A stretch of DNA of 64,000 nt from Pirellula sp. Its GTDB lineage: Bacteria > Planctomycetota > Planctomycetia > Pirellulales > PNKZ01. A program made the translations under genes and the position numbers. The notes beneath the pieces are model-generated. The model ran no database searches and was not told the origin of the DNA. It saw only the letters and a list, made by a program, of their open reading frames with translations. Below, piece by piece: positions 1 to 64,000 of the stretch. Location of the stretch: assembly GCA_013822735.1 (NCBI GenBank), contig PNKZ01000004.1:62001-126000 (forward strand), written 5' to 3'. Each line of letters starts with the position of its first letter. Within the stretch, counting starts at the first letter, position 1.

Positions 1-1650
1 GTGCTGATCACGGCCGACGGTTACGCGTTGAGCAATTTTCACGTCGTGAAAGGCTCCGAGAAGCACATGAAGTGCGGCCTTTCCGACGGCCGGTCGTACG
101 ACGCCGTCGTCGTGGGAATCGATCCCGTGGGGGACGTCGCTCTCATCAAGCTCTTCGGCCGCACCGACTTTCCGGTCGCCGAAATGGCCGACAGCGATCT
201 GGTGCGCGTCGGCGATTGGGTCTTCGCCTCCGGCAATCCGTTTCTGCTCGCGCACGATTTCAAACCGACGGTTTCCTACGGCATCGTCTCCGGCATCCAC
301 CGCTACCAATATCCGGCCGGCACGCTCCTGGAATACGCCGATTGCATTCAGACCGACGCCGCCATTAATCCGGGCAACTCGGGCGGGCCGCTCTTCAACG
401 CCGAAGGCAAGCTCATCGGCATCAACGGCCGCGGCTCGTTTGAGAAGCGCGGGCGGGTGAACGTCGGCGTCGGCTACGCCATTTCGATCAACCAGATCAA
501 GCACTTCCTCGGCGGCCTAAAGAGCGGCCGCATCGTCGACCATGCCACGCTCGGCGCTCGCGTGGCGTCGGACGAAGATGGCCGCGTGATCGTCGCCGAC
601 GTGCTCGACGACAGCGATGCTTGGCGGCGCGGACTGCGCATCGGCGACGAAATCGTGCAATTTGGCGGACGCCAAGTCCGCACGGTCAACGCCTTCAAAA
701 ACGTGCTCGGCATTTTTCCGCAAGGCTTTCGCGTGCCGATGTCGTTTCGCACGAAAGGCGTGACGCATCACACGGCCGTTCGTTTACAAGGGGTGCACAA
801 CCTTGAAGAGTTGCTCGCGAAGACGCAAGGCAAGGCGGAGCCGGAAAAAGGTCTGCCTCCCGCTCCGAAGCGCAAGCCTGGAGAGGACGGGCCGGAAGCT
901 CCGCCAAAAGACGACAAGATGCCCGAGGACAAAGATTCCGGCAAGCCGAAGTTTCGAACACCGTTCGGCGCCGATGATTCGAAGGCGGAGCCGGAGACGC
1001 CCGAGATTGTGAAGAAGAGTTTCGAAGAGAAACGCGGCTACGCAAACTTCCATTTCAATCAGCTCGAGCGCGAGCGCGTCTGGCGTGCCCTCTCGACTCG
1101 TCTCCCTGCGCTCACCGGAACGGGCACTTGGACCATCGAAGGAGAGCAAGCCTCGGGCGGCTCTGCGGCGGCGAAAACGGCGGCGACGTTGGTGCTCGAC
1201 GACGGCCGCGTGGAATATCGCCTACCGACAGGCACGGCGAGTTTGCCGCTCGGGGGATCGCTGACGGGAGCCACCGACCCACAAGGCTCCGGCGGCATGC
1301 TGGCGGCACTGTCGCTCTGGCGGCGACTACTGACGCAAGGCCCGGAAAAGTTTGGCGACCTGCATTACGAAGGGGCGTTCCCGCTGCCCGGACTGCCGGG
1401 AGAATTCGACGTACTGCTCGGGCGACAAGGAGGCGTGGTCTGTCGTTTCTTCATCCATCCGCAATACGGCGATCTGGTGAGCGTCGAAGCGACGGTCGAC
1501 GACGCGCTCGATCCGTGCGAGCTCTACTTCTCCGATTTCCGTGAGGCCGGCGGACGCTGGTTGCCGCGACGAATCGAAGTCCGGCACGGCGACGACGTTT
1601 ACACCGTGATCGCACCGAATACTTGGAAATTTCAGGAGGCCGGCAAGTGA
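1..1650 (+). CDS. HtrA/DegP-like serine protease with PDZ domain, 5' truncated
   Basis: Trypsin-like S1C protease. The reading frame is open at base 1 and begins inside the protease fold, so the signal peptide and first strands lie outside the window and the GTG at base 1 is probably not the true start. The triad is intact: His14 in NFHVV, Asp45 in GDVALIKL and Ser127 in NPGNSGGPLF. A PDZ domain follows at about 175-270, then a Lys/Pro/Glu-rich linker at about 275-345. The C-terminal domain at about 345-549 is one I do not recognise. Family knowledge points to an envelope protease for misfolded proteins. It overlaps the next gene by one base (TGATG), so the three HtrA-like genes are probably cotranscribed. 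It is the only one of the three with a complete triad. Confidence 0.9.
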   Translation: MLITADGYALSNFHVVKGSEKHMKCGLSDGRSYDAVVVGIDPVGDVALIKLFGRTDFPVAEMADSDLVRVGDWVFASGNPFLLAHDFKPTVSYGIVSGIHRYQYPAGTLLEYADCIQTDAAINPGNSGGPLFNAEGKLIGINGRGSFEKRGRVNVGVGYAISINQIKHFLGGLKSGRIVDHATLGARVASDEDGRVIVADVLDDSDAWRRGLRIGDEIVQFGGRQVRTVNAFKNVLGIFPQGFRVPMSFRTKGVTHHTAVRLQGVHNLEELLAKTQGKAEPEKGLPPAPKRKPGEDGPEAPPKDDKMPEDKDSGKPKFRTPFGADDSKAEPETPEIVKKSFEEKRGYANFHFNQLERERVWRALSTRLPALTGTGTWTIEGEQASGGSAAAKTAATLVLDDGRVEYRLPTGTASLPLGGSLTGATDPQGSGGMLAALSLWRRLLTQGPEKFGDLHYEGAFPLPGLPGEFDVLLGRQGGVVCRFFIHPQYGDLVSVEATVDDALDPCELYFSDFREAGGRWLPRRIEVRHGDDVYTVIAPNTWKFQEAGK

Positions 1651-2711
1651 TGCGGCAAAGCATTCGAACCGCCGGAATCGTAGCCGCCGCGATGTTTGTC
1701 GCGCTGCAATTGCCAACGCTTCGCGCCGCGGAGCTGCAGCCGATCATCCGCTCCGCACAGCCGAAGATCGTGAAGATTTACGGGGCCGGCGGCTATCGCG
1801 GCTTGGAAGCGTATCAAAGCGGCTTCCTTTTTTCCGCCGAAGGGCATGTGCTCACCGCGTGGAGCTACGTGCTCGATACCGACTATATCACTGTGACGTT
1901 GAACGACGGCCGCAAGTTTGAAGAAGCGAAACTGCTCGGCGCCGATCCGCGGCTGGACTTGGCGGTGCTCAAAATCGAGGCCGCCGACCTGCCCCACTTC
2001 GACCTTGCCGAAAAGGCCGTCGCGCAGCCCGGCACGCGCGTGTTGGCGTTTAGCAATCTGTACGGCGTGGCCGTCGGCGATGAAGAAGCGAGCGTGCTCC
2101 ACGGCATTGTAAGCGTGGTGACCAAGCTCAATGCGCGACGCGGCGCGTTTGCCACACCTTATGAAGGGCCGGCCTACGTGCTGGACGCCATGACGAACAA
2201 TCCCGGCTCAGCCGGCGGGGCGCTTGTCGACTACCACGGCCGGCTCCTCGGCATGCTCGGCAAGGAGCTCCGCCACACGCAATCTAATATCTGGCTCAAC
2301 TTTGCAATTCCCACGGCGGAGCTTCGCCAAACGGCCGAAGCGATTCGCGACGGCAAGTATGTCCGCAAAGCGCCCGATGAGCAGGCCGCCAAGTTGAGCG
2401 ACCCGCAAAACCTCGACCTGCTGGGCATCACACTGGTGCCCGACGTCTTACAGCGAACGCCTCCCTATGTGGATGCCGTGGCGCCGGGATCTTCCGCGGC
2501 CTTGGCAGGCGTTCGCCCCGACGACCTCGTGCTCTTCGTCAACAACCGCATCACGCAATCGTGCGAGATGGTTCGCAAGGAGTTGGAGCTGGTGCATCGC
2601 GTCGACCCGGTGAAGGCGACGCTTTTGCGAGGCCAGGAACTGTTGGAGGTGACGTTGCAGGCCCCGCCGCGCACGACGACGCAACCTGCCGGAGCGAAGC
2701 TGCCGCAATGA
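1650..2711 (+). CDS. HtrA-like protein, predicted inactive (pseudoprotease) with PDZ
   Basis: 353 residues. The start is the ATG at 1650, chosen because AGGAGG lies at 1634-1639 and the signal peptide (about 1-26, ending LRAA) begins there. The trypsin fold is recognisable at about 28-240 and a PDZ domain at about 260-345. Asp103 (RLDLAVLKI) is kept. The catalytic His position in LTAWSYVL reads Ser72, and the nucleophile in NPGSAGG reads Ala188 where NPGNSGG is normal. Peptide hydrolysis by the usual mechanism is therefore unlikely; a binding or scaffold role is inferred. It overlaps its upstream neighbour by 1 bp and its downstream neighbour by 4 bp (ATGA), which suggests translational coupling to the active protease. 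Confidence 0.85.
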   Translation: MRQSIRTAGIVAAAMFVALQLPTLRAAELQPIIRSAQPKIVKIYGAGGYRGLEAYQSGFLFSAEGHVLTAWSYVLDTDYITVTLNDGRKFEEAKLLGADPRLDLAVLKIEAADLPHFDLAEKAVAQPGTRVLAFSNLYGVAVGDEEASVLHGIVSVVTKLNARRGAFATPYEGPAYVLDAMTNNPGSAGGALVDYHGRLLGMLGKELRHTQSNIWLNFAIPTAELRQTAEAIRDGKYVRKAPDEQAAKLSDPQNLDLLGITLVPDVLQRTPPYVDAVAPGSSAALAGVRPDDLVLFVNNRITQSCEMVRKELELVHRVDPVKATLLRGQELLEVTLQAPPRTTTQPAGAKLPQ

Positions 2712-4687
2712 AAACTCTTGCGCCTCTATTATCGACGGCGATCGGCGCCGTGTTTCTTGCCGCCGTGCCGGCGTTTGCAGCGCCGGAGAGCCTTGCCTTA
2801 CGCGAGGAAGCGGCGTTCCGCGCGGCCGTGGCTGCGGTCGCGCCGTCGGTGGTGTCGATTGAAACCGTCGGCGGACTCGACACCGTCGGCGAGGTGCTCG
2901 TCGGCACGGGCCCGAGCAGCGGCGTGATCGTGACCAACGACGGCTACATCGTCTCCAGCACGTTCAACTTCGCGCATCGCCCGGCTTCGATCATCGTGAG
3001 CCTCGCCGGGGGGCGGCGCTTGCCGGCAAAGCTGATCGCGCGCGACGAGGTGCGCAAGCTCGTGCTGCTGAAAGTCGAAGTGAACGAGCGCCTGCCCGTG
3101 GCCGCAGTCGCCCCGCAGAGCGAAGCCGTCGTCGGGATGTGGTCCATTGCGATCGGACGCACGTTCGAAGCCGAGGTGCCGAATACTTCGGTCGGCATCA
3201 TCAGCGCGGTGAATCGCATTTGGGGCAAAGCGCTGCAAACCGACGCCAAGATCTCGCCCGTCAACTACGGCGGCCCGCTTGTCGATATTCGTGGCCGCGT
3301 GCTGGGGGTGCTCGTGCCGCTTTCGCCGACCGAGACCGACGACGAGTCGGGAGCCGAATGGTACGACTCGGGCATCGGTTTCGCCGTGCCGATGGAACAT
3401 ATCGCCGGCGTTTTGCCGCGCTGGAAGCAAGGCACCGATCTGAAAGCCGGGCTGATCGGCATCCGATTTCGCGGCCAAAACGTCTACGCCGACCCGCCGC
3501 TCTTGGCCCATGCCCGAGCCGGCTCCCCGGCTTACAAAGCCGGCTTGCGCAAAGGAGACTTGATCCGCGCGGTGGGAGGCAAACCCGTCGATCTGCAAGT
3601 ACAGGTGATGGAGGCCATCCAGAGCCGCTACGCCGGCGACACGCTTCGCCTCACCGTCGCCCGCACGGACGCCGCCACAAAGAAGTCGGAAACGCTCGAG
3701 CGCGAAGTGACGCTCGTCGATCACCTCGATCCTTATCAACGCCCGTTCCTCGGGTTTCTCCCGGAACGCAATCCGACGAAAGATCAAACAGGCGTCGGCG
3801 TGCGCTTCGTGTACGACAAATCCCCGGCGCAGGAAAAAGGCTTGGCCGTCGGCGATCGCATCACGGCTGTCGGCGACGTGCCCGTAAAGCGGCGAGAGGA
3901 ACTCGCGATGGCCGTCGCCGAGAGCGAGCCCGGCAAGCCGGTGACGTTGCATGTGGAACGGGGCGACGAAAAGCTCGCATTGGAAATCACCCCGGCGAAG
4001 CAACCGGAAACCGTGCCCGAATTGCCCGCCGCGCCGAAGGCGGAGCCGGACGAAGGCGCGGAGAAATCGACTTCCCTCAAGATCGCGGAGTTCGGCAACG
4101 CCTGCGCGCTCTACGCTCCGCATAACTACGCCGACGACGTGCCGCACGGCTTAGTCATTCTCTTGCATCCGGCCGGCGGCTTTGAAAAAGGCCGACTTAA
4201 GGGACTCGTCGAAGCGTGGCTACCGATCTGCCGACGCGACCACCTACTCCTGCTCATTCCTTCCGCCAAAGCGAAAGAAGGCATTTGGGCGCCCGAAGAC
4301 TTGGAATTTCTCAGTAAGGCGGTCGATCGCACGGCGGAAGACTATCTGCTCGATGTGCGCCGCATCGTGACGCTCGGCTACGAAGAAGGAGGCGCGTTTG
4401 CCATGCGGGCCGCTTCGCGATATCCCGAACGTATCCGCGCCGCGGCCTTGCTCAACTCGGGGCTTGTCGGGCCGTTGCCGGAGAACGAGCCGGCGACGCC
4501 GTTGGCGTACTATGTCGCCGCGGAAAAGGGGCTGCCGAATCTGGCGCGCGTGAAGGCCGGACTTAAGCAGTTGCGCGATCGGCATTTCCCCGTCACCTTT
4601 CGCGAGCTCACGGCCGGAGCCGACGATCTCGACGCCGACCAGCGCAGCGAGCTCGCGCGTTGGATCGACGTGCTCGATCGCATTTAA
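2708..4687 (+). CDS. Pseudo-HtrA with two PDZ domains fused to a hydrolase-like domain
   Basis: 659 residues from the ATG at 2708, which sits in the ATGA overlap with the previous stop. Signal peptide about 1-24 (AVPAFAA). The HtrA-like domain at about 30-250 has lost the whole triad: His is Phe86 (VSSTFNF), Asp is Lys117 (EVRKLVLLKV) and Ser is Tyr187 (PVNYGGPL). Two PDZ domains follow at about 255-340 and 350-430, then a charged linker. Residues about 455-659 resemble an alpha/beta-hydrolase of the PHB-depolymerase/esterase kind (GLVILLHPAGG, then GYEEGG). In the nucleophile elbow Ser is replaced by Glu559. Both enzymatic modules therefore look inactive. A periplasmic adaptor partnering the upstream protease is inferred from operon structure. 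Confidence 0.82.
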   Translation: MKTLAPLLSTAIGAVFLAAVPAFAAPESLALREEAAFRAAVAAVAPSVVSIETVGGLDTVGEVLVGTGPSSGVIVTNDGYIVSSTFNFAHRPASIIVSLAGGRRLPAKLIARDEVRKLVLLKVEVNERLPVAAVAPQSEAVVGMWSIAIGRTFEAEVPNTSVGIISAVNRIWGKALQTDAKISPVNYGGPLVDIRGRVLGVLVPLSPTETDDESGAEWYDSGIGFAVPMEHIAGVLPRWKQGTDLKAGLIGIRFRGQNVYADPPLLAHARAGSPAYKAGLRKGDLIRAVGGKPVDLQVQVMEAIQSRYAGDTLRLTVARTDAATKKSETLEREVTLVDHLDPYQRPFLGFLPERNPTKDQTGVGVRFVYDKSPAQEKGLAVGDRITAVGDVPVKRREELAMAVAESEPGKPVTLHVERGDEKLALEITPAKQPETVPELPAAPKAEPDEGAEKSTSLKIAEFGNACALYAPHNYADDVPHGLVILLHPAGGFEKGRLKGLVEAWLPICRRDHLLLLIPSAKAKEGIWAPEDLEFLSKAVDRTAEDYLLDVRRIVTLGYEEGGAFAMRAASRYPERIRAAALLNSGLVGPLPENEPATPLAYYVAAEKGLPNLARVKAGLKQLRDRHFPVTFRELTAGADDLDADQRSELARWIDVLDRI

Positions 4688-4701
4688 CAAGGCCGCCCGG
4701 C

Positions 4702-5055
4702 ATGCCCGACGTTCGCTTTCAACGCTATGTGCTCGGCGCACTCACGCTGGTGATGGCCGCCGTCGCGCTTTGGCTCAACGTCTTCGATCCGGCGGCCGGC
4801 GACCAATATCAAGCCGTCGCGGCCGGCAGCATTCGCATGACGGCCGTGTTGGCAATTCTCTGGATCGCGCTGCCGGATGCGCGCCGCGGCGCCGGGATGT
4901 GGCTCTTTGTCGTCGCGGCAATTTGCGCCGTCGCCATCATGATCGGCCGGGGGAAGATCGGCCTGAAAATCATCGTGCCGGCCTTCGCAATTTTGAGCGC
5001 CCTGGCATTCTTAAGAAGGTTCACGGCCGCGCTGACCGGCGAAAAGCCTCGCTAA
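4702..5055 (+). CDS. Small membrane protein of unknown function
   Basis: 117 residues from the ATG at 4702, 14 bases after the HtrA-like stop, so probably the last gene of that unit. Four hydrophobic stretches can be seen at about 8-28, 41-58, 64-82 and 86-104, and the C-terminus is short and basic. I recognise no family. A small inner-membrane protein with four transmembrane segments is the most that can be said. Confidence 0.6.
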   Translation: MPDVRFQRYVLGALTLVMAAVALWLNVFDPAAGDQYQAVAAGSIRMTAVLAILWIALPDARRGAGMWLFVVAAICAVAIMIGRGKIGLKIIVPAFAILSALAFLRRFTAALTGEKPR

Positions 5056-5081
5056 CGTCGCACCGGCGCCCGGTGCCGTGC

Positions 5082-5939
5082 TTAGCGAACTTGCCCGCGC
5101 TGCGGCGCTACGGTCGCCGCCGCATAGATCGGCATCGCTTGTCCGCCGCCGTCATTCTCCATCCGCCCGCGTACGGACACCATGTCGCCGTTGCGAAACC
5201 CGTTCACGGGGCTGGCCGGGTTCATCACGACGATGCCGCCGAGCCGATCAGTCCGTTCGCCGGGCGTGATGTAGCGCAGCAGCCAGCGACCGTCGGCGGG
5301 AGAATATTCCAGGCGCCCGTTGAGTTGCGAATAGGCGGCGTCAAAGCCGTAGGCCGGTTCTTGGCCGGGCAGCGTCGCGGTGCGCGCGGCCGACGAATCG
5401 AGCCCCGCCGCCGTACCGCCGGAAACATAGTTTTGTTGCAAGCCGCGTCCGCCGTCGGCCGTTTTGGGCTGCGCCGATCGACTGGAAACCGGCAGGTCCA
5501 TAATGTCGACGCCCCCCGACGACGCGCCCGTGTAGAGGTTGCCGTGCGATGAAGTCGGCGCTCCGCTCGCGCTCCGCGTTCCCGGCGGCGGCTCAACCAC
5601 TTTGATCTGCTGACTCGAAGAACTTCCGACGCCGCTCGAAGGAGCCGCGCCGCCGGAGCCGGTGAAGCGCGCGGGAGTCGATGATGAATTCGTAAAGCTC
5701 GGCGGCGGAGCCGAAGAGCCCGACTGCGTGTTATTCGACACAAAGCCGCCCGGCGGCGTGTAGACCGAGCCGCTCGGCGGCGCGATGAGCGAAGGCTTCG
5801 TCGTGGCGCCCACTCCGACGCTGCCGGTCGGCGGCGGCGGTACGGTAGTACGTCCGAGAAACGGATCGAGCTGCGTCGGCCGATTTCGACAACCGGACGC
5901 CGTCAACAGCGCCGCTGCGATCACGATCGTTCGCCACAT
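5082..5939 (-). CDS. Putative lipoprotein, Ser/Gly/Pro-rich, unknown function
   Basis: 285 residues. The start is taken at the ATG at 5939 because a lipoprotein signal follows at once (IVIAAALLTASGC, lipobox Cys near residue 17). Residues about 20-180 are low-complexity Ser/Gly/Thr/Pro with no clear fold. The C-terminal third (about 185-280) looks globular, with segments such as GRLEYSPADGRWLLRY and NGDMVSVRGRME that could form a small beta domain. It converges with the membrane protein ending at 5055. No function is proposed. Confidence 0.65.
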   Translation of the reverse strand: MWRTIVIAAALLTASGCRNRPTQLDPFLGRTTVPPPPTGSVGVGATTKPSLIAPPSGSVYTPPGGFVSNNTQSGSSAPPPSFTNSSSTPARFTGSGGAAPSSGVGSSSSQQIKVVEPPPGTRSASGAPTSSHGNLYTGASSGGVDIMDLPVSSRSAQPKTADGGRGLQQNYVSGGTAAGLDSSAARTATLPGQEPAYGFDAAYSQLNGRLEYSPADGRWLLRYITPGERTDRLGGIVVMNPASPVNGFRNGDMVSVRGRMENDGGGQAMPIYAAATVAPQRGQVR

Positions 5940-6137
5940 GGACCGGCTCCGCTCCGCTACGATTGTGCGAGTCGGCGGCACGCGCGTCGCGCTGCGGGCC
6001 GACCCGAAAGAAGGGGCGGCTAGAATAGCAAAATGCCCGTAGCGTTCTAGAGCACTTCCGGCGTTGCCGGCATGCCGGGCTCGTCATATGCCGGGCACTT
6101 GCCGGCGACCACGTGTGCAAGCATGCCGGCGGCGGCT

Positions 6138-6617
6138 TTACTTGAGTGACGTCGTGAGCACGGGATAAGCATGCGGATTGATGATCCGTAGCGGTGTTAC
6201 CTGCGCCGACTTGTTCGCGCTCGGGTTCGTATTCTTCCCCGGCGCCTTACTGTTCGTCTTACGCGGAATCGGGTCCGGAGCCGGCGTCGGCTTCGGCGGT
6301 TCGGCGGGGGGAGCCGGTTCTTTCGGGGCGCCGTCGAAATACGGGTTCACCACGATCTGCGGCTCGCCCACCGGCAGATCCGGCGTCTTCACGATGCCCG
6401 GATAAGCAAACGGGCTGTAACCGTAGGTGCGCGGCACCGGACGGCTGTAATAAACGGGCGGGTGCAGCGAGAAATACGGCAGCCGGTCCTGATCGTAGAC
6501 CGTGTAAACGTTTCGGCCGTAGAACTGCGGATACCCTTGCCAGCCCCATTGAGCATCCGCTTCCGCGGCACTGCCGGCGGCGACAAGCAAAGCAACGAGC
6601 GACAATAAGAGTTTCAT
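6138..6617 (-). CDS. Secreted Pro/Tyr-rich protein, planctomycete type
   Basis: 159 residues with a clear Sec signal peptide (about 1-22, SAAEADA). The mature part starts with a Tyr/Pro-rich block at about 24-75 (including NVYTVYDQDRLPYFSLHPP), followed by a Pro/Lys-rich hinge and a basic C-terminus. The Tyr/Pro block looks like a conserved motif of small secreted planctomycete proteins, from memory rather than a search. The role is unknown; an envelope or exported structural protein is a guess. Confidence 0.65.
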   Translation of the reverse strand: MKLLLSLVALLVAAGSAAEADAQWGWQGYPQFYGRNVYTVYDQDRLPYFSLHPPVYYSRPVPRTYGYSPFAYPGIVKTPDLPVGEPQIVVNPYFDGAPKEPAPPAEPPKPTPAPDPIPRKTNSKAPGKNTNPSANKSAQVTPLRIINPHAYPVLTTSLK

Positions 6618-6839
6618 GGCGGCGTCTTCAAATGGTGTGGTCGGGAATCGGCGTGACTAGGGCGACGTTTGGAACGGCAAACCGGCGGCAAATTCGCTAC
6701 GTTCCAGACTAATCCGAACCGGCCGGGCTACAATCGACAAAAGTCCTGCCGGACGGCTAAGCTCTACGAATCCCGGGCATTTTAGTCTTTCTCGCACTGG
6801 TTCGCTTTCCGCTTCCACCCCTGATTTGCGGCCTTTTTC

Positions 6840-7907
6840 GTGCCCGACCTGACGCCACTTACGTCGAACCTCAAAGCGGAAGCGGCACGGCTCGGCTTCG
6901 GGTTGTCGGGAGTTACTCCGGCCGTCGCTCCCTCGGGCACCGACCGGCTGCGTCAATGGCTCAACGCCGGTTACGCCGGAACCATGAAATACTTGGCCGA
7001 CCGCGAAGCCGCATACGCACACCCGAGTCACGTGCTCGAAGGCGTGCGGAGCATCGTCATGCTCGCTATGAGCTATCGCACGGAGGAACCGCAGCCGATC
7101 GCGCCGGGACAAGGACGCGTCTCGCGATACGCCTGGGGAGACGACTATCACGACCATATTCACGCGCGGCTGCATGCGCTCGCCGATTGGTTGCGCAAGG
7201 AAGCGCCGGGCGCCAAAGTTCGCGGCGTCGTCGATACGGCGCCATTGCTCGAACGGGAGTTCGCGCAGCGCGCCGGTCTCGGTTGGATCGGCAAAAATAC
7301 GTTGCTGCTCAATCGTCGCGAGGGAAGTTGGTTCTTCTTGGCGGCGCTGCTGACCGACGTGGAACTCGCCTACGATTCGGAACATGAGACCGATCATTGC
7401 GGCACCTGCACGGCCTGCCTCGACGCCTGCCCGACCGATGCCTTCATCGGTCCGTATGTGCTCGATGCCCGGAAGTGCATCAGTTATACGACGATCGAAC
7501 TCCGCGACGCGATTCCTTTAGAGCTTCGCGCCGGCCACGGCGATTGGGTATTCGGCTGCGACGTTTGCCAAGACGTCTGTCCGTGGAATCGCAAAGCGCC
7601 GATCGTAAATGAGCCGGTCTTTCAACCACGTTCGCAAGAGAACCCGCTGGACCTGATCGCCTTGTTTGATCTCGACGATGCGACGTTTCGGGCCCAGTTT
7701 CGCGACACGCCGCTCTGGCGATCCAAGCGCCGCGGCATCTTGCGCAACGCGGCAATCGTGCTCGGCAACCAACGCGCGGCCCATGCCGTGCCTGCTCTGA
7801 CGCGCGGACTCGAAGACGCGGAGCCGCTCATTCGCGAGGCGTGCGATTGGGCGCTGAAGCAGATTCAAGCAGCAAGCGTTGCTATTCCGGCTGCGGAAAC
7901 AAATTAA
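6840..7907 (+). CDS. queG: Epoxyqueuosine reductase QueG
   Basis: 355 residues. QueG reduces epoxyqueuosine to queuosine in tRNA, using a cobalamin cofactor and two [4Fe-4S] clusters. Two ferredoxin-type Cys clusters are visible: Cys187/190/193/197 (CGTCTACLDACP) and Cys240/243/247 (CDVCQDVCPW). The family segments VDTAPLLERE and AGLGWIGKNT lie at about 130-155. The C-terminal part resembles the HEAT-like extension of long QueG forms. The start is a GTG at 6840 with no strong ribosome site, so it is moderately certain. The last 26 bases overlap the convergent sialidase-like gene. Confidence 0.93.
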   Translation: MPDLTPLTSNLKAEAARLGFGLSGVTPAVAPSGTDRLRQWLNAGYAGTMKYLADREAAYAHPSHVLEGVRSIVMLAMSYRTEEPQPIAPGQGRVSRYAWGDDYHDHIHARLHALADWLRKEAPGAKVRGVVDTAPLLEREFAQRAGLGWIGKNTLLLNRREGSWFFLAALLTDVELAYDSEHETDHCGTCTACLDACPTDAFIGPYVLDARKCISYTTIELRDAIPLELRAGHGDWVFGCDVCQDVCPWNRKAPIVNEPVFQPRSQENPLDLIALFDLDDATFRAQFRDTPLWRSKRRGILRNAAIVLGNQRAAHAVPALTRGLEDAEPLIREACDWALKQIQAASVAIPAAETN

Positions 7908-9168
7908 GCGCGAGCCGGCGGAAGTTCTTCACGCGGTGAAACGTGCAATAGTCGGCGTCGTGCTGATGGGCCGCGTTGACGCTCGATCGGGACACGACGG
8001 CCAAGTCGTCGCCGTCGACGACCGGCACGGCGTACATAAACGACTGCGACAGTTTCCCGGCCTGAGCGATGCAGCCGGCCTGAAACCAGTTGAGGCCGTC
8101 GAGCCCGTATAGCAGCATGAGAAAGCGGCGGTCGTCTCCCGCGGTCGACGTATCCCGGAATTTGCCGCTCGCTCGAACTTCCTTCCAAAACGGGAGCGAT
8201 TCACGGCTATCGACGGCCAGGTTTGCGCAGGCCCAAAACATTTTCGAGACGTCGTCGCGCACCATCGAGAAATCGAGATGTCCGCCGAGCATCGGGTGAT
8301 ACTGGACGAACGTTAAATCGAGCTTGCCGTCGCGGTCTTCCAGATCGTAAGTCGCGCAAAGGTTCGTCGTGGTCTGACTATTGAGCTTCACCGATGAAAT
8401 GACGCGCAGCCGTCCGGCGACCTCGATTACGTTGGGCTCGAGGAAGCGATCGCCGAGATGGTCGAGCTTCGGGTCCGAAAGCTGACGCGGCACGCCAGGA
8501 AACGGCACGGGGTCCGACATGCGCCATGCCGCCGGGTTGAGCGGATCGCTCGATAAATCGCCGCAAATGGCCCGCGTGGTTCGTTCTTTGCCATTACCAT
8601 ACGTCAGATCATCGACGCTCCAATACAACTTGGCGTCGCGCACGACGAGGTTCGTGTTGCAGTTCCAATAGTGTCCGCGAAACAACGTCACCGGCTTCGA
8701 CCAAGTGGCTCCCCGATCGTCGCTACGGAGTAGTAATAAATCGTCGTTGCGTTGTTTCGGACCCGGCGTAAACGCAAAGAGGTAAAGCTTACCGTCGTGC
8801 CACCACGGACGGCCCGAGTAGTAGGGCAACTCGGAAACTTCGCGCCAGGTTTGGCCGTGATCTTCGCTGCGCATCACATGCAGGTGACTATGCGTTGGGC
8901 GCATTTTCTGCGTCCATTCCGAACGGGGCACGATCGGCACCACGGCCAGCAGCACGCCGTCGGGCAGGCGGAGAAGGCCACAACCTTCGACGTAGAGCTT
9001 ATGCTCGGGATTGTGGTAGACGACGGTGTAGTCTTGCGCGAGATGTCCGGCAGATGACGACACTTCCGTCGCTTCGGTTGCGCTGGAAGCCGAAGAGAGG
9101 GGCACGCCCGCGGCCGCGATTCCCACGGCAGTTCCCAAAACTTGACGGCGAGAAATCCCCGGCTTCAT
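7882..9168 (-). CDS. Sialidase-like (BNR/Asp-box) exported protein
   Basis: 428 residues. A twin-arginine-type signal (SRRQVLGTAVGIAAAG) starts the protein. Two Asp boxes fit S-x-D-x-G-x-T-W: SEDHGQTW near 101 and SDDRGATW near 149, with further blades of a six-bladed propeller behind. That fold is used by exo-sialidases and many other carbohydrate-active proteins. I did not identify the sialidase Arg triad with confidence, so the substrate is left open. The 3' end overlaps queG by 26 bases in convergent orientation. Confidence 0.75.
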   Translation of the reverse strand: MKPGISRRQVLGTAVGIAAAGVPLSSASSATEATEVSSSAGHLAQDYTVVYHNPEHKLYVEGCGLLRLPDGVLLAVVPIVPRSEWTQKMRPTHSHLHVMRSEDHGQTWREVSELPYYSGRPWWHDGKLYLFAFTPGPKQRNDDLLLLRSDDRGATWSKPVTLFRGHYWNCNTNLVVRDAKLYWSVDDLTYGNGKERTTRAICGDLSSDPLNPAAWRMSDPVPFPGVPRQLSDPKLDHLGDRFLEPNVIEVAGRLRVISSVKLNSQTTTNLCATYDLEDRDGKLDLTFVQYHPMLGGHLDFSMVRDDVSKMFWACANLAVDSRESLPFWKEVRASGKFRDTSTAGDDRRFLMLLYGLDGLNWFQAGCIAQAGKLSQSFMYAVPVVDGDDLAVVSRSSVNAAHQHDADYCTFHRVKNFRRLALNLFPQPE

Positions 9169-9217
9169 AGCGCAATCTCACGGGTAACAAGAAGAGGGCA
9201 ACGCACCGGTCGAAGCA

Positions 9218-10324
9218 TTAGTCGACTTCGCAGGAAACGTCTTCCGGCGATTCATCCGGATGGTCCGGCGGATAGCGGCCCGGCAAGTCTTCCGAATAGT
9301 ACCGCTGCATCACTTCGGCGAGTTGTTCCTCACGCGATACGGCGATGAACGCATTGCGAACTTCGAGCGCCTTCGGATGGAGCCGCGCGTACTTGATGCC
9401 GAACTTCCGCATATGCCGTCCGAACATGTTGCCGCCGTAAACCAACTCGGCGAGGCGATAGTGTTCGCGAATCACTTCGCGCTGCTCGAAGACGCTCGGC
9501 GGCGGCGGCAGCGGCAACCCCGCGGCCAAGGCTCGGCATTGTGCGAATATCCAAGGATTGCCGATACAGCCGCGCGCGACGGTGACGCCGTCGACGCCCG
9601 TTTGCCGAATCATGTCGAGGCAGGCCTGGGCCGTGAACAAGTCGCCGCTGCCGAGCACGGTGCGCGCACCGGCATGCCGCTTCACTTCGCTCAAGAACTC
9701 CCAGCGGCTCGGCCCGATATAGCGCTGATGCACCGTGCGGCCGTGGACCGTCGCGGCGGCGATGCCGCGCGCGAACGCGCCGTCGAAGATGGTGAAGAAG
9801 TTGTCGCGGCTTTGTTGCGTGTCGTCGAGCCCGCGCCGCATCTTCACGGAGACCGGCACATGGGGCGGCACGACATCGCGCACGCGAGCCACGATTTCGA
9901 GCGCCGTCTCCGGCGTGCTCAGCAGAAAGCCGCCGCGGCAACGGCCGAGCACCTTCTTCACCGGGCAGCCGAAGTTGATGTCGATAACGTCGAAGCCCGC
10001 CGCGACCAGCTCTTTCGCGGCCGAAGCGAATTCGGTCGGATCGCTCCCCATCAATTGTCCGGCCACGGGATGCTCGCCCGGGTCGACCTGCATGAAGCGC
10101 CGTTTGAGCTTCTTGCCGGCGACGAGCACCGTTTGATCGAGCACCACTTCGCACAGGCTGTACGACGCACCTAAGCGACGGGCGATGACGCGCATCGCCA
10201 TATCGCTATAGCCGCTGAGCGCGGCCTGCACGATCGGAAAGCCGATGTCGACGTTGCCGATTTTCAGGTGCGGCAGCGCGATCGGCGACGGAGCGGCAAC
10301 GGGAGTGGCGGCGGCAAGGCTCAT
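9218..10324 (-). CDS. tRNA-dihydrouridine synthase (Dus family)
   Basis: 368 residues with an FMN-dependent TIM barrel. Dus enzymes reduce uridine to dihydrouridine in the D-loop of tRNA. Seen here: the N-terminal strand VQAALSGYSDMAMR, the active-site segment INFGCPVKKV with Cys120, SVKMRRGLDD, TVHGRTVHQRYIGP and the FMN-phosphate segment GVTVARGCIGNPWIF. The order and length fit DusB-like enzymes; the exact subfamily is not certain. The N-terminal 15 residues are Ala/Pro-rich and may be dispensable. Confidence 0.9.
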   Translation of the reverse strand: MSLAAATPVAAPSPIALPHLKIGNVDIGFPIVQAALSGYSDMAMRVIARRLGASYSLCEVVLDQTVLVAGKKLKRRFMQVDPGEHPVAGQLMGSDPTEFASAAKELVAAGFDVIDINFGCPVKKVLGRCRGGFLLSTPETALEIVARVRDVVPPHVPVSVKMRRGLDDTQQSRDNFFTIFDGAFARGIAAATVHGRTVHQRYIGPSRWEFLSEVKRHAGARTVLGSGDLFTAQACLDMIRQTGVDGVTVARGCIGNPWIFAQCRALAAGLPLPPPPSVFEQREVIREHYRLAELVYGGNMFGRHMRKFGIKYARLHPKALEVRNAFIAVSREEQLAEVMQRYYSEDLPGRYPPDHPDESPEDVSCEVD

Positions 10325-10410
10325 AGCACCTATTGTCGACGGACGCGCCTTTCGAGCAAGGGGCGTCGCCGCCGCCGTCGCATGGCCGGCATCGACGTAC
10401 TCGTTCGAGC

Positions 10411-11883
10411 TCAGCCGGGCGATTTCTCAAGTTCCGGGCAGACGTCGAACCAATGACGGTCGTCACGACCCATCCAATAAATGGCTTCGTCAGGGCCCCA
10501 CATCCCCGGCTGGTATTCGGCCATCGGCGGTTCGTTGTGCTCCGACCAGCCTTGCATGATCGGATCGACGATCCCCCAGGCGAGTTCCACCTCGTCGGCG
10601 CGGGCAAACAAGCTCGCGTCGCCGGTCATGACGTCGAGCAGGAGTCGCTCGTAGCCGTCGGGCATCGTTCCGGCAAACTCGCTATCGAAGCGAAAGTCGA
10701 GCGTCGTCGACCGCATGTTCATGCCGGCGTCGGGCACTTTCGTTTGAAAGTGAATCTGAATGCCTTCGGCAGGTTGGATATGAATGACGAGCCGATTCGC
10801 GTCGACCTTGCGACGCTTGTTCTTCTCGTTGGCGAAGAGCATGTGCGGAGGGTCGCGAAACTGAATGACGATCTGCGTCGTGCGGCAGCTCATGGCCTTG
10901 CCGCTGCGAAGGTAAAACGGCACGCCTTGCCAACGCCAATTGTCGACGTGCAATTTCGCGACGGCGAAGGTCGGCGTTTGCGTCTCGGGAGCGACCCCCG
11001 GCTCGTCGCGGTAGCCTTGGTATTGGGCGCGAAGCGTGCTCTTCGCAACTTCGTCGGCAGTCATGCAGCGAATCGCCTGCAACACCTTCACCTTTTCGTT
11101 GCGAACGTAGTCGGCCTCGAAGCGCGACGGGGCTTCCATGGCGGTGATGGTGAGCAATTGCAAAAGATGGTTTTGGAACATGTCGCGCATGACGCCGGCC
11201 GTGTCGTAATAGCCGGCGCGGCGACCGACCTTTACCTCTTCCGCGGCCGTGATCTGCACGTGGTCGATGTAGTTGCGATTCCAAAGCGGCTCGAAGATCG
11301 AGTTGGCAAAGCGCAACACGAGCATGTTTTGGACGGTCTCTTTACCGAGATAGTGATCAATTCGGTAAACCTGCCGCTCGCGGAACACCTTGTGGATGTC
11401 GTCGTTCAGCGCGTGGGCCGAAGCAAGATCTTCGCCGAACGGCTTCTCAATGACCACGCGGCGCGTGGCGCCTTCGGATTCGACGGACAAACCGGAGGAG
11501 CCGAGCCGCTCGACCGCTTCCAGATAGAACTGCGGCGACGTCGCCAAGTAGTAGATGCGCCCGGTCGGTTTTCGTCCTTCCAACTCGCCGAGTTTGTCGC
11601 GGAGCACGCTGAACGCGGCGTCGTTATTAAGATCGCCCCGTTGATAGAAGATTTTGGCGGCGAACTCGGTCCACAGCTTGTCGTCGAAATCCTTGCCGGC
11701 AAATTTTTTCGTGGTCTCAGCGAGTTGCGTCCGCCAGGCTTCGTCGGTGAACTCGGTGCGCGAGAAGCCGATGATATTCGTGTCGGTCGGCAAACGCTTC
11801 TTGCGATACAGGCGGTAAAGGGCCGGGATGAGCTTACGGCTCGTCAAATCGCCCGAAGCGCCGAAGATGACGATGGAAGGCAT
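10411..11883 (-). CDS. zwf: Glucose-6-phosphate 1-dehydrogenase
   Basis: 490 residues, normal length for the family. It catalyses the first step of the oxidative pentose phosphate pathway, producing NADPH. The dinucleotide motif GASGDL is at 8-13, EKPFG at about 146-150 and the catalytic signature RIDHYLGK at 174-181. The 6-phosphogluconate dehydrogenase gene lies just upstream on the same strand, but a terminator-like hairpin at 11902-11933 separates them. The two are therefore clustered by function without being a simple operon. Confidence 0.97.
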   Translation of the reverse strand: MPSIVIFGASGDLTSRKLIPALYRLYRKKRLPTDTNIIGFSRTEFTDEAWRTQLAETTKKFAGKDFDDKLWTEFAAKIFYQRGDLNNDAAFSVLRDKLGELEGRKPTGRIYYLATSPQFYLEAVERLGSSGLSVESEGATRRVVIEKPFGEDLASAHALNDDIHKVFRERQVYRIDHYLGKETVQNMLVLRFANSIFEPLWNRNYIDHVQITAAEEVKVGRRAGYYDTAGVMRDMFQNHLLQLLTITAMEAPSRFEADYVRNEKVKVLQAIRCMTADEVAKSTLRAQYQGYRDEPGVAPETQTPTFAVAKLHVDNWRWQGVPFYLRSGKAMSCRTTQIVIQFRDPPHMLFANEKNKRRKVDANRLVIHIQPAEGIQIHFQTKVPDAGMNMRSTTLDFRFDSEFAGTMPDGYERLLLDVMTGDASLFARADEVELAWGIVDPIMQGWSEHNEPPMAEYQPGMWGPDEAIYWMGRDDRHWFDVCPELEKSPG

Positions 11884-11901
11884 GGCGGCTCCCTTGCAAT
11901 T

Positions 11902-11933
11902 AAAAAGCAGCCCGGCCGACGATCGACCGGGCT
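11902..11933 (-). terminator. Rho-independent terminator after gnd
   Basis: Read on the minus strand, a 7-bp perfect stem AGCCCGG/CCGGGCT with an 11-base loop is followed by GCTTTTTAATT. It lies 51 bases past the gnd stop and 18 bases before the zwf start. Transcription of gnd therefore probably ends here and zwf has its own promoter. Confidence 0.75.
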
Positions 11934-11984
11934 ACTGTTACAAATTGGTTTCGGCAATACGGTGAGTATCGTTAACGCCGGGCG

Positions 11985-13436
11985 TTAGCTCGGCTGGCGA
12001 CGCAGCGCAATCCAGTCGGTGTGGAACGTGCCGGGCTTGTCGAGCCGTTCGTACGTGTGCGCACCGAAGTAATCGCGCTGGGCCTGAAGCAGGTTGGCCG
12101 GCAGGCGTTCGTGGCGGTAGCCGTCGTAATAGGCCAAGGCGTTCATGAACGCGGGGATCGGAATGCCATGCGCCACGGCAGTGCCGACGACATGCCGCCA
12201 AGCCGGCTGCGCTTTTTCCACCGCATCGCGGAAGTACGGCGCCAGGAGCAGATTTTCCAGACTCTTGTCCGCGTTAAACGCGTCTTTGATCTTCTCTAAG
12301 AAAGCGGCGCGAATGATGCAGCCGCCGCGCCACAGCAAGGCGATGCTACCGAAATCGAGCGGCCAGTTGTTCTCTTTGGCGGCAGCTTGCAGTTGCACGT
12401 AGCCTTGGGCGTAGCTGCAAATTTTCGAAGCGTACAGGCCCTGGCGAACGCTTTCGATGAACTTGGCTTTGTCGCCGGTGTAGGTTTCTTGCGGACCCTT
12501 GAGCACTTTGCTGGCACGAACTCGAGCATCTTTGAGCGCCGAAATGCAACGAGCGAAGACCGCTTCCGTGACGAGCGTGCTGGGAACACCGAGGTCGAGC
12601 GCTAGTTGGCTCATCCACTTGCCGGTGCCCTTGGCGCCGGCCTTGTCCATGATCAGGTCGACCATGTACTTGCCGGTTTCGGGGTCTTTCACGCTGAAGA
12701 TATCGCGCGTGATTTCAATGAGGTAGCTGTCGAGCTCGCCTTTGTTCCACGAGGCGAAGACGTCGTACAACTCGTCGTTCGTCAGGCCGAGGGTCGACTT
12801 GAGCAGCAAGTAGGCTTCGCAGATCATCTGCATGTCGCCGTACTCGATGCCGTTGTGCACCATCTTCACGTACTGGCCGGCGCCGTCGGGACCGACCCAA
12901 TCGCAGCAGGGGATGTCGTTATTCGGGCCGACCTTCGCGGCGATGGCTTGGAAGATCGGCTTCACAAGCGGCCACGCAGCGATGCTTCCGCCGGGCATCA
13001 TGCTCGGGCCCTTGAGCGCGCCTTCTTCGCCGCCGGAAACGCCGGTACCGATGAAGAGCAGGCCTTTGCTTTCGACGTACTTCGTGCGGCGGATCGTGTT
13101 CGTGTAGTGCTCGTTGCCGCCGTCGATAATGACGTCGCCGGGCTCAAGCAACGGGATGAGGTGGTCGATCAGCTCGTCGACCGGCTTGCCGGCTTTGACC
13201 ATGATCATGATCTTGCGCGGACGGGCGACGTTCTTTACCAGCTCTTCCAACGAATGGCAGCCGACGAACTTCTTCCCCTTCGCGCGACCTTCGACAAGGT
13301 GGTCGACTACGGACGTCGTGCGATTAAAGACGGCAATGCTATAGCCGCGGCTTTCAATATTGAGAGCCAAGTTTTCGCCCATCACGGCGAGTCCAATCAA
13401 GCCAAAATCGCAAGGCGTAGTCGAGGCGGAAGCCAT
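11985..13436 (-). CDS. gnd: 6-phosphogluconate dehydrogenase, decarboxylating
   Basis: 483 residues. It converts 6-phosphogluconate to ribulose 5-phosphate with release of CO2 and formation of NADPH. The Rossmann signature [15 protein letters not shown] is at 12-26. The substrate and catalytic segment [17 protein letters not shown] contains the family Lys, and IIDGGNEHY is present. Length and C-terminal tail fit the dimeric long form. It supplies the step after Zwf apart from the lactonase, which is not seen in this window. Confidence 0.97.
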
Positions 13437-13725
13437 TTCGAAAACCTACCTGAAGGGAAAAGACGGGAGCCGGGACGACAGGCTGATGCATATCAGGATG
13501 CGTCGCAGAAAGCGGTGCGAAGCGGAGATTGTACCGCCGGCGGCTTCGAGCGGCAATTGGCCGAAAACCGTGCGAAACGCGGGAAGAATCCGCGTAGAAA
13601 TGGGTGACGTCCGCATCGAACTTGAACGGTCGCCGACCCTCGACGGCGACCGACCCTCAGGCCGGTCGCCCCTTGCCGCAGGCGTCCCCTCGCGGAACGC
13701 GCACGATTATGAAACCGACCATGCC

Positions 13726-14061
13726 TTACGCTGCGCGACGCTTCGTCGCGGGCGCGGTCTGTGCATGGCCGAGCTGCCGCATGACTTCCAGCACCAACCG
13801 TTCGACGGACATCGTGGCGACGATCGATTGCAGGTGCGCCGGCACCGGTTCGCCGCGACCGTCCGTTTTCTCAACGGCGGGGGCGACGATCGCCAATGCT
13901 TTCACGCGAACATAGCCGCGCGCTTCGGCTCGAGGCATTCCGGCGGCCTTCGCAATCGCACTCTCGCGAACCACGCCAAGGTACCGCGCCACGACGCGAT
14001 CGACATGTCGCGCGACTTCCTTACCGTCGCGAATTCTTTTGATCCATCCCAATAGCGACAT
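13726..14061 (-). CDS. Small conserved protein of unknown function
   Basis: 111 residues. The start is the ATG at 14061 because AGGAGG stands 5 bases before it; the frame is open further upstream but has no ribosome site there. The protein is charged and helical (SLLGWIKRIRDGKEVARHVD), with no membrane segment and an Arg/Lys-rich tail. I do not recognise a domain. It is followed by a 289-base stretch without a gene up to gnd. Confidence 0.6.
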   Translation of the reverse strand: MSLLGWIKRIRDGKEVARHVDRVVARYLGVVRESAIAKAAGMPRAEARGYVRVKALAIVAPAVEKTDGRGEPVPAHLQSIVATMSVERLVLEVMRQLGHAQTAPATKRRAA

Positions 14062-14413
14062 GACAGCCTCCTGTGCGGTCGTGGCCTTTCCCTGGTTCGA
14101 GCGAGTTAAACTCGCGCCGGCTCTCTGCCGGCATAAGGAGATCGATTCGGAACGCCGGCACACTTCACGGCATTCCAAAACCGACCTGCGGCGACAACTG
14201 GGCAAAGCATGCCGGCATGGAAAGAGGTTCCGACCGTAACGATCATTCCAAATATGCCGGTCTCTCCGCATTTTCCGTTTGAGTTGAATGCCCGTCTGTA
14301 CCGATGAATCCGTTGGAAGGATTTATCCGGCCTGGAGAGGGGCGGCCTTCGCGCAGTTATCCAGCCGTTTTCCACCCTTTTGTCCGAGTAACTCGCTCGA
14401 GGATACGGGGCTC
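14062..14413. other. Intergenic region between divergent genes
   Basis: 352 bases that must hold the promoters of the small minus-strand gene and the first BBP7 barrel gene. Several GCCGGCAT-like words and two TTATCC words are visible. None is good enough to call a promoter, operator or DnaA box. No ORF in it looks coding. Confidence 0.4.
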
Positions 14414-15538
14414 ATGAAATTGACACGCTTTCTGTTCTTGCCGGCATTAATGGCGGCATTCGTCGGCTCGGCATTCGGACAAGCACCGATGGTCGACCCG
14501 GCGATGTCGGGAATGGCGCCGCCCCAGGGTGCCCCGGCCATGCTCGGCGCCGACTGCTACCCGCCGACTTACGGCGGCCAAATGGCGCCCGGCCCGGTCT
14601 ACACGGATTGCCCCCCCTACACCGGCCCGGAGCCGTTCGCTCCTTGCCAAAGGACGAGCCGGGGATATTTCTCGGCCGACGCCTTCCTCGTACATCGCAA
14701 GGGCTCGACGCCTCGCACGATGGCGACTTCCGCCGGCGTGATTCGATCGTCGACGGCCGATCTCGACTTCGGCATGGAAACCGCGCCGCGGATGACCTTC
14801 GGTTACGTCCTACCGAACGACGTCGCGATTGAAGGCACCGCGTTTTACAAAGACGATCTCGATGCGCTCACCGATGCCGTCGGCCCTGCGAATCTCGTAT
14901 CGCCTTACTTCGCCGCGGTTTCTTCTGCCGGGGGCGTTCTCCCCGCAAACTCCAACTACACCGGCGCGTCGGTAATTCACACCGACCAATCCACCGGCAT
15001 CCACGCTTATGAAATCAACTTGGTGGAAACCGGCCGCATCTTCAACTTCATTAGCGGGTTTCGCTACACGGAAGTGAACGACGTCCTGAACGTCACCGCG
15101 ACCGAAGGGGCCGCCGTCAGTCAATCGCAAGTGAGCACCTCGAATTATCTACTGGGCGGTCAAGTAGGTTTCCGTTCCCGCTACGATTGGGAACTGTTCG
15201 GCATCGAAGCCGGCGGCAAGGTCGGGTACATGTACAACAACGCCAAGTCGCAAACGCTCGTGCGGGATAACAATAACACGGAAGTCGCGAGGTACGTTCA
15301 ACGATCGGGGAACAATGACGCGTTTGCCGGCGAGTTGTCCGCCAAAATCTCCTACCGCCCGTTGCCGTATCTTGCATTCACCGGCGGATACCAATGCTAC
15401 TGGATTACCGAGCTCGCGCTTTCGCAGGACCAACTGCTGGATCCGGTGGCTCAGAACGCCAATAGCGGGTTGTTTCTGAATGCTCACGGCGACATGTTTT
15501 ACCATGGCCCGAGCGTCGGAATGGAAGCTCGCTGGTAA
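14414..15538 (+). CDS. BBP7-like outer-membrane beta-barrel protein (copy 1)
   Basis: 374 residues from the ATG at 14414, where a Sec signal peptide begins (cleavage near AFGQA, residue 23). A Pro/Gly-rich segment at about 25-75 precedes the barrel, which starts with GYFSADAFLVHRKG and ends in an aromatic residue (MEARW), as outer-membrane barrels do. Alternating strands, the GTAFYKDDLDA segment and GGQVGFRSRYDWEL match the planctomycete-specific BBP7 family as I remember it. It is followed 44 bases later by tRNA-Cys. The same [barrel - tRNA-Cys] pair is repeated directly downstream. Function is probably a surface barrel of unknown ligand. Confidence 0.78.
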   Translation: MKLTRFLFLPALMAAFVGSAFGQAPMVDPAMSGMAPPQGAPAMLGADCYPPTYGGQMAPGPVYTDCPPYTGPEPFAPCQRTSRGYFSADAFLVHRKGSTPRTMATSAGVIRSSTADLDFGMETAPRMTFGYVLPNDVAIEGTAFYKDDLDALTDAVGPANLVSPYFAAVSSAGGVLPANSNYTGASVIHTDQSTGIHAYEINLVETGRIFNFISGFRYTEVNDVLNVTATEGAAVSQSQVSTSNYLLGGQVGFRSRYDWELFGIEAGGKVGYMYNNAKSQTLVRDNNNTEVARYVQRSGNNDAFAGELSAKISYRPLPYLAFTGGYQCYWITELALSQDQLLDPVAQNANSGLFLNAHGDMFYHGPSVGMEARW

Positions 15539-15582
15539 CTCACTGAGACGATTTTCACAAGTACATACGGACCAGATTATCA

Positions 15583-15654
15583 GGCGCTGTCGCCAAGTGG
15601 CTAAGGCAGCGGATTGCAAATCCGCCACCGTGGGTTCGACTCCCACCAGCGCCT
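15583..15654 (+). tRNA. tRNA-Cys (GCA), copy 1
   Basis: 72 nt cloverleaf. Acceptor GGCGCTG pairs with CAGCGCC, and the discriminator base is U as usual for Cys. The D-arm is GCC/GGC, the anticodon stem GCGGA/TCCGC has loop TTGCAAA (anticodon GCA), and the T-stem is GTGGG/CCCAC. CCA is not encoded. It is identical to the copy at 17224-17295. Confidence 0.97.
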
Positions 15655-15724
15655 CTGCCGCCGGCTCGAATCAGTTAGAACAAACCGCGGCATCTGTAGC
15701 GCGGTCGAGGAGTCGGAATTCGAC

Positions 15725-17059
15725 ATGAGAATCACCACTCGCAGCATCGCACTGTGCATCGTCGTAGGTTCGACATTCCTGTCGGCCGCGGCGTACGGAC
15801 AGGCACCGGAACCGCCGAACATCGCGACGTTGCCGAGCGCGGAATTTGCTCCGAATTCCACCTCCAAAAACGCTTCGAATGATTCGAAGACTCGTGAAGC
15901 TTCTCCGATTCCGACGGCGTACGATTTCTTGCCGCAAGCATCTCAAGGCCGCGGCGTGCAATCGGCCTCGGCACAGATCGGCACTACCCCGTACGTACCG
16001 CCGGCATGGGGCACTCCCGCATCGCCTTACGTATCACCTTACGGTCCCCCCAGCGGATATGGCGCCTCGCAGCTCGATTCGAAAGCCGCCAAACTTCCGC
16101 CGGGAAGCATGACGCACGATCAAGCCGGCCGTTTGATCCAAGGGAACATGGACGGCAACTGGTACGACTTCTGCGGTCCGAACGTTCGGCCGTGTTACAG
16201 CCATATTTATTTGTCTGCCGACGATTGGTTCATGCATCGCAATGATGCGACGTGGAAGAACCTTTCGCAGAACGCCAACACCGGCGCCATCCTGGGACGA
16301 AGCCGAGACCCCGATTTCAACCTCGAAAACGTGGCCAGAGTCACCGTGGGGAAAGCCTTCTGCGATTGGACGCTCGAAGGCTCGGCAATCTACAAAGACG
16401 ATATCGACGCCCACACCGATAGCTCGGTCCCGGGCTTGATGAATGCGATCTTTTTCGGCCTGCAACCGGTCGGCTCCGACTATCGCAACGCCAACACGAT
16501 GCGGTACACGATCAACGATCAATTCCACAGCTACGAGGCCAACCTCTACAACACGGTCGACTTCTTCAACTGGATGGTCGGTGTGCGGTATGTAGAGTTC
16601 AACGAGCTTCTCGATGTTCTCTCATCCGCAAACACCGGCACAAGCAATGCCGATATCAGTACGCATAACCGTATGATCGGCGGCCAAATCGGCTTCCGTT
16701 TGAAGTACGAATGGGAACTGAACGCGTTCGAGATGAACGTCAAAACCGGCATGTACTACAACGACGCGAATACCGGCACGACGGTCCGCGATGCGAACAA
16801 TACGACGATCATTCGTCAGCTGAACACCAACGGCCAGAACGAAGCGTACCTGTCGGAGTTAAGCTTCATATACACCTACAACCCGACGATGCATTTCGCT
16901 TTACGAGCGGGCTACCAGTTCATGTACATCAACGAGATCGCGTTGGCGCCCGATCAAATCGTCCCCGCGAATAACGGAATCGCCACCGGTTTCGAGCAGA
17001 ACGCCAAGGGGGACATGTTCATGCATGGCCCGACGCTCGGAGCGGAGGTCAAGTGGTAA
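15725..17059 (+). CDS. BBP7-like outer-membrane beta-barrel protein (copy 2)
   Basis: 444 residues from the ATG at 15725, which starts a Sec signal peptide (cleavage near AAYGQA). A Pro/Ser/Tyr-rich segment at about 25-140 is longer than in copy 1. The barrel then runs from IYLSADDWFMHR to the terminal EVKW. It aligns with copy 1 strand by strand: SAIYKDDIDAHTD against TAFYKDDLDALTD, GGQIGFRLKYEWEL against GGQVGFRSRYDWEL, and INEIALAPDQI against ITELALSQDQL. The proteins are clearly paralogous but well diverged, unlike the identical tRNAs beside them. Confidence 0.78.
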   Translation: MRITTRSIALCIVVGSTFLSAAAYGQAPEPPNIATLPSAEFAPNSTSKNASNDSKTREASPIPTAYDFLPQASQGRGVQSASAQIGTTPYVPPAWGTPASPYVSPYGPPSGYGASQLDSKAAKLPPGSMTHDQAGRLIQGNMDGNWYDFCGPNVRPCYSHIYLSADDWFMHRNDATWKNLSQNANTGAILGRSRDPDFNLENVARVTVGKAFCDWTLEGSAIYKDDIDAHTDSSVPGLMNAIFFGLQPVGSDYRNANTMRYTINDQFHSYEANLYNTVDFFNWMVGVRYVEFNELLDVLSSANTGTSNADISTHNRMIGGQIGFRLKYEWELNAFEMNVKTGMYYNDANTGTTVRDANNTTIIRQLNTNGQNEAYLSELSFIYTYNPTMHFALRAGYQFMYINEIALAPDQIVPANNGIATGFEQNAKGDMFMHGPTLGAEVKW

Positions 17060-17223
17060 CCGTCGAGGTGCCGCACAGGCGCGGAAACGACGTGTTTAAC
17101 CGGTCTAGGAGCGATTGACCACGCGACACGTCGCGGGTATTCTGACCGCGAACGTCGCACCGCCGAGGCCCGAACTTGGTTCGGCCCTCGTGGCTCTGTT
17201 CTTCGGCTCGTTACGTTTCAAAA

Positions 17224-17295
17224 GGCGCTGTCGCCAAGTGGCTAAGGCAGCGGATTGCAAATCCGCCACCGTGGGTTCGACTCCCACCAGCGCCT
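17224..17295 (+). tRNA. tRNA-Cys (GCA), copy 2
   Basis: Identical over all 72 nt to the gene at 15583-15654, with the same stems and anticodon GCA. It is followed by CTTTT and then a strong terminator at 17348-17388. Confidence 0.97.
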
Positions 17296-17347
17296 CTTTT
17301 CCCTCGGAGTAACTACAACCCGCTTTGTAGTCTCCGCGTAAACGCAA

Positions 17348-17388
17348 AACGGCCCGCCCGAATCATCGGTGCGGGCCGTTCTGTTTTT
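17348..17388 (+). terminator. Rho-independent terminator after the second tRNA-Cys
   Basis: A 10-bp perfect stem AACGGCCCGC/GCGGGCCGTT with a 13-base loop, followed by CTGTTTTT. It lies between tRNA-Cys copy 2 and the convergent mscL gene. Confidence 0.85.
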
Positions 17389-17435
17389 GTCCGGTGGCAG
17401 ATCGACAAAGTCGATCGCTCTCGTCCGCCGGGCGC

Positions 17436-17837
17436 TTACTGTCGTTGCCTGAGCAAATCGCGGATCTCGGCGAGCAGTTCTTGATCTTTCGTAGGCGGTG
17501 CCGGCGGCGGCGGCTCGTCGACGTTCTTGCGCTTCATCGAGTTCATCGCCTTGACGACGAGGAACAGGCAGAATGCCGTGATCGTGAACTTCACGGCCGC
17601 GGCCAGAAACATGCCGTACTTGATCAGGATCGGATCAAAGCCCGGCACCGTTACCGATTGTTGAAGCAACGTCAGGTCGCCGAGCTTGCCGGTGATAGCG
17701 CCGATGATCGGCAGCATGACGTTGTCGACCAGCGTCGTCACAACGGCCCCAAATGCTCCGCCTATCACCACGCCGACGGCCATGTCGACGACATTGCCCC
17801 GCATTGCAAATTCTTTGAACTCTTTCATGAAACCCAT
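17436..17837 (-). CDS. mscL: Large-conductance mechanosensitive channel MscL
   Basis: 133 residues from the ATG at 17837, which has GGAG 7-10 bases upstream. MscL forms a pentameric inner-membrane pore that opens under membrane tension during hypo-osmotic shock. TM1 with the pore-lining signature MRGNVVDMAVGVVIGGAFG is near the N-terminus and TM2 is at about 75-100. The cytoplasmic helix KDQELLAEIRDLL closes the protein, after a Pro-rich linker (DEPPPPAPP). Length is typical. Confidence 0.96.
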   Translation of the reverse strand: MGFMKEFKEFAMRGNVVDMAVGVVIGGAFGAVVTTLVDNVMLPIIGAITGKLGDLTLLQQSVTVPGFDPILIKYGMFLAAAVKFTITAFCLFLVVKAMNSMKRKNVDEPPPPAPPTKDQELLAEIRDLLRQRQ

Positions 17838-18188
17838 GGTGTCGTGCTCCGCTAGCTGAAGTGAGGGACCGTCTCGCCCGAAGATGCTTGCCGGCATTCA
17901 TCATCACGACCGGCGGCATTTTCGACAAGCTTTGCATTCTCTCGCGACACGACCGCAAGGCAACTTCGACACGATCGGACACCGTCCCAGACTCCCGAGG
18001 ACGCGTCAAACTCTTCGCAAAACCCCCTCTCGGAAGACCCGTTCAATTCCCTACGGCTCCCGCCAGTCGACGTCCGATAACAAGATGAAGACTCGTTGTC
18101 GTCGGCGCCGTCCTGCGCATTGGTCCACCTCTTGGCGAGGAGGGCCGTTACGCCGCAGCGAGTCCGTTCTTGCCAGGGAAGTCCAAGA
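17838..18188. other. Intergenic region between divergent mscL and WD40 gene
   Basis: 351 bases expected to hold both promoters. I see no convincing -35/-10 pair, riboswitch or palindrome, and no ORF here looks coding. Confidence 0.4.
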
Positions 18189-19280
18189 ATGCATCGTCGC
18201 GACGCATTGAAGCGATTGGCAAGCCTGCTGCCCGTCGGCATGCTTACCTCTAACGGAAATTGCCCGGCATTACGCGCCGCAGAACCGTCGGCAAGCGTCA
18301 ACTCCTCGGCCTATGCAATCGAGCGAACGATCGAAATTGAAATCGATCCGGTGACGGAAGAGGCCGCGGTCGCTACAACGGCGGCGATCAGCCCGAACGG
18401 TCAAGTCGTGGCGGCCGGCGCCGACGATCATCGCATTCGACTCTGGAACATCGCCGACGGCAGCCTCATCACGCAACTTCGCGAACACACGGACTGGGTC
18501 CGCGCCGTCGCTTTTCACCCGACCGGCAAGAAGCTGGCATCGGGAAGCGACGATCACAGCGTGCTGCTCTGGGATCTCGAATCCAACGCCGTCGCACATC
18601 GCTTCGAAGTCGCCACCGGCGTCATTCACAATGTCGCGTTCCGACCCGACGGCAAGCTGCTCGCCTCAGTCGGCTTCGACGACACCGTGCGGCTCTACGA
18701 CGTCGATGGCGGCAAGCTCGTGCAAGAGCTCAAGTGCTCCGCTTCCGATGTGAGAGCCGTGGCGTTCTCTCCCAATAATCAAAAGTTGGCTGCCGCCGGA
18801 CGCGACGGCGTGGTTCGCATCTGGGACCTCTCCGACTTCAAGCCGCAGGCCGACGTTCCGGCGCACCGCATGCGTATTCGGGCGATCGCTTTCACGCCCG
18901 ACGGTGCGCAATTCGCCACGGCAGGCGACGATCGCAAGCTCTTCCTTTGGAACATTGACGGCTCACGCTCCGCAGCGCTCGCCGCGCCGCCGGGTCGCGT
19001 GTTTTCGCTGGTGTTCTCGGGCCCAGATCATTTGGCGATGGGAGGGAGCGATAATTTGATTCGCGTCCTAGACGTTCGCTCGCGTCGCGAGATCGCTCAA
19101 CTTGCGGGCCACACGGGAAGCGTTGCCGCGCTCGACTGCCACGCCGATTCCGGCATGCTGGCCTCGGCGGCATTCGACACGACCGTTCGGCTTTGGAAGC
19201 CGCAAGGCGCCGCACGCCCGGCTGCGAAGGTAACGCAAGTACCGACGCTGGCTCCCAAATCGGATCGATATCAGAAGTAA
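18189..19280 (+). CDS. Exported WD40-repeat protein
   Basis: 363 residues from the ATG at 18189, preceded by AGGGAAG. The N-terminus HRRDALKRLASLLPVGML looks like a twin-arginine-type signal. Six or seven WD40 repeats span about 75-340, several ending in the classic Trp-Asp or Trp-Asn (IRLWNI, VLLWDL, VRIWDL, LFLWNI, VRLWKP). WD40 propellers are binding scaffolds; no enzymatic domain is attached. It lies 100 bases upstream of the large surface protein on the same strand. Confidence 0.85.
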   Translation: MHRRDALKRLASLLPVGMLTSNGNCPALRAAEPSASVNSSAYAIERTIEIEIDPVTEEAAVATTAAISPNGQVVAAGADDHRIRLWNIADGSLITQLREHTDWVRAVAFHPTGKKLASGSDDHSVLLWDLESNAVAHRFEVATGVIHNVAFRPDGKLLASVGFDDTVRLYDVDGGKLVQELKCSASDVRAVAFSPNNQKLAAAGRDGVVRIWDLSDFKPQADVPAHRMRIRAIAFTPDGAQFATAGDDRKLFLWNIDGSRSAALAAPPGRVFSLVFSGPDHLAMGGSDNLIRVLDVRSRREIAQLAGHTGSVAALDCHADSGMLASAAFDTTVRLWKPQGAARPAAKVTQVPTLAPKSDRYQK

Positions 19281-19380
19281 ACGCTACGCGACGTGCGAAC
19301 GATTCGCCGCCGAACAAGAATAATCAGTACCGCAGATTCGCCGGCAAACCGCGCCGAACGATACACACGGAGGAGAGAAC

Positions 19381-22300
19381 GTGGGCTTTCTTTCTCGATG
19401 GTTGCGAGCAGACGGGGCGCACGAAGCGCCGCAATCTGCGTCGAAGCGCGACATGAAGCGTCGCTGCCGAATCGAAAAGCTGCAAGATCGTCGCCCCATG
19501 GCGGCCGACATCCACCTCGGCGCAGTCTACTACGAAGACACGACCGACGGCGAAGACACCTCGCCCGACGTGATCGACATCACCTGGACCGGCGGTCCGG
19601 CCGGCGGTGAGTTGACGACGCTGATCATCAACATGGACAAGAATAACAACGGTATTCTTGATCCGGGCGAGACGTTCTTTGATACCGCCGGCACGAACTT
19701 CGGCGTCGGCGGCTTCGGCAACTCCGATCTGCAACTTGTGGCGAACGGGTTCACAATCCTGTCGGCATTACCGCTCAACGGCACGGCGGGCAACTGGGAC
19801 GGAGCGACGTCCATCGTCTTGACGTTCTCCGGTTTCGACGCGGGCGAGCATTTGTTGATTAAGGTCGACGTCGACGAGCAAGGATTCCTCGGCGGCGCCA
19901 GCGCGCTCGTCGAGGGTGACGAATTCCAATACACCCACATGACGGCGACATTCAACGCGCCGCACTACAAATCGGCTACCGGATCGGCGGACTTCTTCGA
20001 TCGCTACAGCGATTCCGATGCAGATCGCGTCGGGCTACCGCGCGACGACTACAACGTTCCGCCGGGCCCGGCCGTGCCGGTGCGTACCGCCGGTGCATTT
20101 ATCAATGTCACGCCGGAGCCTCTTTCGAGCATTCGCGGCAATGTGCATGCCGATTACGACGGCGATTGCTTAGTCGATCCGGGCGAACCGCTGCTGCAAG
20201 GCGTGACGATCCAACTACTCGACTCGCTCGGCAACGTCATCCGCACGACGCTCACGGACGTGAACGGCAACTACGAATTTCTCGATCTTGAAGCGGGCAC
20301 TTACTCGGTGCGCGAGATTCAACCGGCCGGATACTTCAACGGCGGCACGATGGTCGGCACGGTCGGGGGCGTCGCAGTCGGCAACGTGCCTACGCCGAAC
20401 ACCATCAGCGGAATCACGCTCGCCTCGGGCCAGAACGGCGTGGAGTACAACTTCTGTGAGAAGTTCGGCTCGATTTCAGGCCGCGTGCACGCAGAGGGCG
20501 ACGGCGATCTGCAGTATGACGCGGGTGAGAAGCTCATCGCCGGCGTGACAATCGAGTTACTTCAGAACGGCGTCGTCATCGCAACGACGACGACCGACGC
20601 TAACGGCGAGTACATTTTCGATCGCTTGCTGCAAGGCACTTACTCCGTTCGCGAAATCCAGCCGGCTCTTTACTTTGATTCCGGCGACAAGATTGGCACC
20701 GTCGGCGGAGTGACTACCGGCACAAACACCTCGAACGACAAGTTCGACGAAATCGCCTTGGTCTCCGACCGGTTCGGAGTGCGCTACGACTTCGTCGAAA
20801 CGTACGGCAGCATCAGCGGTACGGTACACGCCGACGTCAACGGCGACTGCATCCAGAACAACGGCGAGGTGGGCATCGCCGGCGTTCGCATGGAACTGCT
20901 CGATGCCGCGAATAACATCATCGCGGTTACGTACACCGACGCCGACGGCCGCTATAAGTTCAACGGCCTCGAGCGCGGGACATATAGCGTTCGCGAAATC
21001 CAACCTGCCGGGTACTTTGACGGCGGCGACCTCATCGGCACGGTTGCCGGCGTTACCGTCGGCGGCCACGCGGCCAACGACGTCCTCGGCTCCATCGCTC
21101 TTCTCGCCGGACCTGACGGCATCAATTATAACTTCTGCGAGAAGGTGCCCTCTCGCATCAGCGGCGTCGTCTTTCAAGACGGCCCTAAGCTTGTTTCCGA
21201 GACCGATTCGATAGACCCGATCATTGCGAATCTGGCCAACTTACGTGACGGGGTGCTGACGAGCGACGATACGCGACTCCCGGGAGTCGTCGTACGCTTG
21301 ACTCGTCCCGACGGCCAACCGATCTTCGATGTGCGCGGCAATCGCGTCGAATACACCATCACGGGCGCCGACGGTTCGTATCTGTTCGCCGATATTCCTG
21401 CCGGCGAGTACATTGTCACGGAGACGCACCCGGCCGGATACATCGACTGGCTCGACACGCCCGGAACTACGGGCGGCTTGGCAACTCCCCCGGATCGCAT
21501 TACGAACATCGTGATCGGCTGGTCGCAGCATTCGCAGTTCAACAACTTCAGTGAAGTGCTCGTGGGAGTAAAACCGCCGCCACCGTTCATCGTGGTCGTC
21601 GAAACTCCTCCACCGCCGCCGTTTGTTTCAAATTCCATCGCGCCGCCCCCGCCTGCGCCGGTACCGCTCAATCCTCCTCCGGCAATCAATCCTGCCGCCA
21701 TCGACCTCTACAATAGCGGAGTCGTCGGCTACACCTGGCACTTGAGCGTGGTCAACGCCGGCAAGCCGCGCACGCCGCGCATGACGCAAGGCCAGATGGT
21801 CGCGAACTCTCGCGAACTCGAAGAAATCAACGCCGTGCGCCCTGATTGGCGCACCGAAACGGTTAAGCAAGGGCTCTTCCGCTTGCGCACGGGCGACGAC
21901 GATCAAGCCACGGTTCGCGAAGTTCACTTTGGCGTCGATGACGCCATTCCCGTCGCCGGCGACTTCAACGGCGACGGCTCGACCGATGTCGGCGTCTTCC
22001 ATCAAGGCAGCTGGTACGTAGACCTGAACGGCAACGGCGAGTGGGACGAGAAGGATCTCTGGGCCAAGCTCGGCCATCGCGACGATCTACCGGTCACCGG
22101 CGATTGGGACGGCGACGGCAAGGTTGATATCGCAATCTTCGGCCGTGCATGGCCGGGCGATCCGAGACAGATCGCAGCCGACCCTGGTCTGCCGTCGGCT
22201 GAAAACGCCAAGCAAGGCCCGCTCAAGAACCTGCCGCCGCAAGCTGAGGATGCCACGCTCGGCGTGCGCGCCATGCAGCTCACCTCGACCGGCTCGGTCC

Positions 22301-22710
22301 GTTCCGATCTTATTGACCACGTGTTCCTCTACGGCTGGGGCGGCGACGTACCGATCGCCGGCGATTGGACCGGCGAAGGCCAAGAGATGATCGGTATCTT
22401 CCGCGACGGCCAATGGCGCCTCGACCTCACGGGCGACGGCAAGTACACCGCCGAAGACATGGCCTACGCCATGGGTCAACCGGGCGACAAGCCTGTGATC
22501 GGCGACTTCGACGGCGATACCATCGTCGACATGGGCATCTACCGCGACGGCCTGTGGCATATCGACACCAACCACGACCGCGTACTCGATGCTCGCGACC
22601 GAGCCTTCACGTTTGGCGACGCCGCCGACGTGCCGGTGGTGGGCGATTGGGACGGCGACGGCATCGACGACCCAGGCCTCTACCGCAACGAGCCCGGCAA
22701 CGCGCAGTAA
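19381..22710 (+). CDS. Large surface protein: SdrD B-type repeats plus FG-GAP-like repeats
   Basis: 1109 residues from the GTG at 19381, which is supported by GGAGGAG 5 bases before it. The N-terminus has the planctomycete export motif RRCRIEKLQDRRPMAAD at about 26-42 instead of an ordinary signal peptide. A globular region with Ca-binding-like DKNNNGILDPGE follows at about 45-245. Four SdrD B-like (Cna-B class) repeats start near residues 249, 362, 475 and 590, the first three spaced 113 residues apart and each containing SVREIQPA. A Pro-rich spacer lies at about 730-780. FG-GAP/VCBS-like repeats (AGDFNGDGSTDVGVF and others) fill about 860-1105. No LPXTG or PEP-CTERM anchor is visible. An adhesin or matrix role is inferred. 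Confidence 0.85.
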   Translation: MGFLSRWLRADGAHEAPQSASKRDMKRRCRIEKLQDRRPMAADIHLGAVYYEDTTDGEDTSPDVIDITWTGGPAGGELTTLIINMDKNNNGILDPGETFFDTAGTNFGVGGFGNSDLQLVANGFTILSALPLNGTAGNWDGATSIVLTFSGFDAGEHLLIKVDVDEQGFLGGASALVEGDEFQYTHMTATFNAPHYKSATGSADFFDRYSDSDADRVGLPRDDYNVPPGPAVPVRTAGAFINVTPEPLSSIRGNVHADYDGDCLVDPGEPLLQGVTIQLLDSLGNVIRTTLTDVNGNYEFLDLEAGTYSVREIQPAGYFNGGTMVGTVGGVAVGNVPTPNTISGITLASGQNGVEYNFCEKFGSISGRVHAEGDGDLQYDAGEKLIAGVTIELLQNGVVIATTTTDANGEYIFDRLLQGTYSVREIQPALYFDSGDKIGTVGGVTTGTNTSNDKFDEIALVSDRFGVRYDFVETYGSISGTVHADVNGDCIQNNGEVGIAGVRMELLDAANNIIAVTYTDADGRYKFNGLERGTYSVREIQPAGYFDGGDLIGTVAGVTVGGHAANDVLGSIALLAGPDGINYNFCEKVPSRISGVVFQDGPKLVSETDSIDPIIANLANLRDGVLTSDDTRLPGVVVRLTRPDGQPIFDVRGNRVEYTITGADGSYLFADIPAGEYIVTETHPAGYIDWLDTPGTTGGLATPPDRITNIVIGWSQHSQFNNFSEVLVGVKPPPPFIVVVETPPPPPFVSNSIAPPPPAPVPLNPPPAINPAAIDLYNSGVVGYTWHLSVVNAGKPRTPRMTQGQMVANSRELEEINAVRPDWRTETVKQGLFRLRTGDDDQATVREVHFGVDDAIPVAGDFNGDGSTDVGVFHQGSWYVDLNGNGEWDEKDLWAKLGHRDDLPVTGDWDGDGKVDIAIFGRAWPGDPRQIAADPGLPSAENAKQGPLKNLPPQAEDATLGVRAMQLTSTGSVRSDLIDHVFLYGWGGDVPIAGDWTGEGQEMIGIFRDGQWRLDLTGDGKYTAEDMAYAMGQPGDKPVIGDFDGDTIVDMGIYRDGLWHIDTNHDRVLDARDRAFTFGDAADVPVVGDWDGDGIDDPGLYRNEPGNAQ

Positions 22711-23163
22711 GCCGGTAACGCGCAGTAAGTCCGAGGCGAGCGTCGAGGCGTAAGCCCGACCTGTTTCCGTCGCTGCGCCTCGATCGTGATATGCATCAGC
22801 TCGGCGATTAAGGCTTTCCCTCGGAATTGCCTCTCCGGCCCGCAAACTCTACGTATTCCACGGAAATTCTCATTTTCCGATTGGACGGGCCCCGGTTTCC
22901 GACCTACTTTTCAGTTGCGGGTCGAACCGTCTGCCTTGCCGGCATAGCGTCTTTCGACTCGCAGCAGCGACGTCTTCCCACCTTAGACTTCGCTGAGCTT
23001 ACGCCTCCCGCCGCGACGTTAAACTCGCCCTCCCTTCTCCTGCTTGCTGTTCCGAATCGCTCCGCAAAATCAGACGCATTCGCCCATTCACTTGCGCGAT
23101 TATTTCTGTTCTGCTGATCGTACCGACTGCCACATCTTTGACGCTCACCTTGGTAAATCAGTC
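22711..23163. other. Intergenic region with an 18-bp tandem copy and a dispersed repeat
   Basis: 453 bases without a credible gene. The first 19 bases continue an 18-bp tandem duplication that starts inside the preceding gene. Bases 22733-22760 match, with one mismatch, a repeat arm at 62371-62398. The remainder should hold the promoter of the FG-GAP gene but shows no obvious boxes. Confidence 0.6.
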
Positions 23164-24210
23164 ATGTCTTGGAACTGCGCTATCGCTGCGCGCGCTTCGA
23201 TGGAACTGCGCCAACTTACCGTGCTCTCCGGCCTCGCGCTTGCCGCGGAGATGCTCTGCGCCGTGGGTGCCGCCGCCGACGAGTTCTCGTCGGGCGAGAC
23301 TAGCGCCTGGCATCTCACCGTGCTCGACGGCGACCTCGTCGAGCGCAGCAGATCACGAATCAATCCATCGCCGCTCCGCCCGATTTCGATCGAGAGCGCG
23401 CAACAAGTCTCGGGCGCCGCTCGCGCCGCCTGGAGCTTGCAGCTCGGCATGGTTCGACCGCCGCATGCCTATCGCACTTCGTTCGGTCCGGTCGACGGCG
23501 TTCCGCTCGCCGGCGACTTCAACGGCGACGGCTTCAGCGAAATGGCCATGTACGTCGACGGCCGCTGGTACGTCGACTTCAACGGCAACAGCCAATGGGA
23601 CGCCCAAGACTTGCTCGTCCATCTCGGCGGTCCGGCCGATCGACCGATCGTCGGCGATTGGAACGGCGACGGCAAAGATGACCTCGGCGTCGTCTCATCG
23701 GCTCGCGGCGCCGTACAAGGCGGCGAACAACTAGCCGCGGTACCCGCCGAAGGCATCATCCTTTGTGCGGCCGGCGAAGAGCTTCAGCGAAGGCGCGCCG
23801 ACCAATCGTTCCGCTTCGGCGACGTCGCAGCCACGCCCCTCGTCGGCGATTGGTCGAACACGGGCCGGCAACAAGTCGGCATGTATGCCGACGGCGTCTT
23901 CACGCTCGACCTCGACGGCGATCACAAGCTCACCAGCGCCGATGCCGTCGTACGGCTCGGCCAAGCGGGCGACCTGCCCGTCGTCGGCGATTTCAACCGC
24001 GACGGCCGCGACGACCTCGGCGTCTATCGCCGCGGCGTCTGGCATATGGATACAACCGGTGACCTGCGTCTGGGCGACGGCGACCTCTCGTACCAACTCG
24101 GCGACAACGACGACACCCCCGTTGTCGGCGACTGGGACGGAGACGGCCGCGACCAAATCGGCGTAGTGCACCGCGAAGCGAACGGAAGTCGACCTCCTTC
24201 CGTTCGCTGA
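23164..24210 (+). CDS. FG-GAP/VCBS-like repeat protein
   Basis: 348 residues from the ATG at 23164; a second candidate, the Met 12 residues on, would give a cleaner signal peptide (VLSGLALAAEMLCAVGAAA). The mature part has at least five repeats with the pattern GDFNGDG-x-DLGV-x-R-x-G-x-W, for example AGDFNGDGFSEMAMY, VGDWNGDGKDDLGVV and VGDWDGDGRDQIGVV. These are calcium-binding-like beta-propeller repeats. They closely match the C-terminal quarter of the preceding large protein, so this gene looks like a partial duplicate of that module. The role is presumably at the cell surface. Confidence 0.8.
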   Translation: MSWNCAIAARASMELRQLTVLSGLALAAEMLCAVGAAADEFSSGETSAWHLTVLDGDLVERSRSRINPSPLRPISIESAQQVSGAARAAWSLQLGMVRPPHAYRTSFGPVDGVPLAGDFNGDGFSEMAMYVDGRWYVDFNGNSQWDAQDLLVHLGGPADRPIVGDWNGDGKDDLGVVSSARGAVQGGEQLAAVPAEGIILCAAGEELQRRRADQSFRFGDVAATPLVGDWSNTGRQQVGMYADGVFTLDLDGDHKLTSADAVVRLGQAGDLPVVGDFNRDGRDDLGVYRRGVWHMDTTGDLRLGDGDLSYQLGDNDDTPVVGDWDGDGRDQIGVVHREANGSRPPSVR

Positions 24211-24273
24211 CCTTTCACGTGCCGCGGGGCTTTCGAAACGAGCCCCCGCACGAACCACCTTCGATGTGGCGGG

Positions 24274-24318
24274 CCGGCCGGAGCTTCACCCCTGAAGCCT
24301 CCGGCCGGTCTGTTTTGT
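24274..24318 (+). terminator. Hairpin terminator after the FG-GAP gene
   Basis: A long stem CCGGCCGGAGCTTCA / TGAAGCCTCCGGCCGG, with one bulged base and a 4-base loop, is followed by TCTGTTTTGTT. It lies between two convergent genes and could serve both. Confidence 0.8.
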
Positions 24319-24335
24319 TGATCTGTGGATGGACG

Positions 24336-24500
24336 CTACTTCAGCTTATCGAGCTCCGCCCTCGTCTCGGCAACTTGCTTCTCCAAGTTCCGCACCTCAT
24401 CCGGCTCGTCGGCCTGCTGCTTGGCAGCCGCCAGCAATTGCTGCAGCTTCGTCAGCTTCTGCTTCAACACTTCACTGCGCTTCTTATCCCGCTTGTCCAT
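24336..24500 (-). CDS. Small coiled-coil protein of unknown function
   Basis: 54 residues from the ATG at 24500 to the TAG at 24336. The whole protein is a charged amphipathic helix with Leu heptads: it begins MDKRDKKRSEVLKQKL and ends VAETRAELDKLK, with a short DEPDEV break in the middle that would give a helical hairpin. Proteins of this kind are common in planctomycetes, from memory. The start lies 17 bases after the stop of the antitoxin-like ORF on the same strand. Confidence 0.7.
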   Translation of the reverse strand: MDKRDKKRSEVLKQKLTKLQQLLAAAKQQADEPDEVRNLEKQVAETRAELDKLK

Positions 24501-24517
24501 CTGGCTCTCTGAATTTG

Positions 24518-24754
24518 TTAGATCGTTTTCGTGATCTCGTCTGCGCGTCGCTTCACTTCATCCCAACTCACTTCCTCAACGGCACCCGAACGAAGTTCCG
24601 CCGACCGCCGACGGACAACATCACGCCATTTTTCGTTGATGAGTGTTTGATCATTCGGATGCAGGGGAGACTCCCCGCCTTCAAGTTCTTGCTGGCGATT
24701 GGTCACCGATAGCTCCAAGGCATTAGCGTGTTGCGAGCCCGACCGAGAACCCAA
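24518..24754 (-). CDS. Addiction-module antitoxin-like protein, possibly degraded
   Basis: At most 78 residues if read from a TTG at 24754; an in-frame stop lies just upstream, and internal TTG or GTG starts are also possible. The C-terminal half, with EKWRDVVRRRSAELRSG and VSWDEVKRRA, fits the small antitoxin family often annotated 'addiction module protein' (Unstab_antitox). The N-terminal half lacks the usual hydrophobic leucine segment. No RelE/ParE-type toxin follows, and the next gene encodes a coiled coil. It is probably an orphan or decaying antitoxin. The start is uncertain. Confidence 0.45.
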   Translation of the reverse strand: MGSRSGSQHANALELSVTNRQQELEGGESPLHPNDQTLINEKWRDVVRRRSAELRSGAVEEVSWDEVKRRADEITKTI

Positions 24755-24878
24755 TCGTCCACGCTACGAAGAAACCAAGAAACCCCAACATCGACCTTTT
24801 GGCCCAATTGCGCCCCACGTCCGAAAACAAATCCTCAAAGTAAACGTTTCCATCCACCGAACCGAGCGATCACCGCAC

Positions 24879-25643
24879 TTACTCAGTGTGAAACACTTCG
24901 TGGCAGTCGTCGCAGCTTTTGCCCAGGCGATCGAGGGCCTTCTTGAAGCCGGCTTCGTCCCCTGCGTGCGAGGTCTTCGAAAGCTCGGCCGCGGCGTCGC
25001 GCATTTCGACGGCCATCGCGTACCACTTCGGCATGTCGGCCGGGTTCTTTACTTCGTGCGTGTCGTAGATCGTCGCTTGGGCGAACGCCAAGAGAATCGC
25101 GGCCCCTTCGGCGCTGTCGTCCTTGGTGCGATCGAAACGTCGCACGTTGCGCCGCAGTCGGCTGTTTACTTCCGCCGTCTCATGCATGAGCTTGCCGAGC
25201 GACGCAAACTTTTCCCATTTCGGCGCCGTGCCGGCTTCCGTCATGGCCAGGGCCTTATTCAGTGCCGCATAGGCAGTCTGTGCGCCGGCGTAATCTTTCG
25301 AGCGGGCCAAGTCGCGGGCCGCGTTCATCACAGCCACGGCCGGGCCTTTTACCTTCGTCTCCTCATCGTGATTGCCGAGCGTCTGCGCCAGCGCGACGAT
25401 CGCGTTCGCCTTTTGCAGAAGCTGATCCTTGTTCTTGCCGTACGACGCTTCATCCGCCATGAACGGCGCGATCTTCGTGAGATAGTTCTTCACCGCGGTA
25501 TCGAGATCGGCGGCGGGCACGATCGTCGACAACTTCGGCGCGGCCGGCGCTTCGGCAAAGCTCAGGCCCACAACGCCAGCAACAAGTGCGACACAGAGAA
25601 TCGGTCCGCAATACTGCGATTTCCAAACGATGCGATGCGACAC
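24879..25643 (-). CDS. Cytochrome c'-like periplasmic haem protein
   Basis: 254 residues if started at the GTG at 25643, which places a Sec signal (YCGPILCVALVAGVVGLSFA) at the N-terminus. The frame is open further upstream but that part is not signal-like. The mature protein is almost all helical, and the only haem motif, CDDCH, sits ten residues from the C-terminus. That placement is the hallmark of cytochrome c' four-helix bundles. The protein is longer than a standard c' domain (about 130 residues), so it may hold two bundles with only the second binding haem. The redox partner is unknown. Confidence 0.75.
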   Translation of the reverse strand: MSHRIVWKSQYCGPILCVALVAGVVGLSFAEAPAAPKLSTIVPAADLDTAVKNYLTKIAPFMADEASYGKNKDQLLQKANAIVALAQTLGNHDEETKVKGPAVAVMNAARDLARSKDYAGAQTAYAALNKALAMTEAGTAPKWEKFASLGKLMHETAEVNSRLRRNVRRFDRTKDDSAEGAAILLAFAQATIYDTHEVKNPADMPKWYAMAVEMRDAAAELSKTSHAGDEAGFKKALDRLGKSCDDCHEVFHTE

Positions 25644-25855
25644 GGCAGAACCTCGTGAGACTGGAACGAACGACCGCCGCCCCGAATAGCGAAGCGAGGC
25701 GGCAAAAGAGAGTCGCCTAGTCTGATTGGCGAGCGCCGCGGCTGTCAAGCAGTCGGGCGAACAGACCGTTTTCGCGACGTATGCCGACGGTTTGACAACT
25801 CGCCTCGGCGACTTCTAAAATCTTGGTTTTCCTGCGGCGGGAGCGATGCCCAGTT

Positions 25856-26917
25856 ATGGCCAAGGCCACGTATAAAGATGCCGGCGTCGACCTCGAAGTC
25901 TACGACCAGGCCATGGCGCGCCTTCCTCGGCTGCTGCACCGCACCTACACGCCCCGCGTTATGCCGCTCGACGGCGGCTTTGCAGGCCTGTTTCAGCTCG
26001 ACTTCGCCAGCCCGCTCTTTGCCCGGAAGTATCAAGAGCCGGTCATGGTTTCGTGCACCGACGGCGTCGGCACGAAGCTGAAGGTCGCCGTCGAAGCAAA
26101 TCGACACCATACGGTCGGCATCGATCTGGTGGCGATGAGCGTCAACGATGCGCTCTGCTGCGGCGCCGAACCGCTGTTCTTCCTCGACTACGTGGCGATG
26201 TCGCATGACGATCCGGTCCGGCTCGAGCAAATCGTCGACGGCGTCACCAACGGCTGCCTCCAAGCCGATTGCGCCCTGCTCGGCGGCGAAACGGCGATCA
26301 TGCCGGATATCTACGCCCGCGGCGATTACGATCTCGCCGGTTTCTGCGTCGGCGTTGTCGAAAAGAAGCAACTCATCGACGGCAAGCAGATTGTGCCCGG
26401 CGACGTCGTGCTCGGCCTCGCCTCCAGCGGCTGCCATTCGAACGGCTACAGCCTCGTGCGCCGCGTGGTGTTCAACATCGCCGGGCTTACCGTCGACACG
26501 AAAGTGCCCGAGCTCGGCGGCACCGTGGCCGACGCCCTGCTGGAGCCGACCAAGATCTACGTGAAGCCGGTTCGCAAGGTGCTGGCCAACTACCGCAAGA
26601 AGCACGTCGTGCACGGCATCGCCCACATCACCGGCGGCGGTCTGCAAGGGAACCTCGAGCGCATCATCCCGCCCGGCTGCCACGCGAGCATCCGCCGCTA
26701 CGATTGGCCGATCCCTCCCGTGTTCCCTTGGCTGCAAAAGCTCGGCGAAATTGAAAACGACGAAATGGATCGCGTCTTCAACATGGGCATCGGCCTCGCG
26801 ATGGTCGTCAGCCCGTATTACGCCGAAAGCATCCGCCACCAACTGCAAGACTGCGGCGTCGAGGCATTCCCCATCGGCGAAATCCTCGCCGGCGGCGAAG
26901 GGGTCGTTTGGGCGTAG
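25856..26917 (+). CDS. purM: Phosphoribosylformylglycinamidine cyclo-ligase
   Basis: 353 residues from the ATG at 25856. PurM closes the imidazole ring to AIR in purine synthesis, using ATP. Seen: the start [16 protein letters not shown], the family segment [73 protein letters not shown] and [10 protein letters not shown]. These run in the normal AIRS N- and C-domain order. It stands alone, with no other pur gene nearby, and is followed at once by the REP repeat of the RAYT unit. Confidence 0.97.
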
Positions 26918-26930
26918 AGACTCGACTCAC

Positions 26931-27021
26931 AGCGAGCGGCGGGGTTTATCCCCGCCGTCTTCTCTTTAGTTCGCCGTCTGCTTCATTCTCCGGACGGCGG
27001 GGATAAACCCCGCCGCTCGCT
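26931..27021. repeat. REP/BIME repeat, family A, left of the RAYT gene
   Basis: Two inverted copies (26931-26959 and 26993-27021) of a unit whose core GGCGGGGTTTATCCCCGCC is itself a hairpin. Spacer words such as TTCGCCGTCTGCTTCATTC recur in the copy at 27598-27706. It sits between purM and the transposase stop. Confidence 0.9.
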
Positions 27022-27033
27022 TCGGCGATTACG

Positions 27034-27573
27034 TCAAGACGGGACGATCGCGTTGTCTGCGATATGCACAAGGCAGAATTCTTGCTGCTTCACATACCGG
27101 ACCGCACCGAGGATCGAAGTTTCGTCGTGCAGGTAGCGATTACTTCCTCCTTGCGTCCACCATTTGCGAATGCCGCATCGTGCGTTAAGGGCCGCCTGAC
27201 TGACGCCTTTGAGAACGCGCCGCACGGCCGGACCGTTGTCCGGGCACTTCATCACTACGAGATGCAGGTGATTGGCCATCACGGCACCTCGCACGATACT
27301 CCATTCGCGACTTCGCGCCGCTTCGATGAGGCCTTCGGCCACAACCAATGCGTCGTCGAGCCGAAGCAATGTCGTTTCGTGTGACTGCCGTGCTCGTGCC
27401 AGGGCCCGCGTCTCGGCATGGTCGGCATCCACGGGCGTACCGGGAATATTACGCAGCGGCTCAAAACCACCGCGGGCCGACCGTGTATTGGCGACGTAGC
27501 CTCGACGATCGCCGGGCAACCATGTCCCATAGCAGGTCCAAGTGATCAACAGCGCGAACGGTGCATCGTTCAT
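27034..27573 (-). mobile_element. REP-associated tyrosine transposase (RAYT, Y1/HUH family)
   Basis: 179 residues. RAYT proteins are single-strand-DNA nucleases of the IS200/IS605 kind that act on REP hairpins. The HUH motif is NHLHLVV (His102, His104) and the candidate catalytic Tyr is Tyr160 in GAVRYVKQQEF. The N-terminal LLITWTCYGTWLPGDRRG is typical of this group. The gene is enclosed by nearly identical family A REP elements: its stop is 12 bases from the left one and its start 24 bases from the right one. A third copy lies at 44259-44338. The frame is intact, so it may be active. Confidence 0.9.
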
Positions 27574-27597
27574 CGATGTTTCACAAGATTTAAGCCC

Positions 27598-27706
27598 GCG
27601 AGCGGCGGGGTTTATCCCCGCCGTCTGCTCTTTCGTTCGCCGTGTGCTGTATCGTTCGCCGTCTGCTTCATTCTCCGGACGGCGGGGATAAACCCCGCCG
27701 CTCGCT
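27598..27706. repeat. REP/BIME repeat, family A, right of the RAYT gene
   Basis: Inverted arms at 27598-27625 and 27678-27706 match the left-hand element almost base for base. An extra copy of the TCGTTCGCCGTGTGCTGTA-like spacer makes it 18 bases longer. It ends 9 bases before the DsbD-like stop, so it also separates those genes. Confidence 0.9.
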
Positions 27707-27715
27707 GGAGAGCTT

Positions 27716-30346
27716 CTAACGCATGCTCACTTGCGGACCCGCCGGCGGCTGCTTCTTTGAGGGTCCGGCGTCTTCGAGCGCCGAGAGAATCTGCGACTGC
27801 GTGTAGCCGCCGCCGAAGAGGATCGGCTCGTACTTCTTCTCGGCCGGGAAAATGGCGATGAGCGGTACGCCGCCGCTGGGCTGGAGCTTCTTAAAGAACT
27901 CCTTCTCCATTTCCGGCAGTTCGTCGATATCCACTTCGTACGTCACCACGCCGTTCGCCTCGACTCGGTTCTTCGTCGTCGAACGGTCGAGATTCGCCGC
28001 CTTGAGCGTCTTGCAGGTCAGGCACCATTTCGCCGTGAATTCGATCATCACCGTCTTCCCTTGGTCGACTTCGCGGACGAAGTTCCCCATCGCGAAGTTG
28101 TGGTTCCACGGCAGCGGATCATTCACTTGCGGAGCGGCAAACGCAAACCAGCCGATCGCCGCGGCCACCGCGGCGCCGATCCCCCACGCTTTGACCTTCT
28201 CATGAAACTCCGCATAGTTCGGCGTTCGGCCGATCCACCAGCAGGCGACGGCCAAGCCTGCGAGCAAGGTCGCAGTCGGCAGCAAGTTCGCCGGCGCAAT
28301 CGGCACCATGAGCCAGAGCATCGTGCCGATGAGCACGAAGCCCATGATCTGCTTGAACGTATCCATCCATTCACCCGGCTTCGGTAGGAAGCGAATGAGA
28401 CCCGGCCGTAGACCGACGAGCAGATACGGCGAGGCCATGCCGACCCCCATCGCGATGAAAATCGCATACGTGATCGGCGCACTCTCCTGCAACGCAAACG
28501 CCACGGCCGTTCCCAAGAAGGGGCCGCTGCAAGGAGTCGCGAGCACCGTCGTCACGGCTCCCTTGGCGAAGGCGCCGAAGAAACCTTCTTGCGACGTCGC
28601 GTTCTGAGCTTTCTTACTGTCGGCGAAGCCGGGAATTGGAATTTCCCACACGCCTAAGAAGCTCAAAGCCATCACAAACACGATGGCGATCAACGTAATG
28701 TTGAAGCCGTCGTAGCTGAATTGCTGCCCCCAGCCGAACGTTTGGTTGAAGAAGATCCGTAGCACGACGGGAATCGTCGCCAACACGACGAACACGAAGA
28801 TCATGCCGAGCGAATACCAGAGATTGAGCAAGAAGATCCGCCGCGGATTGTGCCCCCCCTGCTCCACAAACGACAATACTTTCAAGCCGATGACCGGCAA
28901 CACGCACGGCATGAAATTCAAGATGAAGCCGGCCAGCATCGCAAACACGATCATCACCGGCAGCGACGAAGCTTGGTCTTGTTCCTGACTCTTGATCTGC
29001 GCCAGGTCGTAATCCGTCGGAGTTGCCGCCGGAGTGATCTTCTGCAACTGCTCGTTGAAGGCCTTGGCGTGGGCTCGGTAACTCTCAGGCCCCACAAACA
29101 ACATCGGCCGGGAAACAACGCCGGCCGGCGCCGCGGGGGCGACCGTTAACATCGCTTCCCACTTCACCGCTTCCGGCTGCAGGCAGTTGGAACCTTGGCA
29201 GGTTTGAAAGCCCAACGTGCCGGCTAGTGGATAGTCCCCCGCCTTGGCATCGCTGGGAACATCGACTTCCGCATTCCAGGTGACCGGCTGTTCGAAATAC
29301 GGAATCGAAGCCGCTTCGCCGACGTGCGCGGTCACCGGCTTTTGTTCGGTGGCCAAAAACCCACCCTGCAAGCCGGAAGTTTCCGTAAACACGAGCGAGG
29401 TCGCTTGATTGCCGATGGCCGGCAGCGGCGACGCAATCGCATAGTAAACATGCCATTGCGGATCGGGCGTCATCGTCACGACGAGCCGCGCTTTGCCGCC
29501 GGGCGTAACCACGCTCGGCTCGAGCTTGGCTTCGATCTTGAGCTTGGAAGTCTTCGGCTTGTAGACCCCTTCGGAGCCTGCCGCGCCGAGAAACTTCTCC
29601 ATGCCGCCGGGAAGTGTACCGCCCGGAACGACGCTTCCAGGAACGACACTGCCGGGCAGGGGTGGACCGCCCGGAGTCGGAGGGCCGTTCATCACGCTGG
29701 GGATCGGAGGACCATTGTTGGCAACTTCCACCGGCGGCGGCCCCTTCGGCACGGGCTGAGCGATCGGCTGCGGCATATCAACCGGCGGGTTCTTCAACTT
29801 CGGCGGCGTGCCGAGTTTCGCGGTGAACTTGTAATCTTGCGGCGGCAGACAAACGTTTTCGCATGCTTGCGCGTAAACCTTGCCGGAAAGTTCTAGCTTG
29901 GCGGCATCCACGCCGGCCGCGAGATCCAACGGAGCGCTCCAGGTGACGCTCCCTTCGTGCGTTTCGACGAGGAGATTATCAAACGCCGCTTCCTTGGCCG
30001 AATGCGGTGCTTCGTCCGCCGTGAAAGCGCCGACCGTCACGCCGGCCGTGGGCGTGATCTTGATCGAAGTCCGCACCGGTCCGCCGTCGGGCTGGGTGAG
30101 CGAGTAGATATGCCAGCCCGGCGTCATTTGGGCGGTGACGTAGATGCGCCCGAGTTTGCCGTCGGCGGGAGCTTTGAACACGGCCGTCGGTGTGACGACG
30201 GGGGCCGTCGGCACGCCTGCCCCGAGCTCGATCGGTTGGAAAAACCCATCCTGGGCCGTTGCCTGCGATGCCGAGATTGCCACAGCCGCCAACATGACGA
30301 CGGCCGACCACGGTGCAAACCAGCGGCGAAATCCTAAACCACTCAT
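27716..30346 (-). CDS. DsbD-like thiol:disulfide interchange protein with two N-terminal domains
   Basis: 876 residues. DsbD-type proteins carry reducing power from cytoplasmic thioredoxin across the membrane to periplasmic partners. Signal peptide about 1-31. Two DsbD-alpha-like domains follow, about 45-190 with CENVC and about 255-400 with CQGSNC, separated by a Pro/Gly-rich linker. The membrane core with about eight helices spans about 455-735, with PCVLPVIGLKVLSFVEQ and ATPCSGPFLGTAVAFA carrying the conserved Cys residues. The C-terminal thioredoxin domain has WCLTCK at about 790. E. coli DsbD has one alpha domain, so the second copy is unusual. It is followed at 9 bases by the REP element. 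Confidence 0.9.
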   Translation of the reverse strand: MSGLGFRRWFAPWSAVVMLAAVAISASQATAQDGFFQPIELGAGVPTAPVVTPTAVFKAPADGKLGRIYVTAQMTPGWHIYSLTQPDGGPVRTSIKITPTAGVTVGAFTADEAPHSAKEAAFDNLLVETHEGSVTWSAPLDLAAGVDAAKLELSGKVYAQACENVCLPPQDYKFTAKLGTPPKLKNPPVDMPQPIAQPVPKGPPPVEVANNGPPIPSVMNGPPTPGGPPLPGSVVPGSVVPGGTLPGGMEKFLGAAGSEGVYKPKTSKLKIEAKLEPSVVTPGGKARLVVTMTPDPQWHVYYAIASPLPAIGNQATSLVFTETSGLQGGFLATEQKPVTAHVGEAASIPYFEQPVTWNAEVDVPSDAKAGDYPLAGTLGFQTCQGSNCLQPEAVKWEAMLTVAPAAPAGVVSRPMLFVGPESYRAHAKAFNEQLQKITPAATPTDYDLAQIKSQEQDQASSLPVMIVFAMLAGFILNFMPCVLPVIGLKVLSFVEQGGHNPRRIFLLNLWYSLGMIFVFVVLATIPVVLRIFFNQTFGWGQQFSYDGFNITLIAIVFVMALSFLGVWEIPIPGFADSKKAQNATSQEGFFGAFAKGAVTTVLATPCSGPFLGTAVAFALQESAPITYAIFIAMGVGMASPYLLVGLRPGLIRFLPKPGEWMDTFKQIMGFVLIGTMLWLMVPIAPANLLPTATLLAGLAVACWWIGRTPNYAEFHEKVKAWGIGAAVAAAIGWFAFAAPQVNDPLPWNHNFAMGNFVREVDQGKTVMIEFTAKWCLTCKTLKAANLDRSTTKNRVEANGVVTYEVDIDELPEMEKEFFKKLQPSGGVPLIAIFPAEKKYEPILFGGGYTQSQILSALEDAGPSKKQPPAGPQVSMR

Positions 30347-30439
30347 GCGTTCAAATCCTTGCCCGACAAGACATTGAGAACAGCCGCATTTTACCCCGGT
30401 CGAAAAACTCGGGTCAACGCGGATTAGATGCCGCCCCGC

Positions 30440-31480
30440 TCACCAAGTTTCCGCCATTTTCCGCAATCGCTCCATGATTGTCCGCCAACGTGCCAAAACG
30501 GCATCGCGGCGAGGAAACTCTCGCCGCTCGAGGTATATCCACCGCAGCCAGCGATAAGGTGCCAACAAAACGCCGCTCCGATCGAGAACTTCGACCAGCA
30601 CCTCCGCTTCCACGGATAAGCCGGCGTTTGATTGCCGCGCTGCCGCGTAGGCTGCCAATGCCGCGGCCCGACGTTTTGTATCTTCGCCGGCCATGCTGCC
30701 GACGAGCCGCGCCAGGTCGAGCGCCACGCTATCCACGGCCATCGCGCCAAAGTCGACGAACCCGGCGACTTCGTCCCCTTCGAACAACACATGCTCCGCG
30801 TGGAGATCGCCGGCTACCGGCTGCAAAGCGAACTCTTGCCGCGCGGCCAATTGCAGCAGCGACTCGACGCGCGGCCCGCACTTCGCGAAATGCTGCGAGT
30901 ATTCGTCGGCGTCTTGTTGCAATTCTTGCCAGTCACGCATTTCGGACGCATTCGCCACGATGGCGCGTTGCACCTCGTGCCGGCCGCCGTGGGTTAGCTC
31001 GTCGAACACGGCTTGGCGTTTGGCAATGGCGGGCGAGGTTCCGAGCCGTAGTTCCCGCGGCGATCCTTCGCCGAGCGCAATGTGCAGCAGCCCGAGTTCG
31101 CGAAATGCCGCCTGCAGCTTCGCTTCACTTGGCTTGGCAAGAAAATCGGCCTCGCCCGGCAGCCAAGGCTCGAGTTGCCACCAGCGATCGTCGGCCGGCA
31201 CACATGTTCGACGCGGGTCATCCGCTAACGCTAGCGGCACGGGCACTTTCCGGCAGCCCGCACTCGCCGCCCGGCGCAAGACGCCGGCGATCCATTCGGG
31301 CCGTTCGGCCGTAACTATCTGGGTAGGCCAGGCTCGCAGGGCAAACACCCCGGAGGCCGTGGGGACTCGCCGGACCTCCGCACCGCTGAGCCCGCCGGCG
31401 GTGCAGAGCGTCGCGTCGCCCGTCCGCCGGAGCGATCCGGTGAAGCGAGCGAGCAAATCATCGACGAGCAAGGAAGTCAT
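30440..31480 (-). CDS. Aminoglycoside-phosphotransferase-fold kinase, substrate unknown
   Basis: 346 residues. The protein-kinase-like APH/choline kinase fold is supported by the catalytic loop VAGDLHAEHVLF and the metal-binding VDFGAM about 15 residues later. The normal loop reads HGDLHxxN. Here the first His is Ala and the Mg-binding Asn is His, while the catalytic Asp is kept. The N-lobe has ALRAWP in the expected region. The substrate cannot be deduced. It is followed by a 93-base gap to the DsbD-like start and is probably an independent gene. Confidence 0.75.
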   Translation of the reverse strand: MTSLLVDDLLARFTGSLRRTGDATLCTAGGLSGAEVRRVPTASGVFALRAWPTQIVTAERPEWIAGVLRRAASAGCRKVPVPLALADDPRRTCVPADDRWWQLEPWLPGEADFLAKPSEAKLQAAFRELGLLHIALGEGSPRELRLGTSPAIAKRQAVFDELTHGGRHEVQRAIVANASEMRDWQELQQDADEYSQHFAKCGPRVESLLQLAARQEFALQPVAGDLHAEHVLFEGDEVAGFVDFGAMAVDSVALDLARLVGSMAGEDTKRRAAALAAYAAARQSNAGLSVEAEVLVEVLDRSGVLLAPYRWLRWIYLERREFPRRDAVLARWRTIMERLRKMAETW

Positions 31481-31762
31481 GAAGCCCGCACTATGTGGCC
31501 CGGCGGCGGTCGATCCTGCGTACTAGCCCTATAATCGGCGTAAGCGGAACAACGAGTCTCGTGAATCCAACTGCGTAAAACGTTACGAATATCACTAATT
31601 CGCAACCCGGGTAAGTTGGGGTATATTTTACGGTCCGTGAAACCGCGATGAGAATAATTCCTGCGCAAGATTGACGCTTTGGCCGCAAGATAACGCGGCA
31701 GCAGAACAACCATTCCCTGGAGCTCGAATTTCTCGGGCTCCAAAATACTTAGAGGTCGCCCC

Positions 31763-34552
31763 ATGAAGTGTTCGCATGCCGGTCTTGTGATGACCGCTTG
31801 GTTGGCGTTTGCCGCATCTGCTTCGTTCGCATCGGCCGAAGAAAGCGAAAAGCCGGCCGCTCAAGCTGCCGCCGCTCCCGCCGTGAAAGCGGAGAAAGAC
31901 GAAGAAGCGGAAGGGAAACCGGCTCCGAGCGCCGCCAAGCCGTCGGGCCCGGCCTCGAAGTATCCCCCGTTTGCGGACGTGCTCAAAGATTTCAAACCGG
32001 TCGACGGCTTGATTCAGCTCTATCGCAAAGACGCGCGGCTCTTGGCGGAAATCGAACCCGGCATCATGAACCGCGACTTGATCGTGCTGATTTCGATCGC
32101 TCGCGGTATCGGGGAAGGGCAATTGCTCGGCGGCATGTCGTGGGGCTTCGGCGACGATTGGCTCTGGCAGTTCCGCAAGGTCGACGACAACATCCACGTA
32201 GTACGCCGCAACATTCGCTTCCGCGCGACCAAGGGGAGCCCGGAAGAATCGGCGGTGCGATTCGCCTATACCGACAGCGTGCTCTACAGCCTGCCGATCA
32301 TCACGATGGGCCCCAAAGGGGGAGCCGTCATCGACTTCACGCAGATTTTCATGAGCGACTTGCCGCAGATCGGCTCGGCGCAGCCCGGTTTCACGTTCTC
32401 GCCTTCGAAGTCGACGTTCGCCGCGGTGAAGGGTTTCAAAGACAACGTCGAATTGGAAGTCGCCGCGTCGTACAGCATTTCGCCGAACGTACAACTCGAC
32501 ACGGTGCCCGATTCCCGCAGCGCCACGATCAACGTGCATTACTCGATCAGCGCTCTCCCCGAAACCGGCTACCAGCCGCGGGTGGCCGATGATCGCGTCG
32601 GCTACTTCCTCACGGTGCTGAAGGACTACTCGAAGAAGGGAACCGACGACAACTTCGTCCGCTACATCAACCGCTGGGATCTGCAAAAGGCCGACCCTTC
32701 GGCCGAGATGTCGCCGCCGAAGAAGCCGATTGTGTTTTGGATCGAGAAGACGGTGCCGTTTCAATATCGTAAGCCGATCGCCGACGGCATCCTCGAGTGG
32801 AACAAGGCCTTTGAAAAGGCCGGCATCGTCAACGCCGTCGAAGTCCGTCAGCAGCCCGACAACGCCGATTGGGATCCGGAAGATATCAACTACAACACGT
32901 TCCGCTGGATCACCTCGGGCGCCGGCTTCGCCATGGGCCCGAGCCGCGTGAATCCGCTCACCGGGCAGATTCTCGACGCCGACATCATCTTCGACGCCGA
33001 CTTCATCCGTTTCTGGAAGATGGAGATGGAGACGTTCACGCCGAAGAGCATCGCCGCCATGACCGGCGGGCCGCTCGACATTGACGAATATCGCCAGATG
33101 ATCGCCGGCGTGCCGGCGTCGCACCGTCATAGCCACATGTGCCGTTGCGAGTTGCACACCGGCATGGCCCGCGAACTTGCCCTCGGGGCCACGGCTTTGG
33201 CCGCCACGGCGCCCGACGCCGCCACCGCCGAAAAAGAGCAAACCCGTATGATCCTCGAAGGCCTGAAGGAAGTGGCCATGCACGAAGTCGGGCACACGCT
33301 CGGCCTGCGGCACAACTTCAAGGCGAGCACCTTGCTGAAGGTGGAAGAACTGAACGACACCGACAAGACGCGCGACGTCGGCCTCGCCGCTTCCGTGATG
33401 GATTACAACCCGACGAACATTGCGCCGAAGGGCAAGAAGCAAGGGGACTACTATTCGAAGACGATCGGCCCCTACGACTTTTGGGCCATTGAATACGGCT
33501 ACAAGACACTTGCCGGCGCCGAAGCGGAAGCAGGCCTGAAGAAGATCGCTTCGCGCTCGGCCGAACCGGCGCTGGCTTATGCGACCGACGAGGATACGCG
33601 CGGCATCGACCCTGATCCGCTCGTCAACCGCTTCGACTTCGGCAAAGAGCCGCTCGACTACGCCAAGGCGCGGTCGGAAATGATCGAAAGCCTGATCCCG
33701 GGCGTGGTCGACCGCGTGACGAAAGACGGCGACGGTTACCAACGCGCCCGTCAAGCGTTCGGCGTGCTTTTGGGTAATTACGGCTCGTCGCTCTTCTTCG
33801 CCTCGCGCTACGTCGGCGGGCTCTACGTGCATCGCAATCACAAGGGCGACCCGAACGCGAAGCCGCCGTTCGAGCTCGTGCCGGCCGACAAGCAACGGGC
33901 CGCGTTGAAGCTCGTGAACGAACGCATCTTCAACGACAAGCCGTTTGCATTCCCGCCGGAAATCTACAACTACTTGGCCGCGACGCGCTGGAACCACTGG
34001 GGCGTGCGCGAGCCGGAGCGTTTGGATTTCGCCGTGCATGAAGTGATTCTCATGTGGCAGAATCGCGTGCTCGATCAGTTGCTCTCGTCGCTGACGCTGA
34101 AGCGTTTGCACGACGCCGAACTGAAGGTCTCCGTCGACACCGACGTGCTGACCGTCGCCGAATTAATCGACACGCTCACCGACTCGATCTTCTCGGAGCT
34201 CGAGACCGTGAAGCCGGGCAAGTACACAAACCGTAAGTCGGCCATCAGCAGCGTGCGACGCAACTTGCAGCGCACCTATCTGAAGCGGCTCAGCGGCTTG
34301 GCCCTCGGCCCGCAAGGTTCTTCGGCGCTCCTGGCGTTGATGGGCGGATCGTCGAGCGGCAGCTCTTCCAGCGCCGTGCCGGAAGACGTGCAGAGCTTGG
34401 CCTACGCAGAGCTCAAGAAGCTCGAAGCCGGTATGACGAAGTTGCTCGACGCCGAGGGAGACCTCGACGCCTACACGTCGGCCCACCTTCTGGAATCGCG
34501 CGAGCGCATTCGCAAAGTGCTCGACGCCCAATTGACGACGACTCGGCCGTAA
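31763..34552 (+). CDS. Secreted zinc metalloprotease, zincin with HExxHxxGxxH
   Basis: 929 residues. Signal peptide about 1-25 (ASASFASA), then an Ala/Lys/Glu/Pro-rich segment to about 70. The zinc site HEVGHTLGLRH (His507, Glu508, His511, His517) is the extended metzincin form. The large conserved N-terminal region with DLIVLISIARGIGEGQLLGG and the segment after the zinc site, including ASVMDYNPTNIAP, match the DUF5117/DUF4953 metalloprotease family as I remember it. The Met-turn is in SVMDYN. It is likely periplasmic or secreted. A strong terminator follows. Confidence 0.9.
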   Translation: MKCSHAGLVMTAWLAFAASASFASAEESEKPAAQAAAAPAVKAEKDEEAEGKPAPSAAKPSGPASKYPPFADVLKDFKPVDGLIQLYRKDARLLAEIEPGIMNRDLIVLISIARGIGEGQLLGGMSWGFGDDWLWQFRKVDDNIHVVRRNIRFRATKGSPEESAVRFAYTDSVLYSLPIITMGPKGGAVIDFTQIFMSDLPQIGSAQPGFTFSPSKSTFAAVKGFKDNVELEVAASYSISPNVQLDTVPDSRSATINVHYSISALPETGYQPRVADDRVGYFLTVLKDYSKKGTDDNFVRYINRWDLQKADPSAEMSPPKKPIVFWIEKTVPFQYRKPIADGILEWNKAFEKAGIVNAVEVRQQPDNADWDPEDINYNTFRWITSGAGFAMGPSRVNPLTGQILDADIIFDADFIRFWKMEMETFTPKSIAAMTGGPLDIDEYRQMIAGVPASHRHSHMCRCELHTGMARELALGATALAATAPDAATAEKEQTRMILEGLKEVAMHEVGHTLGLRHNFKASTLLKVEELNDTDKTRDVGLAASVMDYNPTNIAPKGKKQGDYYSKTIGPYDFWAIEYGYKTLAGAEAEAGLKKIASRSAEPALAYATDEDTRGIDPDPLVNRFDFGKEPLDYAKARSEMIESLIPGVVDRVTKDGDGYQRARQAFGVLLGNYGSSLFFASRYVGGLYVHRNHKGDPNAKPPFELVPADKQRAALKLVNERIFNDKPFAFPPEIYNYLAATRWNHWGVREPERLDFAVHEVILMWQNRVLDQLLSSLTLKRLHDAELKVSVDTDVLTVAELIDTLTDSIFSELETVKPGKYTNRKSAISSVRRNLQRTYLKRLSGLALGPQGSSALLALMGGSSSGSSSSAVPEDVQSLAYAELKKLEAGMTKLLDAEGDLDAYTSAHLLESRERIRKVLDAQLTTTRP

Positions 34553-34592
34553 GGCTTAGACAAGCCGAGTTCGCGACATTTTCCGCAAGTTG

Positions 34593-34632
34593 CAAGCCGC
34601 GTGAAGCCCTTTCACGCGGCTTGTCGCTTTTT
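34593..34632 (+). terminator. Rho-independent terminator after the zincin
   Basis: Stem CAAGCCGCGTGAA / TTCACGCGGCTTG with a 5-base loop, followed by TCGCTTTTTG. It lies 40 bases past the stop codon. Confidence 0.88.
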
Positions 34633-34775
34633 GTGCAGCGGAGTATTCTGACGTGCGTCGCCTGACACCGAGATCGTTCGATTTTCAGTCTTAGCTCGGT
34701 CGTCCACGACCGGGGATCGCCGGTTGCGCCGCGTGGCCGCGGCGGCTAAGCAGTTGAATAGGATATTTTCCCGCC

Positions 34776-35123
34776 GTGAAACTGATCGTCGCCATCATCC
34801 AACCGACGAAGCTCAAGGCCGTGCGCGAAGCGCTCGTCAATATCGAGGTGACGCGGATGACGGTGAGCGACGCCCAAGGCTACGGCCGTCAGCGGGGCCA
34901 GACTGAAATGTATCGCGGCAACGAGTACAAATCGAACCTGTTGCGGAAGGTCGCGGTGGAGATCGTCGTCAACGACGACTTTCTTGACCGCACGCTAGAA
35001 ACGCTCCAACATGTCGCCCGCACCGGCCCGGAGGGTTCGATCGGCGACGGCAAGATCTTCGTCTTCCCGGTCGAACGCGTGATTCGCATGAACGACGGCC
35101 TCGAAGGCCCGGAAGCGGTCTGA
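34776..35123 (+). CDS. P-II family signal-transduction protein
   Basis: 115 residues from a GTG at 34776. P-II trimers sense 2-oxoglutarate and ATP/ADP and control ammonium transport and nitrogen metabolism. The N-terminal strand KLIVAIIQPTKLKAVREAL and the T-loop with Tyr46 and Tyr51 (EMYRGNEY) are kept; Tyr51 is the uridylylation site in enterobacteria. The B-loop TGPEGSIGDGKIFV and the C-terminal EGPEAV are also present. No amtB, glnA or gltB is next to it, so its partner must lie elsewhere. No strong ribosome site precedes the GTG. Confidence 0.92.
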   Translation: MKLIVAIIQPTKLKAVREALVNIEVTRMTVSDAQGYGRQRGQTEMYRGNEYKSNLLRKVAVEIVVNDDFLDRTLETLQHVARTGPEGSIGDGKIFVFPVERVIRMNDGLEGPEAV

Positions 35124-35207
35124 GGAAAGACCGGAGACTAGAGACCGACGTGTTTGCATCCTCCTCTCTGACTAACGCCTAACGCCTGCCGCCTAGCGCC
35201 TCACCCT

Positions 35208-35573
35208 ATGTCCATCGTACTTCTCTGCGGCGATATGATGTTTATGTCGCGCATTGCCGGAGCGGCGAAGCAGATCGGCGTCGACTGCACGACGGCGATG
35301 TCTCCGGCGTCGCTCACCGACAAGCTCGTCGAGGGAACGCGGCTCGTGGCGATCGATCTTTCGACGCCGGGCCTGGAACCGGCCGTGCTCGTGCCGAAGA
35401 TTCGCACGGCGCTCAAGGTGCGACCCCGGGTGATCGCCTTCGGACCGCACGTGGCCGGCGAACTGCTCGAAGAAGCGGAAACTTCGGGCTGCGACGCCGT
35501 GTTTTCCAACGGCCAATTCTTCGCAAACCTGCCGCAGTTGCTCTCGCAATTTGTCACAATTGCGCCGGAATAG
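35208..35573 (+). CDS. Receiver-domain-like protein lacking full phosphorylation site
   Basis: 121 residues. The pattern of alternating strands and helices (SIVLLCGDMMFMSRIAGAAK, RLVAIDLSTPGLEP, RVIAFGPHVAGELLEEAE, GCDAVFSNGQF) fits a stand-alone CheY-like domain. The phospho-acceptor Asp candidate is in VAIDLS. The paired acidic residues of strand 1 are reduced to one Asp, and the conserved Lys after strand 5 reads Asn. Phosphorylation is therefore doubtful. It follows the P-II gene by 85 bases; no kinase is near. Confidence 0.6.
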   Translation: MSIVLLCGDMMFMSRIAGAAKQIGVDCTTAMSPASLTDKLVEGTRLVAIDLSTPGLEPAVLVPKIRTALKVRPRVIAFGPHVAGELLEEAETSGCDAVFSNGQFFANLPQLLSQFVTIAPE

Positions 35574-35581
35574 CAATTAGC

Positions 35582-35662
35582 GTGGCTGGGGCAGAGCGCA
35601 AGCGATGCCCCAGAGGCGATTCCGTCTCAATCTGGGGCATCACTTCGTTCTGCCCCAGCCAC
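35582..35662. repeat. Palindromic intergenic repeat, family C
   Basis: Arms at 35582-35613 and 35632-35662 are inverted copies beginning GTGGCTGGGGCAGAGCG, with an 18-base centre. It lies between two convergent genes, where it could also act as a terminator, although it lacks a T-run. Confidence 0.85.
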
Positions 35663-35690
35663 CCTTACGATGCGCAACCGTAGCGGAGCG

Positions 35691-36935
35691 TTACGGCGCG
35701 CCCGGTGTCGATTCATTCGCCGGCACGGTCGGCACTCCGGCGGGGTCGGGTACGAGCGGCGGTAACCCGTAGGCGACCTCCGCTTCGTCGCGGAACACTT
35801 CGTCGAGTTCCACTCCGTCGGCGTCGTAACGGAGCAGGAGATAAATCGCCGCGGCGGCCGACCAGAAATACGCGAAAGCGTAGCCGAGCACGACAAGCTT
35901 CACGCAGCCGAACCAGAACGAAATGAGCTTCGCACCCGAGGCGTCGAAACGCGACAGACCGAGCCCGCCTGCGAGCGTTTTCTCCATCAACGGTTGCCCG
36001 CTTCCCCAACTCACGCCCCATGCCGAAAGCTGCCAGACGGCGCCGGCAAAAAGTTCGACGACGGTTAGGCCGAGCAAACCGAGCAAGAGCGCCAAGACGC
36101 AGTAGAACAAATAGTGCAGCGGACGTTGAAAGACATACGAATACGAGCGGCTGACCGCGTCAAAGCCGTCGCTTCCTTCGGCGCTGATCGTCGAGTGCAT
36201 CAGCGGCCAACCGACGACCACGCCCGTCGCGGCGAGCGCCATGACGATGCCGCCGAGCAATGCCAAAGGCCAGGCGACGGCGGCCAGCAACACCGACATC
36301 CGCATCACGAGCCCCAGCACGAACAGCCCGCAGCAAACGAGGAACATCGCGCCCAGCGGCAGCAGCGGGGCGGAGAAATACGAAATCCAGCGCCGCCCCG
36401 CATGCCCGAGGGCCGCACCGAGAGTGGCAGGCTCTTCACGCGTGAGTTGCACGACGGCGCTGCGCGTCAGCGCGCCGCCGAAGAGCGCCCACACCGCCGC
36501 ATTCCAAACAAGGCAAAGAGCGAGAAACGCCGCGCCGCTGAAAGTTCGTGACAGATTAAATAGCTGCAGGGCCGGCGCCGTCAGCCGAGCCCAAGGATCG
36601 TAGACGGCGTCGTTCGGCGGCGCCCCGAGTTCCGGTCCCGACAATTCCGGCGATCGCTTCGGCTGCAGAGGGTTGCTGATCGGGGCATAGCCGCCGCCGG
36701 TGGTCGACCAAGGGCAACTCTCGTACGACTTCACCAATGCCTTGACGTCGGGCGAATCGAGCTTCTCGAAGACCTTGGCAAGGCACCACCAGCCGAAGAT
36801 CGTGAGCAGCACGCCGACCGACGCCAGCACGAGCATCCGCACTTGAATTGCCAGACGAAACACGCGGCCGCGGAGAAACCAGCGATTGATTCGGCTCCAT
36901 GCCAGACCGGCGGGAGGCGAAAGTTGGTCGTTCAT
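35691..36935 (-). CDS. Polytopic membrane protein of unknown function
   Basis: 414 residues from the ATG at 36935. Hydrophobic helices can be seen at about 33-55, 135-160, 195-225, 228-255, 285-315 and 345-370, giving roughly six transmembrane segments. A soluble loop at about 60-125 follows TM1 and contains CPWSTTGGGYAPISNP. The C-terminus (LRYDADGVELDEVF) is acidic and probably cytoplasmic. I recognise no family; a conserved planctomycete membrane protein is likely. Confidence 0.7.
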   Translation of the reverse strand: MNDQLSPPAGLAWSRINRWFLRGRVFRLAIQVRMLVLASVGVLLTIFGWWCLAKVFEKLDSPDVKALVKSYESCPWSTTGGGYAPISNPLQPKRSPELSGPELGAPPNDAVYDPWARLTAPALQLFNLSRTFSGAAFLALCLVWNAAVWALFGGALTRSAVVQLTREEPATLGAALGHAGRRWISYFSAPLLPLGAMFLVCCGLFVLGLVMRMSVLLAAVAWPLALLGGIVMALAATGVVVGWPLMHSTISAEGSDGFDAVSRSYSYVFQRPLHYLFYCVLALLLGLLGLTVVELFAGAVWQLSAWGVSWGSGQPLMEKTLAGGLGLSRFDASGAKLISFWFGCVKLVVLGYAFAYFWSAAAAIYLLLRYDADGVELDEVFRDEAEVAYGLPPLVPDPAGVPTVPANESTPGAP

Positions 36936-37055
36936 GGTGCCGTACTCGTGTTGCCGATGGAGAATTGCCGCGATCGAAGGGCTTTCGACGGAGCAGCGGC
37001 AATTATAGGTCGACGACGTATCGTCGCAACGGGCAACCCGGGCGGCCAAGGCGGA

Positions 37056-37247
37056 TCATTCGTCTTCCGGAGGCCGTTCTAACGCTTCCTCGTCGTCTTC
37101 TTCGCTGCGCGAAGTAGGAACCGCGTAGGTTTCTCCGAGCCAGCGGCCGAGATCGATCTGCCGACATCGCGCGCTGCAAAACGGCGGCGAATCCGTGGCC
37201 GTCGATTCGAACTGTTTGCGACAGATCGGGCAGGTGAGCTTCGGCAT
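37056..37247 (-). CDS. yacG: YacG-like zinc-ribbon protein (DNA gyrase inhibitor family)
   Basis: 63 residues from the ATG at 37247. The single treble-clef zinc site is CPIC near residue 5 and FCSARC near residue 23, followed by the family signature RQIDLGRWLGETYAVP. The acidic tail (EEDDEEALERPPEDE) is common in the family. In E. coli YacG binds gyrase and inhibits it. It stands just downstream of the FmdB-type zinc ribbon on the same strand. Confidence 0.9.
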   Translation of the reverse strand: MPKLTCPICRKQFESTATDSPPFCSARCRQIDLGRWLGETYAVPTSRSEEDDEEALERPPEDE

Positions 37248-37281
37248 CGTTAAGAAAGACAAAAACGGATAGCGACCGGAA

Positions 37282-37587
37282 CTACTTATCGCCGCCGGAA
37301 GATTTCGGACCCGAGTCCGACTTCGGCGTGCTACTCGACGAACCGCCGGAATCACCGCCGCCGGAGCTTTGCTTATCGGCCGCGGCGCTCTTCTTGTACG
37401 ACTCGCTGCGGTAGTCGGTTTGATAGAAGCCGGAGCCTTTAAAAACTACGGCGGCGCCGGCGCCGAACAAGCGACGAAGCTTTTTCTTCTTGCACTTCGG
37501 ACACTTCGTCAGCGCGTCGTCTTTCATGGCCTGAAATTGCTCGAACTTGTGGTCGCAAGCATCACAGACGTAATCGTAAGTCGGCAT
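37282..37587 (-). CDS. FmdB-type zinc-ribbon protein
   Basis: 101 residues. The N-terminal zinc ribbon MPTYDYVCDACDHKFE pairs with CPKCKKKKLRRLF near residue 29 to make a four-Cys site, as in the FmdB/CxxC_CXXC_SSSS family. A Gly/Ser-rich disordered tail starts at about 70. The function is not settled for the family. It ends 34 bases before the yacG start and probably shares a transcript with it. Confidence 0.88.
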   Translation of the reverse strand: MPTYDYVCDACDHKFEQFQAMKDDALTKCPKCKKKKLRRLFGAGAAVVFKGSGFYQTDYRSESYKKSAAADKQSSGGGDSGGSSSSTPKSDSGPKSSGGDK

Positions 37588-37630
37588 GATTCGGTTCGGG
37601 GTTCAAAGTTCAGGGTTCGCAGTTGGGACA

Positions 37631-37657
37631 TTTAGCCCGGGAGCTTGCCTCCGGGAG
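37631..37657. repeat. Short hairpin repeat, family I (copy 1)
   Basis: TTTAGCC followed by a stem CCGGGAG/CTCCGGG around CTTGC. The copy at 41829-41853 has the same loop but stem CGCGGAG/CTCCGCG. The two differ by compensating changes. Confidence 0.65.
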
Positions 37658-37697
37658 CCGGCAAAGTTAGGAGCTATGACGAGTGCAACTCAGCAAT

Positions 37698-38225
37698 TCA
37701 TAACTCCTTCGACACAATCACCTGGGCCGGCCGGACGACGCGGTCGTGCAATTGGTACCCGTCTTGCGCCACCATCACGACGGTGTTCGGCGGCTGATCG
37801 GCCGACGGCTGCTGCATGATGGCGGCATGCACGTTGGGGTCGAACGGCATTCCGAGCGCCTCGATACGCTTGGCGTTGTGGCGACCGAGCGCCGTGTCCA
37901 ATTGCTGCGACACGAGCTTCACTCCTTCGAGCAAGCTGTTGACGTCGGCGTTCTTCTCGGCCGCCGTGATGGCCCGTCCGAGGTTGTCGACGACCGGCAA
38001 TAAATCGGCGACCAACGGCATCAGCGCGTAGCGACGTTCGTCGTCCATTTCCTTACGGAGCCGCTTGCGGACGTTTTCCAACTCCGCTTGCGCTCGCAAG
38101 GCGCGATCGCGGGCTTCGTTCAGGTCGCTCTGGAGTTGAGCAATCTGATCCTTCGCGGGGTCGCCGGCTTCCATCGTCGAACCGGCGACGGCTTCGTCAA
38201 AGTTATCGTTTTGTTCTTCGCTCAT
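37698..38225 (-). CDS. grpE: Nucleotide exchange factor GrpE
   Basis: 175 residues if started at the ATG at 38225. A GTG directly after the dnaJ stop (38246) would add 7 residues and cannot be excluded. GrpE releases ADP from DnaK. The long N-terminal coiled coil (DQIAQLQSDLNEARDRALRA) and the core ENVRKRLRKEMDDERRYAL, LLPVVDNLGRAI and the C-terminal beta domain GYQLHDRVVRPAQVIVSK are all present. It is the gene after dnaJ on the same strand; dnaK is not in this window. Confidence 0.95.
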   Translation of the reverse strand: MSEEQNDNFDEAVAGSTMEAGDPAKDQIAQLQSDLNEARDRALRAQAELENVRKRLRKEMDDERRYALMPLVADLLPVVDNLGRAITAAEKNADVNSLLEGVKLVSQQLDTALGRHNAKRIEALGMPFDPNVHAAIMQQPSADQPPNTVVMVAQDGYQLHDRVVRPAQVIVSKEL

Positions 38226-38246
38226 CTTCGCACTCGTTCCTTCCAC

Positions 38247-39407
38247 TTATCGACTTTCTTCAGCGGACGCCGCGGCTTCGTCGTCGCCCGTGAAGTATTC
38301 TTTCACCTTATCGAAAAACCCCTTCCGGTGCGCGCTCACGTTGGCCTTCTCTTCGTCGGCCAATTCGCGGAGCAATTGCTCCTGACGCTTCGTGAGCTTC
38401 GCCGGCACTTCCACTTGCACTTCCACCAGTAGATCGCCTTTGCCGCGGACGCGCGGATCGGGCATGCCGCGACCTTTGAGGCGAAACACTTCGCCCGGCT
38501 GCGTACCGGCGGGTATTTTGAGGTCTTCACGGCCGTCGAGCGTGGGGACTTCAATCGTCGCCCCCAGCGCGGCCTGCGAGTAGCTGATCGGCATGGAGCA
38601 GACGAGGTTCTGCCCGTCGCGCTGAAAGAGGGAATGCTCTTTCACGGTGATGAAGCAGTAGCAGTCGCCCGCCGGACCGCCGTTGGGGCTGGGGTCTCCT
38701 TCGCCCGTGATTCGGAGCCGGGTGCCGTTGTCGACGCCGGCGGGAATCTGCACTTCGCGTTTGGTCCGCTCTTGCACGTAGCCTTCGCCGTGACAACTCG
38801 GACAAGGGTCGTGGATCGTGGTGCCGGCGCCGTGGCAACTGGGACACGTGGTCTGCATGCGAAAGATGCCGGTGGTTTGAATCACCTGGCCTCGGCCGTT
38901 GCAGTAGCGGCACGTTTCCGGCTTACTGCCTTTGCGAGCGCCGTTGCCGCCGCACGATTCGCAACGCGCGTGACGCGAGATCAGAATTTCCTTCTTGCAA
39001 CCGCGGGCCGCTTCGCGAAGGTCGAGCGTTACGTCGGCGCGCACGTCCGCCCCTTGGCGACGTCCCCGACCTCGTCCTCCTCCGCCGCCTCCGCCGCCGA
39101 ACACGTCGCCGAAGATTCCGCCGAACGCTTCAAAGATATCGTTGATATCGCTGAAGTGAGCTCCGCCGCCGCCGGGACCATCGACCCCCTGGTGCCCGAA
39201 GCGATCGTAGCGGCCGCGCTTCTCGGAGTCGCTGAGGACTTCGTAAGCCTCGGCCGCCTCCTTGAACTTCGCAACGGCTTCTTCGTCGCCCGGATTCTTA
39301 TCCGGGTGATACTTCACGGCGAGCTTGCGATACGCAGCGGAAATCTCGCTATCGGTCGCCGTCTTCGTGACGCTCAGCACTTCGTAGTAACAGCGTTTCG
39401 ACGCCAT
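38247..39407 (-). CDS. dnaJ: Chaperone protein DnaJ
   Basis: 386 residues, full type I Hsp40. J domain about 1-70 with HPD at 34-36, then a Gly/Phe-like region (about 75-115) rich in Gly. Four zinc-finger repeats CxxCxGxG follow: [24 protein letters not shown] and CPSCHGEG. The two C-terminal substrate domains end with a short acidic/Ala tail. It stimulates DnaK and prevents aggregation. grpE follows within 21 bases, and the pair is very likely one operon. Confidence 0.97.
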
Positions 39408-39464
39408 AGCGAACTCTACTTCCGACGGTTAAATCAACAATCGCGACAAACCACCTACAAGCCC

Positions 39465-39539
39465 GTTTGGTCCCCTCTCCCCGACGGACAACCGTCCACC
39501 TCCACGACTTTGATTCGGGGAGAGGGATAGGGTGAGGGG
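39465..39539. repeat. Inverted repeat element, family B, left of the DUF559 gene
   Basis: 75 bases. Outer end GTTTGGTCCCCTCTCCCCGA, inner end TTCGGGGAGAGGGATAGGGT running up to the base before the gene's stop codon. The ends are themselves inverted (CTCTCCCCGA / TCGGGGAGAG), so the element can fold alone. Its reverse complement occurs at 39930-40005 with an unrelated middle. Confidence 0.9.
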
Positions 39540-39893
39540 CTAAGCAATCCGTTCTTCGCAAGCCGCCCTGATTGTTTGCAAAACGCTCTCGATACTCGCT
39601 TCAAGTTGCTGATTGCTAAATCGCAGGACTAATATCTTTCGTTCGGCCATCCAAGCGTCGCGTCTCTCGTCGTGCCCTTTACTTTCGGAGTGGGAATACC
39701 CGTCAAGCTCCACGACTACCCTCGCTATCGAACACCAAAAGTCGGCGAAGTACGGCCCTAACGTGTGTTGACGACGAAACTTGAAGCGGTTTTGTTTTCG
39801 GTCTCGAAGCCTGTTCCACAATGCGGCTTCAGCGTCGTTCATCTGCTTTCGCAGATTGCGAGCGAAGTCGCGTTGCTCGGAGTCTTCCCGCAT
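39540..39893 (-). CDS. DUF559 (Vsr-like endonuclease fold) protein inside inverted repeats
   Basis: 117 residues from the ATG at 39893; a GTG at 39911 would add 6. DUF559 proteins have the Vsr/PD-(D/E)xK-like nuclease fold. Seen, numbered from the GTG: NDAEAALWNRLRDRK at 25-39, FKFRRQHTLGPYFADFWC at 43-60 with Asp57, VVVELDGYSH at 66-75 with Glu69 and Asp70, then DAWMAERKILVLRFSN at 85-100. These are the family's conserved segments in order. It stands alone between dnaJ and groEL. The repeat elements touch its stop codon and lie 18-36 bases before its start. I infer a repeat-associated nuclease, not a restriction enzyme, since no methylase is near. Confidence 0.85.
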   Translation of the reverse strand: MREDSEQRDFARNLRKQMNDAEAALWNRLRDRKQNRFKFRRQHTLGPYFADFWCSIARVVVELDGYSHSESKGHDERRDAWMAERKILVLRFSNQQLEASIESVLQTIRAACEERIA

Positions 39894-39929
39894 GGAAGTT
39901 CTAATCGACACGAAAACCAGAACCGGCTC

Positions 39930-40005
39930 CCCCTCACCCTATCCCTCTCCCCGAATTTCAGCTGGTTCATCTCCGATGACATTCGTCGGGGAGAGGGGAC
40001 CAAAC
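39930..40005. repeat. Inverted repeat element, family B, right of the DUF559 gene
   Basis: 76 bases, the reverse complement of the left element at both ends (CCCTCACCCTATCCCTCTCC and the GGGGAGAGGGGACCAAAC end). The middle 30 bases are different. The two elements and the gene make a 541-base unit. Confidence 0.9.
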
Positions 40006-40043
40006 AGGAACTCGGGAAATACCGCTTTGTTCTTCATTGCGAA

Positions 40044-40078
40044 ACGGGTCGCTCCCATGAAATCTGGAAGCGACCCGT
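40044..40078 (-). terminator. Hairpin terminator after groEL (second copy)
   Basis: A perfect 10-bp stem ACGGGTCGCT/AGCGACCCGT with a 15-base loop lies 64 bases past the groEL stop, followed on the minus strand by TTTCGC. The T-run is weak, so efficiency is uncertain. Confidence 0.6.
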
Positions 40079-40141
40079 CTGCATGCTTCATTATACGTTG
40101 CAAGCGTCCGAAGGCGCTGCGAACGTCGAACTTGCGGCCGC

Positions 40142-41758
40142 TTAGCGGACCGCGCCTTCGATCTTCGTCTTCTTGTCTTCGGCGTCGAAGTTCGTCACCA
40201 AGGCTTCCGTCGTGAGCATCAAGGCCGAGATGCTGGCCGCGTTGCTCAGAGCGCTGCGGACCACCTTGAGCGGATCAATGATGCCGGCCTTGTACATGTC
40301 GGTGTACTCGGCCGCGTTGGCGTCGTAACCGATGTTCGTACCCTTTTGGCTGACTTCGTCGACGATGACGGAGCCGTCGATGCCGCAGTTGTCGGCAATT
40401 TGCTTCATCGGGGCCGAGAGGCAGTGCAGGATGATGTCGACGCCGATGCGCTCGTCACCCTTGGCAGCTCCGCGAGCCTTTTCGACCGCTTCCTTGCAAC
40501 GGACGAGAGCGACGCCGCCGCCCGGCAGGATGCCTTCTTCGACGGCCGCACGCGTGGCGTGCAGAGCGTCTTCGACGCGGGCCTTCTTTTGCTTCATGTC
40601 GGCTTCCGAATTCGCGCCGACCGAGATGATGGCCACGCCGCCGGTGAGCTTGGCGAGACGTTCTTGGAACTTCTCGCGATCGTATTCGCTTTCGGTCGCT
40701 TCGATTTGGTTGCGAATCTGTTGGATGCGCGTGGCAATGTCGGCTTGCTTGCCGGCGCCTTGCACGATCGTCGTGTCGTTCTTGTCGACCGTGATCTGCT
40801 TGGCCTTGCCGAGGTGGCTCAGTTCGACCGCTTCGAGCTTGATGCCGAGGTCTTCGCTGATGAACGTGCCGCCCGTGAGGGTGGCGATGTCGGCGAGCAT
40901 GGCCTTACGGCGATCGCCGAAGCCGGGCGCCTTGACGGCACAGATGTTGAGCACGCCGCGAAGCTTGTTGACGACCAGGGCCGCCAGGGCGTCGCCTTCG
41001 ACGTCTTCGGCGATGATCAAGAGCGGCTTGCCCGAGGTGCTGATCTTTTCGAGAATCGGCACGAGGTCGCGAATGTTCGAGATCTTCTTTTCGTAGATCA
41101 AGATGTACGCGTCGGCGAGTTCGCAATCCATTTCCGCCGGGCGGTTGATGAAGTACGGGGAGATGAAGCCCTTGTCGAACTGCATACCTTCGACGAGTTC
41201 GAGGGTCGTGTCGGTTCCCTTGCCTTCTTCGACGGTGATCACGCCGTCTTTGCCGACCTTCTCCATGGCGTCGGCCAAGAGGTCGCCGATTTCTTTATCG
41301 TTGTTGGCGCTGATGGCGCCGACTTGAGCGATTTCTTCCTTCTTCGACACGGCCTTGGCGATCGAGCGCAGATGCGCCACGGCGGCGTCGACGGCCTTAT
41401 CAATACCGCGACGAACGGCCGTCGGGTTGCTGCCGGCTACGATATTGCGGAGGCCTTCCTTGAAGATGGCCCGAGCGAGCACGGTGGCGGTGGTGGTGCC
41501 GTCGCCGGCGATATCCGAGGTCTTCGAAGCGACTTCGTTCACGAGCTTGGCGCCCATGTTTTCGAAGCGATCTTCGAGTTCCACTTCCTTGCTGACGGTG
41601 ACGCCGTCTTTGGTCACGGTCGGACCGCCGAACGATTTGTCGATGATCACGTTGCGGCCGGTCGGGCCCATCGTGACGGCCACGGCGCTGGCCAATTTCT
41701 CCACGCCCTTAAGCATCTTGGCGCGGGCCTGATCGTCGAAGAGCAGTTGCTTTGCCAC
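40142..41758 (-). CDS. groEL: Chaperonin GroEL, copy without Gly/Met tail
   Basis: 538 residues from a GTG at 41758. Full Hsp60 with the ATP-site segments [16 protein letters not shown] and [13 protein letters not shown], plus [15 protein letters not shown] and the segment [11 protein letters not shown]. The C-terminus ends [10 protein letters not shown] and has none of the GGM repeats that usually line the folding chamber. It is third in the order groEL - groES - groEL on the minus strand, 112 bases after groES. The tail difference from its paralogue suggests a different substrate range; that part is inference. Confidence 0.96.
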
Positions 41759-41828
41759 GGTTATGAGTTCCTAAAATTCTTTGTCTGGTAAGTATTTCGC
41801 TGCGGAGAAGAACTCCGCAATGGCAGCA

Positions 41829-41853
41829 CGCGGAGGCAAGCTCCGCGGCTAAA
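41829..41853. repeat. Short hairpin repeat, family I (copy 2)
   Basis: Read on the minus strand it is TTTAGCCGCGGAGCTTGCCT plus CCGCG, the counterpart of 37631-37657. It lies between groES and groEL, about 70 bases before the groEL start. Confidence 0.65.
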
Positions 41854-41870
41854 TGACTCTTAAACTTCCG

Positions 41871-42167
41871 TTAGATCACCTTCGCGAGAATGTCGTTCTC
41901 GCGGAGGATCTTCACTTCTTGGCCTTCGACTTCGATTTCGGTGCCGGAGTACTTGCCGTAGATCACTTCGTCGCCGACGGCGACCGAAAGCGTGCCGCGG
42001 TCGCCGCTATCGAGCAACTTGCCGGGGCCGACGGCCACGACCTTGCCGCGTTGCGGCTTTTCCTTGGCGGCGTCCGGCAACACGATACCGCCGGCGGTGA
42101 CGTCTTCGGCTTCGTGCGGTTGAACAACGACGCGATCATCCAGCGGACGGAGATTGATTTTGGCCAT
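41871..42167 (-). CDS. groES: Co-chaperonin GroES
   Basis: 98 residues from the ATG at 42167. GroES caps the GroEL chamber. Signature segments: [27 protein letters not shown], which includes the mobile loop (TAGGIVLPD), and [19 protein letters not shown]. It lies between the two groEL genes, 105 bases after the first. That spacer carries a GTACTCAGTACTGAGTAC palindrome. Confidence 0.97.
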
Positions 42168-42223
42168 GTGTAAGTCTTCCTTCGTGAACGTGATATCTAA
42201 ATTGAAAGTTGTTTGAAGCTTCC

Positions 42224-42250
42224 GGTACTCAGTACTGAGTACCGAGTACT
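42224..42250. repeat. Palindromic repeat, family G
   Basis: GGTACTCAGTACTGAGTACC, a perfect palindrome, followed by a partial third arm (GAGTACT). It is in the spacer between the first groEL and groES. Confidence 0.7.
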
Positions 42251-42272
42251 TTTGGTGTCGCGGGCGCGGCAC

Positions 42273-43970
42273 TTACATTCCCATGCCGCCCATTCCGCCC
42301 ATGCCACCCATATCCATTCCGCCCATGCCACCCATGCCGCCGCCCATTCCGTGGTGGTCGTGGCCGGCGTGGTCGTCGCCGTCGTCTTCCTTCGGAATTT
42401 CGCAGATCAGCGATTCCGTGGTGAGGAGCAGCGAGGCGACGCTCGCGGCGTTTTGCAAAGCGGTGCGAACGACCTTGGCCGGGTCGATGATGCCCGCGGC
42501 GACCATGTCGCCGTAGACATCCTTGTCGGCGTCGTAACCGTCGTTCTTGCCCTTGAGCTGACGGACGCGGTTGACGACTACGCCGCCGTCGAGGCCGGCA
42601 TTGTTCGCGATGCAGCGAAGCGGGTTGTCGAGCACGTTCTTGATGATCCGTGCACCGAGGCCTTCATCGCCTTCGAGCTTGAGAGCTTCGATCGCCTTTT
42701 CGCAGCGGAGCAGAGCCACGCCGCCGCCCGGAACGATGCCTTCTTCGAGCGCTGCTTGAACGGCGCACTTAGCGTCTTCGAGCAACCACTTGCGCTCCTT
42801 CATTTCCGTTTCGGTCGCGGCGCCGCAATTGATTTGGGCCACGCCGCCGGCGAGCTTCGCGAGACGCTCTTGGAGCTTTTCGCGATCGTATTCGCTGTCG
42901 GTCACGGTGATTTCGCGACGGATTTGATCGGCACGGCCGTCGATTTCCGACTTCTTACCGCCGCCGCCGACCACGGTCGTGTTTTCCGAGTCGATGTGAA
43001 TCTTCTTGGCCCGGCCCAGGTCGGTGAGCTTGACGCTGTCGAGCTGAATGCCCAGGTCCTTGAAGATGGCGGTGCCGCCGGTGAGCACGGCGAGGTCGCC
43101 GAGAATGGCTTTGCGACGATCGCCGTAGCCGGGAGCCTTCACGGCACAAACATTGAGAATGCCGCGCATCTTGTTGACGACCAACGTCGCGAGGGCTTCC
43201 CCTTCGACGTCTTCGGCAATGATCAAGAGAGGCTTACCCGACTTCGAAACGGCTTCGAGCAGCGGCACCAAGTTCTTGACGTTCGAGATCTTGTCTTCGT
43301 AGATCAGGATCTGGCAGTTTTCGAGCTCGACGGTTTGATTGTCGGCGTTCGTGACGAAGTGCGGCGAGAGGTAACCGCGATCGAATTGCATGCCTTCGAC
43401 GACTTCGACGGTCGTTTCCGATTGCTTGCCTTCTTCGACCGTGATCACGCCGTCTTTGCCGACCTTGAGGAACGCGTCGGCGAGCACGTCGCCGATGGTC
43501 GGGTCGTTGTTGCCGGCGATCGTGGCGATCTGACGCAACTCTTTCTTGCTCGTGGCGTCGATCTTCGTGGCCATCTTCGCAACTTGTGCGATGACGGCGT
43601 CGACGGCCTTGCTGATGCCGCGCGAGAGAGCCATCGGGTCGGCTCCGGCGGCGATCATCTTCAGGCCTTCACGGAAGATCGCTTCGGCCAAGACCGTGGC
43701 CGTGGTGGTGCCGTCGCCCGCGACGTCGTTCGTCTTCGAGGCGGCTTCTTTCACCAACTTCGCGCCCAGGTTTTCGTACGGGTCGTCGAGTTCGATGTCT
43801 TCGGCGACGGTGACGCCGTCTTTGGTCACCTTCGGGGAGCCCCAACCTTTGTCGAGCACCGCATTGCGGCCACGGGGGCCGAGCGTGCTGCGAACGGCGC
43901 GGGCCAATTTTGCAACGCCGGCCAAGAGCGGCTGGCGAGCGTCGTCACTAAAGACCATCTGTTTTGCCAC
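42273..43970 (-). CDS. groEL: Chaperonin GroEL, copy with His/Gly/Met tail
   Basis: 565 residues from a GTG at 43970, with AGGAGG 8 bases before it. Hsp60 segments are present ([42 protein letters not shown]). The C-terminus is [13 protein letters not shown] followed by several GGM/GMGG repeats ending GMGM. That hydrophobic tail is normal for chamber-lining, and the His-rich start could bind metal. It leads the groEL-groES-groEL block. I found no CIRCE element in the upstream 150 bases, so the control of this block remains open. Confidence 0.96.
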
Positions 43971-44414
43971 AGCGGTTTCCTCCTGAGTCGTATCAGTTCA
44001 GTAAAAGCGAATGTGCGGTTTCAAGCCGGGCGGCGATCGACGTCGCGGCCGCAGGCTGTTCGGTTAGGGGATCGGCGCAGCCTACTTTGGCAGGCGCACC
44101 CTCCACGTGCCCGCTCTTAAACGCAAGCATCGTGCCAAGAACCTCACAAAACAGCGCAAGTCATTTGAGGACATTGCATTGCGATCACTTTCGGCGGGTG
44201 ATCGCGAGGTTGCGCCATCGATTGTGTGAAGAGCCAAAGTGCCAAAACGGCAGACTTCAGCGAGCGGCGGGGTTCATCCCCGCCGTCCGAATCGCAACGT
44301 CTGATGCGCAGACGGCGGGGATCAAACCCGTCGCTCGCCGTACCCTGCTCCAGATCGTTACGCTATGCCGTCGACACGCCTTTCCACCCAACCAACCGGA
44401 TCTAGGAAAACCTC
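43971..44414. other. Intergenic region with a dispersed REP copy
   Basis: 444 bases between the divergent groEL and a secreted-protein gene. It contains the family A repeat at 44259-44338 and presumably the groEL promoter. No ORF here looks coding, and no CIRCE-like TTAGCACTC/GAGTGCTAA pair was found. Confidence 0.55.
44259..44338. repeat. REP/BIME repeat, family A, copy without transposase
   Basis: Arms at 44259-44287 and 44311-44338 match the RAYT-flanking elements, for example AGCGAGCGGCGGGGTT. A few substitutions are present (TTCATCC for TTTATCC) and the centre is unrelated. It lies 16.5 kb from the transposase gene. Confidence 0.9.
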
Positions 44415-44816
44415 ATGATGCCTCGTGCCTCCGTTACCGCGATCTTGGTCGCCTGCCTGATCGCCGGCGTAGCAGCACTTCGTAGCGACGCCCAAGTGCC
44501 GCCTGCCGAGCCGCCCGCAACGCCGGGCACTTTCGGATTTGTCGTCGTCGAAAGCTTCGACGCGAAGTACGAAGGAGACACGCCGGGACATCTGGGGCGT
44601 CACGGCGGACTCGGTGATCAAGTGCCGCGACTCGCGCTCGGCGATCCGGTTTATCGCGGCGAAGGAGACGGGGCGGCCGTGGTCGGGCGCGTCACCAATC
44701 TCAAATGGAGCCGCGGCCAAGGAAGCCTCGATGTCGAATTCGACCCGACGGATAAGACGCGGATCGAGATCGGCGACCACGTGTGGCTGAAGCTGGGAGA
44801 TGCGGCGGCAAAGTAG
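44415..44816 (+). CDS. Secreted protein of unknown function
   Basis: 133 residues from the first of two adjacent ATGs. Signal peptide about 1-27 (ILVACLIAGVAALRSDAQ). The mature part is small and acidic, with a probable beta structure (GFVVVESFDAKYEGD, VVGRVTNLKW, LDVEFDPTDKTRIEIGD). It ends GDHVWLKLGDAAAK. I recognise no domain. It is isolated, followed by repeat family D. Confidence 0.6.
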   Translation: MMPRASVTAILVACLIAGVAALRSDAQVPPAEPPATPGTFGFVVVESFDAKYEGDTPGHLGRHGGLGDQVPRLALGDPVYRGEGDGAAVVGRVTNLKWSRGQGSLDVEFDPTDKTRIEIGDHVWLKLGDAAAK

Positions 44817-44841
44817 GGTCGTGCCGATGCGCGAAAGCTCC

Positions 44842-44956
44842 AATGACCAAGCACCAAATTCCAAGCAATGACAAAAAGGAAAATGACCGAGTGACCAAGC
44901 TTTGCAGTTAGGTCATTTGTACTTGGAGTTTGTTTGGAATTTGGTGCTTGGTCATT
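44842..44956. repeat. Palindromic intergenic repeat, family D
   Basis: A perfect 23-bp inverted pair: 44842-44864 begins AATGACCAAGCACCAAATT and 44934-44956 is its reverse complement. Extra half-matching words lie inside (AAAATGACC / GGTCATTTG). It lies between two convergent genes. Confidence 0.9.
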
Positions 44957-44974
44957 GGTCATTCCGCAAGGCGG

Positions 44975-46420
44975 TCAAACCCAAATGTCCGAAGTCGAGT
45001 CTCCGCCGGGGAAGCGTACTTCGTGGGCGCGGGTCGGGCCGTCGGGTTCGGCGCCGAAGTCGACGAAGAACTTTTCATTCACGGCCAGCCCGCCCGACTC
45101 CGTGTTGCAATCAAGCTGAAGCATGTACGAGCCTTCTTCCTTCATCTTGGGATAGAACTGGTCGTCCCACGAACTGAAGAGGGAGTTCGTCACGTAGAGT
45201 CGCTTGCCGTCGAGGCTGAGTTGCAGCATTTGCGGGCCGCCGCCGAGCGCGCGTCCGCCGATCTTTTCCCCCTTGCCGATGACGCCGCCGAGCCAAGCCT
45301 GGCCGGCCAAACGCGGGTGCGCCGGATCGCTGACGTCGTATTGGCGGATGTCGCCATGCAACCAGTTCGAGAAGTAGAGCCAGCGGTCGTCGAGCGAAAG
45401 GACCAAATCGGTGATGAGCCCAGGCACGGGAAACGGCCAACCTTTGGTTTCGACCGGATCGACGGCGATGACCTTCTCTGCGCTCCACGCATCAGCCGAC
45501 TTCTGGAAGTGCCACATCGTGCTCGAAAGCGCCGCGCCGACGAAGCCGTGCGTGCTCGCCGGATCGTGATGGCAGCGGACCTCGAGCGGAATCATGCCGG
45601 TCTCGCCGAGTTCGAGCGTTTGCTTGAGCTTGCGTTCTTTCCAGTCCCACACGTAGAGCCGGCTGCCGTACTTCCCCGCCTTCACGTCGTCGAGATTGAA
45701 GCCGCCGCGAAAGGTCTTCGGCGCGGCCCATTCGCTGGAGAACATCGCGTTGTGCCGCGGCTGGTACCAGTAGTCGTAGTTGTAGCGCAATTCGCCGGGC
45801 GTCGCTTCCCAACGTCCGGCAATTTCGAACTTATCATCGAGCAACAAGAAGCCGCCGGGCGCGTCGCTCGCTTTGTCGCCGAGCATGGAGAGCATCACTT
45901 GCCCGCTCGGCAGGCAATGCACGGTGTGCGGAGCCGAGAGATTCGTCCGTTCGAAGATTTCCTCGGCCTCGATGACTTTGTGCAGTTTGGGAGCCCGAGG
46001 ATTCGAAGCGTCGGCGATGTGAATGCGCGAGGAGCGCAGGCCGGGGAGCACGAGATATTTCCGAGCATGCGCGGCGTCGCCGTGGCAACTGCTGCAAGCG
46101 TTCCAACCGAAGTGATGGAGTTCGTCGCCGACCTTCGGCATGGCCAGCCGATGCACGACTTGCGAATACGACTTCGACGCCGGATCGAGATCGACGACCG
46201 CGAGATAGTCGGGCCGTTCGGCGCTGACGCCGACGTTCGTCGCCGTGACGTACGCGAGATTTTCACGAGGCGATTTCATCGCCTCGGCCGGAGAAGCGTA
46301 CGTATTCGTGCAGTCGGGGCAGGCTACCGGCTTATCGTCGGCAGCCGAAGCGATCTGTCCGAGCACGGAACTAGACAACGCCGCGCCCGCGGCACCGGCC
46401 AAGAATTCACGTCGTCGCAT
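44975..46420 (-). CDS. Selenium-binding protein family (SBP56/methanethiol oxidase-like)
   Basis: 481 residues from the ATG at 46420, which starts a Tat-type signal (MRRREFLAGAAGAALSSS); the frame is open upstream but not signal-like. Members of the family include mammalian SELENBP1 and bacterial MtoX, which oxidise methanethiol and need copper. Seen: YASPAEAMKSPRENLAYVTA near the N-terminus, HHFGWNACSSCHGD, PHTVHCLPSGQVMLSMLGD, RHNAMFSSEW, SNWLHGDIRQYDVSDP and PGGDSTSDIW at the end. The clustered His residues fit the family's metal site. Activity on methanethiol is inference. Confidence 0.9.
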   Translation of the reverse strand: MRRREFLAGAAGAALSSSVLGQIASAADDKPVACPDCTNTYASPAEAMKSPRENLAYVTATNVGVSAERPDYLAVVDLDPASKSYSQVVHRLAMPKVGDELHHFGWNACSSCHGDAAHARKYLVLPGLRSSRIHIADASNPRAPKLHKVIEAEEIFERTNLSAPHTVHCLPSGQVMLSMLGDKASDAPGGFLLLDDKFEIAGRWEATPGELRYNYDYWYQPRHNAMFSSEWAAPKTFRGGFNLDDVKAGKYGSRLYVWDWKERKLKQTLELGETGMIPLEVRCHHDPASTHGFVGAALSSTMWHFQKSADAWSAEKVIAVDPVETKGWPFPVPGLITDLVLSLDDRWLYFSNWLHGDIRQYDVSDPAHPRLAGQAWLGGVIGKGEKIGGRALGGGPQMLQLSLDGKRLYVTNSLFSSWDDQFYPKMKEEGSYMLQLDCNTESGGLAVNEKFFVDFGAEPDGPTRAHEVRFPGGDSTSDIWV

Positions 46421-46592
46421 GACGGAGAGACCTCGAGAGAGTTGCGAAGTCGTTCGGAGTTTGCTCCACGCGGAGCACGCGTTTCTCACCAGCGCCAATT
46501 TACCCGATCGGCCGGCCAAACGCCCGCTTGTTTTTAGGCCGGCGGTTCCGTTAGTTTGCGGTTTGTTCTTTGACAATTCGGCAGTAGCAGGT

Positions 46593-46822
46593 GCGCCTCG
46601 ACGTAAGTGGTGCGTCGGTTCGTGAAGTAAGCCGACACTTACGACGCGATTGCGATTCGGCCGTGCGCAGATAATCGGGGGTTATCTGCGCACAACCCGA
46701 AAACCCACAAGGGGTGCGCAGATAGCATGAGTTATCTGCGCAGTGCCTAGTGCGCAGATAAGTCGTAAGTCGAAAAATGAAGAGTCGCGACGTGCGCGAC
46801 TTACGTCGACTACTGAGGCGCG
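46593..46822. repeat. Nested palindrome cluster, family F (five alternating 12-mers)
   Basis: The 12-mer GTGCGCAGATAA or its reverse complement occurs five times in strictly alternating orientation: 46663-46674 (+), 46682-46693 (-), 46714-46724 (+, one base short), 46732-46742 (-, one base short) and 46750-46761 (+). An outer inverted pair TCGACGTAAGT (46598-46608) / ACTTACGTCGA (46799-46809) encloses them, and GCGCCTC/GAGGCGC lies outside that. The right edge overlaps the stop codon of the neighbouring minus-strand gene. The rest of the gap 46421-46592 shows nothing. Confidence 0.85.
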
Positions 46823-47988
46823 CCGGTCGATTCCGGCGTCGGCTCCGTCACCGGCGGCAACGGCACGATCGACGGCGCAGGGCGACCGCGATTGAACTCG
46901 GCCGGATCGAACGGATCGGACGAAGAGGGCTGCGCCGCAGCGGCCGCGGGAGCGGCGTTTGCAGCGGATGAGGGGACTGTGAGCGACGGATCGGCAGGTA
47001 CGCCGGCAGACTTCGGTAATTCGACGGTGGCCGCAGCAGGCGCCGCGATCGGCAGACGTTGCGAGAGTGTTCCCGGTTCCGAGGCCGGACGGCTCGTCGA
47101 GGTCGTGGCTCGCGAATTCATCGAGACGCGACCTACCCAAGCCGCGATGGCCCGATAGTGTTCGGCGTTGTGAGCATGGAATACGGCTCGCTTCGCGCCG
47201 CCGTGAGGAGAGATCGGCACGGTCAAAAGCTTGCTCGCCGACGGCGACTTGCGGTCGACGAGCTTGAGCACCTCGTGCAAATTCATCTTCACGGCCCGCG
47301 GGTCGGAGCGTTCGTTGAGATAGGCTCGTTGGAGTTGGAACTTGTCGTTGCCGCGCGGTCCGTGGCAACCGGCGGTGGCGCAATAGTTCATCAAGAGCGG
47401 CTGAACGCGCACGGTGAACTCGTGCAGCGAATCGGCCGAGATGCTCCGCGTCGACTCGTTCAGTTCGGCATCGCTGATGGACGGGGCCGCGGCTTTCGGC
47501 GGCGGAACTACTTCGCGCGGTGCGGCCATGGCCGCCTTGAGCCGACGTTCCAGCAAGGCGCAACGCGGATGCGTATCGTCGACGCGGTAGGCTTCGGTGA
47601 GTGCCCGAGCCGCGTGGCCGTAGAGGCCGCGATCGATGGCCCATTGTGCAAGAGCCAAGTGATCTTCGACGTTGCGAACGTTGATCAGCGAGGCCTTGCG
47701 AACGAAAACGTCTTCTAAGTCGCGGCAAACGGCTTCGGCATCCCGAGCGCGTACCTGCAATTCGGTGGTGGGAGTGACGACCAAATAGTAGTCGCCGGAG
47801 CGCGAGATCGAGCCTTCGAGCGTTTCGCCGTTCTTCAGGAGCAGCAAGCCTGATACGGAGCCGAGCGCGAAATCGGATGGCGCGGAGGGTCGAGCAGGAT
47901 CGCTCGGAGCTTGCGCAATAACGGCGGACGCAACGCTTGCGATTGCGAGTAGACAGAGCGATATTAACCGACGGGCGCTATGCGTCAT
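46810..47988 (-). CDS. Secreted planctomycete protein with one cytochrome-like CX4CH motif
   Basis: 392 residues from the ATG at 47988. Signal peptide about 1-26. A small beta region with LLLLKNGETLEGSISRSGDYYLVV (about 45-70) recalls the SHD1-like segments of planctomycete proteins. A helical region follows to about 150. FTVRVQPLLMNYCATAGCHGPRG at about 190-212 resembles planctomycete cytochrome domains, but with four residues between the Cys pair instead of two. The last 110 residues are Ala/Pro/Ser-rich and probably disordered. The stop codon lies at the edge of repeat family F. Confidence 0.7.
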   Translation of the reverse strand: MTHSARRLISLCLLAIASVASAVIAQAPSDPARPSAPSDFALGSVSGLLLLKNGETLEGSISRSGDYYLVVTPTTELQVRARDAEAVCRDLEDVFVRKASLINVRNVEDHLALAQWAIDRGLYGHAARALTEAYRVDDTHPRCALLERRLKAAMAAPREVVPPPKAAAPSISDAELNESTRSISADSLHEFTVRVQPLLMNYCATAGCHGPRGNDKFQLQRAYLNERSDPRAVKMNLHEVLKLVDRKSPSASKLLTVPISPHGGAKRAVFHAHNAEHYRAIAAWVGRVSMNSRATTSTSRPASEPGTLSQRLPIAAPAAATVELPKSAGVPADPSLTVPSSAANAAPAAAAAQPSSSDPFDPAEFNRGRPAPSIVPLPPVTEPTPESTGAPQ

Positions 47989-48091
47989 GGTTCGGGACGA
48001 TAGGCAAACCAAGGGAACGGGTCAAGATCGACCGCGTACCCCCGGAAATTGCCGATTGGGGCGAGGCGAAGTCGTTGCCGGCGTCGCTTAA

Positions 48092-48373
48092 ATGAAGAAG
48101 GTGCGATTCATGCAGGAACTCGTCGAACAGCCGATTGTGATGGACGCAGTAACCTCGTTCGTTTACGTGGGAACCTTGGAGCGGTTCGACGAGGAGTTCT
48201 TCGTGCTGCGCGACGCCGACGTGCACGACCTCCGCGACACGCCGACTCTGACGCGCGAACAATACGTGCTGCGTTGTCGCGAGCATGGGCATGCCGTGAA
48301 TCGGCAGAAGGTTTGGGTTCGTCGCGCCGACGTGGCCAGCATGTCGCGACTGCAGGACGTGATCGTCGAATAG
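48092..48373 (+). CDS. Small conserved protein of unknown function
   Basis: 93 residues. Beta-rich beginning (QPIVMDAVTSFVYVGTLERFDEEFFVLRDADVHDL), which could form an Sm-like fold, then a charged helical end (WVRRADVASMSRLQDVIV). No membrane segment or metal site. The frame starts immediately after an in-frame TAA. I believe relatives occur in other planctomycetes but cannot name a family. It is 126 bases upstream of acylphosphatase. Confidence 0.65.
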   Translation: MKKVRFMQELVEQPIVMDAVTSFVYVGTLERFDEEFFVLRDADVHDLRDTPTLTREQYVLRCREHGHAVNRQKVWVRRADVASMSRLQDVIVE

Positions 48374-48499
48374 CGGCACGGATTCGTCGAGGAAAGTGTT
48401 AGCCTTCCGTGAGTTACCGGACCGCCCCCTGGGCGGAAGTTGACGACGGGGGGTATATTGCCGAGCGTTGGAAGCCATGAGAGGGACTGCGGAATCACG

Positions 48500-48784
48500 A
48501 TGAGCGAGACAGTTACCGTTCGCCGGACCGTGCGATATCGCGGCCGCGTCCAGGGAGTCGGGTTTCGTCAGACGACGTGCGAAACGGCCGCTCGGTTTCC
48601 GGTGACCGGCACCGTCGAGAACCTGCCCGACGGACGAGTGCTCCTAGTGGCCGAAGGGCTGAAGAGTGACGTCGCGGAGTTTCTCGCCGCGGTGCAAAGC
48701 GAACTGGGGCGATTCATCGCGGGAGTCGACGAGGAAGCGGGAGCGAGCACCGGGGAGTTTGTCGGATTTTCGATCCGCCGGTAG
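48500..48784 (+). CDS. acyP: Acylphosphatase
   Basis: 94 residues from the ATG at 48500. Acylphosphatase hydrolyses carboxyl-phosphate bonds. The signature GRVQGVGFRQTTCETA carries catalytic Arg23, and GTVENLPDGRVLLVAEG carries catalytic Asn41. Length and the C-terminal FSIRR are typical. The open frame extends 20 residues further upstream but without family similarity. Confidence 0.95.
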   Translation: MSETVTVRRTVRYRGRVQGVGFRQTTCETAARFPVTGTVENLPDGRVLLVAEGLKSDVAEFLAAVQSELGRFIAGVDEEAGASTGEFVGFSIRR

Positions 48785-48865
48785 TTCCGGTAGTGGGTAG
48801 CTTGAACGGAATGTCAGGACGATCAACAGAATAGCAACCGCGAGGTTGCCGGGAGTCGCAAGCAG

Positions 48866-49804
48866 ATGGGTTCGCAATGGAATTGGGTACAGCCGCTCTG
48901 GATCGTCGTCGTCGGCGCGGCGGGGGCGGCCGTCGGACTATTGGCAATCGCCAAATTGCTCGAACTCGTGTCCCCCTCAACGGCCGCCGTGGCACGCACG
49001 ACCGCGAAAGAGTCGCGCTCGCAGCCGTTGTTCCCGGCAGTCATCGGACTCGGGGTGGTGCTCATTCTGCTGTCGTTGTTCTTGCCGTACGGCACGTTCG
49101 GCGACGACATCAAGATGATGAAAGACACCGGCTTGATGATGATTCTCGTGCTGTCGATCATCCTGGCCGTCTGTTCGGCCAGCGTGTCGATTGCCGATGA
49201 AGTCGACGGCCGGACGGCATTGACCGTGCTTTCCAAGCCGATCACGCGACGACAATTTATCGTGGGCAAGCTCCTCGGCGTGCTCACGCCGATTGTGATT
49301 TTCTACATCGTGATGGGGGCGTTGTTCCTGGCGTCGACGTCGTTCAAGGTGAAGTTCGAGGCCAAGGAGAATTCGCTTCCGCCTCCGAAGGCCGCGCAGT
49401 GCCAGGCCGAGATGCTGCAAACGGTGCCGGCCTTGGTGCTGGCATTTCTTGAGACCGTGGTGATCACTTCGATCAGCGTGGCCGTGAGCACGCGGCTGCC
49501 GATGATGCCGAACATGCTGATCTGCGCGGTGATTTACGTCGTGGGGCACATGACGCCGCTCATCGTGCAATCGTCCATCGGCAAACTGCCGATCGTGGCA
49601 TTCGTCGGTCAATTTTTAGCGACGTTGCTGCCCGTGCTGGAGCATTTCAATATTCAAGCGGCCATCGCATCGGGCCGCGATTCCGTGCTCACATTCATGG
49701 ACTGGTGCGTGTATATCGGCTGGGCGACTTTGTACTGCCTGCTCTACACGACGATGATGCTGCTGTTGTCGCTACTGATGTTTGAAGATCGCGACTTGGC
49801 GTAG
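48866..49804 (+). CDS. ABC-2 type transporter permease
   Basis: 312 residues with about six transmembrane segments: about 12-35, 54-74, 88-110, 133-155, 185-215 and 283-306. The segment ADEVDGRTALTVLSKPITRRQFIVGKLLG is the typical cytoplasmic loop of ABC-2 permeases of the gliding/NosY kind. No ATPase gene is next to it within the window, so the partner is elsewhere. It lies 82 bases after acylphosphatase on the same strand. Confidence 0.85.
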   Translation: MGSQWNWVQPLWIVVVGAAGAAVGLLAIAKLLELVSPSTAAVARTTAKESRSQPLFPAVIGLGVVLILLSLFLPYGTFGDDIKMMKDTGLMMILVLSIILAVCSASVSIADEVDGRTALTVLSKPITRRQFIVGKLLGVLTPIVIFYIVMGALFLASTSFKVKFEAKENSLPPPKAAQCQAEMLQTVPALVLAFLETVVITSISVAVSTRLPMMPNMLICAVIYVVGHMTPLIVQSSIGKLPIVAFVGQFLATLLPVLEHFNIQAAIASGRDSVLTFMDWCVYIGWATLYCLLYTTMMLLLSLLMFEDRDLA

Positions 49805-49819
49805 GGCCGCGATTCCCTA

Positions 49820-50908
49820 CTAGCCTGCGTCGCGGAGGCCGCTTTCCACGCCGGTGCGGTGCCAGTGGGGGCCGGTGAGAATGGTCGGTCGGGTCTCGCG
49901 CGTGGGGCGTTCCTTGGCGGAATCTAGAGCGTCGAGAATCTGCTCGGCCACGCGTACCGCTTCGAGACCGTCGACGCCGGAGACCAACGGTCGCCGGCCG
50001 GTGCGAATCGAGGCGGCGAAGTCTTGGAGTTCGGCGGTGATTGCATCGCGCGGCTCCACTTCCACGCGTTCGGTGCGGAGCCATTCCGTGGCGATGGTTT
50101 CCTTCATCTTCAGCTTTGCAGACGGGTCCAGCGTTTCGACGTCGACATCGCCGCGCGACAAGCGAGAGTCGACATGCGTGATGGTCGCCGTACGGGCGTT
50201 GAGATCGACCGTCGCAAAGCGCTCGGCCGATTGAATCTTGAGTTGCCGTGAAGGGGCCGGAGCGACGCGCGAGGCGTGGAGATTGGCAACGCAGCCGTCG
50301 GCGAAACGAAGTCGGGCGTGGACGATGTCTTCCCGCTTCCCGAGCACCGACTGGGCCACGGCGTCGACGCCGCTGAGCGGCGCGGCCGCGAGCGAGAGTA
50401 CGAGATCAATATCATGGATCATCAAGTCGAGCACGGCGCCGATGTCGGTGGAGCGGAAGCTGAACGGGCCTTCGCGGAGACACTCGATGTAGCGCGGAGC
50501 GGCGAATAACGGTCGCACGGCTTGGAAAGCCGGATTGAAGCGCTCGACATGGCCGACCGCCAATGTGCAGCGACGCAGCAACGCACACTCGACGAGTTCT
50601 TCCGCGTCGGCGACGGTCGACGTGAGCGGCTTTTCTACGAACGCGTGAGCACCGGCATCGAGGAAGTCGTGCGTGATGCGGCGATGATGGCTCGTCGGCG
50701 AGGCGACGACCACGGCATCCACCTTACCGAGCCAAGAGCGGTGATCGGCGGAAGTCGGCACGCCGAATTGCTCGCCGGCTGCCACTCGGGCGGCATCCAC
50801 CGGGTCGACGATTGCCGTGAGCTCAAACTCGTCGAGGGCTTTTAGAATGCGTGCGTGAAATTTGCCGAGATGACCTGCACCGACGACGACCGTGCGAATC
50901 CGACTCAT
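49820..50908 (-). CDS. Gfo/Idh/MocA family oxidoreductase, overlapping lpxA
   Basis: 362 residues from the ATG at 50908, which overlaps the lpxA stop by four bases (ATGA). NAD-binding N-terminal Rossmann fold VVVGAGHLGKFHARIL, then FVEKPLTSTVADAEELV with the family Lys in EKP. The C-terminal domain includes DLMIHDIDLVLSL, carrying the usual Asp/His pair. Coupling to lpxA suggests a sugar-nucleotide substrate in lipid A synthesis. In some bacteria GnnA, of the same superfamily, oxidises UDP-GlcNAc next to lpxA. No GnnB-type aminotransferase is present here, so that role is only a possibility. Confidence 0.88.
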   Translation of the reverse strand: MSRIRTVVVGAGHLGKFHARILKALDEFELTAIVDPVDAARVAAGEQFGVPTSADHRSWLGKVDAVVVASPTSHHRRITHDFLDAGAHAFVEKPLTSTVADAEELVECALLRRCTLAVGHVERFNPAFQAVRPLFAAPRYIECLREGPFSFRSTDIGAVLDLMIHDIDLVLSLAAAPLSGVDAVAQSVLGKREDIVHARLRFADGCVANLHASRVAPAPSRQLKIQSAERFATVDLNARTATITHVDSRLSRGDVDVETLDPSAKLKMKETIATEWLRTERVEVEPRDAITAELQDFAASIRTGRRPLVSGVDGLEAVRVAEQILDALDSAKERPTRETRPTILTGPHWHRTGVESGLRDAG

Positions 50909-51714
50909 GCTGCTCTCCGTAAACGTTCTCGCGACCGACCATGCTTCCCTTCTTGCTGGGCTCGCACAAATTCGAGCAACTGCAAGACTTCGGGCACCGT
51001 GCGATCTTCGTTCTTCAAAATTTCGTGGGCATGCTCGAAACCGACCTTCGAGCGATAGAGCAAGCGATGGGCTTCCAAGAGCGCGTCGACGGCGTCGTTC
51101 GTAAAGTTGTGCCGCTTGAGCGCGACTAAGTTCACGCAGCGCGGCCGAGCCGGATTGCCCTCGGCGAGCATAAACGGCGGCACGTCGTGCAGCACGCAAC
51201 TCAGACCGGCGGTGAAGCTGAACTTGCCGATCGAGGCAAATTGATGCACGCCGATGTTGCCGGAGAGCGTCGCGTGGTCGCCGACATGCACGTGGCCGCC
51301 CAGCAAAGTGCTGTTGGCGATGACGATGCCGGAGCCGAGCTTGCAATCGTGGGCGACATGTACGCACGCCATCAGATAGTTATTGTCGCCGAGCGAAGTG
51401 ACGCCGTCTTCCTTTTCACTCGCGCGATTGACCGTGACGCTTTCGCGGAGCGTGTTGCCGTCGCCGATGGTGACTTGCGTATCGGCGCCGCGATAGGAAA
51501 GATCTTGCGGCTCGCCGCCGACGACGACGCCGGGATACAGTCGGTTGTCGCGGCCCAGCGTGACGCGGCCCATCAGGGTGACGCTGTTTTCGAGCCGCGT
51601 TCCGGCTCCGATACGGACCTTCGGTCCGACCACGCAAAACGGTCCGACGTAGACTTCGTCGTCTAACTCCGCCCGCGGATCGACGACCGCTCCAGGGGCG
51701 ACAAAGACGGCCAT
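50905..51714 (-). CDS. lpxA: UDP-N-acetylglucosamine acyltransferase LpxA
   Basis: 269 residues from the ATG at 51714; an upstream ATG at 51729 would add 5. LpxA adds the first 3-acyl chain in lipid A synthesis. The left-handed beta helix shows in repeated hexapeptides from IGAGTRLENSVTLMGRVTLG onwards. Family segments GGEPQDLSYRG, MACVHVAHDCKLGSGIVIAN (catalytic His) and GNIGVHQFASIGKFSF are present, and a helical C-terminus follows. It comes 57 bases after lpxC on the same strand. Confidence 0.95.
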   Translation of the reverse strand: MAVFVAPGAVVDPRAELDDEVYVGPFCVVGPKVRIGAGTRLENSVTLMGRVTLGRDNRLYPGVVVGGEPQDLSYRGADTQVTIGDGNTLRESVTVNRASEKEDGVTSLGDNNYLMACVHVAHDCKLGSGIVIANSTLLGGHVHVGDHATLSGNIGVHQFASIGKFSFTAGLSCVLHDVPPFMLAEGNPARPRCVNLVALKRHNFTNDAVDALLEAHRLLYRSKVGFEHAHEILKNEDRTVPEVLQLLEFVRAQQEGKHGRSRERLRRAA

Positions 51715-51771
51715 GTGAAACTCCCTCATCGACGACCGACGCAACGTGCGTTCGGTCGGCGAACATTTGTA

Positions 51772-52644
51772 CTAAGCGGTGCGTCGGAAATCGGCGGGCG
51801 CAGCTTCGCTCAACAGCGAGCGAACCAAATCGGCGTTTAAGCGATGGCCGCTCCGATAGGCGACGAAGTGCCCGACCAGGTCGCAACCGGCCAGTGCAAG
51901 GTCGCCCACGAGATCGAGCGACTTGTGTCGCACGCACTCGTCGTGATAACGCAATTCATTGTCGATCGGTCCGTCGGCGTCGAAGATCAACAGATCGCGC
52001 GTCGTCGTCCGTTTGCCGAGTCCTTGCGAGACGAGCCAATCCGCTTCGCTCTTAAGCAAAAACGTGCGACTCGGCGCCAATTCGCGTCGAAACGAATCGA
52101 CCGTGATCGGTAAGGCGAGCGTCTGCTCGCCGACGCAATTGCCCGGACCGTAGTCGAGATGAAATTTAATCGAGAGCGCTCCGGCCGGATTCGGCCGAGC
52201 CTCGATCCAGCAGTCGCGGGTGCCGAGTCGCGTCGTTTCGCGCACGACCAATGCCCGTCGCATCGTCGTTTGCGCGACAAATTCGGCCGACGTCAGAGCC
52301 TCGACAAATGCCTGGCTCGAGCCGTCGCAGCCGGGCATTTCCGGCGCGTCGACCCAAACTTCGCAGTTGTCGACGTGCAACCCGTAAAGGGCCGCCATAA
52401 TGTGCTCGACCATCTCGACCGTAGCCGTGCCCGACCGCAACACCGTGCGGCGAGGAGCTTCGACGCGATGGGCGACGTTGGCGCGAACGCGGGCCGTCGG
52501 GCCGAGATCGCGGCGAACGAAAGTGACGCCGGAATCGGCAGGTGCGGGGCGGAACTCGACGGTGACGTCGCGCCCGCTCCAATAGCCGAACCCGGCGACC
52601 ACCGCCGAGCGCGCGATGGTGCGCTGCTGTCGTGGTGCATACAT
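51772..52644 (-). CDS. lpxC: UDP-3-O-acyl-N-acetylglucosamine deacetylase LpxC
   Basis: 290 residues. LpxC carries out the committed step of lipid A synthesis and is a zinc enzyme. The zinc and catalytic residues are visible: His81 in VEHIMAALYGLHVDN, His240 and Asp244 in RHKSLDLVGDLALAG, and His267 in SGHRLN, with GCDGSSQAFVEAL at 105-116. It is between skp/ompH and lpxA, a common Gram-negative order, and it shows that this planctomycete can make lipid A. Confidence 0.95.
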   Translation of the reverse strand: MYAPRQQRTIARSAVVAGFGYWSGRDVTVEFRPAPADSGVTFVRRDLGPTARVRANVAHRVEAPRRTVLRSGTATVEMVEHIMAALYGLHVDNCEVWVDAPEMPGCDGSSQAFVEALTSAEFVAQTTMRRALVVRETTRLGTRDCWIEARPNPAGALSIKFHLDYGPGNCVGEQTLALPITVDSFRRELAPSRTFLLKSEADWLVSQGLGKRTTTRDLLIFDADGPIDNELRYHDECVRHKSLDLVGDLALAGCDLVGHFVAYRSGHRLNADLVRSLLSEAAPADFRRTA

Positions 52645-52775
52645 CAGAAAAACACCGAATGCAAAGCGTGAGAGAGAAGTCGTCGACGACCGCCAAGCCG
52701 AGGCTCCGGCATTCCAAGACGCCGAAGCACGCCGCGCGGGTTCGTCGACCCGAAAACCATCCGACCGACTTCACT

Positions 52776-53432
52776 CTAGCGCTGCTGCGTCGGCACACCC
52801 GCAGGCTGCGGAACCGCATTCGCGCCGAAGCCCGGCGGGAGCTGCACGCCGCGGTTGCACATGTCGAGAATCACCGGCGTGATGTCGACGCCCGGGTGCT
52901 TATAGAGCACCGTGCTGTTCAAGCCCTGGATCACCGATTGCGGGTTGGTGCCGTCGATCGGGTCGCCGTTGAAGTTGAGAACCAAGAGCACGCCGCTTTG
53001 CGTGGCGTGATAGTTCACGTAGGCCATCACCTCTTGATAGACTTCGAAGTAATTCTTCGCCTTCTTCTCGGCGAAGTTCTTTCGCATGATGTTCACGCGC
53101 AGCGAGATGTCGGCGTCCTTCTTGGCCAATTCTTCTTCTTCGGCCTTGAATTCCGGCGATCCGGGCTTGAGTTCGGAAACGACGCGCTGCGCCTTTTCCT
53201 TCAACGTTTTTTGCTCGCCCATGAACTGCTGTTCGGCGGTCGTGATTTCTTGCTTGAGCACTTCGTCCATCTGCTTGAACCGCATGTGATTGCGGAACAA
53301 GTAGGGCAGGTCGAGAATCGCCACCGGCGAAGCGACCGTAGCCGGGGCTTGTGCTTGCTGGGCCGAAGCCGAAGCAACAAAGAAAACGGAAAGAACCAAC
53401 GCACAACAGCCGGCGGAAATCGATTTCGTCAC
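52776..53432 (-). CDS. OmpH/Skp-like periplasmic chaperone
   Basis: 218 residues from the GTG at 53432, which has AAGGAG six bases upstream and begins a signal peptide (SISAGCCALVLSVFFVASASA). Skp holds unfolded outer-membrane proteins. The family pattern is a first strand (VAILDLPYLFRN), a long coiled-coil at about 55-125 rich in Lys/Glu, then a final strand (GVLLVLNFNG). The tail after about 150 (YKHPGVDITPVILD) resembles planctomycete OmpH proteins. It leads the lpx cluster and fits the outer-membrane context. Confidence 0.85.
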   Translation of the reverse strand: MTKSISAGCCALVLSVFFVASASAQQAQAPATVASPVAILDLPYLFRNHMRFKQMDEVLKQEITTAEQQFMGEQKTLKEKAQRVVSELKPGSPEFKAEEEELAKKDADISLRVNIMRKNFAEKKAKNYFEVYQEVMAYVNYHATQSGVLLVLNFNGDPIDGTNPQSVIQGLNSTVLYKHPGVDITPVILDMCNRGVQLPPGFGANAVPQPAGVPTQQR

Positions 53433-53661
53433 GAGGCACTCCTTGCTCTGAGTCGAGCCGTCCGTAGCTCGATGGGTCACGACGGTTTTACGTTCCGTGT
53501 CGGAACGCCGCTATTCATGAAAACGCCCCGTAGGCGTTTCAAGCGTCGATCGTGGTGCGGCATTGTGACGAAAACGGCCGCAGCGGTAAAGGCCAGTAAA
53601 CCCCGTAAAACACGGGGAAAAACAGGCAGCGAGTCCGCCGCACGGACTCCGAACGACGTTG

Positions 53662-56025
53662 CTAGCGGGGCGAGCCGAGCACCACCTGCAGGGTTACCTC
53701 TTTCCCCTCACGCTTCACGACCACCGGCACTTTGTCGCCGGCTTTGAAGCGGCGCAGGGCGGCGTCGAAGTCGTCGAGGTTCGTCACTTTGTCTTGGCCG
53801 AACTTGATGATGACGTCGCCCCCCTTGAGTCCGCCCTTATCGGCGGGGCTCGATTTCGTTACGCCGCTGATACCGTAGCCCGGTTCGCTTTGCGCGAAAT
53901 CTGGAATGCTGCCGAAGTACGGGCGATCGCCGCCACGGTTCATCGTCGGCCCCGTCGACTTTGACTCGAGATACTTCGGACGAGCGGGGGCATCGGCCAG
54001 TGCAGTTGCCGTGTCGGCTACGAGTTCGGCCACGCGCACCAGTCCGGCGGCGTTGACCTTGTCGAAATCATCGCTCGGACGATGGTAGTCGGAATGCAAA
54101 CCGGTAAAGAAGTGCATCACCGGCACTTGCTTGGCGTAAAACGACGAATGGTCGCTCGGGCCGAAACCTCCGCCATTGTGCGTAATCTTAAACTTGTACT
54201 TGTCGGCGTTGAGCTGGTCGATCAGCTTCGTGAATTCTTCGGCCGTGTCGCCCCCTTGGATGATCAGCTTCTCGTCAGTCAGCCGGCCGACCATGTCGAG
54301 GTTGAGCATCGCCACGGTTTTGTCCATGGGATACAACGGTTCCTTGACGTATCGAGCGCTGCCGATCAGGCCGCGCTCTTCGGCGGTAAACGCGATAAAC
54401 ACGATGCGGCGCGCAGGCTTCTTTTCGCGCGAAGTGAGAATACGGGCAATCTCTAAGAGCGCCGTGATGCCCGAGGCGTTGTCGTCGGCGCCGTTGTGAA
54501 TCTCGCGAAGCGCCGGCACAAACGAACCTTCGCCGCCGAAACCGAGATGGTCGTAGTGAGCGCCGATAACGATGGTCTCGTCCGCGTGAGGACCATCGCC
54601 TTCGAGCACGCCGACGACGTTCTTGACTTCGGCTTCCGTCCGAATAACGTCGACCTCGCCGACGACACGCCAGCCGTCGAGCGGAAAGCTATCCGGCGCA
54701 ACCTTGTCGTCGATCTTCTTTTCAATGCTCTCCAGCGACGGCTTGCCGGCATCGGCGAAGATGCGATCCCAGACGCTGCGGCGAGCGTGCATCGCCGGTA
54801 AACGAGCCGGATCGCCGGAACCGCCGGCGGCGCGGAAGTCGAGCAACGCATCACGTTCCTGCTCCAACTTCTTGCCGTGATCGAGGATTTGTTGAGCAAG
54901 CTCTTCGATGTCTTCGCGATACTGCGATTGCTGTTCGGCCGTCGGCTTCTTTTCCTTCTTAAACTTCTCGCGCAATTCCGCGAGTTCGTCGACCGTCTCC
55001 TGCCATTGCTTGCGACGCATTTCCAAACGGTTGCGGGCGTCGTAGTCGGACGTGATAAAGATCACCGCCGAGGCGCCGTGTTCATAAGCGTTCGCGAGTT
55101 TGCGCGTAAACGGAGCGTGCGGCGAATTGGGAATGCCCGGCAAAATACCGTGCGGGTTCCCTTGTTGCGGCTGATGACGCAACACGATGACGCACTTCCC
55201 CTTCACGTCCAGGCCGGCGTAGTCGTCATAGACGACCTTCTCTTCGAGCTTCGCCGGCACGGTATGCGGATCAGCCGGCGCCGCGTGGGGGTCTTTGGGA
55301 GCGGCGGCGGCGACCGCCGGCTCGGCCTTCGCCTTCTCCGCGGTCGGCTTTGCGACGGCAGGTTTTTCGGTTGCCGGCTTTTCCGGTTGCGACTCGGACT
55401 TCTTCGCCGGCTCGGAATTCGGTTTCTTGGCCGCCGGAGCGGCGTGCGGATCATGCGGGGCGACGCCCCCATGCGCCGCGTGCGCATCGCCGGGTTGGAG
55501 CGACTCCGTGGCCGTGATGCCGTAGCCTGCGAAAACCAACGGCACGTCGATCTTGCCGCTGCCGCCGAGCGAAAGCGGCGTGTAGTCGACGCCGAGTTTC
55601 AGTTCAAAACGGCGAGGCTTGCCGTCAGGGCCCGGCGGTCCGACGACGGCGAGCTGGTTCTTCTTGCCGAGTTCGGCACCGGTATTCATTGTGAACTTTT
55701 GAAACGGAGCGCCGTCATAAAGCGACGTCTTGAGCCCGAGCTTTTGGAACTCGCCGGCGATGTAGTCGGCAGCGAGATCGATTCCCTTGGTGCCCGGTCC
55801 GCGCCCTTCGAACGCATCAGAGGCCAAGAGCTTGACCGTTTCTTTCGCACGGGCTACGGCGTCGGATTCCTTGGCCGTCTCAATCGATGGCGCCGCTTCG
55901 CCGGCTTTCGCCGGCAGCTTCTCTTCGGCCGCGTAAGCCCACGAAGCCGGCATGCGCTCGATGGCCGCGAGCCCGAGCAGCAACGCGAAAGGAAACAGAA
56001 GAGGCCGTGAAAGCAGTTCGGTCAT
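53662..56025 (-). CDS. M28 family zinc aminopeptidase with PDZ domain
   Basis: 787 residues from the ATG at 56025, with a signal peptide to about residue 32. Order: N-terminal helical region, a PA-like region at about 120-330 interrupted by an Ala/Pro/Lys/His-rich insert at about 190-262 (DPHAAPA-type repeats), then the M28 domain at about 420-660 and a C-terminal PDZ at about 690-787. Zinc and catalytic segments are GAHYDHLGF, GADDNASG, FTAEERGLIGS, LNLDMVGRL and DYHRPSD. The enzyme is periplasmic or exported and trims N-terminal residues from peptides. The PDZ may bind its substrates. Confidence 0.92.
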   Translation of the reverse strand: MTELLSRPLLFPFALLLGLAAIERMPASWAYAAEEKLPAKAGEAAPSIETAKESDAVARAKETVKLLASDAFEGRGPGTKGIDLAADYIAGEFQKLGLKTSLYDGAPFQKFTMNTGAELGKKNQLAVVGPPGPDGKPRRFELKLGVDYTPLSLGGSGKIDVPLVFAGYGITATESLQPGDAHAAHGGVAPHDPHAAPAAKKPNSEPAKKSESQPEKPATEKPAVAKPTAEKAKAEPAVAAAAPKDPHAAPADPHTVPAKLEEKVVYDDYAGLDVKGKCVIVLRHQPQQGNPHGILPGIPNSPHAPFTRKLANAYEHGASAVIFITSDYDARNRLEMRRKQWQETVDELAELREKFKKEKKPTAEQQSQYREDIEELAQQILDHGKKLEQERDALLDFRAAGGSGDPARLPAMHARRSVWDRIFADAGKPSLESIEKKIDDKVAPDSFPLDGWRVVGEVDVIRTEAEVKNVVGVLEGDGPHADETIVIGAHYDHLGFGGEGSFVPALREIHNGADDNASGITALLEIARILTSREKKPARRIVFIAFTAEERGLIGSARYVKEPLYPMDKTVAMLNLDMVGRLTDEKLIIQGGDTAEEFTKLIDQLNADKYKFKITHNGGGFGPSDHSSFYAKQVPVMHFFTGLHSDYHRPSDDFDKVNAAGLVRVAELVADTATALADAPARPKYLESKSTGPTMNRGGDRPYFGSIPDFAQSEPGYGISGVTKSSPADKGGLKGGDVIIKFGQDKVTNLDDFDAALRRFKAGDKVPVVVKREGKEVTLQVVLGSPR

Positions 56026-56118
56026 CGCGCGAGCCCGCCGTTTGCGAAGGTCCAGAAGATTGCCGCCGTGCGACAATCTTAAACTACGCCGGCGCGAGCG
56101 CAAACCCTGCGCGAAGGG

Positions 56119-57402
56119 TTACAGCCCTCGGCACGCCTCGTGGGCCGCGGCAATTGTCGCGTCGATATCGGCTTCGGTGTGGGCCGCCGAGACGAATAGC
56201 GCCTCGTATTGGCTGCAGGGCATGTATACGCCTCGCTCGATCAGGCTCCAGAAGTACTTGGCAAATCGATCCGTGCGGCTCTTGCTCGCCGAATCCCAAT
56301 CGGTCACCGGGCCCGGGTTGAAAAAGAGCGTGAGCATGCTTCCGGCTCGGGCCGTGTAATGCTCGACTCCCGCCGCAGCCGCCGCCTTCCGTAAGCCTGC
56401 TTCGAGCTTTGCCGAAAGCGTATCGAGCCGAGGATACGGATTCTCATCGCGCAATACCCGCAGCGTCGCGATGCCCGCGGCCGTCGCCAACGGGTTGCCC
56501 GAAAGAGTGCCGGCTTGAAACACTTTGCCTGCCGGCAGGATATGGTTCATCACATCGGCCCGACCGCCGTAGGCTCCGACGGGCAATCCGCCGCCGACAA
56601 TTTTGCCCAAAGTTGTGAGGTCGGGCTTTATTCCAAGCTTCGACTGCGCTCCGCCGAAGGCCACGCGGAATCCGGTCATTACTTCGTCGAAAATCAGCAG
56701 TGCGTCGTGCTTCGTCGTCACGTTGCGTAACGTCTCTAAGAACTCCGGCGTCGGCACAACGAGGCCCATGTTGCCGACGACCGGCTCCATGATGACGCCG
56801 GCGATCTTGTCGCCGTGCTTCGCAAACGCCTCTGCTGCGCCATTGGGGTCGTTGTAGCGGAGAGTGAGCGTGTCTTGCGCCGTGCCGGGGGTTACGCCGG
56901 GAGAATTGGGAACGCCGAGCGTCGCCGCCGAGCTCCCCGCCGCAACGAGCAAGCTATCCACATGGCCGTGGTAGTTACCGGCAAACTTTACGATGATGTT
57001 GCGACCGGTGAAGCCGCGAGCTAAACGCACGGCGCTCATCGTCGCTTCCGTGCCGCTGGAGACGAGCCGCACCTTTTCCATCGACGGCACCGCGGCGATG
57101 ATCATCTCCGCGAGTTCGCTCTCACTCTCCGTCGGAGCGCCGTAGGTCGTCCCCTTGTGTAAAGCCTTCTCAATCGCCGCGACCACGGCCGGGTGCCGAT
57201 GCCCCAGGATCAGCGGCCCCCAAGAGCCGATGTAATCGAGGTAGCGATTGCCGTCGATGTCGACGAGGTACGCACCGTCGCCGTGGTCGAAGAAGATCGG
57301 CTCGCCGCCGACCCCGCCGAAAGCCCGAGCGGGGCTATTCACGCCGCCGGGAATGAGGGCCTTGGCACGAGCGAATGCGGCGGAGCTTTTGGAACGAGAC
57401 AT
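56119..57402 (-). CDS. hemL: Glutamate-1-semialdehyde 2,1-aminomutase
   Basis: 427 residues. HemL makes 5-aminolevulinate from glutamate-1-semialdehyde in the C5 route to haem. The PLP Lys is Lys267 in TTLGKIVGGGLPVGAYGG; IFDEVMTGFRVAFGGAQ and SGTEATMSAVRLARG are the other family signatures. It follows hemB by 100 bases, a spacer that holds an inverted repeat of family H. The presence of hemL means glutamyl-tRNA is the precursor here; hemA is not in the window. Confidence 0.97.
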   Translation of the reverse strand: MSRSKSSAAFARAKALIPGGVNSPARAFGGVGGEPIFFDHGDGAYLVDIDGNRYLDYIGSWGPLILGHRHPAVVAAIEKALHKGTTYGAPTESESELAEMIIAAVPSMEKVRLVSSGTEATMSAVRLARGFTGRNIIVKFAGNYHGHVDSLLVAAGSSAATLGVPNSPGVTPGTAQDTLTLRYNDPNGAAEAFAKHGDKIAGVIMEPVVGNMGLVVPTPEFLETLRNVTTKHDALLIFDEVMTGFRVAFGGAQSKLGIKPDLTTLGKIVGGGLPVGAYGGRADVMNHILPAGKVFQAGTLSGNPLATAAGIATLRVLRDENPYPRLDTLSAKLEAGLRKAAAAAGVEHYTARAGSMLTLFFNPGPVTDWDSASKSRTDRFAKYFWSLIERGVYMPCSQYEALFVSAAHTEADIDATIAAAHEACRGL

Positions 57403-57408
57403 GGGGGA

Positions 57409-57496
57409 AGTTATGAGTTTTGAATTATGAGTTATGACGGAGCATCAGTCGAAATGGAGCTACAAGTTCATAACTCATAACTCTCAATTCATAACT
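57409..57496. repeat. Palindromic intergenic repeat, family H
   Basis: Left arm 57409-57437 starts AGTTATGAGTTTTGAATT. Right arm 57467-57496 is an imperfect reverse complement containing TTCATAACTCATAACTC. It fills the hemB-hemL spacer. Confidence 0.8.
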
Positions 57497-57502
57497 ACGA
57501 CA

Positions 57503-58519
57503 CTACGCCTTCAGCCAACGCGCCAAATCCTTGGCCCAATACGTGATGACGATCGTCGCGCCGGCGCGCACGATTCCGGTGACGATCTCCGTGGCGACTG
57601 CCCGCTCGTCGATCCAACCGCGGGCTGCGGCGGCCTTGACCATGCTGTATTCGCCGGAGACGTTGTACGCGGCCAACGGCACGCCCGGAAATGTTCGACT
57701 AACCTCGGCCACGATATCCAAATAAGCCAGCGCCGGCTTCACCATGACGACGTCGGCCCCTTCGGCGATGTCGAAAGCCGTCTCGCGCAGGGCCTGTCCC
57801 GGATCGGCGGCGCAATCCATTTGATAGCTGCGGCGATCGCCGAATTGCGGCGTGCTCTCCGCCGCCTCGCGAAAAGGGCCGTAGAACCCGCCGGCAAACT
57901 TGGCCGAGTATGCCATGATCGGAACATGCGTAAGACTCGCACCGTCGAGCGCCTTGCGAATGGCGCCGACCATGCCGTCCATCATGCCGCTGGGGGCGAC
58001 CATATCAGCGCCGGCCCGCGCGTGGCTCACCGCTTGTTTGCCCAAAAGCTCAAGTGTCGCGTCGTTGTTTACGTCGGTGCGGCCGGTCGATTGGTCGATG
58101 ACGCCGCAATGTCCGTGGTCGGTATATTCGCAGAAGCAAACGTCGGTCACCGCGTAAAGTTGCGGAGCCGCGCGCTTCACCACGCGCAACGATTGTTGCA
58201 CGATGCCGTCGTCGGAAAAAGAATCAGCCCCCGTCGGGTCTTTCTCGTCGGGAATGCCGAATAGCAATATGCCGCCGACGCCGAGTTCCGCCACTTCGCG
58301 AACTTCCTTTTCCAACTCATCGAGCGAAAGCTGAAACACGCCCGGCATCGAACTGATTTCCTGCCGTACGCCCTTCCCGCCGCGCACGAAGAGCGGGTAG
58401 AGAAGCTGCCCGGCGTGCAGTCGGGTGCCGCGAGTCAACTCGCGAAGCCGCGGATGCTGCCGCAAGCGCCGCAAGCGCGTCGTCGGAAAGGCGCCGAGAG
58501 AATACGATTCGGAAGACAT
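57503..58519 (-). CDS. hemB: Delta-aminolevulinic acid dehydratase
   Basis: 338 residues. HemB joins two 5-aminolevulinates to porphobilinogen. Two Schiff-base lysines are visible: Lys207 in YSAKFAGGFYGPFR and Lys261 in VMVKPALAYLD. The zinc cysteines are Cys128, Cys130 and Cys138 in CFCEYTDHGHC, so this is a zinc-using form. It is upstream of hemL on the same strand, with a palindrome between them. The kinase gene ends 42 bases before its start. Confidence 0.97.
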   Translation of the reverse strand: MSSESYSLGAFPTTRLRRLRQHPRLRELTRGTRLHAGQLLYPLFVRGGKGVRQEISSMPGVFQLSLDELEKEVREVAELGVGGILLFGIPDEKDPTGADSFSDDGIVQQSLRVVKRAAPQLYAVTDVCFCEYTDHGHCGVIDQSTGRTDVNNDATLELLGKQAVSHARAGADMVAPSGMMDGMVGAIRKALDGASLTHVPIMAYSAKFAGGFYGPFREAAESTPQFGDRRSYQMDCAADPGQALRETAFDIAEGADVVMVKPALAYLDIVAEVSRTFPGVPLAAYNVSGEYSMVKAAAARGWIDERAVATEIVTGIVRAGATIVITYWAKDLARWLKA

Positions 58520-58561
58520 GGTCGGGGCGTCGCGATGGGTGGGAAAATTCGGTGGGACGGA

Positions 58562-60511
58562 CTAGCGTTCGGCGGTCGGCAGATCGGGAACCGGCGGTTC
58601 GGAACCATCCAGAGCCGCGCGGGCCTGATCGACAAGCCCGGACGCCCAAGCTTCGTTGCCGTACAGTTCGACGATCGCCGCCCGCATGCGATGGGCGGCC
58701 GCCGGATCGGACGAGTCGAGTTGACCGGCTTCAATCAATTTTTCTTCCAACAGCTTCCGATCGGCCGAAACCTGCTGAGGCATCTGCCGATCGAGCCGGT
58801 CCAATTGCTTCTGAGCCAATTGTAAACACTCGCGAGTTTGTTTCGAGCCGTCTTTCGCATCGCGAAACAAATCGACGAGGGCCTGCAGCTTCTTCCGACC
58901 GAGTTCCGGGTCGAGATGCAAATAGCCGAGCGCCTCGAAATACATTCGCTCGACCGGCTGCAATCCGTCGTTTTTCGAGAGAAACTTCGAGCGAAACTCA
59001 AATCGTCGTTCGAGGCGATAGAGTTCAATCTCGTCGAGATATCCCTGCATTTCCCGCACGCGACGATCACCGGGGTAGTGGTTGATGAACGCGTTGATCT
59101 TGCTTTCCACGTCAATCAGTCGCTCGACCTTGCCGTCGGCGGACGCGGCGGTGACTTCCTCGTAGAGGCTTTCGGCCTCGGGCGGCTGCAGCCAATACCA
59201 AACCGTGAGCCCGACAGCCAACATTGCGAACACCAAGGCCCAGGTGCCGGGAGAAATCCACGGCGTCGACTCCTCGGCTTCGTTGCGCCGCAGGCCGCGA
59301 TCTTCCGTACCGACCGGAATGAACGTGCGAGCGACCGACACGCCCATTGAGCGATCAACGTTAGGGGCCGCCGACACTTCGCCGCGCGAACGCATCACGG
59401 GCGGGGCAACACGGAAGTCGGCCGTTGCGCCGTTGCCGCCAAGCACGCTCGAAGGGTCGCCTGCGAGAATAACGTCGGATGCGTCGTCAGGGCCTGCGTG
59501 CGGCGCGGCCGGCGTTTCGCCCAGGTCCTTATGGCCGACCGAGAATCGCAAATCGTCCGCCGCCGCCGGGGAGCCTCCGGCGACCGGCTCATGCGTCACG
59601 TGCGCCGCGTCGCCACTCGGTTCGCGCGCCGGTGCGGCGGGGGTCGGCGAAATCTTCGGCGCGACGCGCAGCGGGCGCGGCGCACCATTCACGGATTGAT
59701 CGTAAGCGAGCATCGATTCAAGTTGTCGCCCCGCCACGAGCGCCGTCGGCACCCGCTTCGCCGGATCTTTAGCGAGCAGATGATTCACAAGATCATTGAG
59801 CGCCCGCGGCACCGTCGGATTGAGTCGGATCACCGGCTCGGGCTCGGCGAAGCGTTGCAATTGCAGCATCTCGACCAAGCTCTTCGCACGAAACGGCGGG
59901 CGCCCGGCGAGCAACGCGTAGAGCACGCCGCCGAGACTATAGAGGTCGCTGCGGTACGTCACCGGGCGACCGTCGGCTTGTTCCGGCGCCATGTATTCGG
60001 CCGTGCCGATCACGCCGCCGTCGGCCGTTTGACCTGAGTTGCCGAACAGCTTGGCAATGCCGAAGTCGGAAAGCTTGACCGTGCCGTCGCGCGTCAGCAG
60101 CAGATTGGCCGGCTTAATGTCGCGATGGATAATGCCGTGATCGTGTGCATGTTTCAGGGCTCGACAAATCTGCACGCCGATGCGGGTCGACTCCTGCCAC
60201 GGGAGAATCTCCCCCCTCTCAAGCAAGTCTTGGAGGCTCATCCCGTCGACGAGTTCCATCGCGTAGTAGCGACATTCCTGCTCCTCGCCGTAGCCCAAGA
60301 TGCGCACGATGTTCGCGTGCTGCAGCATCCGCAGGCTCTCGATTTCGGCGGCGAACCGATCGGAAAGGCCGTCGTCGTCGCCCGTCGATTGCAAGACCTT
60401 CACGGCGACTCGCTCGCCGGTCACGTCCGTCGCCGCGGAATAGACGACTCCCATCCCGCCGCGGCCGACTCGCTGGTCAATCGTGTACGGTCCTAGGCGA
60501 TCCCATTTCAT
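58562..60511 (-). CDS. Hanks-type serine/threonine protein kinase, membrane-anchored
   Basis: 649 residues from the ATG at 60511; a TTG at 60526 would add 5. The N-terminal kinase domain (about 7-265) is complete: [10 protein letters not shown] at 15-24, Lys38, [11 protein letters not shown] at 129-139, DFG at 149-151 and the APE motif in [13 protein letters not shown] disordered Ala/Pro-rich linker at about 280-420 follows. One transmembrane helix ([18 protein letters not shown]) lies near 435. The periplasmic helical part at about 450-640 may be TPR-like. Planctomycetes carry many such kinases. The target is unknown. Confidence 0.92.
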
Positions 60512-60654
60512 GAGCTTGTGGACCAAATTTACGCTGGGCGGCGCGGGACATGAATTAGGCGAAGCTGGCCAGGAAGCCGCGAAACGGCCTTAGGTCCATG
60601 GTACCCCTCGGCAACGACCGACGCCAATCATCCCGAGATTGCCGACCCTATGTG

Positions 60655-62250
60655 TCAGGCGAGGGCTGCTCGGAGTCTATCGACGGCCGCGCGCGGGTCG
60701 ACATCATTTAGAACCGATCCGCCGACGGCAACTCGGTGCAATCCGGCCCTGCGTACTTCGGTGATGTTCGCCGGATCGATGCCGCCGATGGCGAACGCGG
60801 GTAGCTCGATCTCGTCGGCCACGGCCGCCACGAATGCCAAGCCGGGGAATTGTGCGAACTGTTTCGTGCCGGAGGGAAACGTCGGGCCGACGCCGAGGTA
60901 GTCGGCCCCGTCGGCTACAGCCTGGCGGGCTTGTTCGATCGAGTGGGTCGACACGCCGATCAGCCGTTCGCGGCCGACGATCGCTCGCGCCTCGGCGACC
61001 GACAGTTCTTCCTGGCCGACATGCACGCCGTCGGCGTCTGCGAGCACCGCCAGATCGGGCCGATCGTTCATGATGAAGAGCGTTTTCGTCCCAACCGTGG
61101 CCGTACGGAGGTGCCTAGCTCGGGCCAGAAGGGTTCGATCGTCGAGCGTCTTGTCGCGCAGTTGCAGAATGTCCACGTCCTGCGCAACTAGCTGCTCTAC
61201 GAGCGTCGCAAAGGCCTCGGGCGACGAGCGGCCGTCGATCAAGACATAGAGTTGGGCCGCGGCGAGGCGGCGTCGGCGATCGTTCAGCGGTGAGGTTTGC
61301 GCCACGCCGGCACCAAGCCGGCCGCCGCGTTCGGCGAACTGCTTTTGCAGGGTATACGCCCGATAGCGCAATTGTTCGCACGCTCGCCCTAAAGCGGGGT
61401 CGAGCACTTTGCCGTATTCTTCCAAGCTGCGTAGCGATTCCTGCAAGCGACGTAAATTGGCCGACGCCACGTCGTCGACATCAATGCGCCGCCCTTCGGA
61501 AGGGGTCGAGATATCGGTGCCGACGTCCCCTGCCGTATCCCGGGCTGCCAAACGCTCGTCCGACGGCAACACAGCCAGCGCCGCCGCCAGGGAGTGCCGG
61601 ATCTCTTTGCATTCGCGCATCAGCGCAGCATCGTTGAGCACAAACCGTGCATGATCTTCCGCGACGCGCACCGCCTCGCCGGCCCGATTTGCGGCAGCGT
61701 CGAGAACGCGCAACAGTCCGATCTGTCCCGCCGTCGGCACGGTCGGGGTCGTCGACGGAGCGTCTGCCGGAGGAATCGCCGGCTCGTCGAAATCGATCGG
61801 AATCGGCGAATGGTCGATCCCATAGCGGGCGCAAATTTCCGCTTCCATCGCCTGCGGATCGATCCCCTGCGCGCGTAGCCACACGGCCAGCGGATCTTCC
61901 GCGAGCGACAGGCCCAGCAGCATGTGCTCCGTGGCGAGCTGACAAGTTCGCGGATTCTCGTCGAGCCGCAGCAGCGCGGCTTGTAGATCGTTTTCAACCT
62001 CTTGAGATAAGAAAATTCGCCCCTGGTCGGATTTCGACCGTTCGCGACGCCGCAACGTCGGCTGCCGCGACTGCAACACCTCGACATCAACGCCGACGCT
62101 TTCCAACAATTTCGCGGCCCGACATTCCAGCTGCTCCGCCAATCCCAGCAGGAGCGCAAGCGGCGTAATTTCAGGTCCGTCGGTAGGGTCGACCCAACAG
62201 GCGGCTGCTTGCATGGCGCGTTCGGCGGCAGGCGTGTATTGAAAGCTCAT
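60655..62250 (-). CDS. thiE: Clp_N - ThiD2 - ThiE fusion (thiamine-phosphate synthase)
   Basis: 531 residues from the ATG at 62250. The C-terminal domain (about 325-531) is a complete ThiE: YVLIDGRSSPEAF, ILQLRDKTLDDRTLL, MNDRPDLAVLADADGVHVGQ, GVSTHS, GADYLGVGPTFPSGTKQ and FAIGGIDPANI. ThiE joins HMP-PP and thiazole phosphate. Before it, RVLDAAANRAGEAVRVAEDH at about 182-200 opens the ThiD2-type domain often fused to ThiE. The first 150 residues look like two Clp N-terminal repeats: TPAAERAMQAAACW with ITPLALLLGLAEQ, then VENDLQAALLRLDE with TEHMLLGLSLAED. Clp_N on a thiamine enzyme is unusual, and clpC itself is 1.1 kb away. Confidence 0.88.
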   Translation of the reverse strand: MSFQYTPAAERAMQAAACWVDPTDGPEITPLALLLGLAEQLECRAAKLLESVGVDVEVLQSRQPTLRRRERSKSDQGRIFLSQEVENDLQAALLRLDENPRTCQLATEHMLLGLSLAEDPLAVWLRAQGIDPQAMEAEICARYGIDHSPIPIDFDEPAIPPADAPSTTPTVPTAGQIGLLRVLDAAANRAGEAVRVAEDHARFVLNDAALMRECKEIRHSLAAALAVLPSDERLAARDTAGDVGTDISTPSEGRRIDVDDVASANLRRLQESLRSLEEYGKVLDPALGRACEQLRYRAYTLQKQFAERGGRLGAGVAQTSPLNDRRRRLAAAQLYVLIDGRSSPEAFATLVEQLVAQDVDILQLRDKTLDDRTLLARARHLRTATVGTKTLFIMNDRPDLAVLADADGVHVGQEELSVAEARAIVGRERLIGVSTHSIEQARQAVADGADYLGVGPTFPSGTKQFAQFPGLAFVAAVADEIELPAFAIGGIDPANITEVRRAGLHRVAVGGSVLNDVDPRAAVDRLRAALA

Positions 62251-62556
62251 AAGCCAAGTTTGCCATAGGCAGGCGCAGCGCAACAGGCGTCAGGCGCGAG
62301 GAAAGACCAAGCGAGCGTCGAGCCGTGAGGCGGATGTTTCTGAGAATCTTCGCGATACGACTTACGACACGTCGGGCTCACGCCTCGACGCTCGCCTCAA
62401 TTCTAATTAGCACCTAGCGCCCAACGTCTAGCGCCTGCACCTAACCCTTTACCGTGCTTTTATTTGCCTTGTCGGTCCGGCGGAGCAGAGCTAGAATTCG
62501 GCCGCTACGGATAGCAATTCGGGATCGAAATCCCCAGAGAACGAAGGATCGCACCC
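62251..62556. other. Intergenic region with a copy of repeat family E
   Basis: 306 bases between divergent genes, containing the repeat at 62311-62398 and presumably both promoters. No boxes are clear enough to call. Confidence 0.5.
62311..62398. repeat. Palindromic intergenic repeat, family E
   Basis: Arms at 62311-62329 (GCGAGCGTCGAGCCGTGAG) and 62371-62398 are imperfect reverse complements. The right arm, read on the minus strand, starts GAGGCGAGCGTCGAGGCGTG. It matches 22733-22760 in 27 of 28 bases. Confidence 0.85.
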
Positions 62557-63246
62557 ATGAGCGGAACGAGCCAGACAGGACATCGCGCAAGTGCAGCCGG
62601 ATTCTACGGTTGGGCTTGGCCCGGCGTACCGCAACTGTGGCGCGGCGGCGAATGGGCCGGGTTCGCGTGGGCCGCCGCCTTTGCATTGGCACTCAATCTT
62701 CAAGTGCTCGTCGCTTTCTTATACACCGATCTCTTGCCGGCCATCGGAATCTGGACCGGCTGGCTCGCGATTGGCGGATTCTGGATCGCCGGACTCGTGG
62801 TGGGCCGGCGTTGGACGAAGCGCCAGACGCGCACTGCCGATGCCTACCAAGCGGAACAATCGCTCTATAGCGATGCGTTTCACGACTATTTGCAGATGAA
62901 CTGGGTGGCTGCCGAGGCGAAATGCGCGGAACTCATTCGGATGCGCCGCCAAGACGTTGATGCGCGACTCTTACTGGCCACGGTACTCCGACATGCCGGT
63001 CGCTCGGCGGAAGCCAAGGCACAGCTCGACGCGTTGGTCAAGCTGGAAGGGGCCGAAAAATGGGGCCTAGAAATCGCTTTAGAGCGGCGCTCCCTAGACG
63101 AACTGAATGAATTAGCGAACAATTCCGGCATCGCGAAGGACGACGGCGACGAACCGGCGACCCTTTCGATGACCGGCGGCGCCGCGAACAAGGATGCCGC
63201 AGGTGCTACAGCCGGGCTAAACCGCGCGACCCGAAACGCGGCTTAG
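62557..63246 (+). CDS. Membrane protein with TPR-like C-terminus, unknown function
   Basis: 229 residues. Two transmembrane segments at about 30-56 and 64-86, in a region starting with GFYGWAWPGVPQLWRGGEW. The C-terminal half at about 100-190 has TPR-like helix pairs (YLQMNWVAAEAKCAELIRM, ARLLLATVLRHAGRSAEAKA). An unstructured Ala-rich tail ends the protein. The function is unknown. It is 140 bases upstream of clpC on the same strand. Confidence 0.7.
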   Translation: MSGTSQTGHRASAAGFYGWAWPGVPQLWRGGEWAGFAWAAAFALALNLQVLVAFLYTDLLPAIGIWTGWLAIGGFWIAGLVVGRRWTKRQTRTADAYQAEQSLYSDAFHDYLQMNWVAAEAKCAELIRMRRQDVDARLLLATVLRHAGRSAEAKAQLDALVKLEGAEKWGLEIALERRSLDELNELANNSGIAKDDGDEPATLSMTGGAANKDAAGATAGLNRATRNAA

Positions 63247-63386
63247 TGCGTAGATGAAGGTAGTCGCTTGCCCAAAGCTTTGTTGGTGTAAGAGTAGTAG
63301 GCGGCAAAGTAGAGTTCGGTAGAGGTCGGGACGGGATCAAGTAGTAGAGCGAAGTTTTGCGTTAGTACGGCATACGGAGTTCGAAC

Positions 63387-64000
63387 ATGTACGAACGTTT
63401 CACGGATCGCGCGCGGAAGGTGATGCAACTTGCCAACCAAGAAGCGCAGCGGTTCAACCATGAATACATCGGCACGGAACACGTGCTGCTCGGCCTCATC
63501 AAGGAAGGAAGCGGCGTCGCGGCAAACGTTTTGAAAAACCTCGACGTCGATCTCCGTAAGATCCGTCTTGAGGTCGAGAAGCTTGTGCAAAGCGGACCGG
63601 ATATGGTCACGATGGGCAAGCTGCCGCAAACGCCCCGCGCCAAGAAGGTCATCGAATACTCGATGGAAGAGGCCCGCAACCTCGGGCACAACTACGTCGG
63701 CACGGAACACATACTGCTCGGCCTCTTGCGTGAGCAAGAAGGTGTCGCCGCGCAGGTGCTCATGAACCTCGGCCTGAAGCTGGAAGAAGTTCGCGAAGAA
63801 GTTCTCAACCTGCTCGGCCACGGCATTGAGGGCAGCGAAGGGGGCGAACGCCAACCCTCCGGCGGAGCAACCGGCGGAGCGGCAGGCGAAGGCGCCGCCG
63901 GCGGCGGAACGGGCAAAGGCTCGAAAGCCTCGAAGACCCCGGCGCTCGACAGCTTCGGTCGCGACCTCACCGAGCTCGCTCGTCAAAGCAAGCTCGATCC
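63387..64000 (+). CDS. clpC: ATP-dependent Clp protease ATP-binding subunit ClpC, 3' truncated
   Basis: 204 residues visible; the gene continues past the window. The start is the ATG at 63387, with GGAG eight bases before it. Clp N-terminal repeat 1 (MYERFTDRARKVMQLANQEA, then YIGTEHVLLGLIKEGSGVAA) and repeat 2 (YVGTEHILLGLLREQEGVAA) are complete. A Gly/Ala-rich linker at about 150-185 precedes TPALDSFGRDLTELARQSKLD, the start of the first AAA+ domain. ClpC unfolds proteins for ClpP. The same N-terminal fold is seen in the ThiE fusion upstream. Confidence 0.95.
   Translation, partial: MYERFTDRARKVMQLANQEAQRFNHEYIGTEHVLLGLIKEGSGVAANVLKNLDVDLRKIRLEVEKLVQSGPDMVTMGKLPQTPRAKKVIEYSMEEARNLGHNYVGTEHILLGLLREQEGVAAQVLMNLGLKLEEVREEVLNLLGHGIEGSEGGERQPSGGATGGAAGEGAAGGGTGKGSKASKTPALDSFGRDLTELARQSKLD

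Follow-up and report, generated by a model that had tools for sequence, protein, structure and literature searches.

A DUF559 nuclease gene enclosed by inverted triplex-type repeats in a planctomycete as a candidate repeat-nuclease unit

Background

The bacterial intrastrand triplex motif (TM, or TMECO) comprises a pyrimidine arm, a loop, a purine arm, a 3-nucleotide linker and a mirror-image third strand (Holder 2015, PMC4666352). The passages of that paper on genomic context report no common function for the genes that flank TM, and its DMS footprint gave no in vivo triplex signal for the motif. The paper also mentions an earlier study in which the motif had no promoter or terminator activity. 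A second kind of system is formed by RAYT genes and their REP or REPIN repeats (REPtrons). As described in two papers, a nuclease gene is linked to palindromic repeats, gene-free inverted doublets are dispersed, and different enzymes go with different repeat classes (PMC3116915, PMC8266576).

Several partial accounts concern the DUF559 family. YcjD of E. coli is described as a PD-(D/E)XK member whose profile detects Vsr (PMC1189080), and a section on cyanobacterial inteins assigns one DUF559 gene to the EDxHD homing endonucleases (PMC9403480). In Caulobacter, the DUF559 protein VsrA has been linked to a methylase phenotype (PMC12907096), and segments with transposase and DUF559 genes are reported as mutational and recombination hotspots in Legionella (PMC12308824). 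Among the matches listed in the open-access literature, no paper ties DUF559 or YcjD to triplex-type repeats.

A DUF559 gene between two inverted elements

The window is the whole 64,000-nucleotide stretch that was analysed (C4:62001-126000 of a 6.88-Mb genome). Its dnaJ-groEL spacer is home to a DUF559 gene for a 117-aa protein, enclosed by two inverted elements, with the following features:

39466..40004, no strand: whole inverted-ended unit, TTTGGTCCCC...GGGGACCAAA, in the dnaJ-groEL spacer
39540..39893, minus strand: DUF559 (YcjD-type PD-(D/E)XK) nuclease gene, 117 aa, PF04480 profile match
39465..39539, plus strand: triplex-type element on the stop-codon side, 75 bp, third strand facing the gene
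39473-39484 and 39515-39526: Y arm and R arm of the stop-side element, separated by a loop of ~30 nt
39527-39529 and 39530-39539: linker ATA and third strand GGGTGAGGGG of the stop-side element, the latter toward the gene
39930..40005, minus strand: inverted counterpart of that element, at the start-codon end of the gene, 76 bp, inner arm complementary to that of the first
39930-39939, 39940-39942, 39943-39954 and 39986-39997: third strand, linker, R arm and Y arm of the start-side element

The protein matches PF04480 with an E-value of 1.3e-32 and 112.3 bits, against a gathering cut-off of 20.6. The initial annotation had described the gene as lying between inverted 75- and 76-bp elements conserved at their ends and not in their middles, and alignment of the arms agrees with it. 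The inner arms are complementary at 27 of 27 nucleotides and the outer arms (25 nucleotides) are 96% identical; the middles, of about 30 nucleotides, are unrelated to each other. The spacing that it gave is also found in the window sequence: the stop codon adjoins one element, and 36 bases lie between the ATG and the other. The unit ends in terminal inverted repeats, as in an insertion sequence or MITE; neither these unit ends (39466-40004) nor the identity of the element with the known triplex motif had been noticed in the initial annotation. No target-site duplication is visible by eye, and the empty sites are too diverged to give exact boundaries.

Read toward the gene, each element consists of CCCTCTCCCCGA, about 30 variable bases, TCGGGGAGAGGG, ATA and GGGTGAGGGG. 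The first and third of these pair as a hairpin, and GGGTGAGGGG mirrors the purine arm except that T replaces A at one position. Judged by its sequence, the core of the element is the triplex motif apart from the long loop: a Y arm, an R arm and a mirror third strand are present, and the loop is ~30 nt in both elements, where the TMECO list has short hairpin loops. A 23-nucleotide core pattern occurs twice in the window, and two matches were found in none of 100 shuffles.

The repeats might be ordinary bidirectional terminators or mRNA-stabilizing hairpins beside a horizontally acquired gene. They are intergenic and hairpin-forming, the gene abuts one of them, and as single-stranded DNA both elements fold better than shuffles (z of -2.3 and -2.7). 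However, a terminator needs neither a third strand nor its match to the arm, related repeats occur in frame inside HsdR (below), and the motif had no promoter or terminator activity according to the account of Holder et al. (PMC4666352). We regard such a role as very improbable.

Copies and related units in the same genome

A pattern allowing up to three mismatches finds the element at 21 places in the genome, many of them inverted pairs with the third strands inward. Among these, L004, L006, L010, L011 and L016 are inverted pairs that enclose about 100 bp of another palindromic repeat, and thus are dispersed, gene-free doublets of the kind known for RAYT-type systems. The nested palindromes of these five units contain imperfect short words of a GCTGAAT type or a GTTATGA type. 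In the 18 complete elements recovered with a tolerant pattern at the loci of this genome, the arms are 94% identical, a value partly imposed by the pattern, and the loops are 30% identical without gaps (gapped score 0.43, versus 0.35 for shuffled loops). Another unit (L013, positions 1448-2312, contig C19) has ends as in the window unit and encloses an unrelated 184-aa ORF with no match in Pfam or NCBIfam.

Three DUF559 genes are present in the genome, and each is accompanied by a repeat variant of its own. Short-loop TM copies flank the second gene (L001); the flanks of the third (L003) carry another triplex-type repeat (GGGAGAAGG, third strand GGATGAGGG), of which an exact pattern finds 37 copies. 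DUF559 genes at L003 and L035 lie within arrays in which alternately inverted triplex-type repeats recur every ~190-200 bp. The earlier picture of one 75-bp repeat therefore needs widening: the element is present as described, but the triplex motif has many variants, of which this is one, and a DUF559 gene tends to come with a variant of its own.

DUF559 genes are framed by their own inverted repeats

Framing was scored as the best inverted match between 350 bp on each side of the domain, with no motif assumed and a threshold of 14. Loci were a sample of the planctomycete matches listed, to about E 5e-26; of 120 taken, 10 without a domain at E<1e-22 and one with a short flank were dropped, which leaves 109. 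The idea that DUF559 genes of the phylum lie between inverted repeats is strongly upheld: 92 of these 109 loci reach the threshold, versus 9 of 404 control frames shifted along the sequence by 1000 or 1150 bp, although the loci are related to each other, so that the counts are not independent, and overlapping or neighbouring copies were both retained (L028 with L049, L118 with L131). The remaining 17 loci are unframed, and four of the nine scoring displaced frames belong to duplicated or array loci (L028, L049 and, twice, L035). A first, overlapping set of loci gave 40 of 49 framed versus 6 of 169 displaced frames. Direct matches between the two flanks at this threshold are also common (54/109), as expected from palindromes.

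Because displaced frames are shifted stretches that are not centred on genes, 50 other ORFs of the window served as a gene-centred control; they were picked mechanically and some are perhaps not genes. One of the 50 reaches 14, with a score of 30. This ORF (27034-27573, minus strand) is RAYT-like and lies in a frame of inverted repeats, and so it amounts to an unplanned positive control. The initial annotation had seen here a RAYT unit of the same plan as the DUF559 locus. The plan is indeed present, but the ORF matches the family model only weakly (NCBIfam REP_Tyr_transpos, E 1.5e-4, below the cut-off) and no Pfam match was found; the ORF possibly represents a divergent RAYT class.

The frames are also specific to the gene. 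In 27 genomes with at least two loci, 61 of 71 DUF559 genes have two flanks that match each other, whereas flanks taken from different DUF559 genes in one genome match in 22 of 134 pairings. The own-flank mean exceeds the cross mean in 24 of the 27 genomes (p 1.5e-4). When flanks are paired between different genomes, 46 of 300 reach a score of 14, which implies that some repeat variants are common to several genomes.

Three simple sources of the framing were considered and rejected: chance, on the basis of the shuffles and displaced frames; a general excess of repeats beside any gene, by the 50 window ORFs; and one shared genome-wide repeat behind the flank matches, by the cross pairing within genomes.

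Similar frames are found outside the planctomycetes. Fifteen named records were picked for variety, with flanks unseen, among 46 with matches (33 listed), and L053 and L085 were added. Twelve of these 17 loci score at least 14, versus 0 of 34 displaced frames. They come from Azospirillum (two), Sphingomonas, Picosynechococcus, Neisseria, Sinorhizobium meliloti, Pseudanabaena, Deinococcus (two), Qipengyuania, a phage contig and an alphaproteobacterial MAG. Not all of the frames are triplex-like in appearance; those of the phage and of Azospirillum L219, at least, are not. Below the threshold are Synechocystis (score 12), which nevertheless has TM-like repeats on both sides, Klebsiella (10, with a repeat on one side), Sinorhizobium sp. 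M103, Methylobacterium and E. coli ycjD (9). The flank match in Sinorhizobium meliloti exceeds 100 bp. That DUF559 gene (L226, 1320-2032) has a ~128-bp doublet on each side, inverted and nearly identical, the right one shorter, and it is near an IS4-type transposase gene. We do not apply the rhizobial name RIME to the repeat, as no supporting passage was found in the portions of the literature consulted.

Perhaps DUF559 is cargo, namely a Vsr-like repair or defence nuclease that sits on a repeat mobilized by another enzyme and has no role in movement. The methylase phenotype of Caulobacter VsrA (PMC12907096) would suit such a protein, as would the other cargo between the same ends in L013. Framing of 92 of 109 DUF559 genes, versus 1 of 50 other window ORFs, is not easily explained in this way, and neither is the better pairing of a gene's own flanks than of flanks of the genome's other DUF559 genes. 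We therefore think a passive cargo quite improbable.

A shared triplex grammar with locus-specific sequences

Elements at different loci were compared with a detector for an arm, a loop, a purine arm, a linker and a third strand facing the gene. It was applied to 100 loci; nine more, in which the domain is far from the protein end, were left out. An element facing the gene occurs on at least one side in 71 of the 100 loci and on both sides in 41. For 182 displaced frames the corresponding counts are 14 and 3, and for 100 sets of shuffled flanks the count is 0. Outward-facing elements are present as well, in 31 loci on one side or more and in 10 on both. Given these outward-facing elements and the common direct matches between flanks, orientation toward the gene is not absolute.

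Arms and third strands vary together, as in AGAGGGGA with AGGGGTGT, AAGGAGGGGA with AGGGGAGGTT, TGGGAGGGG with GGGGAGGGT and GGGCGGGG with GGGGCGGG. A base-by-base table and its permutation are partly circular, as the elements were chosen partly for the fit of the third strand. When hairpins are chosen blind to the third strand, it fits its own arm better than the arms of other loci (p 7e-9, 65 distinct arms), and a mirrored third strand is better than an unmirrored one (40 for and 16 against, of 102; p 0.003). Although the detector left the length of the linker free to vary, 79 of 112 elements have one of exactly 3 nucleotides. The first base of the linker is mostly C upstream and mostly T downstream (25:12 versus 13:33, p 0.0004, in the partly circular element set). 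The repeats thus differ between loci and often keep the triplex grammar.

Distribution among planctomycete genomes

In 244 planctomycete genomes, a strong DUF559 match was defined as E<=1e-20 among the matches listed. Such matches occur in 24 of the 47 genomes with at least two copies of the canonical TM, versus 28 of the 197 others (Fisher 3e-7). The association is closer for one repeat, type A, which is present in 22 genomes: 20 of these have a strong DUF559 match, versus 32 of the 222 others (Fisher 2e-13), counted by genome and not by flanking gene. Type C repeats are found in three genomes, in two of which a DUF559 gene is flanked by type C.

Among the genomes with at least 10 canonical TM copies, 15 of 26 have no strong DUF559 among the matches listed, and these TM-rich genomes count against the repeat-nuclease reading. 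One such genome (G265) contains 171 canonical copies, and the 100 of these that are listed often form doublets about 110 bp apart. The stretch between two of its copies holds only short mechanical ORFs. A permissive DUF559 search of this genome gave three matches: two lie in ORFs of more than 1700 aa, and the third, short and partial, lies in an ORF of 209 aa.

Sites with and without the unit

The initial annotation had proposed that empty and filled dnaJ-groEL spacers be compared. It had also named two refuting outcomes, no excess of DUF559 genes beside the repeat and the same gene in relatives with no repeats around it; neither was observed in the form stated. Among eight orthologous spacers, only that of the window's genome has the gene and the repeat; both are missing from all seven relatives' spacers that were read (7/7), three of them from the same genus. 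A ninth genome (G004) was left out because its orthologue was not recovered.

DUF559 is also found in frame inside HsdR, between the HSDR_N and ATPase domains (by Pfam for L067). In these inserts, triplex-type or related repeats are translated on both sides of DUF559. Three inserts (L064, L067, L069) are at one site, and that of L061, with third strands outward, lies some 30 residues further on. Homologues free of the insert are L186, L187 and L190, as well as L188 and L189, which have a slightly longer linker.

In L090 and L101, DUF559 lies in an apparent intein without framing repeats. The host of the apparent intein in L101 is an ORF with an N6/N4 DNA methylase domain, and the Pfam intein and Hint matches there are below their cut-offs (E 1.4e-5 and 0.0012). 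The tentative reading as an intein also draws on intein block motifs.

E. coli K-12 contains ycjD and 23 copies of the motif. TMECO is presumably the same as E. coli box C. BoxC is listed in one paper as a known E. coli repeat family (PMC2267715). The flanks of ycjD include one motif beyond the stop and a degenerate one over the stop codon, and no TM-like sequence was seen on the sapF side. At 80% query coverage, ycjD lies at fabI-sapF in 3333 of 5426 genomes. The two strains read without ycjD beside fabI (L083, L084) have TetR regulator and RND efflux genes there instead. Five variant sites of three E. coli doublets have losses, internal deletions and a replaced spacer, with no clean excision, which supports instability and not a particular mechanism. 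In four E. coli doublets, one copy with a CCG or TCG linker is paired with one with a TTA linker; the third strands point inward in L210, L211 and L212 and outward in L213.

The enzyme

A model of the window protein based on an alignment has a pLDDT of 86.6 and replaced a single-sequence model with a pLDDT of 56.6. Its neighbours in the PDB by Foldseek are 3hrl (E 3e-6), a Neisseria protein resembling endonucleases, and the homing endonuclease I-Bth0305I (3r3p; E 5e-4, TM-score 0.65). Sequence profiles likewise match 3r3p (E 1.8e-5) and 3hrl (E 8e-36). Vsr, to which the initial annotation had likened the fold, is a weaker structural match (E 0.22); in the model, the closest fold of known function is that of I-Bth0305I. 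The window gene therefore has the catalytic fold of EDxHD homing endonucleases, but it is free-standing and is not located in an intron or intein. The match to NCBIfam PRK09767 (E 3e-25) is below the family cut-off.

In an alignment of 38 rows, D51, E62 and D75 are invariant and E22 and H68 are found in at least 90%; all five are present in the window protein. By analogy, we assume that these five residues form the active site. To our knowledge, PD-(D/E)XK nucleases do not join strands themselves.

How the unit might spread

We consider it somewhat more probable than not that the locus is a RAYT/REP-like repeat-nuclease unit (a REPtron) built of unrelated parts, whose enzyme would recognize and cut its own repeat. 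This reading is drawn from the framing, the shared grammar with locus-specific sequences and the multi-copy dispersal; from the presence or absence of the whole unit at one site and the occurrence of DUF559 inside another gene; and from the fold and the conserved putative active site. Several points weigh against it besides the TM-rich genomes: the 17 unframed loci, the inconstant orientation of the elements, the one-sided motif at E. coli ycjD, the lack of a visible target-site duplication, the absence of a known strand-joining activity in PD-(D/E)XK nucleases and the negative in vivo footprint of Holder et al. In this reading, the nuclease, a DUF559 protein whose fold is related to that of homing endonucleases, would have its gene between two inverted copies of a triplex-type repeat that is its own. 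It may recognize this repeat as a double strand, or as a hairpin or triplex on an exposed single strand, and would cut at or beside it. Host repair and recombination might then disperse the complete unit and, in trans, inverted doublets of this repeat that lack the gene, much as RAYT presumably does for REP.

The main rival is homing. Perhaps DUF559 cuts empty doublets and is copied between their arms, which serve as homology, while something else moves the doublets; the pairing of gene and repeat type would then reflect target specificity. That the nearest fold of known function belongs to a homing endonuclease is in keeping with this idea, as are the DUF559 domains in apparent inteins. The gene occupies the position that is the spacer in gene-free doublets, and the unrelated 184-aa ORF of L013 occupies the same one. 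Homing also explains TM-rich genomes without DUF559 better than a repeat-nuclease unit does. On the other hand, no waiting doublet is found in the seven empty dnaJ-groEL spacers or the five insert-free HsdR genes, and repeats of types A and C hardly occur outside genomes with DUF559 (20/22 and 2/3). No other mover was found, in a search that was not systematic. Homing explains the empty sites and the confinement of types less well than a repeat-nuclease unit does, and we judge it unlikely, though less so than a cargo role. That DUF559 moves its repeat, rather than homing into it, is what we infer.

The type-specific framing points to a candidate enzyme whose link to the repeats can be tested, also in E. 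coli K-12. It suggests that DUF559 is the missing partner of a widespread and unexplained repeat family. A broader proposal, which we offer only tentatively, is a new class of mobile element whose ends would be seen by DUF559 as intrastrand triplexes (or in duplex form), with enzyme and sequence diversifying together; this could explain the spread of orphan TM/TMECO sequences over several phyla. If the repeat-nuclease reading is true, DUF559, which Pfam still lists among its domains of unknown function, would gain a role, and the unit would be a case in which DNA in three-stranded form may serve as a recognition signal in biology.

Comparison with known systems

The window protein belongs to the same family as E. 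coli YcjD and NGO0050 (3hrl). In contrast to the window gene, which is framed on both sides, ycjD has TM-like sequence at its stop side only. EDxHD homing endonucleases such as I-Bth0305I share the fold, whereas the gene described here is free-standing and framed by repeats.

The repeat resembles TM/TMECO in its core, CCCTC(T/G)CCCC - loop - GGGGAGAGGG - NNN - GGGTGAGGGG, and in being multi-copy, intergenic and partly arranged as inverted pairs, as in E. coli (PMC4666352). It differs in its loops of ~30 nt, where the table of that paper has loops of a few nucleotides, and in its link to DUF559, where the paper's account of the motif gives no linked mobility gene (PMC4666352).

The original suggestion of a RAYT-like repeat-nuclease unit fits in anatomy, but the parts are unrelated to those of RAYT. 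As in the RAYT/REP and REPIN systems, a nuclease gene is framed by palindromic repeats, gene-free inverted doublets are dispersed, and different enzymes accompany different repeat classes (PMC3116915, PMC8266576). RAYT (TnpA_REP) is an HuH enzyme; in place of an HuH motif and a catalytic Tyr, only DUF559 was found here, which has the different, PD-(D/E)XK nuclease fold. Finally, REP is a hairpin, whereas the repeat of the window unit is a hairpin with a mirror-image third strand.
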